In this document: positions 1 through 32,402 of the stretch, in pieces
Layout: each line of letters opens with the position of its first letter
Numbering within the stretch: position 1 is the stretch's first letter
IMG/VR virus record: IMGVR_UViG_3300013132_000148
Span: 1 to 32,402 of that record
From: a virus
Length of the DNA: 32,402 bases
Reading direction: 5' to 3' (one strand)
The notes under the pieces: model-generated
The model's input: only the letters and a program-made list of their open reading frames with translations
Told to the model about the DNA's origin: nothing
Database searches by the model: none
Program-made: the position numbers and the translations under genes

Positions 1-2416
1 GTACCGTTGTAGATTCGATTTTCGGCAGTGGCTTGGGCTAAGTTTTTGGCTTCTACAGTGCCGTAAATAGTACCGTTATAGACTCGGCCTTCGGCAGTGG
101 CTTTGACTAAATCCGCAGCAGCTTTAGATGGATAAATTTTACCTTCATATACTCTGCCTTGGGATACAGCGATATCAAAATTCTTTGCATTAGTAGCTGC
201 TTCTTTAGTGTCATATATAGTGCCGTTATAGACTCGCCCTTGTGCGGTGGCTTCAGCTAAGTTTTTGGCTTCTACAGTTTCATATATTTTGTTGTTGTAA
301 AACCGACCTTCATCTTTTGCTTTGACAGTATCAGCAGCTAATTTTGTAGGATAAACAATTCCACCATATACTCGACCTTCGCCTTCTGCCTTAGCAAAAA
401 TAGCTGCTTCTTTAGTGTCATATATAGTGCCGTTATAGACTCGACCTTCGGCAGTGGCTTGAGCTAAGTTTGCTTCTTCTATGGTGCCGTAAACTTTACC
501 GTTATAATACCTACCTTCTGCTTCAGCTCTAGCCCTCTCTGCACCTGTTTTAGTTTCATATATAACGCCGTTATAAGCATACCCCGCAGCTTCTTTTGCG
601 TCGTACTTGGTTGGGTATACAACTCCGTTATAGACTCGTCCTTCATCAGTAGCTTTGGCAAAGTCAGCCGCTTCTTTTGTTTCATATATTATAGTTTTAT
701 AATACCGACCTTCATCTGTCGCCCTAGCCCTATCTGCAAGTAATTTACTTCCATATATAGTGCCGTTATACGCTTTACCCGCTGCTTCTGCTGCGGCGTA
801 AGATTTTGCAAAATCAGCTTCAGCTTTAGTAGGGTAGAGTGTGCCGTTATACACTCGACCTTCGGCAGTTCCTTGGGCAAATTGTGCTAGCTGGCTTGTA
901 GCATAAATAGTACCGTTATACACCCGCCCTTGTGCAGTAGCTTCTGCAAGCTGTGCCTCAGCTTTGGTTGCAAAAACTTGGTCGTTATAGACGCGCCCTT
1001 CAAAAACAGCCTTAGCTTTATCCGCTGCATCTTTGGTGTTATAAGTAACCCCGTTAAATACCCGCCCTTCGGCAGTTGCTTTAGCTAAGTCCGCATCTTC
1101 TTTAGTAGTGTAAGTAACTCCACCATACACCCGACCTTCTGAAGTTGCTTTAGCTAAACCCGCCGCTTCTTTTGTGTCGTAAATGGTCCCCCCAAATACG
1201 CGCCCTTGTGCGGTGGCTTCGGCTAAGTTTTTGGCTGCTACAGTGCCGTAAATAGTGCCGTTATAGACTCGGCCTTCGGCAGTGGCTTGGGCTAAGTTTT
1301 TGGCTTCTACAGTGCCGTAAATAGTACCGTTATAGACTCGGCCTTCGGCAGTAGCTTGGGCTAAGTTTTTGGCTTCTACAGTAGGATAAGCAGTACCGCT
1401 ATACACCCGTCCTTCGCCTTCCGCCTTAGCAAAATTTGCTTCCCCTTGAGTAGCGTAAATAGTGCCGTTATAAACCCGCCCTTGTGCAGTGGCTTCAGCT
1501 AAGGCTTTAGCTGCATCGGCTTCAGCTTTAGTAGCGTAAGTAACCCCGTTATAGACCCGCCCTTGTGCGATTGCTAAATACCCATCTACCACCTCAGTAT
1601 CTATCTGTAACACCTCTGCAAGTTGAGTATTATTTAGCCCTGCGTTGTTTGCTATGGTTACAATTGCCGTAGCTTTAGCATCGTTACTTAGCCCAGTATC
1701 AGTCACAATTGAATTAACTTGGTTTGCAACGCTAGCCGCAGATGCCGCTGCTTCTTTGGTATCGTAAATTACTCCGTTAAACACCCTGCCTTCGGCAGTT
1801 GCTTGCGCCAACCCTTTAGCCGTGTCAGCTTCAGCTTTAGTGGCATAAATAGTATTGTTAAACACGCGCCCTTGCGCGGTAGCGTCTGCTAAGTTCTTAG
1901 CAGCTTCGGCTTCAGCTTTAGTAGTGTAAATAGTACCGTTATAATATCTTTGCTCTGCTATTGCGGTTCCTATGTTCCTAGCATTAGTTGCTTCCGACGC
2001 AGTAGCGTAAACAGTATTATTGTAGACCCTGCCTTCGGCAGTAGCTTTAGCAAAATTTGCATTTTCTTTTGTAGCGTAAATAGTACCGTTATAAACCCGT
2101 CCTTCGGCAGTGGCGGTGGCTAAATTATTCGCAGCCTCAGCTTGCGCTTTAGTAGCATAGATCACCCCATTAAATACTCGACCTTCAGCAGTAGCGTCTG
2201 CTAAGTTCTTAGCATTAGTTGCTTCCGCAGCGGTTGTATAGATAGTGCCGTTATAAACCCGCCCTTGTGCGGTGGCTTCAGCTAAGTTTTTGGCTTGTAC
2301 AGTAGCATAAGCAGTACCGTTGTAGACTCGACCTTCGGCAGTGGCTTTAGCAAAATCAGCAGCGTCTTTACTGGGATAAATAGTACCGTTATATACCCTG
2401 CCTTGACTTGCGGCTT
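1..2416 (-). repeat. About 32 tandem in-frame units of 69-81 bp encoding the GRVYNG repeat
   Basis: The basic unit is 23 codons (69 bp), with frequent 27-codon variants carrying four extra residues in the helical part. The consensus is ATAEGRVYNGTIY followed by about ten helix-prone residues rich in T, K, E and A (for example ATKAEAEAAK). Invariant or nearly so are G-R, an aromatic (Y or F), N-G or a substitute, and a second Y. The Y-N-G-T-I-Y core looks like a beta-hairpin with an Asn-Gly turn before a short helix. One non-repeat insert of about 50 residues splits the array near 1570-1720. Bases 21-98 and 1275-1352 are identical over 78 bases. Confidence 0.92.
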
Positions 2417-5400
2417 CGTTAGTTTTAGTTGTTACATACGCTTGAATTTCTTTTGCCGTATCTGCTTCCAACCCTACTTTAGCAAATTGAACAACTTCTG
2501 CGTCTGTTGGATTTTTATACCCAAGATCTAACATTGTCTGCTTGGCTTCAGCAAAATCAGTAGTTCTTGGATCTATATAATCCTGAATAGCTTTAGAAAG
2601 CGGTGCCCCTGAAAGTTCCGCAACTTGCCCTACGACTTCATTAACAACAGTTAATGTTGGGTCAATACCTACTGCACGTAATTCTGAAGCAGTGCGAAAA
2701 TACTCTTCACTTGTTATAGGGCTATCTTGATCTACCAAAGACCCATAGTTGGTCATGTCCCTAATAGTTAAGTTACCGCCAAGTTTAGCGTTAAGGTCTA
2801 ATGTGTCAGGTGCAACCGATTTAGTGCCGTCTATATATTGTTGAAGCGTAACTGGGTTACCGGCAGCGTCCTTAGCGACAAGCGCGGAATAATTAATAGT
2901 CCCCGGTGCTAGTGTGCTGACAGTAACTGTTGCCCCTATACCCGCTTCAAGCGCCCCAGCAGTTTGGGCTTGATCCCAATTTACTTTCCCAAACGAGGTA
3001 TATTGCATAGCTACGTTTTGTGCAAAGCCTTCCCCCCATTCAGTAAGATACCCTTTAGTAGTTTCTTTTGCTAGAAGATTTACGGACTGCTGTCTTAAAT
3101 CTCCCATAAATGCTTTAACTAACGTACTATCTCCCACCGCAGAAGACACAAGCCCGACTCCAGCAGCAAGCCATCCTGATTTAGCGGCTTGAGTTTTAGC
3201 TAGTTCTTCGCTACCTGTTCTTTTTAATACGTTGTCATAAGTTTCGGTATAGTTACTACTAAACGACTCCCCGGCGTTCATAAAACCATTAACCCCGGTA
3301 GCAGCAGTAAACGCCATGGAGCGCTGCCCAACCGCAATCATCATTCGCCCAACACCGCCGCTTGCTAGTAGGGGGAAGACTTCTTGAATAGCTTCTTTAC
3401 CAGCAAAAGTTATAAACCCTAAAGGGTTATCGTAAGCAGCTCTAAAAAATTCAAGGGATTTATTAATCGCGCCTGTTTGAGCGGCTACTCTATCGGTAAT
3501 ATTTTTTTCTTGAGCTTTGGTAATATCAGACTGAGTATTTGCCCCCCATTTAGTGGCTGCGTCTGCTACTCGGGCAACAACATTGTCTCGTTTTACAAGT
3601 CCTGTAGCCCAAACCAAATCACTCATTATTCTTGTAAATTCAGCGGTTCCTTGCGTTCCTACTGCAAGAATATCTTTTACTACGGCAGCAGTCGTAGTGT
3701 TACCACCATATTTATCTATAAGACTTTTTGTTATATTAAGTGCGTTTACTACTCCTAGCGCCGCAGTATCATCTCTAATTGCTACAGGATTTGATAACGT
3801 AGCTCCATCTTGCGTCGTGGTATATATAAACCAGTTACCATTACCCCCACTAACAAACTTGGCACCTGCTGGAAGGTATTTATTTGCAAATGCGTTGACG
3901 CTTAAAGATTCATCTTCGCTTCCTGCTGGGCTGTTCCATTTTTCAAGAAAGGTTGCTACTTCACTAGATGTAGCTAGTCTAGTTCCTTCAGGTAATTGAA
4001 ATTTGCCGTAATCCCCAGTTAAAGCGTCTATAGCGGCGGGCTTGTTATTATCATGATAAATATTAGTAATTTTTTCCGTACGTACTTCGACTGTGGGTTG
4101 ACCTTTCATCCACCCCCAAAATTCGGATAAGGTCATCCCCGAACTACTTTGCCTGCTATATTCAACTAAGTCTGTTTTTAACCTAGATACTTCTGGTTCC
4201 GTTAAATTGCCCGCGATACCGGCACCTACTTTATCTGCGTAACTCGCAGAAATAGTTTTAACTAAATTAGCCCCCGCTGAAAGGTCGCCTTTACCTAATC
4301 TATAAAGTGCAGCTAAGTCCGCGTCCGCAGCATCTGCACGCATGTACGCTTTCCATGTAGCTTCCGCTTCAGGAAGATCTTCAAGTACATCGGCAACAAC
4401 GGCAGCGTTATTTGATTCTTGTTGTATAAACTGTTTTAGCGTGGTTTCGTAAGCGTCTTGGCGAGCGTCTAGTGTGGGCTTAATTGCATCAAATTCATCT
4501 TTAATTGTGTCTAGATCCCCCATTAACTCATCCATCCTAGACTGCACTGGCTGGAATGTGGGGTAAATCTTATCGAATTCTGACTTAACAGTAGCTAGCC
4601 CTGCTTTTGCACCGTCAATATTTGTTTTTAACGTGTCCGCTTTATTGGCTAACGCCGTTCCGTTTGCATTTATGTCATCAACAAGTGCTCCCAAATCAAA
4701 AAATTGCGCCCCTGTACGTGTGTTTACCGCTCCCGCTACTGTAGCCATGTAACTGCCGCCACCGTTTTCGTCCTGATATTCAACCGGATAGGTTATAGTT
4801 TGAAATTTATAATCCCCTATTTGACTACCTATTCTGTTTGAAAACCACATGTAAGGCTTTTTTTGGTAGAACGGATGATTCATCCCGTGATTAGGATCTT
4901 GAGCAGCCGCAACTATCGCATTGAGATTATTAACTTCTTCATCTATCGCTCGTGCTTGAGGGATATAAGTATTATTTAATAGATCAAGATATTGTTTTTC
5001 TTGTGTTATTAAGGCGTTAACAGGTTCGGCTGCTGCTTCGTATTCAGGGAGAAAACTGTTTATCTGAGTTTTTACATCCCTTTCTCGTCTAATAAGCCCA
5101 CTAACCTGTTCTTCTGATTGTTGTAGTAGTGCCCCATCAGTGTTTAGCTTTGGCGCTAAATCTTTAAACGTTTTAGTAACTTCGTTAAATAATGTATTAA
5201 CTCCAGTAGCTTTAAGAGAACTTACAAACGCTTTATCAAAATCTGCCCCTGACACAAGCGTGGCAGCAACTGAAGTTTTTAATGCCCGTTCTAGCGCACT
5301 ACCACCATAACTTGCTCTTATCTTGTCAATCTCAGGAATACCGCCAACTACACTATCGATTGTTTTGCCAACTGCTTCACTTACCCCGGCACTTAACCCC

Positions 5401-5834
5401 CCTTTTACTAATGCTTTAACAGGGTCCGCTCCACTTATAGCCGCACTAAAAGAAGAAGTAAGCGCAGATTTAACAATTTGTTCTGATGAAGAAAAAAGTG
5501 AACTAGCAAGATCAGCAAATCCTAGATCGGCAGCAATTGTTGCGCCAGACATAGCAACGCTACCTGCGATTTCAGACGCGATTGTCCCCCCAAAATAAGA
5601 AGTAACCCCCCCAATTACAGCAGACTTAAGTATGTCTTCAACGCCTCCGCCTTCTATGGCGGTTATAGTTGCGGATATAGTTCCCGCCCCAATAGCAGAA
5701 GCAAGTACCCCTGTAGCTGATATACCGACTACTCCAGCTACTGCCGTACCTAACGCCGCAACCCCTGCGGCCACAGCAGAACCTATAGCAACTAGACCGG
5801 TAGCGGCAGCGGGGATAATAACAAAAAACGCCAT
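1..5834 (-). CDS. Giant virion-associated repeat protein, partial (C-terminus beyond left edge)
   Basis: This open frame runs from an ATG at 5834 off the left edge: 1,944 codons without a stop. The ATG lies two bases after the preceding stop. Residues 1 to about 210 are Gly/Ala-rich and hydrophobic, with many potential membrane-active helices. Residues about 380-480 are charged and coiled-coil-like. Residues about 800-960 hold further Gly/Ala-rich helices ending in TEWGEGFAQN, a style seen in phage ejection and polyvalent proteins. Residues about 1080-1135 form a helical module (DPRTTDF, then LGYKNPTDAEVVQF). From about residue 1140 onward there are about 32 tandem 23-27-residue units with the core GRVYNGTIY. 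I know no named family for the repeat. Position next to hub and fibre genes, size and the hydrophobic N-terminus suggest an internal ejection protein or a giant fibre. This function is inferred. Confidence 0.85.
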   Translation of the reverse strand, partial: MAFFVIIPAAATGLVAIGSAVAAGVAALGTAVAGVVGISATGVLASAIGAGTISATITAIEGGGVEDILKSAVIGGVTSYFGGTIASEIAGSVAMSGATIAADLGFADLASSLFSSSEQIVKSALTSSFSAAISGADPVKALVKGGLSAGVSEAVGKTIDSVVGGIPEIDKIRASYGGSALERALKTSVAATLVSGADFDKAFVSSLKATGVNTLFNEVTKTFKDLAPKLNTDGALLQQSEEQVSGLIRRERDVKTQINSFLPEYEAAAEPVNALITQEKQYLDLLNNTYIPQARAIDEEVNNLNAIVAAAQDPNHGMNHPFYQKKPYMWFSNRIGSQIGDYKFQTITYPVEYQDENGGGSYMATVAGAVNTRTGAQFFDLGALVDDINANGTALANKADTLKTNIDGAKAGLATVKSEFDKIYPTFQPVQSRMDELMGDLDTIKDEFDAIKPTLDARQDAYETTLKQFIQQESNNAAVVADVLEDLPEAEATWKAYMRADAADADLAALYRLGKGDLSAGANLVKTISASYADKVGAGIAGNLTEPEVSRLKTDLVEYSRQSSSGMTLSEFWGWMKGQPTVEVRTEKITNIYHDNNKPAAIDALTGDYGKFQLPEGTRLATSSEVATFLEKWNSPAGSEDESLSVNAFANKYLPAGAKFVSGGNGNWFIYTTTQDGATLSNPVAIRDDTAALGVVNALNITKSLIDKYGGNTTTAAVVKDILAVGTQGTAEFTRIMSDLVWATGLVKRDNVVARVADAATKWGANTQSDITKAQEKNITDRVAAQTGAINKSLEFFRAAYDNPLGFITFAGKEAIQEVFPLLASGGVGRMMIAVGQRSMAFTAATGVNGFMNAGESFSSNYTETYDNVLKRTGSEELAKTQAAKSGWLAAGVGLVSSAVGDSTLVKAFMGDLRQQSVNLLAKETTKGYLTEWGEGFAQNVAMQYTSFGKVNWDQAQTAGALEAGIGATVTVSTLAPGTINYSALVAKDAAGNPVTLQQYIDGTKSVAPDTLDLNAKLGGNLTIRDMTNYGSLVDQDSPITSEEYFRTASELRAVGIDPTLTVVNEVVGQVAELSGAPLSKAIQDYIDPRTTDFAEAKQTMLDLGYKNPTDAEVVQFAKVGLEADTAKEIQAYVTTKTNEAASQGRVYNGTIYPSKDAADFAKATAEGRVYNGTAYATVQAKNLAEATAQGRVYNGTIYTTAAEATNAKNLADATAEGRVFNGVIYATKAQAEAANNLATATAEGRVYNGTIYATKENANFAKATAEGRVYNNTVYATASEATNARNIGTAIAEQRYYNGTIYTTKAEAEAAKNLADATAQGRVFNNTIYATKAEADTAKGLAQATAEGRVFNGVIYDTKEAAASAASVANQVNSIVTDTGLSNDAKATAIVTIANNAGLNNTQLAEVLQIDTEVVDGYLAIAQGRVYNGVTYATKAEADAAKALAEATAQGRVYNGTIYATQGEANFAKAEGEGRVYSGTAYPTVEAKNLAQATAEGRVYNGTIYGTVEAKNLAQATAEGRVYNGTIYGTVAAKNLAEATAQGRVFGGTIYDTKEAAGLAKATSEGRVYGGVTYTTKEDADLAKATAEGRVFNGVTYNTKDAADKAKAVFEGRVYNDQVFATKAEAQLAEATAQGRVYNGTIYATSQLAQFAQGTAEGRVYNGTLYPTKAEADFAKSYAAAEAAGKAYNGTIYGSKLLADRARATDEGRYYKTIIYETKEAADFAKATDEGRVYNGVVYPTKYDAKEAAGYAYNGVIYETKTGAERARAEAEGRYYNGKVYGTIEEANLAQATAEGRVYNGTIYDTKEAAIFAKAEGEGRVYGGIVYPTKLAADTVKAKDEGRFYNNKIYETVEAKNLAEATAQGRVYNGTIYDTKEAATNAKNFDIAVSQGRVYEGKIYPSKAAADLVKATAEGRVYNGTIYGTVEAKNLAQATAENRIYNG

Positions 5835-5836
5835 TA

Positions 5837-6352
5837 TTAACTCTCTATTTTGGGGGGAGTAACAACATGATGGGCTTCAATTTTTGATAAGTTATCTTCT
5901 CCTACATGCGCGGTAGCTATAACGTTTACCCAAATACAATCCTCTAAAACAAACCCTATCCGACGTACACCGGGATCAGAAGCATAAACACAAGGGGCTT
6001 TCATAACCCGCCGCCCCATTTGAGAAACAACAGCAATCTCACCTTTTAATAAAACAATAATTGCGGGGTGCTTATGGGTGGCACCAACTACAATAGTCCC
6101 CTTTTTTAAGTGCATTTCCCGCCCATACAACGCGCAACCAAAGTCTTCATGAACAGTTGTAAAATGATGTTTGTATTCAAATTCCGCAGGGGTCAACGCG
6201 CCGTTAGTTAATTCTTTTTTGTATAAAGAAAGAAACTCATCATACTTAGCTTCAGTTAACATTTGGTCACGTATGGAGGGTAAAGAATCCCTAACCCCAT
6301 CAGCTAGATTAGGCGGCTTTATTGGCTTCAGATGATCTATATTAAGTTCCAT
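5837..6352 (-). CDS. Cupin-like small virion or accessory protein
   Basis: This 171-residue protein has a mostly helical N-terminal half that includes LTPAEFEYKHHFTTVHEDFG. The C-terminal half has the spacing of a single-stranded jelly roll: REMHLKKGTIVVGATHKHPA, then IVLLKGEIAVV, KAPCVYASDPGVRRIGFVLE and WVNVIATAH. The G-x(5)-H-x-H segment and the downstream GE-strand, loop and P-x-V pattern resemble the cupin fold. Metal binding by the two histidines is possible but unproven. I chose the ATG at 6352, which overlaps the previous gene by 11 bases, over a longer frame that begins with TTG at 6376. Similar proteins occur near tail genes of aquatic podoviruses as I remember them. The exact role is unknown. 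Confidence 0.7.
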   Translation of the reverse strand: MELNIDHLKPIKPPNLADGVRDSLPSIRDQMLTEAKYDEFLSLYKKELTNGALTPAEFEYKHHFTTVHEDFGCALYGREMHLKKGTIVVGATHKHPAIIVLLKGEIAVVSQMGRRVMKAPCVYASDPGVRRIGFVLEDCIWVNVIATAHVGEDNLSKIEAHHVVTPPKIES

Positions 6353-6794
6353 TGAATAATGTCTTATAGTAAGCAATTACAGGGGTTTTATCATCTTTAA
6401 ATTCTTTAGAATTTTTAAACCCAAACTTATCTAACAACTTTTTAAATGGCCCAAACAATTTAACAGGAGAAGATATATACGCAATATAAACCCCTAAACT
6501 TTTTAACTTTTCAAATAAGTAAGGAAGTTCTTTTTCAAGCATATTAAACTTTTCTTCTTCTTTAGGGTTTCCCCCAATCATAGCGTGAAATTCAACGATA
6601 TTCTTACCGCGTACAGATATTAAAAATACAATTTCTTTTGTAATGTCGGAGTATATGAGTTTATCTCCTTCTTTTTGTATAGCAGCCGCTATTTCCCTAA
6701 GCGCTACTTCAACTTTTTCTTGGTCGCCGCCTAGTTGCCTAGTAAAATGCTCTACTACAATACGTTGGATATTTTGAATTTCTTCTTCGTTCAT
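6342..6794 (-). CDS. Conserved-looking phage protein of unknown function (150 aa)
   Basis: I do not recognise this protein. It starts at an ATG that overlaps the preceding stop in an ATGA junction, so it is probably translationally coupled. Residues 1-45 are helical and charged. Residues about 46-75 contain two strand-like stretches (KLIYSDITKEIVFLISV and NIVEFHAMIGG). Residues about 80-125 are an amphipathic helix and a strand (LFEKLKSLGVYIAYISS), followed by KLLDKFGFKNSKEF. This strand-helix-strand order, with a late KFGFK segment, could be a small acyltransferase-like (GNAT) fold, but I see no convincing acetyl-CoA loop. It sits between a fibre-like gene and the cupin-like gene and is lower in GC than its neighbours. 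Confidence 0.7.
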   Translation of the reverse strand: MNEEEIQNIQRIVVEHFTRQLGGDQEKVEVALREIAAAIQKEGDKLIYSDITKEIVFLISVRGKNIVEFHAMIGGNPKEEEKFNMLEKELPYLFEKLKSLGVYIAYISSPVKLFGPFKKLLDKFGFKNSKEFKDDKTPVIAYYKTLFNGT

Positions 6795-7435
6795 GGTGGT
6801 GTGGGCCTTGGATCGGGTAACGGAGCGATAAAGTTTACCGCTAAAACGCCTGACGGTATACCGGGGTGGGGAGCCGTTGCAGCTTCTGCATCCAACCTTA
6901 TGGCGGTGCTATCCGCAGCAATTTGCAATTCTATGTACTCCCCGGCAACTAAGTCAATATTAAAGTTCCAGCTTATTTCCGCGTAGTGGTTGTTATCGTG
7001 GAATGTCCACGCATGGGTTGAGTAGCCTATGTTGGTACCGTTACGTGCAATCCAGAGATACAGGTTTTTATCCCCCGAGCTTGTTGTCTTAACTTGCCCC
7101 GAATACTGAAAGTTGTACACCCCATTAACGCTAACTTCTACCCTAGAGGTGCTTCCGGCCTGTAACGCAACGGCGTTGTTCAGGTATGAGTTGTTAAAAA
7201 CTACAGGGTATGCAGTATTGATAGCCGCAAAGGTTTGGTCGGCGGTGTTGAAAAATAGCCCATTAGGGCAGTCAATAAACTGCCCACCGTTAGTGCCAAG
7301 TAAGTTTTGCGTAACATTTTGTATCCGGGAAAAGTAAAGACGTACAACGTTGGCAAACTGATCCTGATACCTAGCATCCCATATCTCTGGGGAAAGCGGC
7401 AGGTTGGGTGCCGGAGGGTTTTTTAGGATGGTCAT
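6791..7435 (-). CDS. Fibre-like or receptor-binding structural protein (214 aa)
   Basis: The protein begins with a proline-rich segment, PPAPNLPLSPEIWDARYQDQ, then an amphipathic stretch (FANVVRLYFSRIQNV). This short N-terminus recurs in small tail or virion proteins of aquatic phages as I recall them and probably docks on the particle. Residues about 60-205 alternate strands and turns rich in N, T, G and S (VEVSVNGVYNFQYSGQVKT, LYLWIARNG, YIELQIAADS). This resembles a jelly-roll or C1q/TNF-like head domain used for trimeric receptor binding. The C-terminus ends in prolines. ATGA junctions at both ends link it to the hub-like gene upstream and the 150-aa gene downstream. The adhesin role is inferred from fold pattern and position. 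Confidence 0.72.
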   Translation of the reverse strand: MTILKNPPAPNLPLSPEIWDARYQDQFANVVRLYFSRIQNVTQNLLGTNGGQFIDCPNGLFFNTADQTFAAINTAYPVVFNNSYLNNAVALQAGSTSRVEVSVNGVYNFQYSGQVKTTSSGDKNLYLWIARNGTNIGYSTHAWTFHDNNHYAEISWNFNIDLVAGEYIELQIAADSTAIRLDAEAATAPHPGIPSGVLAVNFIAPLPDPRPTPP

Positions 7436-9558
7436 ACACCTTGTCCTGTGGCCCTACCATCAAGACGCAGATCAATTCTAGGGGTGCCAATCTGCCAAGC
7501 ATTACCGAGATCAGTAGACTCAACCTTAATGATCATCTGCCTACCACGCACCCGGATGTACACCTGCCCTGTGAACCGTTCAATATTAACTGTCGTAAGC
7601 CGCTGGATAGCTGCCGAAGAACTGCCCCCTATTGACTGTGGAGTGTTATACCCAGAGCCGGAATTTATGAGCGGTAGCAGTGTCATCGTAACTTGCGGGG
7701 ACTCCGCAGTCGAATTATCAAACGTAATGTCAGGTACGATACGGTATACAAACGCTAAGTTCTGCCCATCCTCAATATCAAATTCGGCTGATTCGATGTA
7801 AGCGTTAATAGCCACCGGCGTTTCACTTGTCTGATCATCCCAACCTAATTCATGGTTAACGACGTTATAGCTGTAGGTTGCGGCTTGCGGGTAAGCACGT
7901 AACCCCGAATCACTCCAAGCTGTACGCCCCATGGTACCGTAGTACCAAACATCTTCTACATAGTTATACACTACGTATTGGTCTATTACGGTTGAATTTA
8001 GTGAGGGATAAAACCACCAAACTTCATTAAATCCTTCATTGGTACCTGCAAATATTTGGTCGGTTTGTGAAGGATTTAAATTAGAAAATATATGCCGTCT
8101 AAGATCACAGCGTAGTGTCTGCACCCGACCATCGTATTTGTAGAACTTATCAACCCCCATCCAATACACAATGCCTGATGCAACGATTGCCGAATGTGCG
8201 CTTATGATTGATATGTTGTCGCCTAATAGCTGAGTACCCCACACAACAGGTGGGCCTTGATACTGCAATGAGTACAGCGAAGCATCTGTAAACACAACAA
8301 TTTCTTGGCGAGTTTGCACCACCGTAACAATTTCCGACCCATGCGATAACCGCAAAGATCCTGCCTGACTTGTAGCTGCGGGAACCCAATCTACTAAAGA
8401 TTCTTGGTCCGACCACCGAATAAGCATAGGGTCTAGCACCGCACTACCATAATCTGTAGTGCCAAAAAGTATTAAAAATCTTGAAGCATCAGAAATAATA
8501 AATGTGTTCGTTTTAGTCGGTACATCTACAAGTTCCGATATGTAAACATTTGACCCTGTGGACGCAGCATTAACTAACGGTCCTGTGGGAACCAGAGAAA
8601 TATTTGCTGTGGCCCCAGCAACATTTCGCAAGTAATAAGTTGTATTTGCTGATATCCCAGAAGGCATTGTGGGCGGGTTGCCCGGAGCATTAAATTGAAC
8701 TGCGGTGCCTTCTACTAAACTACTTTCATTTAGTGTAACGACTGTAGGAGAAGCGGCTGTAAAAGTTACACTCCCCCCAATCGTATTAAGTTCTACCCCT
8801 CTAGCTGATACCCCAGTTGTTGCATCCCAGTAGTACAGCGCCCCGCCGCGAGGAAGAAACACAAGATCCTCCCCCCAATTTTCAGCCTCCCATAACCTCA
8901 ACTGTTCGGTACCGGGAAGACCTATCCCCCACGTACCTTGCCCCCAGCCGCCGGAACCCCAACCAATAACCGCACCTTGAATAGCTGGGCCTACAGAGAT
9001 TTCGTATTTGGCCGTTACCGTGCTACCGCCGCCCGTGGCTATTGACGAAGCATTTGTTGAAACGGTAATTGTGTAAGTGTTAGTCGTAACGTTTGCAATT
9101 TGATGATTAGCATTTAGTTCAGTAGCCGGTATCCCCCCAACAGGCGCCAGAACCCCGCTAAAAGTAACAAAATCCCCATTCTTAGCGCCATGTGCGATGT
9201 CAGTTACTAAAACCCGATTGGCAGTTCCGGCTGTAATGTTGGTTGTAAAAGGGTCTGTACCCAGCGTCACCGTCTTACGTATTGGCGTGATGTCATAGTA
9301 ATTGCCGCCACGCTCAATATAGAATTTAAGATTCGTCCCAACCGCTAACAAGTTATCAAAACTAAGCGTCACCCAGTTCCATAGTAGGCGGCAAATTCCT
9401 TGAAAGGTGCTACCAGAGATGCGCTGCCACCCGCCAATTTTTTCTGGTGTGCCTTGACGAAAACGCACCTTCTCACTGATATACCAGCCATTTTCGTTGG
9501 TATACCGCGTATTTTCTTTGTTGACTCCGGGCTTAAATTGTATTTTCTTAAGTGGCAT
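7432..9558 (-). CDS. P22 gp10-like tail hub / packaged-DNA stabilisation protein
   Basis: This 708-residue protein opens with MPLKKIQFKPGVNKENTRY and WYISEKVRFRQGTPEKIGGW, the typical start of the phage stabilisation protein family. P22 gp10, the family's best-known member, closes the connector so that packaged DNA stays in the head. The middle and C-terminus have blade-like segments with tryptophan and DGR (MGVDKFYKYDGRVQTLRCDL, NEGFNEVWWFYPS), consistent with a propeller-like hub. Residues about 105-200 hold Ig-like or fibre-like inserts (ITAGTANRVLVTDIAHG). It is longer than P22 gp10 (about 470 aa), and the inserts explain much of the difference. The ATG follows a GAGGT ribosome-binding sequence that spans the endolysin stop. 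Confidence 0.8.
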   Translation of the reverse strand: MPLKKIQFKPGVNKENTRYTNENGWYISEKVRFRQGTPEKIGGWQRISGSTFQGICRLLWNWVTLSFDNLLAVGTNLKFYIERGGNYYDITPIRKTVTLGTDPFTTNITAGTANRVLVTDIAHGAKNGDFVTFSGVLAPVGGIPATELNANHQIANVTTNTYTITVSTNASSIATGGGSTVTAKYEISVGPAIQGAVIGWGSGGWGQGTWGIGLPGTEQLRLWEAENWGEDLVFLPRGGALYYWDATTGVSARGVELNTIGGSVTFTAASPTVVTLNESSLVEGTAVQFNAPGNPPTMPSGISANTTYYLRNVAGATANISLVPTGPLVNAASTGSNVYISELVDVPTKTNTFIISDASRFLILFGTTDYGSAVLDPMLIRWSDQESLVDWVPAATSQAGSLRLSHGSEIVTVVQTRQEIVVFTDASLYSLQYQGPPVVWGTQLLGDNISIISAHSAIVASGIVYWMGVDKFYKYDGRVQTLRCDLRRHIFSNLNPSQTDQIFAGTNEGFNEVWWFYPSLNSTVIDQYVVYNYVEDVWYYGTMGRTAWSDSGLRAYPQAATYSYNVVNHELGWDDQTSETPVAINAYIESAEFDIEDGQNLAFVYRIVPDITFDNSTAESPQVTMTLLPLINSGSGYNTPQSIGGSSSAAIQRLTTVNIERFTGQVYIRVRGRQMIIKVESTDLGNAWQIGTPRIDLRLDGRATGQGV

Positions 9559-9560
9559 TT

Positions 9561-10028
9561 TTACCTCATTAAGGCAGCTTCGGCAGCGCGACGGCGGGTG
9601 AGACCGGGGAGAACTCGACCGGCAGCTTTATTCCACAGCATACATTGATCTGCCGCACCATCCCAGTCCCCCGCATCAACGCGCTTCTTGAACGTAGAAA
9701 CCCGATAGTTTCCTAGGCCACAATTGTAGACCCAGCTTGTCACTGCGGCAATGCGTCGCGGTAGTGCGGTTTGAATCTTAGGTGAAAGCTTGGTTATGCC
9801 CTGTACGAAATATTCTATATGATGGTCAAGCGCCTCTTCGCACTGCTGCATCGTCCAGATGGTTCCGGGGTTAATGTCTGGTCCGGTTGCACCCCAACCG
9901 ATTGTCCAAGGATGCCCACGGGTTCCGGGGTCGGGATAGGCTTGAACTCGTCCGTCAGGCAAACGCTTTGCCAGCCCTTCAAAGGGCTTGATCAATACAT
10001 CCTTACAAAGCTTCTTTGCCTCATTCAC
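9561..10028 (-). CDS. Endolysin, GH24 lysozyme (muramidase) family
   Basis: It cleaves the N-acetylmuramic acid to N-acetylglucosamine beta-1,4 bond of peptidoglycan to release progeny. The family catalytic triad is visible: Glu17 in PFEGL, Asp33 in AYPDPG and Thr42 in WTIGWG, numbered from the chosen GTG at 10028. Family landmarks follow: WVYNCGLGNYRVSTF and the C-terminal PGLTRRRAAEAALM. The Glu-to-Asp spacing is 16 instead of about 9, because of a small insertion (LAKRLPDGRVQ). The frame is open back to a TTG at 10067, but the GTG forms a GTGA overlap with the holin stop and keeps the protein at 155 residues, normal for the family. No signal or SAR sequence is present, so holin release is expected. 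Confidence 0.9.
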   Translation of the reverse strand: MNEAKKLCKDVLIKPFEGLAKRLPDGRVQAYPDPGTRGHPWTIGWGATGPDINPGTIWTMQQCEEALDHHIEYFVQGITKLSPKIQTALPRRIAAVTSWVYNCGLGNYRVSTFKKRVDAGDWDGAADQCMLWNKAAGRVLPGLTRRRAAEAALMR

Positions 10029-10510
10029 GACTTGTTGTACTTCTCGATGGACCGCCCTACAAACCAAAACGTCAACATCATATTGAGCATGGCGAAGTCA
10101 TCTTCATCATAGCTTTTAGTCAGCACCTCAGCCCAGTTTGCGTTGGTTTGAAACGCAATCGTCAGACCGGCTGCTTTAACAGCCACATACACGCCAAAAG
10201 CAATCCAAGTAAGGCCCGGACGGGTAATAGCAGTGATAAAAGACGCAAGCCACCCAGCTTCCTTAGCAGTGGTAGCCTGTTCCTTAAATGCCTCTTTAAT
10301 CGTATCCATTTGCGAAATGGAGTAATCAACATACTTCTCCTCCATCTTGAACTCGCCACGAAGCTTCTCTAAGTCAGTCTGAAGCTGGAACATAGACAGC
10401 TCATGCTGGCGTTCGTTCTTCTTGTCCAAGAACTTCAGTATTTCAGGTGCTAACCTGAATAAGCCACCAAATATGGACCCCATCAACCCGCCGCCGAGAA
10501 GCTCAAACAT
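10025..10510 (-). CDS. Holin, 3TM gene-transfer-release type
   Basis: This 161-residue protein matches the layout of the three-transmembrane holin family (GTA_holin_3TM). A glycine-rich hydrophobic N-terminus (MFELLGGGLMGSIFGGLFRL) is followed by a charged helical segment (DKKNERQHELSMFQLQTDLE). Then come the hydrophobic stretches WLASFITAITRPGLTWIAFG and VYVAVKAAGLTIAF, and a final one, MLNMMLTFWFVGRSIEKY. It would accumulate in the inner membrane and form the lesion through which the endolysin passes. Its stop overlaps the endolysin start by four bases, which supports a lysis cassette. I see no spanin pair next to it, although a Gram-negative host is likely from the overall gene set. Confidence 0.82.
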   Translation of the reverse strand: MFELLGGGLMGSIFGGLFRLAPEILKFLDKKNERQHELSMFQLQTDLEKLRGEFKMEEKYVDYSISQMDTIKEAFKEQATTAKEAGWLASFITAITRPGLTWIAFGVYVAVKAAGLTIAFQTNANWAEVLTKSYDEDDFAMLNMMLTFWFVGRSIEKYNKS

Positions 10511-10523
10511 AATTACTTTACCT

Positions 10524-12521
10524 CTATATATAAACTGTCGTTGAGGATTGGGTCGATGTGTAATTATTAAATGTTGCTGTTGGTGTTGTCATAACCGGAG
10601 CAGATATCGTAGTTGTTGGGGTTTCTGTAAACCAATTGAGTGTTGCTTGAGTTATGCTTTGTAAAGCATATGTTGTTGGCTGTCCGTACGGACCAACCGT
10701 ATAAGTACCTGTCCGTGATCCGTCTAAAGGAACTTGTGCAATCCCTGTGTATATGTTAGAAGAAGCAGCGTCTGACCAAGCGGCTATTAAATTTGTCGGT
10801 GAACTTACTAACCAATTTGAGCCGAGTTGAACAGTGCTACCGCTTACCGTTGATATTTTATTTGACCACTGAATAGCGCCAGATGTATTAAATTTTACTA
10901 ATATAATTGGGTATATACTGGGAGAGGCGGACGACGCGTCTCTATATGAAATATAAGGATTTCCAAAACTGTCTACGGTCACTCCGTATGCTGGGCTGTC
11001 GTAAAAAGATGAAGAATTTATAGTTCGTAATTCTGTAGTCCATAATAAAGTCAAACTGCTATCGAATTTACACAATATAGGTCCCTGTCTATTTGTTCCA
11101 AATGAATTGCTTCCAATCCTTCCGGTTGCATAAATATTATCTGACGCATCTAAGGCGATACTAAAAAATCGTGAATTTCGCGTTCCGCCAGCACCAGATG
11201 AATCTTGCATTCTTACACTAGATAATAAACTGCCAGACGTATTAAATATATATATGGCGGGTGATACGTAATTATTAGTCCCACCGTATGCGTATGTACC
11301 TCCAATTACTAAATTCCCTGAAGAATTTATTTTAATACTGTATCCAACACTGCCGGAAGCCAAGGAATTAAAAGGAAACATCCGAGTAAACCATTGCAAA
11401 ACTCCAGAAGAATTGTGTTTTGCAACAAATAAATAGTTACTAGTGAAATTTGTATACCCTGTTGTGTATATATTCCCTGAGCTATCAAGAACCATCCCAT
11501 AAACTCTTGTCGATAAATTAGACTGTTGTATCGGGGTTGTTTGCGAAGGCCAAAATAAATTTTGCCACTGAATTGTGCCGCTAGAATTTAGTTTGACAAT
11601 AAAGCCTCTAACTCCACCGGGAGGTGAGGTGTTACCATCATTGTTATAGCCGCCAGCTACAAAAACATTACCAGACGAATCAACGGTTATTGCATAACCA
11701 ACATCTTGTTGTGTTGTACCCCCATCTAGTTTTATTTGCCATTGAAGAACACCATCTTTATTGTATTTAATTACATTAACACCATAACTTGCACCGTTAC
11801 CTGAACCCTGACCTGTAATATAAATATTGTCCTGAGCATCCTTATAAACTGTCGTGCCGTATTGCGGTTCTGATGTAAGTGCTCCGTAGTATGCCGCCAT
11901 CCAATAGCTTGGGCTTACCGATAAAGAAACAGAGTCAGACCCTGTAGCTGTTTCTGCAACGCTCCGATTTGCCAAAGGCACGCCAATTACCTCGTCGTCG
12001 CCTAATGCAACTTCTGTTATTGTGTTTAAAGTTGTTCGGTTTGATGTAATTACATCGCTTGCAGTACCCATTTCTGCAATATTGTTCGTTGTAAGGACCG
12101 TCTGCTGCGGCGTGTCTGTAATGCTCGCTGTTTCTGTAACCGTCTTACTAAATGACCCAATATTAGAAATAGCATCCGTTGCAGTTGCCGTTTCTGCCGT
12201 TATGACAGTTTGGTCGCCTATCGTGCTAATAATATCGCTTATCGTGGCTGTTTCATTGATGGTGTTTAAAAAGCCTCGATCACCTTGGATTGAGTCTGAT
12301 CCAGTGGCTGTTTCTAATACTTGATTTAAGCTATTAAGCAAGCTTGCTATTGCGTCTGCCGCTGTAGAGGTCTCGCTTATTGCAGAATCGTATGATACAG
12401 CTCTGGATGGAGAGTCTGTTATGGTCACCGATTCTTGTACAGCGCTTTGATACATGACGCCTGTCTTGCCAAAGCCAAACCCTCTGGCGCTTGCGGAACC
12501 TAAACGCTGAATGATTGGCAT
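10524..12521 (-). CDS. Fibre protein: 20-residue ETATGxD repeats plus seven-bladed SBBP-like propeller
   Basis: This 665-residue protein has three parts. Residues 1-27 are an N-terminal tip (IQRLGSASARGFGFGKTG). Residues 28 to about 207 are nine copies of an approximately 20-residue unit with the core ETATGSDS. Residues about 212-640 are seven propeller blades with signatures such as DSSGNVFVAGG, LDSSGNIYTTGY and DSFGNPYISY, each followed by a K-Y/F-x-x-x-G-x-x-x-W strand. This is the SBBP pattern of seven-bladed beta-propellers. The repeat resembles that of the 541-aa protein two genes upstream. A likely reading is a fibre shaft carrying a receptor-binding propeller. Fold and repeat are visible; the adhesin role is inferred. 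Confidence 0.85.
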   Translation of the reverse strand: MPIIQRLGSASARGFGFGKTGVMYQSAVQESVTITDSPSRAVSYDSAISETSTAADAIASLLNSLNQVLETATGSDSIQGDRGFLNTINETATISDIISTIGDQTVITAETATATDAISNIGSFSKTVTETASITDTPQQTVLTTNNIAEMGTASDVITSNRTTLNTITEVALGDDEVIGVPLANRSVAETATGSDSVSLSVSPSYWMAAYYGALTSEPQYGTTVYKDAQDNIYITGQGSGNGASYGVNVIKYNKDGVLQWQIKLDGGTTQQDVGYAITVDSSGNVFVAGGYNNDGNTSPPGGVRGFIVKLNSSGTIQWQNLFWPSQTTPIQQSNLSTRVYGMVLDSSGNIYTTGYTNFTSNYLFVAKHNSSGVLQWFTRMFPFNSLASGSVGYSIKINSSGNLVIGGTYAYGGTNNYVSPAIYIFNTSGSLLSSVRMQDSSGAGGTRNSRFFSIALDASDNIYATGRIGSNSFGTNRQGPILCKFDSSLTLLWTTELRTINSSSFYDSPAYGVTVDSFGNPYISYRDASSASPSIYPIILVKFNTSGAIQWSNKISTVSGSTVQLGSNWLVSSPTNLIAAWSDAASSNIYTGIAQVPLDGSRTGTYTVGPYGQPTTYALQSITQATLNWFTETPTTTISAPVMTTPTATFNNYTSTQSSTTVYI
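11901..12440 (-). repeat. Nine tandem 20-residue ETATGxD units in the propeller fibre
   Basis: Successive units begin at conserved E-[ST]-x-[ST]-x-x-D cores: ESVTITDS, ETSTAADA, ETATGSDS, ETATISDI, ETATATDA, ETASITDT, EMGTASDV, EVALGDDE and ETATGSDS. Spacing is about 20 residues with one-residue shifts. The unit is the same type as in the 541-aa protein. Confidence 0.88.
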
Positions 12522-12528
12522 ATCAAGC

Positions 12529-13515
12529 TCACTTGAACTGGGTTTGTGACGCTAATACTGTAAATGTTGCAGATGCTGTCTTGATAATTGTATAAACATA
12601 TACGTCGATAGCCGACGCGTTACCAGCCGACCATGCGATCCCACCCTGATATTTAGGTGTAATAGTATTTCCGTCCACTTGGATTATTGTATTGTATCTT
12701 GGAGAGACTCCTTGTGTTGCCATTAGTGCAACCGTGACGCTCCTGTCAATCGCAAGCGCTGTATTTAACGTTGTTCCTGAAGACGCTCGAAAATTTACCG
12801 TCCAGTCAGCAGCAGCATCCCCCGTGTAATAAAGCACTGACTGCGTTGTTATGTCGTAGTTAACTGTGGCTGGAACACCTCCCCCAGATACTGTCACTAC
12901 CTCTGTTGAATTCAAAATTGTCTGTGCTAGGTTTGAAGCAGACCCTGCAAATGTTTGCAGTGCAGTAAATGTTGTTGGGGTACCGGGGGCTACATAGTCT
13001 GTTCCGGGGGTGGCAGGTGTAACAACCGTAGTCCCGCCTCCTTTGATAAGCTGCCCAGCCGTTAGTGTTGCAGCAGCCTGCACCCCAAGACCTACGTAGT
13101 CTTGGCCGTTAAATACGGCAACAAGTGAAGCACCGGGGTTTACCGTGACGCCTGTCTGTCCGGCGGCTTTAATGGTCAGTGTATGTGAATTGTCTGCGTT
13201 AATAACTTTGTATGACCTATATGAAGCAGGGGCTATGATCGTTGAATTTGCATTCAAGTCATGAACTCTAATTGCCGAATATTGGGCGGAGTTGTAGGCA
13301 ATATAATCTGCGTTAGCGTCGCCAGTTGTAAGCGTTAGCAGTAACTGATAGTTAGGCGATCCAGAAAAGTTATTACCATCTAAATCTGTGAGGCCCGCAA
13401 TTGCGATATCAAGATACTCAGTCAAGCCGTTGTTAACGGCATTTCCCCACGAGCCAACTTCTGAGTTAGTCTCAATAATTGGTAGTTTTAACAAATCTGT
13501 GCGTGTAATAGTCAT
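12529..13515 (-). CDS. Tail fibre protein with conserved LPIIET N-terminus (328 aa)
   Basis: The N-terminus, DLLKLPIIETNSEVGSWGNA followed by VNNGLTEYLDIAIAG, is a module I recall from many marine and freshwater phage fibres and probably attaches the fibre. Residues about 55-155 form a beta-rich domain (YSAIRVHDLN, SYRSYKVINADNSHTLTIKA, LVAVFNGQDYVGLG). A T/G-rich linker follows (GGTTVVTPATPGTDYVAPGT). The C-terminal half is again beta-rich, with WTVNFRASSG and YNTIIQVDGNTITPKYQGG, typical of a fibre head. No chaperone-like or protease domain is seen. It lies between the two genes that share the 20-residue repeat, eight or nine bases from each. Confidence 0.8.
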   Translation of the reverse strand: MTITRTDLLKLPIIETNSEVGSWGNAVNNGLTEYLDIAIAGLTDLDGNNFSGSPNYQLLLTLTTGDANADYIAYNSAQYSAIRVHDLNANSTIIAPASYRSYKVINADNSHTLTIKAAGQTGVTVNPGASLVAVFNGQDYVGLGVQAAATLTAGQLIKGGGTTVVTPATPGTDYVAPGTPTTFTALQTFAGSASNLAQTILNSTEVVTVSGGGVPATVNYDITTQSVLYYTGDAAADWTVNFRASSGTTLNTALAIDRSVTVALMATQGVSPRYNTIIQVDGNTITPKYQGGIAWSAGNASAIDVYVYTIIKTASATFTVLASQTQFK

Positions 13516-13523
13516 AATTCACC

Positions 13524-15149
13524 TCATACCGTGCTGATTTCATTCCAATTAGGGGACTGTATGTTACTTATCTGCCCCCATTGAGCGGTTTGTACGCTAT
13601 TTATTCCACCCCAGTTAGCTATCTGTGTATCATCAATTGGTGTCCACAAGAAATTACTATCGACTGCATCTGATCCTGTGGCCGTTTCGGATAACGCAAC
13701 TGTAAACGACCCGCTTGGAAGTAAAGTATCTAACGCTTGCGCCGCTTCTTGTATTGTCCCACCAAAACTACCAATCGTGGAAATACTATCGGATACTGTA
13801 GCTAGCTCAGCTATGATTGCGTTTAGAAAATGTATCGCTACCAAAACATCCGACGCAGTTCCTGACTCAATAATATTGCTTAAAAACAGGATTCCTGCGG
13901 ATATAGTGTCTGTTGCCGATGCTGTTTCAACAATGTTTTCGTCAAAGATATTGAGTGTCGATACAAAATCAGATCCTGTAGCCGATTCGGAAACGCTAAC
14001 CGTTCCGTCCAAAAACACAGAAATGCTATCCGCGCCGGCTGCGACTTCCGTTACTGTTGATACTAAAGTGTAAGTTGCCTGTACCGTATCTGTAGCTGTC
14101 GCTGATTCTTCTACGATTGCAATACCTACAATTTCGGAACTTATATTGTCAGCCGCTGTAGCTGATTCTTGAACTGAAGCCTCAGTAATTAGATCGCCAA
14201 TTAATAAATCATTTGCTGTAGCCGATTCTTCTACGTTGGCAAAAACACCCTCAACAATTACGCTATCAGTTCCGGTGGCTAGTTCGTCTACATTAGCATT
14301 GGCAATCAAGTCTGCTGTTGTGGTATCACCCCCAGAAGCCGACTCTGATATAGCTACGCCGTAAATACTGCCAAGCGAGACTAGATCAGCTATTGACGAC
14401 GATTCTTCTACTGTTGCGCTTGCGTCTAACGTGCTTTGAACGCTGTCCGCTGCCGCCCCTGTTTCTGAAATAGAAGCTGCTTGATCTACATTTGCAGAGG
14501 TACTGTCTTGCCCGCTCGCGGTTTCATCAACTTGCCCCGAAACAACCAACTGTGCAGCTAAAGAATCACTTCCTGTTGCCGTCTCTTCAGTAGTAACTAA
14601 ATGTTCTGCGCCAGAACTTATATCATCCGCACCTGTTGCGGCTTCTGTGATGTTTCCTTCTGTAGTAAGAAAGCCTTGAGGCGTATCAGAAATTGTCGCT
14701 GATTCGTCAACATCAACCAGAGCGACTTGTAAGCTTTCTAAAGAATCTGATCCAGTAGCCGTTTCTGCGACTTGCGCGTTGGCTGTTTGTTCCGCGCTGG
14801 CTGTATCAGTGCCGGTAGCCGTTTCTGATACGGTGGCTTGGTATGCCAGAATTGAATCGACGGCATCAGACGCGCTTGCTGTTTCTGATATATCGCCTTG
14901 TTGTAGCGCTGATGCTTCTACTGAATCTGTGCCAGTCGCGGTCTCTGTTACTTGAGCATTTGCTTCTAGCGTGGAACTTACTGCATCTGTGCCGGTCGCC
15001 GCTTCAGCTATTTGTGCTAGCGCTTCAAGGTTATTGACTACTACATCAGTGCCGGTCGCTGTTTCATCGACCTGACTTACGTTACTGGGCGTTACTGCGC
15101 CTGCGGTACTCGCATACGGTGTTTGTGCATAGGCGCTAAAACCGAACAC
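13524..15149 (-). CDS. Fibre-shaft protein of 24 tandem 20-residue repeats (541 aa)
   Basis: After a 26-residue N-terminus (MFGFSAYAQTPYASTAG), residues 27 to about 505 are 24 consecutive units of exactly 20 residues, except one of 19. The consensus is [VI]-x-E-[ST]-A-[TS]-[GA]-[STA]-D-[ST]-[VI] followed by nine variable residues. Composition is extremely low in Lys, Arg and Cys and high in A, S, T, D and E, so the protein is strongly acidic. The last 45 residues hold shorter tryptophan repeats of about 11 residues (QIANWGGINSV, QTAQWGQISNI, QSPNWNEISTV). Such regularity suits an elongated beta-solenoid or trimeric shaft. I do not recognise a named domain. Its neighbours on both sides are fibre or virion genes. 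Confidence 0.82.
   Translation of the reverse strand: MFGFSAYAQTPYASTAGAVTPSNVSQVDETATGTDVVVNNLEALAQIAEAATGTDAVSSTLEANAQVTETATGTDSVEASALQQGDISETASASDAVDSILAYQATVSETATGTDTASAEQTANAQVAETATGSDSLESLQVALVDVDESATISDTPQGFLTTEGNITEAATGADDISSGAEHLVTTEETATGSDSLAAQLVVSGQVDETASGQDSTSANVDQAASISETGAAADSVQSTLDASATVEESSSIADLVSLGSIYGVAISESASGGDTTTADLIANANVDELATGTDSVIVEGVFANVEESATANDLLIGDLITEASVQESATAADNISSEIVGIAIVEESATATDTVQATYTLVSTVTEVAAGADSISVFLDGTVSVSESATGSDFVSTLNIFDENIVETASATDTISAGILFLSNIIESGTASDVLVAIHFLNAIIAELATVSDSISTIGSFGGTIQEAAQALDTLLPSGSFTVALSETATGSDAVDSNFLWTPIDDTQIANWGGINSVQTAQWGQISNIQSPNWNEISTV
13635..15071 (-). repeat. 24 tandem 20-residue (60-bp) ETATGTD units
   Basis: Unit starts fall every 20 residues from residue 27 to residue 486 with a single 19-residue unit (VDELATGTD...). 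The total spacing of 459 residues equals 22 x 20 plus 19, so the register is never lost. DNA copies have diverged but protein cores such as ETATGTD and ESATATD persist. Confidence 0.93.
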
Positions 15150-15153
15150 ATTG

Positions 15154-15519
15154 TTACTCCGTCACAACCCAGCTTGTTGTTGGCTCATCCCAATTGTAAA
15201 ACCGCCCATCATCAGGGATGGGTACCGGAGACTCCCATCTGCATGTGTCTTCGTTTAACACCCAAGATGGATAAGGTTGCGGAGAAATAAAAGCATCTCT
15301 TGCAGCATCATATGTATCCCCAAGAGCTGCGAAGTTCTTTCTTATCCTGCCGTTGTAGCTAGTTTGCCTCCAGAGGCTGTAACCCCCAGACCAATTGGTT
15401 AAAAAATCAATGCCTTTTTGTTCTTGCTCAACACCGTTTTCGTCCAACAATTCCCTATTTTCTAAGCAGTTAACGTCGATAACAATATTGTTTTCATCTA
15501 ACTTTGCAAAGTGAGCCAT
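15154..15519 (-). CDS. Conserved phage protein of unknown function (121 aa)
   Basis: The protein begins MAHFAKLDENNIVIDVNCL and carries ELLDENGVEQEQKGIDFL, YNGRIRKNFAALGDTYDA and FISPQPYPSWVLNEDTCRWE, ending near WDEPTTSWV. I recall proteins with these landmarks from cyanophages and other aquatic phages, usually among structural genes, but no function is established to my knowledge. The last 40 residues, rich in W and P, resemble a small beta-structured binding module. The ATG at 15519 shares a base with the stop of the oxygenase gene and follows GGAGG at short spacing. A GTG three bases earlier is the alternative start. Tight coupling to the oxygenase suggests the two are made together. Confidence 0.8.
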   Translation of the reverse strand: MAHFAKLDENNIVIDVNCLENRELLDENGVEQEQKGIDFLTNWSGGYSLWRQTSYNGRIRKNFAALGDTYDAARDAFISPQPYPSWVLNEDTCRWESPVPIPDDGRFYNWDEPTTSWVVTE

Positions 15520-16109
15520 CACACCTCCAATCGCAAGCCTGTTAGCTCAACCTCTTCTCCAACAACGCCTACGGGGAACGTATTGAAGGATAATGAAATC
15601 CTTATGGTGTCACCCTCGACTGTTGGGACCATATGCGTCAGTGATGACGGGAATAAAATTAACCGCCCTTCAAATGCCTCAAACCACCAGCTCTCAGAAT
15701 TGTATTCATTATAGTTTTCTGATGGAAATTTTATTTGCTTCCACTTGTCCCTGTAAAAATAAATTCTGTCGTTCGGGTTTGTTTGGATGTAATACACACC
15801 AGATATATAAGAGTTTGGATGCGAGTGTTTATGGTGGTGTTGACCGGGGCTTGAAAAATTTGCCCACGATTGAGTGATTCGCAGACTAACGTCATGCTTA
15901 GGGCGTACGGTACTTTGGAAGTACAAATTGACGCTTTCTTCTATAAATGAGCGTAGCGCCGTCATCCCATTTAAAATCTTATTATTTGTACTTGTTGTGT
16001 TACCTAGATTAGGTCTTTGCTCTAAATTTAAAATAAATAATTTTTCTTCGTCTGTAATAGCACGATCAAAGAAACCAATTGGCGTTGGGAATAGATTGTG
16101 TACATTCAT
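15519..16109 (-). CDS. Putative 2-oxoglutarate/Fe(II)-dependent oxygenase
   Basis: Enzymes of this family use Fe(II), O2 and 2-oxoglutarate to hydroxylate a substrate. This one matches the TIGR02466/2OG-FeII_Oxy_5 pattern: MNVHNLFPTPIGFFDR at the start, QSWANF, then HKHSHPNSYISGVYYIQ with candidate metal ligands His95 and His97. LILFPSSLTHMV follows with the distal His159, then DTIRISLSFN with Arg170, which should hold 2-oxoglutarate. At 196 residues it is normal length. I chose the ATG at 16109 because it overlaps the adhesin stop by one base and has AGGA upstream; an earlier in-frame start at 16142 would intrude on the adhesin gene. The substrate is unknown; neighbouring virion proteins or the host surface are guesses. 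Confidence 0.85.
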   Translation of the reverse strand: MNVHNLFPTPIGFFDRAITDEEKLFILNLEQRPNLGNTTSTNNKILNGMTALRSFIEESVNLYFQSTVRPKHDVSLRITQSWANFSSPGQHHHKHSHPNSYISGVYYIQTNPNDRIYFYRDKWKQIKFPSENYNEYNSESWWFEAFEGRLILFPSSLTHMVPTVEGDTIRISLSFNTFPVGVVGEEVELTGLRLEV

Positions 16110-17083
16110 CACGTCCATCCTATGGTACCGTTGCCTTGCCATACATAAATACGATACCCGCCAGCTACTATTGGATACCCAGTAGCAACGCCTGTAGTTG
16201 TTGTAGGAGCGCCAAAAGCTGTTGAAAACTTAAGAGCAACAATGCCAGAAGATCCCGCACCTCCATAACCTGTTGACGTTCCCTGCCCTCCACCACCGCC
16301 ACTTCCTGTAAACGCATTAGGAGCTGCACTACCAGCAGCGCCTGCGCCACCATTGCCTCCGGCCCCAGATCCTCCAGAACCTGCCGGTCTGCCTGCCGTA
16401 CACCCACCGCCGCCACCACCAGCATAAGTAACTGAAGATCCTGTTATAGAGTTTGTTGTGCCTGTACCTCCATTGCCTCCAGCAGTGCCTGATCCAATAG
16501 AGCCAGCCGACCCTATACCACCACCGCCACCACCACCAGCCGCTGGGTTTGTATTACTACCCGTACCACCATTATTGCCTTGAGGTGGTGATCCAGAGCC
16601 AGCCGTTACTGGGTTGTTCCCGCCGCCACCACCCGACCCCCCCGATGCACCTACTCCGGCGTTTGCGCCGCCCCCACCACCGCCTGTTGATGATATTGAA
16701 TAAGAAGGTGCTGGGCTTGTAGCTGGAGCTGTTATTGATGAATTAAAACCCGGATTTCCGGTACCGCTTGCAGTTTTTTGGGCACCGGCTGCGCCCACCG
16801 TTATTGTAAAAATCTGCCCACTAGCAATACTGGTTATGTTTCCTGTGCGGTAACCACCAGCGCCGCCACCCCCGCCTACGCTTCCCGATCCACCTCCGCG
16901 CCCACCACTAGCGCCGCCAGCAAGAACTAAATATTCTACTGTAGTAGGTATTGGTCCGGGCCAAGTATCACTGTCTAGGGCGCGGAACTGTTCGTTAATT
17001 GTCCACACACCTCGCGCAACGCCGTTTGCCGGTAAATTAACAGCGCCAAAAACACCACCGTTTACACCTAATCCAACGGGCAT
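16109..17083 (-). CDS. Glycine-rich tail adhesin (324 aa)
   Basis: Residues about 45-285 consist of a VEYLVLAGGASGG start strand followed by long glycine runs (SVGGGGGAGGYRTG, STGGGGGGANAGVGASGG, AGGGGGGGIGSAGSIGSG, SGGGGGQGTSTGYGGAG). This is the glycine-rich domain of phage adhesins, which can pack as a polyglycine-II bundle with variable loops that touch the receptor. The C-terminal 45 residues (GIVALKFSTAFG, YRIYVWQGNGTIGWT) are a small strand domain commonly found at the end of such proteins. The ATG abuts the previous stop. The DNA is GC-richer than surrounding genes because of GGN codons. Placement among fibre genes supports a receptor-contact role, which is inferred. Confidence 0.85.
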   Translation of the reverse strand: MPVGLGVNGGVFGAVNLPANGVARGVWTINEQFRALDSDTWPGPIPTTVEYLVLAGGASGGRGGGSGSVGGGGGAGGYRTGNITSIASGQIFTITVGAAGAQKTASGTGNPGFNSSITAPATSPAPSYSISSTGGGGGGANAGVGASGGSGGGGGNNPVTAGSGSPPQGNNGGTGSNTNPAAGGGGGGGIGSAGSIGSGTAGGNGGTGTTNSITGSSVTYAGGGGGGCTAGRPAGSGGSGAGGNGGAGAAGSAAPNAFTGSGGGGGQGTSTGYGGAGSSGIVALKFSTAFGAPTTTTGVATGYPIVAGGYRIYVWQGNGTIGWT

Positions 17084-17446
17084 TTATGACAACTCCTCAT
17101 AAGAGCATACTGCAACTAACGCCGAGGCAGTTCCAGAAAGAACTCTCAAACTATCGTTTTCTTCTAAATATATTTGTGTCTCGGTTTTCCCTATAACAAC
17201 TAATGAAGCATTTGGGGGTATGTAAACCGCTGACGTGAGAACAAAAGAGGTTGCTGCATTTTTATATACATCAACGGTAACTGTTACGTTATTGGCGGTT
17301 GTGTTTGCTATCACTAACGTATTTATCTTTAGGCACTTACCAGAAGCTGCAGCGTTACTTACAATTGGTGAAGCTGAAGTTCCTACCGCCAAACCAGCCG
17401 TCTTTCCTGTGGCAGTCGTCAAATTAAGTAGATTCGGCGCAGCCAT
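17084..17446 (-). CDS. Small virion protein, jelly-roll-like (120 aa)
   Basis: The sequence starts MAAPNLLNLTTATGKTAGLA and continues with SNAAASGKCLKINTLVIANT, VTVTVDVYKNAA, YIPPNASLVVIGKTETQIYL and EENDSLRV. The alternation of hydrophobic strands and S/T/N turns suggests a single beta sandwich. I recall near-identical layouts (N-terminal AAPNLLN, PxxASLVVI, YLEE, final SYEE) in many aquatic phage genomes, where they are called structural or hypothetical. A role as a small decoration or tail-attached protein is inferred. The stop directly abuts the adhesin ATG, and two bases separate its own ATG from the previous gene. Confidence 0.78.
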   Translation of the reverse strand: MAAPNLLNLTTATGKTAGLAVGTSASPIVSNAAASGKCLKINTLVIANTTANNVTVTVDVYKNAATSFVLTSAVYIPPNASLVVIGKTETQIYLEENDSLRVLSGTASALVAVCSYEELS

Positions 17447-17448
17447 AG

Positions 17449-17796
17449 CTAGCCCCCAAAGATTATTGTTGTGCCATATGCGTAGTTAGTAGATCTTTCA
17501 GCGGGTAGCGTTACGAATACGTTTTTTGTACCAGCGCTAAAGTTCACAAGACTTCCTGAGTTGCTGGAAGACAGCACCGTATCCCGCGATAGGGTCGCGG
17601 GAGTACCTGAAGTATAAGTTCCGATTCCAACTTCCCAGTCAGAACCGGTGGCATCCGCGATTGTGTACGTGGTCGTATTGCCGCTACCAATGACAGCAAA
17701 CGATTGAAACCCAGTTACAACACCGCCTAGGTTTATTGTCCCTGTGCCAGTGCTGACTGTGGTTTCCTGTACACGATCTGCAACAACGAAAGCCAT
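17449..17796 (-). CDS. Small tail/fibre-associated protein (115 aa)
   Basis: The protein contains MAFVVADRVQETTVSTGTG, NLGGVVTGFQSFAVIG, YTIADATGSDWEVGIGTY, LSRDTVLSSSNSGSLVNF and SAGTKNVFVTLPAER. This DRVxETT, GFQSFA, WEVGIGTY, SSNxGSLVNFSAGT series is a module I recall as a free-standing protein or a fibre domain in many phages of Gram-negative bacteria. It is predicted to be all-beta. Its ATG shares one base with the stop of the 190-aa gene. Function beyond being a virion or fibre component is not known to me. Confidence 0.8.
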   Translation of the reverse strand: MAFVVADRVQETTVSTGTGTINLGGVVTGFQSFAVIGSGNTTTYTIADATGSDWEVGIGTYTSGTPATLSRDTVLSSSNSGSLVNFSAGTKNVFVTLPAERSTNYAYGTTIIFGG

Positions 17797-18368
17797 TATG
17801 CAGTCAAGCTGAACTGATACGTTACTTGCAACGTGTCGCCGTTAGCTACCGTTCTTGAGGTCGCAAAGTCTCCGGCAGAAAATAAAATGTTAGGGGCTGC
17901 TGTTCCTGAAGCCACGGAACATAACATCGCCCCAGTTACCGTGTTAGACTGTAGAATACTAAACGAGGCTTTAGATGAGCTATTTGTTACCACAGAGGGT
18001 GTAGCCGTTGTTGCAGCGGTGTTAGGTACAAACGCAGGGCGGTTTCCACTATAGGCAGTGCTCGCAGCAAACTCTGCCCAGCCCGCATGACTTGATAAGG
18101 TATCTCCGGGTACAACTGTACCAGCACCTTTTAACCCAACATACCAAGTGGTGTATCGAGTAGTTGTTCCATCCAATCCAACTCCACACATATTTTGTAA
18201 GCCCGTACTTACAACGGTATTCTTTGCCGTATCCGTCCATTTAAGGTTGCCGTCTTTGTCATAGCACTCAAAGAAATACTCACCCATTGCTATAAGCTGC
18301 TCATCTGAACCGGGGCGGGTAATTATTTCACTGGTGAATGAATCACTTACTTTGCTGTTTTCCATCAT
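17796..18368 (-). CDS. Phage virion protein (190 aa), capsid- or tail-associated
   Basis: An N-terminal helical or extended segment (residues 1-60, LIAMGEYFFECYDKDGNLKW) leads into KNTVVSTGLQNMCGVGL and TTWYVGLKGAGT. These are followed by DTLSSHAGWAEFAAS, NRPAFVPN, SSKASFSIL and GDTLQVTYQFSL. The series TWYVGL, SSHAGW, RPAF, KASFSI and GDTLxVTY marks a widespread phage protein that I remember as uncharacterised structural. The fold looks all-beta. The start is ATGATG at 18368 after AGGAGTTT, and either ATG would work. A 13-base gap precedes it, one of the larger gaps in this block. Confidence 0.8.
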   Translation of the reverse strand: MMENSKVSDSFTSEIITRPGSDEQLIAMGEYFFECYDKDGNLKWTDTAKNTVVSTGLQNMCGVGLDGTTTRYTTWYVGLKGAGTVVPGDTLSSHAGWAEFAASTAYSGNRPAFVPNTAATTATPSVVTNSSSKASFSILQSNTVTGAMLCSVASGTAAPNILFSAGDFATSRTVANGDTLQVTYQFSLTA

Positions 18369-18381
18369 AAACTCCTAGTAA

Positions 18382-18795
18382 TTAATTGGAAGATCTTATC
18401 AATGCAGTAGTAGCGGAAGCTACAGGCATCGTGATTGTAAAATTGGCAGAACTTTTATCAGAGCCAAAGTCTAACACCGCTATTGACCTATTTGCTTTAC
18501 TTGCATTGTAGATCAACGCACAACGCGCAGTAACTGCCGCGTTAAATACAACGTTAGCAAAATTAACAAACGCTGTAAATCCTGAAGAACTTATTGAAAT
18601 ACCTGACATCTGCACCCCACCGGGGGAGTACCCAGTACCTGATACTTCGTTAGCTGAAGAATATGTTGTAGTTGCCTCGTTAAGATTTGCAGCGGCGGTA
18701 AAAAGCGCAATATAAATATTGTCAGTTGTCAAGTCATGAATACCTTGATACAACTCTTGTTTAAAGCTTGTGGTTTGAGTCTGAAGAATACTCAC
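18382..18795 (-). CDS. Small virion protein with beta-sandwich pattern (137 aa)
   Basis: The protein has a short helical start (SFKQELYQGIHDL) and then DNIYIALFTAAANLNE, YSSANEVSGTGYSPGGVQMS, FVNFANVVFNAA and ARCALIYNASKANRSIAVLD. The IYIALFTA, NEVSGTGY and ALIYN landmarks recur in a family of small phage structural proteins that I remember as hypothetical. The start is GTG, not ATG. It forms a GTGA overlap with the stop of the 216-aa adaptor gene, indicating coupled translation. Location directly after the adaptor suggests a tail or fibre-base component, which is inference. Confidence 0.78.
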   Translation of the reverse strand: MSILQTQTTSFKQELYQGIHDLTTDNIYIALFTAAANLNEATTTYSSANEVSGTGYSPGGVQMSGISISSSGFTAFVNFANVVFNAAVTARCALIYNASKANRSIAVLDFGSDKSSANFTITMPVASATTALIRSSN

Positions 18796-19442
18796 GACAC
18801 TGGCATCCTATACTGCCCATCCCTGTACGCGTCCATGCGCTGCTTACCATCGCCAAGCTGTTTCAGTAGCGTTATGGCTTGCAGATAAAGTTTTTGGTAA
18901 TTTACCACGTCTGCTTCTTCGCCCTTCATAAAACGAATAGCTTCAATCAAAGCACCATTGAGCAGCGCGGAGTCAAAATTCTCACCCAACCAAGTAGTGC
19001 CCGCAGTCACAATTGATTCTGGGTAATAATAGTAGTGCATTTCCATGCCATACCCTAAATTTGGCGTTGGGCCTAATATAAACACTAATTGGTCAACGTT
19101 GTTAGTGGTAGGGCCAAAAATAGCGTAATGTTTTGGGAGTCCTGTATCTGTAGGTCCGGGGTAAGCTTCCCTGATAAAGTTAACGTCTTTGTTGATCAGG
19201 TACAAATACTCCCCATTTGGCTTAATTACGGCCAAAGAATACATAGACAAAAAATCATCCGGGCACTGTAAATACTTATTATTTGCGGATAGCGATCCAG
19301 CAACGTTTTTCCGTAAGTTGGCTAACTGAACAGTGTTGTAGATCTTTTGCTCAGCTTGCTGAGTAAACATGTCCAAAGCATTCTCTGTGAATTCATTCTC
19401 ACAGATGTCTTTGATGTTTTGCTTTAACTCAGCGTAATTCAT
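18792..19442 (-). CDS. Head-to-tail adaptor, SU10-like (216 aa)
   Basis: Residues 1-60 are a helical region with MNYAELKQNIKDICENEFTE, then ALDMFTQQAEQKIYNTVQLA, the usual start of phage adaptor proteins that dock under the portal. A strand segment follows (YLQCPDDFLSMYSLAVIK, LYLINKDVNFIREAYP, KHYAIFG), then LVFILGPTP and MEMHYYYYPESI. Residues about 155-205 return to helix (LLNGALIEAIRFMKGEEADV and YQKLYLQAITLLKQ). This helix, beta, helix order suits a ring subunit beneath the portal. It comes after the larger 309-aa adaptor in the transcript, so the phage may stack two related rings or use one as a tail-tube-like protein. Confidence 0.8.
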   Translation of the reverse strand: MNYAELKQNIKDICENEFTENALDMFTQQAEQKIYNTVQLANLRKNVAGSLSANNKYLQCPDDFLSMYSLAVIKPNGEYLYLINKDVNFIREAYPGPTDTGLPKHYAIFGPTTNNVDQLVFILGPTPNLGYGMEMHYYYYPESIVTAGTTWLGENFDSALLNGALIEAIRFMKGEEADVVNYQKLYLQAITLLKQLGDGKQRMDAYRDGQYRMPVS

Positions 19443-19444
19443 AG

Positions 19445-19636
19445 TTATGCCATTGGCCCACGCGCCATTTTACCCTTAGTTTGTGCCTTACCGCCACGAA
19501 CGACAATACCCGAAGTTTTAACGGGAGGGTAGTCACGACTACGATAATTACCCACGGAAATGACTAAATCATCTAAAGATTTAACTGCTGACTCTTCCCC
19601 GACCACAGGTACAGGGACTGATTTAATTTTGCTCAT
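19445..19636 (-). CDS. Tiny basic phage protein with RGGKAQTKGK tail (63 aa)
   Basis: The C-terminal segment VVRGGKAQTKGKMARGPMA is Gly/Lys/Arg-rich, while the first 40 residues (VPVPVVGEESAVKSLDDLVI) are neutral or acidic. The ATG at 19636 lies six bases after GGGAG and one base after the stop of the 56-aa gene. A longer frame begins with GTG at 19648, but the SD position favours the ATG. The G-x-A-x-TKGK tail resembles the Lys/Gly tails of the small basic proteins at 21129-22417, so all may bind DNA or the portal/connector surface. I recognise no domain. Confidence 0.72.
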   Translation of the reverse strand: MSKIKSVPVPVVGEESAVKSLDDLVISVGNYRSRDYPPVKTSGIVVRGGKAQTKGKMARGPMA

Positions 19637-19637
19637 G

Positions 19638-19808
19638 TTATCTCCCACGAGAAGTTCCGCGCTGGTTAGCGGCTCGGGCTAAGTTACGCCCCATGGCTTT
19701 CATATTTGCACTGGTAGGGCCACCTTTAGCTAACTTCTTTACATTAGCATCGGGGTGAGCGTTTTTACCTTTTTTCATGTGCGCCGTAAGTGCTTCTTTC
19801 GTATCCAT
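19638..19808 (-). CDS. Tiny basic phage protein (56 aa)
   Basis: Reading from an ATG at 19808 gives MDTKEALTAHMKKGKNAHPD, then ANVKKLAKGGPTSANMKAMG and RNLARAANQRGTSRGR before TAA at 19638. The start follows AAGGAGTTGTT, a strong ribosome-binding site, and the stop is one base from the next ATG. This fills what would otherwise be a gap of about 180 bases in a tightly packed operon. The protein is strongly basic (K, R, H), without acidic clusters after the first five residues. It resembles small connector-region proteins of aquatic phages that I recall only as hypothetical. DNA or nucleocapsid contact is a guess from charge. Confidence 0.75.
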   Translation of the reverse strand: MDTKEALTAHMKKGKNAHPDANVKKLAKGGPTSANMKAMGRNLARAANQRGTSRGR

Positions 19809-19819
19809 AACAACTCCTT

Positions 19820-20203
19820 TTAAGATACCGTAACTGTACCAATACTTGCAGTAGCGACCAAGTAATTAGGCGTAATCCCCGCATCATAAGCACTTGCCCC
19901 GCCTACAGGGTTCCACCCCCACTGTATATCTCTCGACCCGCCGGTAAGATTACCCGCTGCGTTTACCCCCGCAGTCACATAAGTAGTGTCTCGTCGAGGG
20001 TTACGTAACGCTTGAGGGTCATCCACAGGATACATACCAAGCTGCAATTGCGGCTGATCGGGGTCCCAACATTCTTCACATACTAAAATGTTATACCGCT
20101 TTGTCTTAATAATTTCTTCTTTGAGACTACGAAGACGGAACTGAAACCCGCAGCGATCACACATGGCAATCGCCCATTTGCCTGAAGCAAACCGATTACC
20201 CAC
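19820..20203 (-). CDS. Zinc-ribbon protein of the connector region (127 aa)
   Basis: Two CxxC knuckles, Cys15-Cys18 (MCDRCGF) and Cys42-Cys45 (VCEECWDPDQ), are separated by a basic strand region (FRLRSLKEEIIKTKRY). This is the arrangement of a zinc ribbon. After PQALRNPRRDTTY the C-terminal 60 residues are G/A/N-rich (VNAAGNLTGGSRDIQWGWNP), probably extended or beta. It starts with GTG at 20203, which shares a base with the adaptor stop (TAGTG) and has GAGGT upstream. Proteins with this N-terminus followed by a W-G-W-N-P tail occur next to adaptor genes in aquatic phages as I recall. Whether it binds DNA or is a structural zinc site in the tail is open. Confidence 0.8.
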   Translation of the reverse strand: MGNRFASGKWAIAMCDRCGFQFRLRSLKEEIIKTKRYNILVCEECWDPDQPQLQLGMYPVDDPQALRNPRRDTTYVTAGVNAAGNLTGGSRDIQWGWNPVGGASAYDAGITPNYLVATASIGTVTVS

Positions 20204-21132
20204 TACATACCTCGACCAATAAACTGACGGCGCGGAACAAACCGAACCGCTGCTTTTTCTCTATCTTCCCCAGCAGCAAGGTCAAATTGCTCATCGTATG
20301 CAGCCTTTAGCATTGGCAATCTTTCAGCCAATTCCGGCACTTTCATAGCGATGTAGTACGCCAGCCCGGATACCACGCACGGGAGGAACCTAAAATTCAT
20401 GTCCGCAGTTTGAATACCCGCCCCAGCGTCTTGTACACGCCGTAACCGCCAGTAAACAAATTGATAAGTTTGTGAATTATCCGGTGTCAGCCAGACGGTA
20501 ATGGCGGGTAAATTGGGGTTGTAGATTGTCGCTCCAGTGGTATGGCTTGCGGCAGTCGTACCGTTTTGCCCTCGTACCACACCCCCAAGGGTATTACCAC
20601 TCAACCACTGGTAAAGAATGTCTTCATTGTCAATACGGACAAACCCAGCGTAGGGTAAGTTAGCAGTGCTTGTGAGCGTAATGGTTGTGGTTGAGGCATT
20701 AATCGTGCCGTTCAAAGTTGCCCCTGTTGGGGAAACCACACCAGAAAGCCGCTGAATCCACACTTGGATAGGCCGTCCGGGAGCCAATTTATTAGGAATC
20801 GTAGCGTAAGTTGATACGCTGATCCGCGTGATATTTAAATCAGCCTGAGTCGAAGCAGTATTTCCGCCCGTGCGTATCACGTGCTCAAGCAGGTCAATCG
20901 TATCTAGTGGAAGTGCATAGGTGTTAATACCCGGAGTCAAGGTAATCGCACCTTGCTCAATCGTCCACATATTGATGCCACGGTTTTGCCACTCGATGGT
21001 CATCAGATTCATAGAGCGCCGTGCGGTACGTAAATCGTACCCAGACCGCATTTCGCGGCCAGCACGTTCCCAAGCTTCTTCGGCTATTTCCGTGAAGTCA
21101 AGGGTGAAATCTGTGGTGCCACTAGTGGTCAT
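20203..21132 (-). CDS. Head-to-tail adaptor, P22 gp4 / SU10-type (309 aa)
   Basis: The N-terminal helices TEIAEEAWERAGREMRSGYD and TARRSMNLMTIEWQNRGINM match the opening of adaptor proteins that bind the lower face of the portal ring. A beta region follows (ITLTPGINTYALPLDTIDLL, with RPIQVWIQRL). A central insert of about 70 residues (ASTTTITLTSTANLPYAGFV, RIDNEDILYQWLSG) looks like an added Ig-like domain. The C-terminal helices are CVVSGLAYYIAMKVPELAER and LKAAYDEQFDLAAGEDREKA, and the protein ends RRQFIGRGM. P22 gp4 is much shorter (166 aa), so this is an expanded version. ATGA coupling joins it to the 82-aa basic gene. Confidence 0.83.
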   Translation of the reverse strand: MTTSGTTDFTLDFTEIAEEAWERAGREMRSGYDLRTARRSMNLMTIEWQNRGINMWTIEQGAITLTPGINTYALPLDTIDLLEHVIRTGGNTASTQADLNITRISVSTYATIPNKLAPGRPIQVWIQRLSGVVSPTGATLNGTINASTTTITLTSTANLPYAGFVRIDNEDILYQWLSGNTLGGVVRGQNGTTAASHTTGATIYNPNLPAITVWLTPDNSQTYQFVYWRLRRVQDAGAGIQTADMNFRFLPCVVSGLAYYIAMKVPELAERLPMLKAAYDEQFDLAAGEDREKAAVRFVPRRQFIGRGM

Positions 21133-21377
21133 TTACGCGCCATTCGCATGTTATCAATCAGGTTTGGATAAGGTCTACCGGCAGATTTTGCCGCCGCTTT
21201 AGCGGCTGATTTTTTAGCAGGGCTGAGCTTTTTATGTTTCTTTGCAGGATTAGGTTTATCCCAAACTTCCCCACCCTCCGCATACTCAGTAAAGTCAGTA
21301 TCATCCCGACGTTTCTTGAGTTTAGGTTTAGGCATTTTAGAGGGCATGATTGCCCCCATCCCGCGTGACGACATCAT
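21129..21377 (-). CDS. Small Lys/Ala-rich basic protein (82 aa)
   Basis: From the ATGATG at 21377 the protein reads MMSSRGMGAIMPSKMPKPKL, then a short acidic patch (DDTDFTEYAEGGEVWD) and a histone-like tail (KPNPAKKHKKLSPAKKSAAK, then AAAKSAGRPYPN). The frame extends 24 codons upstream to 21449, but that would lie inside the previous gene; the chosen ATG is one base past its stop. The AEGG element recurs in its neighbour as AAGG. The Ala/Lys/Pro tail resembles H1-type DNA-binding tails, so packaging-related DNA binding is possible. No named domain is recognised. Confidence 0.72.
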   Translation of the reverse strand: MMSSRGMGAIMPSKMPKPKLKKRRDDTDFTEYAEGGEVWDKPNPAKKHKKLSPAKKSAAKAAAKSAGRPYPNLIDNMRMARK

Positions 21378-21378
21378 C

Positions 21379-21744
21379 TCAGCACGCCTTACCGCCGCCG
21401 TACATCTTAACTTCTTTAGCTTTGGTTTTGCCTTTTTTAGCAATACCATCGGCAGCTTTGTGCCCTGCGGCTAATCCACCAGCAGCATATTTCTTAACTT
21501 TGCCACCTTTCTTCATAGCACCCATTTCGGCTGCTTCATGTTTAACCATGGACTTGGGGGCACCCTTCTTTTTCATGAAGGACAGCTCTTTTTTCATCAT
21601 GCCTTTAGATTCTTTCACTTGACCACCTTCCTTCTTTGTAAATTCTTTACCAACAGATTGAGGGACTCCAGCCTTCTTAGCAAACTTAGGGTTATGCGCT
21701 ACCGCTTGCATAAACCTTTCTTGTTTGTCACTTACGGTAGGCAT
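21379..21744 (-). CDS. Small basic protein with RADGIA-like motif (121 aa)
   Basis: The N-terminus (MPTVSDKQERFMQAVAHNPK, then FAKKAGVPQSVGKEF) is a recurring phage motif in which F-M-x-A and a short K-K-x-G-V-P-Q-S-V-G-x-E-F follow each other. The rest is Lys/Gly/Met-rich, with KKGGKVKKYAAGGLAAGHKA and then ADGIAKKGKTKAKEVKMYGG. The segment ADGIAKKGKTKAK matches the C-termini of the two genes upstream in the transcript. The ATG overlaps their stop by one base. Charge and repeats suggest a nucleic-acid or capsid-interior binding role. No enzyme motif is present. Confidence 0.75.
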   Translation of the reverse strand: MPTVSDKQERFMQAVAHNPKFAKKAGVPQSVGKEFTKKEGGQVKESKGMMKKELSFMKKKGAPKSMVKHEAAEMGAMKKGGKVKKYAAGGLAAGHKAADGIAKKGKTKAKEVKMYGGGKAC

Positions 21745-21995
21745 TAAATCATTTTCCCGCGAGTTTTACCTTTTTTGGCAATACCATCAGCACGTTTGGA
21801 AGCTGAGCCGACAGAACCCCCGCGTTTAGCAGTAAAAACTTCTTCGCTCATCGTATCCATAATGCCCATATCTGCCGTCTTGGGTCTGGGTTTGGGCTTA
21901 GGCTTGGGTTTGGGTTTTTTGGGTTTGTTCAGATCCGGCTCATACTTGGATGAGTCCATATCTGGAGGGCTTGGTACATTATTTACTATCGCCAT
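21744..21995 (-). CDS. Small Pro/Lys-repeat protein with RADGIA-KGKTRGK tail (83 aa)
   Basis: After MAIVNNVPSPPDMDSSKY the protein has a Lys-Pro dipeptide run (KPKKPKPKPKPKPRPK, about residues 24-40). A spacer follows (ADMGIMDTMSEEVFTAKRGG), and then the tail SASKRADGIAKKGKTRGKMI. The tail is nearly the same as that of the 136-aa neighbour (SVSKRADGIARKGKTRGKFV), pointing to duplication or a shared docking signal. The KP run is an extended polyproline-type rod. The start at 21995 follows CGAGGTTTATC. Confidence 0.75.
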   Translation of the reverse strand: MAIVNNVPSPPDMDSSKYEPDLNKPKKPKPKPKPKPRPKTADMGIMDTMSEEVFTAKRGGSVGSASKRADGIAKKGKTRGKMI

Positions 21996-22006
21996 GATAA
22001 ACCTCG

Positions 22007-22417
22007 TTATACAAATTTACCGCGAGTTTTGCCTTTTCTGGCAATACCATCAGCACGTTTAGAAACTGAACCTACTTTACCGCCTTTTTTCTTACCTTCG
22101 GGCTCGTCTAAAGAATCAAGCCCAATAGCTTTGCGCCCTAATTTTTTGGCTTCTTCGTAACCGCGCCCCTCACGAGTTTCTTTAGAAAACCGTGGATTGG
22201 TTTTATCCGTAAGCCCGGAGTTGTACAGTGCCTGATCAGCGGCTTTACCCGCAGCGGCACCCCCTAAGATTGCAACACGCGCAGGATATGACAGTGCTTT
22301 TTCAGCCATAGTCAATTTGCGGTCTTTACCTTTATTAAATTTTTCGTACTCGGATTCTTTTTCTTTGGTGGTTTCTCCACCCTCACCAAATTTAACTCGC
22401 TTTTTCATTTCCATCAT
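22007..22417 (-). CDS. Small basic protein with RADGIA-KGKTRGK tail (136 aa)
   Basis: The first 35 residues are charged (MEMKKRVKFGEGGETTKEKE, then SEYEKFNKGKDRKLT). Residues about 36-66 form a helix with an Ala/Gly-rich face (ALSYPARVAILGGAAAGKAA). The C-terminal third holds GRGYEEAKKLGRKAIGLDSL, then KKKGGKVGSVSKRADGIARK and GKTRGKFV. It starts by ATGA overlap with the membrane/coiled-coil gene. Its last 20 residues repeat in the next gene and, more loosely, in the one after. A short helix that might insert into membrane or pack in the capsid is seen, but I cannot assign a function. Confidence 0.75.
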   Translation of the reverse strand: MMEMKKRVKFGEGGETTKEKESEYEKFNKGKDRKLTMAEKALSYPARVAILGGAAAGKAADQALYNSGLTDKTNPRFSKETREGRGYEEAKKLGRKAIGLDSLDEPEGKKKGGKVGSVSKRADGIARKGKTRGKFV

Positions 22418-22665
22418 CCTTTTTTGGCGAGGGCATCAATCTTTGTTTCAAGCCTTTCAAAGCCTGTATCGAAGCGTTCCATAATCTTCTCAAGGTCTTG
22501 CCTAACTTCTGCACGAGTGATGTGATCACGGGCTATTTCCTCCCGAGTTCGATTTAGCAGGATCTGAATGCGTTTTTGTTCATCAGAAGAGTTCTTCAGC
22601 ATGAACATCACCAGCCCCACTAAAAACGACGTGATTAAATTCCAAACCAGCGTACCCGTTTCCAT
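22414..22665 (-). CDS. Single-pass membrane protein with coiled coil (83 aa)
   Basis: Residues about 5-24 (TLVWNLITSFLVGLVMFMLK) form one hydrophobic segment. Residues 25-83 are a highly charged heptad-like helix (DEQKRIQILLNRTREEIARD, then RAEVRQDLEKIMERFDTGFE and RLETKIDALAKKG). The topology, TM at the N-terminus with a cytoplasmic coiled coil, mirrors XhlA-type haemolysin or holin-accessory proteins with the order reversed. It lies far from the holin/endolysin pair, so it may be a second membrane factor or a virion membrane-contact protein. The ATG directly abuts the DUF6321-like stop. Confidence 0.72.
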   Translation of the reverse strand: METGTLVWNLITSFLVGLVMFMLKNSSDEQKRIQILLNRTREEIARDHITRAEVRQDLEKIMERFDTGFERLETKIDALAKKG

Positions 22666-22920
22666 TTAACACTTCCATGCTCTCAGTGACTTATTTATGC
22701 GGCTATTAGGATCACTGGCTGTTTTGGCGCTCGTCAACTTCTTCTTCATCCCTTTCATCCGGGCGCAAAAAGAATCTCGACGAGAACCACCTTCCGGCTG
22801 TGGGGGTTTGAGTCCGGGTTTCCCCGGATTCGCTGCGTTGTAAGAAGCTCTGCCTTTGGCATTCAAACCACCAGAGGGACTTTTGCCTTCCTTGCGCTGC
22901 CATGCCGGAGACTTAGCCAT
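22666..22920 (-). CDS. DUF6321-like phage protein (84 aa)
   Basis: The sequence from the ATG at 22920 (MAKSPAWQRKEGKSPSGGLN, AKGRASYNAANPGKPGLKPP, RRDSFCARMKGMKKKLTS, DPNSRINKSLRAWKC) fits the DUF6321 family as I remember it. The family is defined by AWQRxEGK-x-x-x-GGLNxKGRxSYN and a later SFCARMxGMK. It is a small, very basic protein of unknown function in many marine phages and cyanophages. The upstream frame to 22965 adds MCMSHCRLLRKSRCS, which lies wholly inside the previous gene and is unlikely. The chosen start overlaps that gene by eight bases. The near-absence of acidic residues hints at nucleic-acid binding. Confidence 0.82.
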   Translation of the reverse strand: MAKSPAWQRKEGKSPSGGLNAKGRASYNAANPGKPGLKPPQPEGGSRRDSFCARMKGMKKKLTSAKTASDPNSRINKSLRAWKC

Positions 22921-23197
22921 AGAACACCGTGACTTTCGCAGCAGTCGGCAGTGTGACATGCACATCTGTATAAAACAGGATGCCTTCGCCGGGAATCAGA
23001 TTTGAAAACGGGTTGTTGGTATTGGCAGGGATATTAAACTGCAAGCGGATCGTACCGGTTGCTCCGCCATCACGGAAAATAATATCCCCGGCAGTACCCC
23101 CGGAGAGGCACTGATAACCCTTAATCCTAATACGCCCGGACACCATAGTGCCTGTCGCCTCTACATGCGACGATAGTACGTCTGTTTGCATCGTCAT
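22913..23197 (-). CDS. Small structural protein, beta-rich (94 aa)
   Basis: Strand-like segments are TMVSGRIRIKGYQCLSGGTA, GDIIFRDGGATGTIRLQFNI, GEGILFYTDVHVTLP and KVTVFYG, with S, G and T turns between them. The order and the GD-I-x-F-R-D-G motif resemble small phage decoration or virion proteins that I have seen in aquatic phage genomes, where the same string follows a capsid gene. There is no signal peptide. The start has AGGAGCGCATC upstream. I infer a virion surface or head-vertex role from the position just after the capsid and the 151-aa gene. Confidence 0.72.
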   Translation of the reverse strand: MTMQTDVLSSHVEATGTMVSGRIRIKGYQCLSGGTAGDIIFRDGGATGTIRLQFNIPANTNNPFSNLIPGEGILFYTDVHVTLPTAAKVTVFYG

Positions 23198-23210
23198 GAT
23201 GCGCTCCTAA

Positions 23211-23666
23211 TTAGACGTTTTGTTGGCCTGCGTACGGATCAGTGACGTAGTACATAATGACCCCGCCCACAGTTCCGGTTCCGGGAGTGCCCCCAACAGC
23301 ATTAGTAACTGTAACATTACTTGTTGCGTTAAGAATTGTGCCCAAAGAAGCGCCAGCGCCTGTGCCACCGGGGGCAATAGAGGTAATTGCCGTGACCGCA
23401 GCGTTATCGAGAAGCCCGTTAGCTGAACCCGTATACCCCAAATCAATTTGGCCCGTGCCAATATCATTAATAATAATTTGAGTAACGACAGCGCCAGCAG
23501 GTAGCACTACGGTAGAAGTGTTGGTCGAAGAAGCCTGCACGTTATCGGCAGCACTTGCATCAGGGATATAAAAAGTTGCGGCCATTACGCCTGAACCGCA
23601 ATATGCAGCGCGAGTTTGATCGCCGCCGCCAGATCGCCAAATCGATTGGGTCGTTGAAACTGCCAT
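23211..23666 (-). CDS. Structural or head-associated protein (151 aa)
   Basis: The protein starts MAVSTTQSIWRSGGGDQTRA and contains ATFYIPDASAADNVQASSTN, VVLPAGAVVTQIIINDIGTG, QIDLGYTGSANGLLDNAAVT and GTVGGVIMYYVTDPYAG. The strand-rich pattern, LPAGAVVTQIxI and the GYT element resemble small capsid-decorating or virion proteins. It is the first gene after the terminator that follows the capsid gene and has its own good ribosome-binding site (AAGGAATTATC). About 96 bases separate it from that terminator. Low Lys/Arg and high A, G, T and N content match extracellular-stable proteins. Function is inferred. Confidence 0.75.
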   Translation of the reverse strand: MAVSTTQSIWRSGGGDQTRAAYCGSGVMAATFYIPDASAADNVQASSTNTSTVVLPAGAVVTQIIINDIGTGQIDLGYTGSANGLLDNAAVTAITSIAPGGTGAGASLGTILNATSNVTVTNAVGGTPGTGTVGGVIMYYVTDPYAGQQNV

Positions 23667-23712
23667 GATAATTCCTTATGCACAAGTCGCTCGCTAATCG
23701 GTGCATCGTCTG

Positions 23713-23742
23713 CTGGGACAGTTTAGCAAGCTGGGTTCCCAG
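23713..23742. promoter_or_regulatory. Perfect 12-bp palindrome with an alternative hairpin partner, between terminator and 151-aa gene
   Basis: Bases 23731-23742 read ctgggttcccag, a perfect 6+6 palindrome. The half-site CTGGGA also occurs at 23713-23718 and can pair with TCCCAG at 23737-23742, so two mutually exclusive stems are possible in the transcript. I see no convincing -10/-35 pair here. The element could be an operator, an RNA-processing site or part of the terminator region. Confidence 0.4.
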
Positions 23743-23749
23743 ATACCTA

Positions 23750-23785
23750 CAGTATAAATAAAAGAGGGGGTTTTGCAACCCCCTC
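23750..23785 (-). terminator. Intrinsic terminator after the major capsid gene
   Basis: On the minus strand a 9-bp GC-rich stem, GAGGGGGTT and AACCCCCTC, closes on a GCAA tetraloop (23764-23785). It is followed by TTTTATTTATACTG, a U-rich tail. It begins 11 bases after the capsid stop. A strong terminator here would raise capsid mRNA relative to downstream tail mRNA, with readthrough supplying the rest; this role is inferred. Confidence 0.9.
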
Positions 23786-23796
23786 CTGTGCGCGGA

Positions 23797-24705
23797 TTAT
23801 GCTCCGGGCGAGCCAAAGATACCGAGCGGATCGCTCACGCCAAACGAGTAGCGTTCACGACTTTTGTACCGCGCATTTCCTGTATCGAAGTCAGCGTCCA
23901 TGCTGTTCGCCAAAGGAGTGCGGACAAAATGCTTCAGTCCATTAGGCACATCGGTCATAAGGAACCATGCGTTGGGGTCAGTCAAATAGTGGTTAATTGC
24001 ATGACCTTCAGGAATGGACCCCATGGCTTTCAGGGCGTTAATGTCATTATCGTTGGTACCGACACGCAGTTCAGTTGTAAGCAAACGCTCAGCAACGAAC
24101 ATGAGTGCAGGAGGGATAATGAGTTTGCGGGGCTTAGCAGCGATCAACAGCCCACGTTCGTCCGTCCACGCAGCGATCTGGATAACGGCAGATTCCAAAG
24201 AAGTCTCGTTAAGATCAGCAGGTGTGGTAGGCGTGTTGCTGTTAGTACCACCAGATACCAGCGGGTGCGCTGTCGAACACAGAACTTGTCCGTCACCATA
24301 GGTAGGACCGCCCGTGAAGGCGTTGTTCAGGATCGAAGCAGCTTTAACCTGCTTGGTGTAGGCCATGGCACGAGCAAGTGCTTTGGTATAGCGAGTAGAC
24401 AGCGAGTCATAGAGGTTGTCCTCCATAGCTTCTTCTGTCAGGCTAAAGCCCATTGCAACGGTCTCGTGTACGTAACGAGCAGTCCAAGCTTCTTGCGCGT
24501 TATCGTACGAAATTGCCGCACCTTCGTTTTTGACTGGAGCAGCGCTGAAGCCGGAGAGCTTGGTCTCCTCTTCAAACGAACGCTCGGAGGTCTCTTGTTC
24601 AAAGATCTCTTTGTGTTCTTCGCCGTACTTCTTATACTCCAAACCAAACAGCGCATTTAAGCCGGGAAGGAGTTCTTTTAGTAGCTGGGCACGTGAAATT
24701 GTCAT
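23797..24705 (-). CDS. Major capsid protein, Mu gpT-like HK97 fold
   Basis: The 302-residue protein resembles the Mu gpT-like major head subunit family. Family landmarks are the N-terminal AQLLKELLPGLNALFGLEYK, VHETVAMGFSLTEEAMEDNL, TKALARAMAYTKQVKAASIL, the typical DGQVLCSTAHPLVSGG, and LIAAKPRKLIIPPAL in the A-domain. The C-terminus ends SRERYSFGVSDPLGIFG. There is no N-terminal delta domain or protease cleavage motif, consistent with a separate scaffold gene. It is followed by an intrinsic terminator, expected for the most abundant product. A frame of 295 codons on the opposite strand is a shadow of this gene. Confidence 0.88.
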   Translation of the reverse strand: MTISRAQLLKELLPGLNALFGLEYKKYGEEHKEIFEQETSERSFEEETKLSGFSAAPVKNEGAAISYDNAQEAWTARYVHETVAMGFSLTEEAMEDNLYDSLSTRYTKALARAMAYTKQVKAASILNNAFTGGPTYGDGQVLCSTAHPLVSGGTNSNTPTTPADLNETSLESAVIQIAAWTDERGLLIAAKPRKLIIPPALMFVAERLLTTELRVGTNDNDINALKAMGSIPEGHAINHYLTDPNAWFLMTDVPNGLKHFVRTPLANSMDADFDTGNARYKSRERYSFGVSDPLGIFGSPGA

Positions 24706-24715
24706 GATTTACTCC

Positions 24716-25375
24716 TTACAGACCAGTTGGGTTGTAGTAGGCATGACCACCTAAGAAGGCAGAACCTGTGATGTTCGGCATATTGAACTTCACAATCGCT
24801 TCAGGGAAGTAAGTTACTCCACCAGAAACAAACGCCGTATCAGGTACCAGATCAACAATACGCAAAGGCAATGCTGCCGTTACGTTGGCAGAGGTATATA
24901 GAATACCTTGCTGCGAGTCGCCAGTATTGGTGTTAAGCAGGTTAGCCACTAACGCCACATTGTTGTTGATATTGCTGTAAGTTAAGCCGTTATTTGTTGG
25001 TACAACTGTAGTGCCAGATACTCCAACAACTTGGAACAACTGATCTGGGTCTTCACAGATATACGCGTAAATAAAGGTGTTAGCCTTTACTGCGGTACCA
25101 CTAATCCATGATTGAGACCAAGTAGGTTGACCTGTAACAGCAGAAACAAACTGACAGCCTAGAAAAACACCAGCAAAGCCTGTTGCAGGTGCTGTGGTCG
25201 TAGAAGTCGATACCGCAATGGTGCCGTCTGCTGCAAAGATGACGGGATCACCAAACCCAATGCTATCAGCAGCGGATGCGATACGACGTTGACGAGTAGC
25301 ACCGGCAAAGACCTGACCACCGATCAAATTGATCGGTTTTAGCCCATAAGGGGCTGAAACAGTCGGGTAAGCCAT
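24716..25375 (-). CDS. Probable head decoration or structural protein (219 aa)
   Basis: The protein opens MAYPTVSAPYGLKPINLIGG, followed by QVFAGATRQRRIASAADSIG and FGDPVIFAADGTIAVSTSTT. Later come FAGVFLGCQF, YAYICEDPDQLFQVVG and PLRIVDLVPDTAFVSGGVTY. The YGLKPxNLIGGQVFAGATR start is one I recall in many aquatic phages directly beside the capsid gene, usually called structural. All-beta content and a copy-number-favourable position support a capsid decoration or cement protein. The gap to the capsid start is 10 bases. Clustering with scaffold and capsid genes is what makes the role likely. Confidence 0.78.
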   Translation of the reverse strand: MAYPTVSAPYGLKPINLIGGQVFAGATRQRRIASAADSIGFGDPVIFAADGTIAVSTSTTTAPATGFAGVFLGCQFVSAVTGQPTWSQSWISGTAVKANTFIYAYICEDPDQLFQVVGVSGTTVVPTNNGLTYSNINNNVALVANLLNTNTGDSQQGILYTSANVTAALPLRIVDLVPDTAFVSGGVTYFPEAIVKFNMPNITGSAFLGGHAYYNPTGL

Positions 25376-25391
25376 ATTAAGCTCCTAAATA

Positions 25392-25841
25392 TTAAACACC
25401 GCGCCCAAATGAAACCGTAGTTTTGCGCTCGTTGTAGAGCGGCATCCGTGGGTCATTTTCGCGCATTAAATTGTTGTCCACCGAAATCATCTGACTCCTC
25501 GCTTGATCACGATAATAGTCATTACGATCTTCGACAAACTCCTTGGGTGTTTTGCAAAGCAACAACCCACCGATCAAAATGTTGTCCTTGAACCGTTCAT
25601 TGTCGGCTCCAGCAACAAAAATATCGGGATGGTCCACAGCTTTTACAGGCTCCCAGCCTTCGCGTAGTTTTGAGGACACATTCATGGCATCGACCTCGCC
25701 GCGAGTGCTTACTCGTACATAATGAAATTCATAGCCCTCTTCCGGTTTTGGGGAAGGTAGCGTTTCTGGGCGAACCCAGCTACGTTTGCGGGCCGTTTTT
25801 TCACGGGTTTCAGATTCACGGTTTATTCTATTCTCAGCCAT
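25392..25841 (-). CDS. Conserved head-region protein of unknown function (149 aa)
   Basis: The first 35 residues are charged (MAENRINRESETREKTARKR). Then come WVRPETLPSPKPEEGYEFHY and VRVSTRGEVDAMNVSSKLRE, followed by GWEPVKAVDHPDIF. The rest includes KDNILIGGLLLCKTPKEFVE, DRNDYYRDQARSQMISVDNN and MPLYNERKTTVSFGRG. This sequence type sits between scaffold and decoration genes in other aquatic phages in my memory and has no assigned function. The central RREGWEPV-like segment with GGLLLCKTPKE could be a small beta domain. Its start overlaps the scaffold stop by eight bases, so it may be co-translated with it; a portal- or scaffold-binding role is possible. Confidence 0.78.
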   Translation of the reverse strand: MAENRINRESETREKTARKRSWVRPETLPSPKPEEGYEFHYVRVSTRGEVDAMNVSSKLREGWEPVKAVDHPDIFVAGADNERFKDNILIGGLLLCKTPKEFVEDRNDYYRDQARSQMISVDNNLMRENDPRMPLYNERKTTVSFGRGV

Positions 25842-26859
25842 TTTGTTTCCTTAACTCAATAGCAACTTGTTTTGCGTATTCTTCCAGTGGCACCCCTAAC
25901 CGTTTAGCTAGGGCAACTTGTGTACGTGTCAGCGTGATTTTTTTAGGCGCAACGCTGCGAGTAGCCGGAGCAACGATATTTGTCCGCCTTGGACGGTCGT
26001 CATCTTCGTCTGCACGAGTAAATGCTTCTGGGAACACTTGTCGCATACGACGGTTGATCGTGTCGTAGTAATCGTCACTCCGAGGATTGACGCCTTGCTT
26101 GACTAGTTTTTGGTGCAACCCCAACGCAAAGCTAGTCATTTCATCATCTTCACCGAACCACTTATTTTGGCTTTGCCATTCAGTGGCTCGGGGGTCAACC
26201 GATGGTGTTGGGGCGGTTATTTGTGTTTGTACATTATTTTCTTCGTCTTGTAAAGTCGGAAGTTTAAAATCGTTAACACGTTCAACTTTTAGTGTCGCTT
26301 TTGCAACTTCTTCTTGGGCATCTGCTAATGCTTTTGAATCTCCAGCGTCATAAGCCCGTTTAAATTTGTTTTTAGCGACAAGAAGGTCAGCGTCTGCTTG
26401 TTTCTTAGCTTGCTCAAGAAGTATTTCTTGATTTTTAGTAACAGTATCCTTTAGCTTTTTATTTTCCTCAGCGATTTGCTGCGCGTAACGTAAAGCTTCT
26501 TCTCGCTCTTTTGCAGCTTGTTCTGCCGTACGCCGCTGGTCGTGATACCCCTTAGAAAAATGCTGAAGGCGTTTACGCACCTTTTCTGAATAGCTTTCCA
26601 GCTCTTGATCCGTGATATCCATGGGTTTATCACGCATCTCACGTCGATTTTTATCGTCTTCTGCACGATCATCGACGACTTCTATTTCAACTTCAGGGTC
26701 AGATTTAGCCTGTTTTTTAGGGGTTTCGACAGACGATTTATCATTATTAGATCTCTCTAAAACGATTTCCACGCCACCATTTTCAGTTTCTTTTACGTCT
26801 TTACCATCCGCCAGATTATCTGGATCAGGGAAAGAAAACTCTACTTTTTGCAAAGCCAT
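25834..26859 (-). CDS. Putative capsid scaffolding protein (341 aa)
   Basis: The sequence is highly charged and mostly helical. Residues 1-80 are acidic and disordered (VEIEVVDDRAEDDKNRREMR). Residues about 100-200 are a long coiled coil (RRTAEQAAKEREEALRYAQQ, IAEENKKLKDTVTKNQEILL). A conserved helical tail around residues 225-280 (TEWQSQNKWFGEDDEMTSFA, YYDTINRRMRQVFPEAF) precedes a basic C-terminus (LTRTQVALAKRLGVPLEEYA). An acidic coiled-coil protein with a small basic C-terminal helix, coded between portal and capsid, is the classic scaffold layout, in which the basic helix binds capsid protein. No protease motif is seen. Confidence 0.82.
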   Translation of the reverse strand: MALQKVEFSFPDPDNLADGKDVKETENGGVEIVLERSNNDKSSVETPKKQAKSDPEVEIEVVDDRAEDDKNRREMRDKPMDITDQELESYSEKVRKRLQHFSKGYHDQRRTAEQAAKEREEALRYAQQIAEENKKLKDTVTKNQEILLEQAKKQADADLLVAKNKFKRAYDAGDSKALADAQEEVAKATLKVERVNDFKLPTLQDEENNVQTQITAPTPSVDPRATEWQSQNKWFGEDDEMTSFALGLHQKLVKQGVNPRSDDYYDTINRRMRQVFPEAFTRADEDDDRPRRTNIVAPATRSVAPKKITLTRTQVALAKRLGVPLEEYAKQVAIELRKQNG

Positions 26860-26867
26860 ATTAACTC

Positions 26868-27242
26868 CTACGCACGCGAAACGCCTCGCGGATCGGCAAC
26901 GACTGCTTCAATTGAATCGTCGTTCATTAATCGATATTCAACGCCATTTACCCTAAATCGGGTACCTGTGTTAGCCCTAAACAGCACATAATCGCCCACT
27001 TTGCACCACGGCCCTGATGTATAACGATCAGGGTCTTTGTAGGCTTGATCACCCATATCTAAAACCAAACCCACGACTGTCAGAAGTTTTTCTTCATAAA
27101 CAGTCTTTTCGGCTTTATAAAGTCCTGTATCGCCAAAGGTTTCGTCAATCTTAGGTAAAGCAATAAGCAACCGGTATCCGACAGGCTTAGGCAATTGCAG
27201 CTCAAGTTCTTCGTCAGTCACGGCGTTTTGGTTGTCAGTCAT
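26868..27242 (-). CDS. GroES-like co-chaperonin (Cpn10 fold)
   Basis: Residues 15-115 follow the Cpn10 pattern. PVGYRLLIALPKIDETF is the first strand region, and GDTGLYKAEKTVYEEKLLTV occupies the mobile-loop position. VVGLVLDMGDQAYKDPDRY, WCKVGDYVLFRANTGTRFRV and NGVEYRLMNDDSIEAVV end the fold. Cellular GroES uses an I-V-L type tripeptide in the loop to grip GroEL; here the corresponding loop reads GDTGLYKA, so the contact differs. T4 gp31 is the known precedent for a phage co-chaperonin that helps the capsid protein fold. Placement between portal and scaffold supports that role. Start is an ATG with eight bases of overlap. Confidence 0.82.
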   Translation of the reverse strand: MTDNQNAVTDEELELQLPKPVGYRLLIALPKIDETFGDTGLYKAEKTVYEEKLLTVVGLVLDMGDQAYKDPDRYTSGPWCKVGDYVLFRANTGTRFRVNGVEYRLMNDDSIEAVVADPRGVSRA

Positions 27243-27435
27243 CGTCTTCTTCTCTCATTTGGGAGCGTTTGAGGTCTTCTATGGTTTGGATGGTGAGCTT
27301 AAGACCTCGTAAAAAACCCACCATTTCCCGGTATTCGGCGTGATCTTTCGCGCAGCCGTCCCCCAGAAACTGTGTAGCAACAGCTACGTCTTCTTTAAAT
27401 TTACTAATAAGCACGTCATAGACGGTTTTCGCCAT
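27235..27435 (-). CDS. Small helical protein of unknown function (66 aa)
   Basis: The protein is MAKTVYDVLISKFKEDVAVA followed by TQFLGDGCAKDHAEYREMVG and FLRGLKLTIQTIEDL, ending in an acidic tail (EEDDD). It is all-helical with one Cys. Similar short proteins, with a D-x-A-E-Y-R-x-x-x-G-x-x-R-G-L core, occur directly downstream of portal genes in many phages as I recall, but no function is assigned. The helix-loop-helix layout suits a small portal- or scaffold-binding factor, which is a guess. Confidence 0.75.
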   Translation of the reverse strand: MAKTVYDVLISKFKEDVAVATQFLGDGCAKDHAEYREMVGFLRGLKLTIQTIEDLKRSQMREEDDD

Positions 27436-27438
27436 GGG

Positions 27439-29859
27439 TTATTCCTTCTTAGTTGGCGGTTTTACTGCGGGTTTTGGCATCGCCAACACCTTTAGCGCAT
27501 CAAGTCGGAGCTTTTCTTTCGCTTGTCCTTCTTGAGATTTAACTCTTGTGGCTTCTTTCATAGCTTCTATCTGTACGCGGTCCTTCTCAAGTTTGAGCTT
27601 GGCCGCATCCATCTGGGCATCGGTTTGGTCTTTTTGGGTCTTTCTTTGGACTTCCATCTGCTGGATCTGCAACTTGGCTTGCTCAAGCTGGAACATCGGA
27701 TCTTGTGCTTGCTGTTGCGCTTGTTGTTGTGCAGCTTGCTGCTGATGAGCGGCTGTAAGTTGTTTACCTGCGTCTGCAACCAACCTAGCCAACTGAACTT
27801 CAACTTCTTCAGGTAGTGGCTCATCGGGGGGTGGTAGCGGAGCACCCAGACGTTCTTCAATCTGTTTGCGATAGCTAAAGCCCAAATGTTCAGCAATGTG
27901 CGCTTGCAACGCACCCATGATCTGCTGCCCCATGGGGTTCTGCCCGATTGACTGAGCAATCATCGGATCTTGCATAAACGCAGTATGTGTCGCAATGTGT
28001 GCCTCGTGGTCTTGGTAGATAAACGCTTTAACAGGTTTACCAATAAGTACCGCCATGTTTTCAAATACCGGATCACGCGGCTTCTGATCTTCACTGGTTG
28101 GGACAATCTTGTCTGCATTCTTAACCCCTAACACCTCCAACATTTGTCGATGTAAATATGGCAGGTCGTAAATCTGCGGGGCACCTTGCGCCATCTGGAA
28201 CGCTGCTTGGAACTGCACCACTCGCTGCGCCATCGTCGTTGCATTCGGATCGCTGACGGGTATAACTTCTACCGTGGCGTAATCAGACCGTCTGGCCCTG
28301 ACTACTCCCGTATCTGGCTCGTAGTCATAGTCTTCTGGGGCGTAATCAGCAATGATCGCTTTTAAGAGTTTGAACTCTTGCTTCATTGCAAAGTGCACCC
28401 GCGCCTGTACTGCTGCCATCGGCTTGAGTGTGCGTTCCAAGAGCGCTAGTGTGGTACCAACCGGAGCTTGTGCTGACATGTCACTGATGTTCATGTCACT
28501 GATCGCCCCTAACCGACGACCTTCATCCGTGATGCGCTGCAACAAATTTAGCAGCGTAGCACTAGGCTCTTTGTAAGGTAGCGGCAGAATGTTGTCCTTG
28601 ATCGCATTCCCCGGCACGTCCACGTCCCGCCACTCTCCCGGAGCAATCGGTGTGTCGTCGCCTTTTATCCGCAACCCTCTGGACTTCAGACCCCCCGGCA
28701 AGTTAGCAAGTGTCCCTGCATCCACAAGCTGACGGATGAGTGACGTGCCCGCACGGGCGTAGCCCCCGATGATGTGGATGAGTCCAAGCCCATAGAACCC
28801 AAAGCCGGGGATATAAATATAGTGAACAAAGTGGTCCCGCTTGAGCATTAACTCGTCATCGGGGTTCCAATTTCTACGTATCGCCAGCACCTCCCCGGTG
28901 CCTTTCTCTATGGTAACGACATACGGCTTAGCAAGGTCTGATTCTTCATCGTCCACCCCGTCAATGGTCATCGTGACATGCACTTCCATCAGGGTGTAGC
29001 GGTCGTCGTTAGTCAGGGTGTACCCACCTTCTTCGGCTTTCTTTTTCTCGATATCGGTGTGGAATGACTGCGGCTCACCTAGGTCTAACTCTCGGTAAAA
29101 CCCGTTTGCCATTAGCTGTTCAACTTCAACCTTGGTCTTACGCATCACGTGCGTAACCCGCTCGGCAGTTTCAATGTGCGACGCACCATAAGGCACGATC
29201 ACATCTTCCGCAGGTATATAAATAGACACCTGCCGCCCAAACCTCGGGTCGTAGTAGACTTTCTTAAATGCTGACCCTGCCAGCCCAAGGCTGTAGAGCA
29301 TCCGCTCATGCTCTGACCGATACTCCACCATCCGCTCGGTCAACTGATAATTCATGTCTTCTTTGACACGCTGGGCGGCTTCTTCCTTTTCTTTAGTGAT
29401 CTTCCCTAAGATCTTAGTCTTTACAGGCCCAGATGCCGGGAATGTTTCACTCATGGTTTCCGCTTGGAAGCGGATGGCTGCTTCAGCTAAGACGGTTGAA
29501 TACACGCCGCAAGCGTCGTCCCAAGGCTCAGTTCGCTCTTCGTACCGGAACCCCAACACCTCAAGACCTTTAACAAACGTATCTGCCCATTCTTTACGGG
29601 AGGATATGTCTGCATCGATAAGCCCAAGCAACTCGTTTGCAATCTCCTGCACAGCACCTTCATCAAGGGTGTCAGCAAGATTTTCGTCAAACCCACCTTC
29701 AGACTCTTCATCCTCGGGTATCAGTGTGATCTCTACACTCCCATCGTCTAACGTCACGATGTCGGGGTTAACAATATCAATTTCCATGCCTTGCTCGTCA
29801 TCTGCTTCAAGTCCTTGAGGCGCGGCATAAAGTCCTTTAAATATCCCACTGGTAGTCAT
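27439..29859 (-). CDS. Portal protein, P22-like large portal (806 aa)
   Basis: A dodecameric ring of this protein would form the DNA entry channel at one capsid vertex. The first 65 residues are acidic (IPEDEESEGGFDENLADTLD). The core begins SSRKEWADTFVKGLEVLGFR with the portal-family WDDACGVYSTVLAEAAIRFQ, and continues with GLAGSAFKKVYYDPRFGRQV, DVIVPYGASHIETAERVTHV and PGFGFYGLGLIHIIGGYARA. The channel region, ISDMSAQAPVGTTLALLERT, is a hallmark of P22-type portals. The last 110 residues are a Gln-rich coiled coil (AAHQQQAAQQQAQQQAQDPM), like the barrel of P22 gp1. At 806 aa it is longer than P22 gp1 (725 aa). Start at 29859 follows AAGGAACG. Confidence 0.9.
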   Translation of the reverse strand: MTTSGIFKGLYAAPQGLEADDEQGMEIDIVNPDIVTLDDGSVEITLIPEDEESEGGFDENLADTLDEGAVQEIANELLGLIDADISSRKEWADTFVKGLEVLGFRYEERTEPWDDACGVYSTVLAEAAIRFQAETMSETFPASGPVKTKILGKITKEKEEAAQRVKEDMNYQLTERMVEYRSEHERMLYSLGLAGSAFKKVYYDPRFGRQVSIYIPAEDVIVPYGASHIETAERVTHVMRKTKVEVEQLMANGFYRELDLGEPQSFHTDIEKKKAEEGGYTLTNDDRYTLMEVHVTMTIDGVDDEESDLAKPYVVTIEKGTGEVLAIRRNWNPDDELMLKRDHFVHYIYIPGFGFYGLGLIHIIGGYARAGTSLIRQLVDAGTLANLPGGLKSRGLRIKGDDTPIAPGEWRDVDVPGNAIKDNILPLPYKEPSATLLNLLQRITDEGRRLGAISDMNISDMSAQAPVGTTLALLERTLKPMAAVQARVHFAMKQEFKLLKAIIADYAPEDYDYEPDTGVVRARRSDYATVEVIPVSDPNATTMAQRVVQFQAAFQMAQGAPQIYDLPYLHRQMLEVLGVKNADKIVPTSEDQKPRDPVFENMAVLIGKPVKAFIYQDHEAHIATHTAFMQDPMIAQSIGQNPMGQQIMGALQAHIAEHLGFSYRKQIEERLGAPLPPPDEPLPEEVEVQLARLVADAGKQLTAAHQQQAAQQQAQQQAQDPMFQLEQAKLQIQQMEVQRKTQKDQTDAQMDAAKLKLEKDRVQIEAMKEATRVKSQEGQAKEKLRLDALKVLAMPKPAVKPPTKKE

Positions 29860-29868
29860 CGTCGTTCC

Positions 29869-31419
29869 TTAATAATAGCCACCCTTACGGCGCTTGAAGT
29901 ATTGAATCTCATCAGGCTCATCGCTAGGCAACCGGATAAACCCGCCTTGTCGGAACCGCATTAAAGCCATTGTGGTTGTATCCACCAAGTCATCGTGGGC
30001 CATAAACGGAAAACCTGCAATTTCCTCGATGACTTCCTCGCCCCAGCGTGTTTGTGGAATCCAACATAAACCTGACTTCACGATATCCGACACGGAGTTT
30101 AATCTCGCCAGCTTGTCGCCGCTACCTCGGTGGGGGGTGTATTCATTAACGGGTATGCCCGTCCTTCGCAATTCCTGATATAACGCAGTCCCTGAGACTT
30201 TCTTTTCCACAATAAACGAATCAGGTTCCCATTCCTGCCACTGCTCCATGGCAAGTTCTTTTAACTCGGGAAACTCCACACGTTTTTTGATCGCATTAAG
30301 TAAAATAACGTTGTGGGTGTTCGGCGCTTCCGTATCCGGGTCATCATTCATAAACACCCCCCATACCGTCAGCGCCGTAAAGTCAGCACGATTATGGGTT
30401 TCAGCCGCTGCATCCAGCGTCATGATGATGTATTCGCATTTGGGTGGGTCTTCTTTTTCCCAGATATTCCACCAGTCCCGTTTAATAACAGAGGCTTCTT
30501 CTGCTGTCGGGTTTTGCTGGTACTGTGCATTCCACTGGAATACCGGCATGGAAGCTTTTGTGCGGTGCAGCGCAGGTATATCAAAAAACTCAGGCCATAA
30601 CGCCTTTTCATTAGCTGACCCTGCATTAAATATAGCCGGGAACTCGACGACCTCGTAGCTATCTGCACCTTCATTCATACCCATGTCGCGGGTCACGCGC
30701 CCCGTTAAATCATCCTGATGCCAACGGGTTTGAACAATTGCAACGCGTCCTCCGGGCATCAAACGAGTTCGCGCACCGTACGTGAACCATTCATAAGCCT
30801 TCTCAAACACATCGAAGTTGCCATTGATAATATCTTGCTCGTTGTGTGGGTCATCAACTAATAACAAGTCTGCACCACGTCCAGCCAACGCTGAACCAAC
30901 GCCACAGGCGAAATACTCTCCACCCATATTGGTGTTCCACCGCCCCGCACTTTTTGAATCACTAGCAAGCGATACGTTAGGGAACACCTGCTTATAACGC
31001 ACATCGTCAATAATATTCCTGACTTTCCGACCAAAATCGACGGCTAGATCGGTGGTATGCGACACCATCAGGATCTTTTTATTGGGGAATCTCCCCATAA
31101 ACCACGCAGGAAAGTAAATAGAAACAAGCTGACTTTTACCATGGCGAGGGGGCATATTTACGCACACCCTATCTTTTTTACCCATGGCAGCGTCCATCAG
31201 CAGATTTGCCAATATTCGATGGTGTTTTCCGACTTTATAGTCGGACTGCATGTGCTTACAAAACTCAATTAAGTCGTTATAACAAGCTGCCGCAGTCTTT
31301 CTTTCCTCAAGAATATCGGCAAGTTTTTCAATTTCTGCCTGTTCTTCGGGGGTAAAAGCGTCCAAATTGTCCAGCATTTGCTGGATATCTGCATCAGAAA
31401 AGTCTAAAGCTGCGTTCAT
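29869..31419 (-). CDS. Terminase large subunit (ATPase and nuclease)
   Basis: This motor subunit pumps DNA into the prohead and cuts it. The ATPase half shows Walker A at residues 90-96 (PPRHGKS), SHTTDLAVDFGRKV, and Walker B at about residues 184-190 (DLLLVDDP). A TRWHQDDLTGRV coupling motif follows. The RNase-H-like nuclease half carries Asp335 in IIMTLDAA, Glu405 in SFIVEKKVSG, and the Asp cluster around 476-480 (AHDDLVDTTTMALM). QWNAQYQQNP marks the family. The length of 516 aa is normal. The ATGA overlap with the small subunit indicates coupled synthesis. A downstream portal gene completes the packaging cluster. Confidence 0.95.
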   Translation of the reverse strand: MNAALDFSDADIQQMLDNLDAFTPEEQAEIEKLADILEERKTAAACYNDLIEFCKHMQSDYKVGKHHRILANLLMDAAMGKKDRVCVNMPPRHGKSQLVSIYFPAWFMGRFPNKKILMVSHTTDLAVDFGRKVRNIIDDVRYKQVFPNVSLASDSKSAGRWNTNMGGEYFACGVGSALAGRGADLLLVDDPHNEQDIINGNFDVFEKAYEWFTYGARTRLMPGGRVAIVQTRWHQDDLTGRVTRDMGMNEGADSYEVVEFPAIFNAGSANEKALWPEFFDIPALHRTKASMPVFQWNAQYQQNPTAEEASVIKRDWWNIWEKEDPPKCEYIIMTLDAAAETHNRADFTALTVWGVFMNDDPDTEAPNTHNVILLNAIKKRVEFPELKELAMEQWQEWEPDSFIVEKKVSGTALYQELRRTGIPVNEYTPHRGSGDKLARLNSVSDIVKSGLCWIPQTRWGEEVIEEIAGFPFMAHDDLVDTTTMALMRFRQGGFIRLPSDEPDEIQYFKRRKGGYY

Positions 31420-32048
31420 TCGTCAGTTTTAGGGGGGTTTTCGGGGTCATATTTGACTTTTATCCCCAATTCTTCGTCCACATCGACGATATTATTGTCT
31501 GTTTCGACCACATAAGGGCTGTCATCTGAAGGCTTAATCAGCCTTTGGAGCTTTTCTCGCAGTCTTTCTCGCACTTCATCGGTTGTTTGGTGCGTAATAG
31601 TGACTTCAGACCTGTCTGTAAACAATCCAACGTCAGAAACCTTACCCAAAAGCTCTAATGCACGGATTCTTACCCGAGGATCGGGGTTTCTTGACTCTTC
31701 TAATAGCCGATTTGTGACGGTATGACGGATTTCAATGGCTTTAGTGACCACTGCACGTCCATATTCGTCTAAATATGCACGGATATTCTTTAATGATTCC
31801 GGTGTCAGCATAGCTGCACGTGCTGTACTGACTGCTTTTGATGCCTTTATAGGGTTTGCGGCATAGGCTTTGGTTATTTCCGCCGCCGTTTCCTTATCTT
31901 CTTGGGTGTTATCAGTTTCCAAGCCATGCTCCTCCAGCAGTTTGATGGATTTACATGCAGCTTCCGCACGTTGCCGTAAGTCGTAATACTTTATGTCCGG
32001 TGGTAACGGCACCCCAAGCTCAGGTTCTATATGTATGACGTGTTCCAT
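31416..32048 (-). CDS. Putative terminase small subunit (210 aa)
   Basis: It precedes the large subunit with a 4-base overlap. The protein (MEHVIHIEPELGVPLPPDIK, KYYDLRQRAEAACKSIKLLE) has helical segments (TPESLKNIRAYLDEYGRAVV). The conserved-looking RIRALELLGKVSDVGLFTD is typical of phage small terminases that end in a TDRSEVTITH strand. An acidic tail completes it (NNIVDVDEELGIKVKYD). The frame is open upstream to 32105, but that first codon is TTG and coincides exactly with the -35 box of the promoter, so the ATG at 32048 is the true start. Role, by position and pattern: pac or cos recognition and regulation of the large subunit. Confidence 0.85.
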   Translation of the reverse strand: MEHVIHIEPELGVPLPPDIKYYDLRQRAEAACKSIKLLEEHGLETDNTQEDKETAAEITKAYAANPIKASKAVSTARAAMLTPESLKNIRAYLDEYGRAVVTKAIEIRHTVTNRLLEESRNPDPRVRIRALELLGKVSDVGLFTDRSEVTITHQTTDEVRERLREKLQRLIKPSDDSPYVVETDNNIVDVDEELGIKVKYDPENPPKTDE

Positions 32049-32077
32049 TTTCGCAAGTCCAATAAGACCGAGAGCTA

Positions 32078-32105
32078 AATATAACAAATAAACAAAGGAT
32101 GTCAA
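32078..32105 (-). promoter_or_regulatory. Strong sigma70-type promoter for the late operon
   Basis: Reading the minus strand, TTGACA (32105-32100, perfect -35) is followed after 16 bases by TATATT (32083-32078, 5 of 6 matches to the -10 consensus). Transcription would start near 32071-32072, leaving about 23 bases before the ATG at 32048. No other match of this quality is visible in the window. Confidence 0.8.
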
Positions 32106-32114
32106 ACGTTGACG
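32099..32114. promoter_or_regulatory. Near-palindrome overlapping the -35 box (candidate operator)
   Basis: The plus strand reads tgtcaaacgttgacg around 32100-32114: GTCAA and TTGAC arms, five bases each, around ACG. One arm is the minus-strand -35 hexamer, so a protein binding this site would block or reshape the promoter. It also gives a TTGACG on the plus strand, without a well-spaced -10. Confidence 0.45.
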
Positions 32115-32402
32115 GGGGGCTTTCTATATATAAGGGGGGTGGGGGTAACTATAACCGGCTAGATTTAACAAGGGGGGGGGGTACTATTACTTTTAAAAAA
32201 CGCTACGTGGAGTATTAACTTAAAACAACTTATACATACATATGTCACGTGGAGTTTTTGTCTTTTTTTGATTTCTGTATGACTATAGTTTTTATAAGTA
32301 TGTTTGAGGGTGCGGCGAGTATTTACGCGGAATAGTAGACCTAGACAGCCGGGGGGACTCCAAAGCCATACCGGGCCTCCCCCCTCGGGTGGGTGTTAGG
32401 GA
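32106..32402. other. Non-coding stretch upstream of the packaging genes, with G-tracts and repeats
   Basis: No convincing complete gene is present. It holds runs of G on the plus strand (32114-32119, 32134-32139, 32141-32145 and a 10-G run at 32172-32181) and an A/T-rich block near 32181-32300. The 9-mer ACGTGGAGT occurs twice (32205-32213, 32247-32255). An imperfect stem lies near the end (gggggga at 32351-32357 with tcccccc at 32378-32384). On the minus strand a 36-codon open frame enters from the right edge and stops at 32292-32294. It could be the tail of an upstream gene but has no recognisable content. Confidence 0.6.
32205..32255. repeat. Direct repeat of ACGTGGAGT, 42 bp apart
   Basis: Both copies (32205-32213 and 32247-32255) have the same orientation and sit 42 bp apart, four helical turns. 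They lie in A/T-rich DNA upstream of the promoter. They could be activator or terminase binding sites, or pieces of phage-polymerase promoters. Not proven. Confidence 0.5.

Follow-up and report, generated by a model that had tools for sequence, protein, structure and literature searches.

Few components of short-tailed phages are as poorly understood as the ejection proteins, in particular the way in which they span envelopes that differ in thickness. Those of SU10 are described as leaving the head through the tail and extending a channel across the periplasm (PMC9509320), those of T7-like and other podophages as exiting via the tail and extending the channel (PMC8954989), and those of PhiM1 as exiting the head through the tail and lengthening the channel (PMC11440229). 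According to the review of T7-like and other podophages, the ejection protein genes form an operon, the proteins vary greatly in size, size and synteny are the usual basis for identifying gp15-like proteins, and the largest gp15-like and gp16-like proteins have 982 and 1,337 amino acids (aa), respectively (PMC8954989). Proteins with LPD39 or ART-PolyVal domains belong to the polyvalent proteins, for which injection alongside the phage DNA has been proposed (PMC5512222).

Here we describe a giant gene, P0001, in a 32,402-base stretch of phage DNA that is an entire IMG/VR virus record and is called the window below. P0001 and its relatives share with the ejection proteins of T7 (gp14, gp15, and gp16), P22, SU10, and PhiM1 the operon position after the nozzle gene and a large, variable size. 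However, P0001 has no detectable sequence similarity to these proteins in the libraries searched, and the consulted portions of the papers on them mention no tandem beta-beta-alpha array. The GRVYNG unit that makes up the P0001 array is a new repeat, while P0001 itself is not a new kind of system.

A giant gene that ends inside a tandem array

P0001 (3..5834, minus strand), recognized by its open reading frame (ORF) and by family homology, starts with an ATG at 5834 and runs through 1,944 codons to position 3 without a stop before the left window edge, so that the protein has at least 1,944 aa. The contig end falls inside the GRVYNG array, which fills residues 1145 to 1944 (3..2402, minus strand) with 31 complete units and one cut unit. 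This agrees with the first-pass annotation of this DNA, which had placed a minus-strand gene of at least 1,944 aa at 5834 and assigned about 800 of its residues to tandem units. Ahead of the array lie a Gly/Ala-rich N-terminal module common to the family (residues 52 to 203; 5226..5681, minus strand), a family core (residues 716 to 949; 2988..3689, minus strand), and a region with one YVDPR-type 45-aa helical repeat (residues 1052 to 1138; 2421..2681, minus strand). The N-terminal module was assigned from composition and a family HMM; the annotation had pointed out a hydrophobic, Gly/Ala-rich N-terminus. In a check for the hydrophobic or membrane-interacting segments of ejection proteins, the one strongly hydrophobic N-terminal segment in P0001 is at residues 3 to 21, and the homologues have none above a stricter threshold. 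There is no cysteine in the 1,944 aa, and the array is near neutral, with a net charge of -4 over 800 aa. A sister contig (L002) encodes the first 583 residues of P0001 with a single substitution and stops before the array.

The GRVYNG unit is under selection and is predicted to be a beta-beta-alpha repeat

The core of the unit is GRVYNGTIYxTK, and a regular expression for it gave 30 matches in P0001; 1,000 shuffled versions of the protein gave 0.03 on average and 2 at most. The earlier length range of 23 to 27 aa fits the 21 units of 23 aa and the 8 of 27 aa but not one unit of 19 aa and one of 76 aa (residues 1349 to 1424), the latter carrying an insert of about 55 residues. This insert in unit 9 (approximately residues 1365 to 1424; 1563..1742, minus strand) is helix-rich by sequence, and no relative of it was found. 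Near-invariant positions include G0 and R1 (30 of 32 units each), A-4 (30), Y3 (27, with F in the other 5), N4 (26), and G5 (27), as well as Y8 (30 of 31 units) and T10 (28 of 31, with S in the other 3).

At the DNA level, tandem repeats were detected in two short stretches only. Identity between units is 46% at third codon positions, 74% at first positions, and 71% at second positions, with a mean pS of 0.67, a mean pN of 0.26, and pN below pS in 464 of 465 unit pairs. Since the units differ mostly at synonymous sites, the protein sequence of the unit is under purifying selection, and the near-saturated synonymous divergence shows that the repeats are old. We also found that units 13 and 31 have one and the same DNA sequence and that a 78-nucleotide exact repeat (21..98, identical to 1275-1352; strand not assigned) lies 20 bases from the contig end and represents a recent unit duplication; thus, the array appears to be still changing in copy number. 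The same exact repeat could be the cause of the contig stop.

We modeled units 10 to 19 with AlphaFold2 from an alignment made up of two further stretches of this array and obtained a mean pLDDT of 93.6 and a pTM of 0.59. In each of the ten modeled units, two strands joined by a turn precede a helix that is about 11 residues long (15 in the unit of 27 residues), so the unit is predicted to be a beta-hairpin with an Asn-Gly turn plus a short helix, as the first-pass annotation had proposed, and to have a regular fold rather than to be disordered. The sequence fits this model, with Asn-Gly at the turn, Tyr, Val, and Ile in the strands, and Thr, then Lys and Glu/Ala, starting the helix. The pTM of 0.59 makes the path and shape of the whole array less certain, and the earlier term "helical-hairpin rod" is inexact for a beta-beta-alpha unit.

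A Foldseek search of the array model against the PDB and BFVD returned nothing at an E value of 0.001 or better, which we did not count as proof of a new fold. The top PDB rows were tandem C2H2 zinc fingers bound to DNA (E 0.014, TM 0.12). VIA-align gave Z scores of at most 3.6 overall and at most 3.5 for zinc fingers; its best row, itself weak, was the stem of a phage receptor-binding protein (5efv_A, Z 3.6 over 42 residues). Tandem C2H2 arrays likewise consist of beta-beta-alpha units of 23 to 30 aa, but they have two Cys and two His ligands per unit, whereas P0001 lacks cysteine, is near neutral in the array, and has no significant structural score. We therefore rejected a zinc-finger array.

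The annotation had recognized no named repeat family, and we found none for the unit in Pfam, PHROGs, NCBIfam, or PDB sequences. The Pfam matches of the array were weak, all below cut-off, and scattered over unrelated families, so they were treated as chance, and the best PHROGs match for the unit was 0.0041. The unit was not found in phage records, plasmids, IMG/VR, or 32 related phage records, and no relative was detected in IMG/VR with DNA or peptide patterns of the unit, whether exact or degenerate; the positive control, the window itself, gave 19 matches. Several candidates were rejected. None of 24 unit-pattern matches in a genome collection was confirmed, and the matches listed for a looser two-unit pattern there were chance matches, a MORN-like protein, and YNG-rich proteins. 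A single match (E 7e-4) in 398 genomes of one phylum came from a locus with a shikimate-dehydrogenase-like long ORF and was judged to be chance. Searching phages and plasmids with the array by tblastn gave chance matches only, a match in a Methylomonas plasmid was an unrelated FLYNGSTYTTL repeat, and a locus first taken as a relative (L003) matched over only 28 residues, in a 1,313-aa ORF with a different gene context. The GRVYNG unit matches no described protein repeat in the libraries searched and has so far been found in one phage.

The body of P0001 belongs to a family of giant podophage proteins

Retrieval of IMG/VR loci through the nozzle protein yielded a locus (L051, the same gene as L090) whose post-nozzle ORF aligns to P0001 residues 1056 to 1157. 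A search with that ORF led to further IMG/VR loci, several of which encode full-length proteins of 1,687 to 2,318 aa. When P0001 residues 716 to 1138 were aligned to this family with hhalign, the score was 99.7%, compared to at most 9% for the reversed control, and family HMMs matched P0001 in the N-terminal module (E 4.6e-9), the core (E 8e-8), and the YVDPR region (E 1e-13). Within the last region, an HMM of the 45-aa unit matched residues 1086 to 1118 (E 1.4e-9), and blastp gave 45% identity over 66 aa to L097; the core matched L092 by blastp (E 6e-11). Judged by these sequence comparisons, the first 1,144 residues of P0001 are homologous to giant IMG/VR podophage proteins, and P0001 is not an orphan. 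This giant protein family is without annotation in the libraries searched. The core is mostly helical in a low-confidence AlphaFold2 model of a homologue, which was too poor (pLDDT 59.7) for its fold matches to be used.

The homologous giants (L090 and L092 to L104) occupy the same post-nozzle slot and share the N-terminal module, core, and YVDPR region with P0001, but where P0001 has GRVYNG units they carry 1 to 16 copies of an unrelated 45-aa helical repeat (consensus YVDPRQVTEAEARAFFxxLGYxPTDAEVxxFVGQ), and GRVYNG units are absent from them. A profile of the 45-aa repeat counted 16 copies in L097, 7 in L094, 3 to 4 in L093 and L090, and one in several others and in P0001; no Pfam or PHROG family matched it above cut-off. 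The 16 copies in L097 (gene at 4803-11756) stand in tandem at residues 1190 to 1956 (YVDPRQVTEAEAR...). In complete homologues, the repeats are followed by helical, partly coiled-coil-like sequence and then by a conserved C-terminal tail (SPYAKGG...). Because the repeats of the homologues lie at the matching place, the GRVYNG array starts where their own repeats lie; with the contig ending inside the array, it either replaces the helical-repeat arrays or is added to them. Among 12 homologues, any cysteine is confined to the first eight residues of the open frame. The first-pass proposal of an undescribed element holds for the unit in every library tried but not as an isolated novelty, since P0001 is one of a family of giants with other repeats at the same place.

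The slot after the nozzle gene is conserved in position and variable in content

The locus is anchored by a 708-aa tail nozzle protein (7432..9558, minus strand; phrog_3287, E 1.5e-57), and a profile of this protein and its relatives matches the solved nozzles 8zkk_O and 8zkm_E (E 9e-10) and 9nwi_Y (E 5e-19). A group of small genes separates it from P0001. These encode a 214-aa C1q-like protein (6791..7435, minus strand; PF00386, a weak match below cut-off at E 0.0064), a 150-aa protein placed by synteny (6342..6794, minus strand) with no family in Pfam or PHROGs, and, directly upstream of P0001, a 179-aa short-tail-fiber/adhesin-like protein (5837..6376, minus strand; phrog_12032, E 1.6e-21, and phrog_24280, E 7.7e-19). 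In the window and in L010 to L018, the C1q-like gene seems to occur in two interchangeable forms that share the N-terminus and differ in the C-terminal part (GQFIDCPNGLFFNTADQTF... or GRFLSNPFGAWSSDSDQVAVSTT...), which suggests that a binding head is swapped. Genes for an SU10-type adaptor (PF24175), portal, and terminase round out a podophage structural module in the window. By nozzle and portal, its named relatives include DSL-LC04, Planktothrix phage Pag-Yong1, Pelagibacter phages HTVC023P and HTVC027P, and Roseobacter phages CRP-901 and CRP-902, which, where annotated, have tail tape measure, internal virion, or DNA transfer genes after the nozzle gene.

The order of nozzle gene, a few small genes, and giant gene is found in 18 of 18 homologous loci and also in the window, where P0001 starts at 5834. 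Downstream of the giant gene, the homologous loci have a gene with a SDGEFVIPADVV motif (visible in eight distinct loci), a gene of about 300 aa, a gene of about 620 aa, and a very large gene of about 1,900 to 2,100 aa with an LPD39 or ART-PolyVal domain. No SDGEFVIPADVV pattern occurs in the window, which is what a contig ending inside the array should show. The last large gene lies at 19596-25301 in L090, 17449-21399 in L093, and 15376-21471 in L097, with an LPD39 or ART-PolyVal (ADP-ribosyltransferase) domain, and an HExxH-like motif (HVLLHEMTH) is visible in the L093 and L097 products. These large polyvalent proteins, block neighbors of the giant gene, have a motif weakly similar to the P0001 core but differ from P0001, in whose visible 1,944 aa no enzymatic domain was detected with Pfam or NCBIfam. 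A core common to both was considered, with an HMM match for L069 at E 5e-13, but hhalign gave 62% between the family profiles and 8% for P0001 alone, so the likeness is only suggestive.

Among closer nozzle relatives (62 to 72%) in which both anchors are visible, the slot mostly holds an unrelated gene of 314 to 389 aa; one phage lacks a slot gene, the slot gene of another encodes 683 aa, and giants occur in others. Homology of the 314- to 389-aa proteins to the P0001 N-terminus was not supported (11% at best). From these differing contents, we conclude that the slot is mosaic and very variable in length. In a close nozzle relative, a 698-aa protein (L011, 12424-14517) has a further tandem repeat, also short (GGADTVVAG). 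Beyond the single gene, the finding is a slot in which giant ejection-block proteins of one family carry repeats that are exchangeable and variable in length.

P0001 as a probable ejection protein

Where the first-pass annotation had left a choice between an ejection protein and a giant fiber, homology and synteny favor the former. Position, variable size, lack of cysteine, and the polyvalent neighbor make it the most likely reading that P0001 is a giant podophage ejection (internal virion, pilot) protein with the exchangeable GRVYNG array as a rod or spacer, and we consider this probable. P0001 is encoded in the block after the nozzle, as podophage ejection proteins are, and other repeats at the array place in homologues, the regular predicted fold of the unit, and purifying selection also count in its favor. 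Against it, there is no sequence match to a characterized ejection protein in Pfam, PHROGs, or the PDB, the slot is occupied by unrelated small genes in the phages closest by nozzle identity, and P0001 would be unusually large compared to the largest gp15-like and gp16-like proteins cited above. N4-type virion RNA polymerases are larger still; no Pfam or PHROGs match to an N4-type RNA polymerase module was found in the visible 1,944 aa, the C terminus, like the downstream genes of this phage, being beyond the contig.

If P0001 is an ejection protein, it would be stored in the head, with residues 1 to 1144 forming the Gly/Ala-rich, helical body common to the family in this slot. It would pass the narrow portal-nozzle channel (approximately 30 Å) largely unfolded and refold in the periplasm, its very small units one by one; tiny cysteine-free units would suit such unfolding and refolding. 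The array may then span or tether part of a trans-envelope conduit, with a length set by the number of units and altered by recombination between them. A more far-reaching proposal is that the new metal-free beta-beta-alpha repeat is a variable-length unfold-and-refold rod and that podophages swap unrelated arrays (YVDPR helical, coiled-coil-like, and GRVYNG) in this slot, tuning conduit span to the host envelope; we offer this tentatively and regard it as doubtful in full. With a homologous family that has one slot and interchangeable arrays differing greatly in length and fold, the idea of a spacer can be put to the test, by setting array length against the host envelope and by measuring it on ejected complexes. 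The GRVYNG unit, a compact, near-ideal, metal-free repeat, is open to direct expression and structure solution.

Long repeat arrays occur in fibers and adhesins, and P0001 could instead be a giant tail fiber or appendage whose array is a long external stalk, with a receptor-binding tip encoded past the contig edge. The short-tail-fiber/adhesin-like and C1q-like genes between the nozzle gene and P0001 are consistent with this, as is the weak receptor-binding protein stem match. However, the last part of the complete homologues is a short conserved tail in which no fiber tip or chaperone is recognizable, L097 has no Pfam fiber domain, neither the Gly/Ala-rich N-terminus nor the core resembles the adaptor-binding base of a fiber, and the polyvalent-type block comes after the giant gene in homologues. 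We consider a fiber unlikely. Visible P0001, which stops short of its C terminus at the contig edge, has no Pfam or PHROG fiber match.

Gene order and helical composition would look identical if P0001 were a virion protein that, instead of being ejected, remained in the head, formed an internal core or scaffold around the portal, and organized DNA by means of its array, and podophage internal cores are described as forming grooves that hold DNA coils (PMC11440229). This reading is less likely again, since the internal proteins encoded after the nozzle are described as ejected in studied podophages (PMC8954989, PMC9509320) and the near-neutral array is not DNA-binding in character. Neutral charge and the lack of Cys ligands also tell against a metal-free DNA-binding array of zinc-finger-like topology that coats or tracks the entering genome; the shared beta-beta-alpha unit of the DNA-bound zinc fingers in the top Foldseek rows speaks for it, but those scores are not significant, and we regard it as very improbable.

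Other genes of the structural region

A divergent GroES-like co-chaperonin gene (26868-27242, minus strand; NCBIfam, E 3.8e-6, below cut-off) lies between the portal and capsid genes of the window, and relatives such as CRP-902 and Pag-Yong1 have an annotated GroES in the corresponding place. Among the tail genes are one for a 665-aa protein with SBBP beta-propeller repeats (10524-12521, minus strand; Pfam, E 1.4e-12) and a 2OG-Fe(II) oxygenase gene (15519-16142, minus strand); DSL-LC04 and HTVC023P also have 2OG-Fe(II) oxygenase genes, upstream of the nozzle gene.
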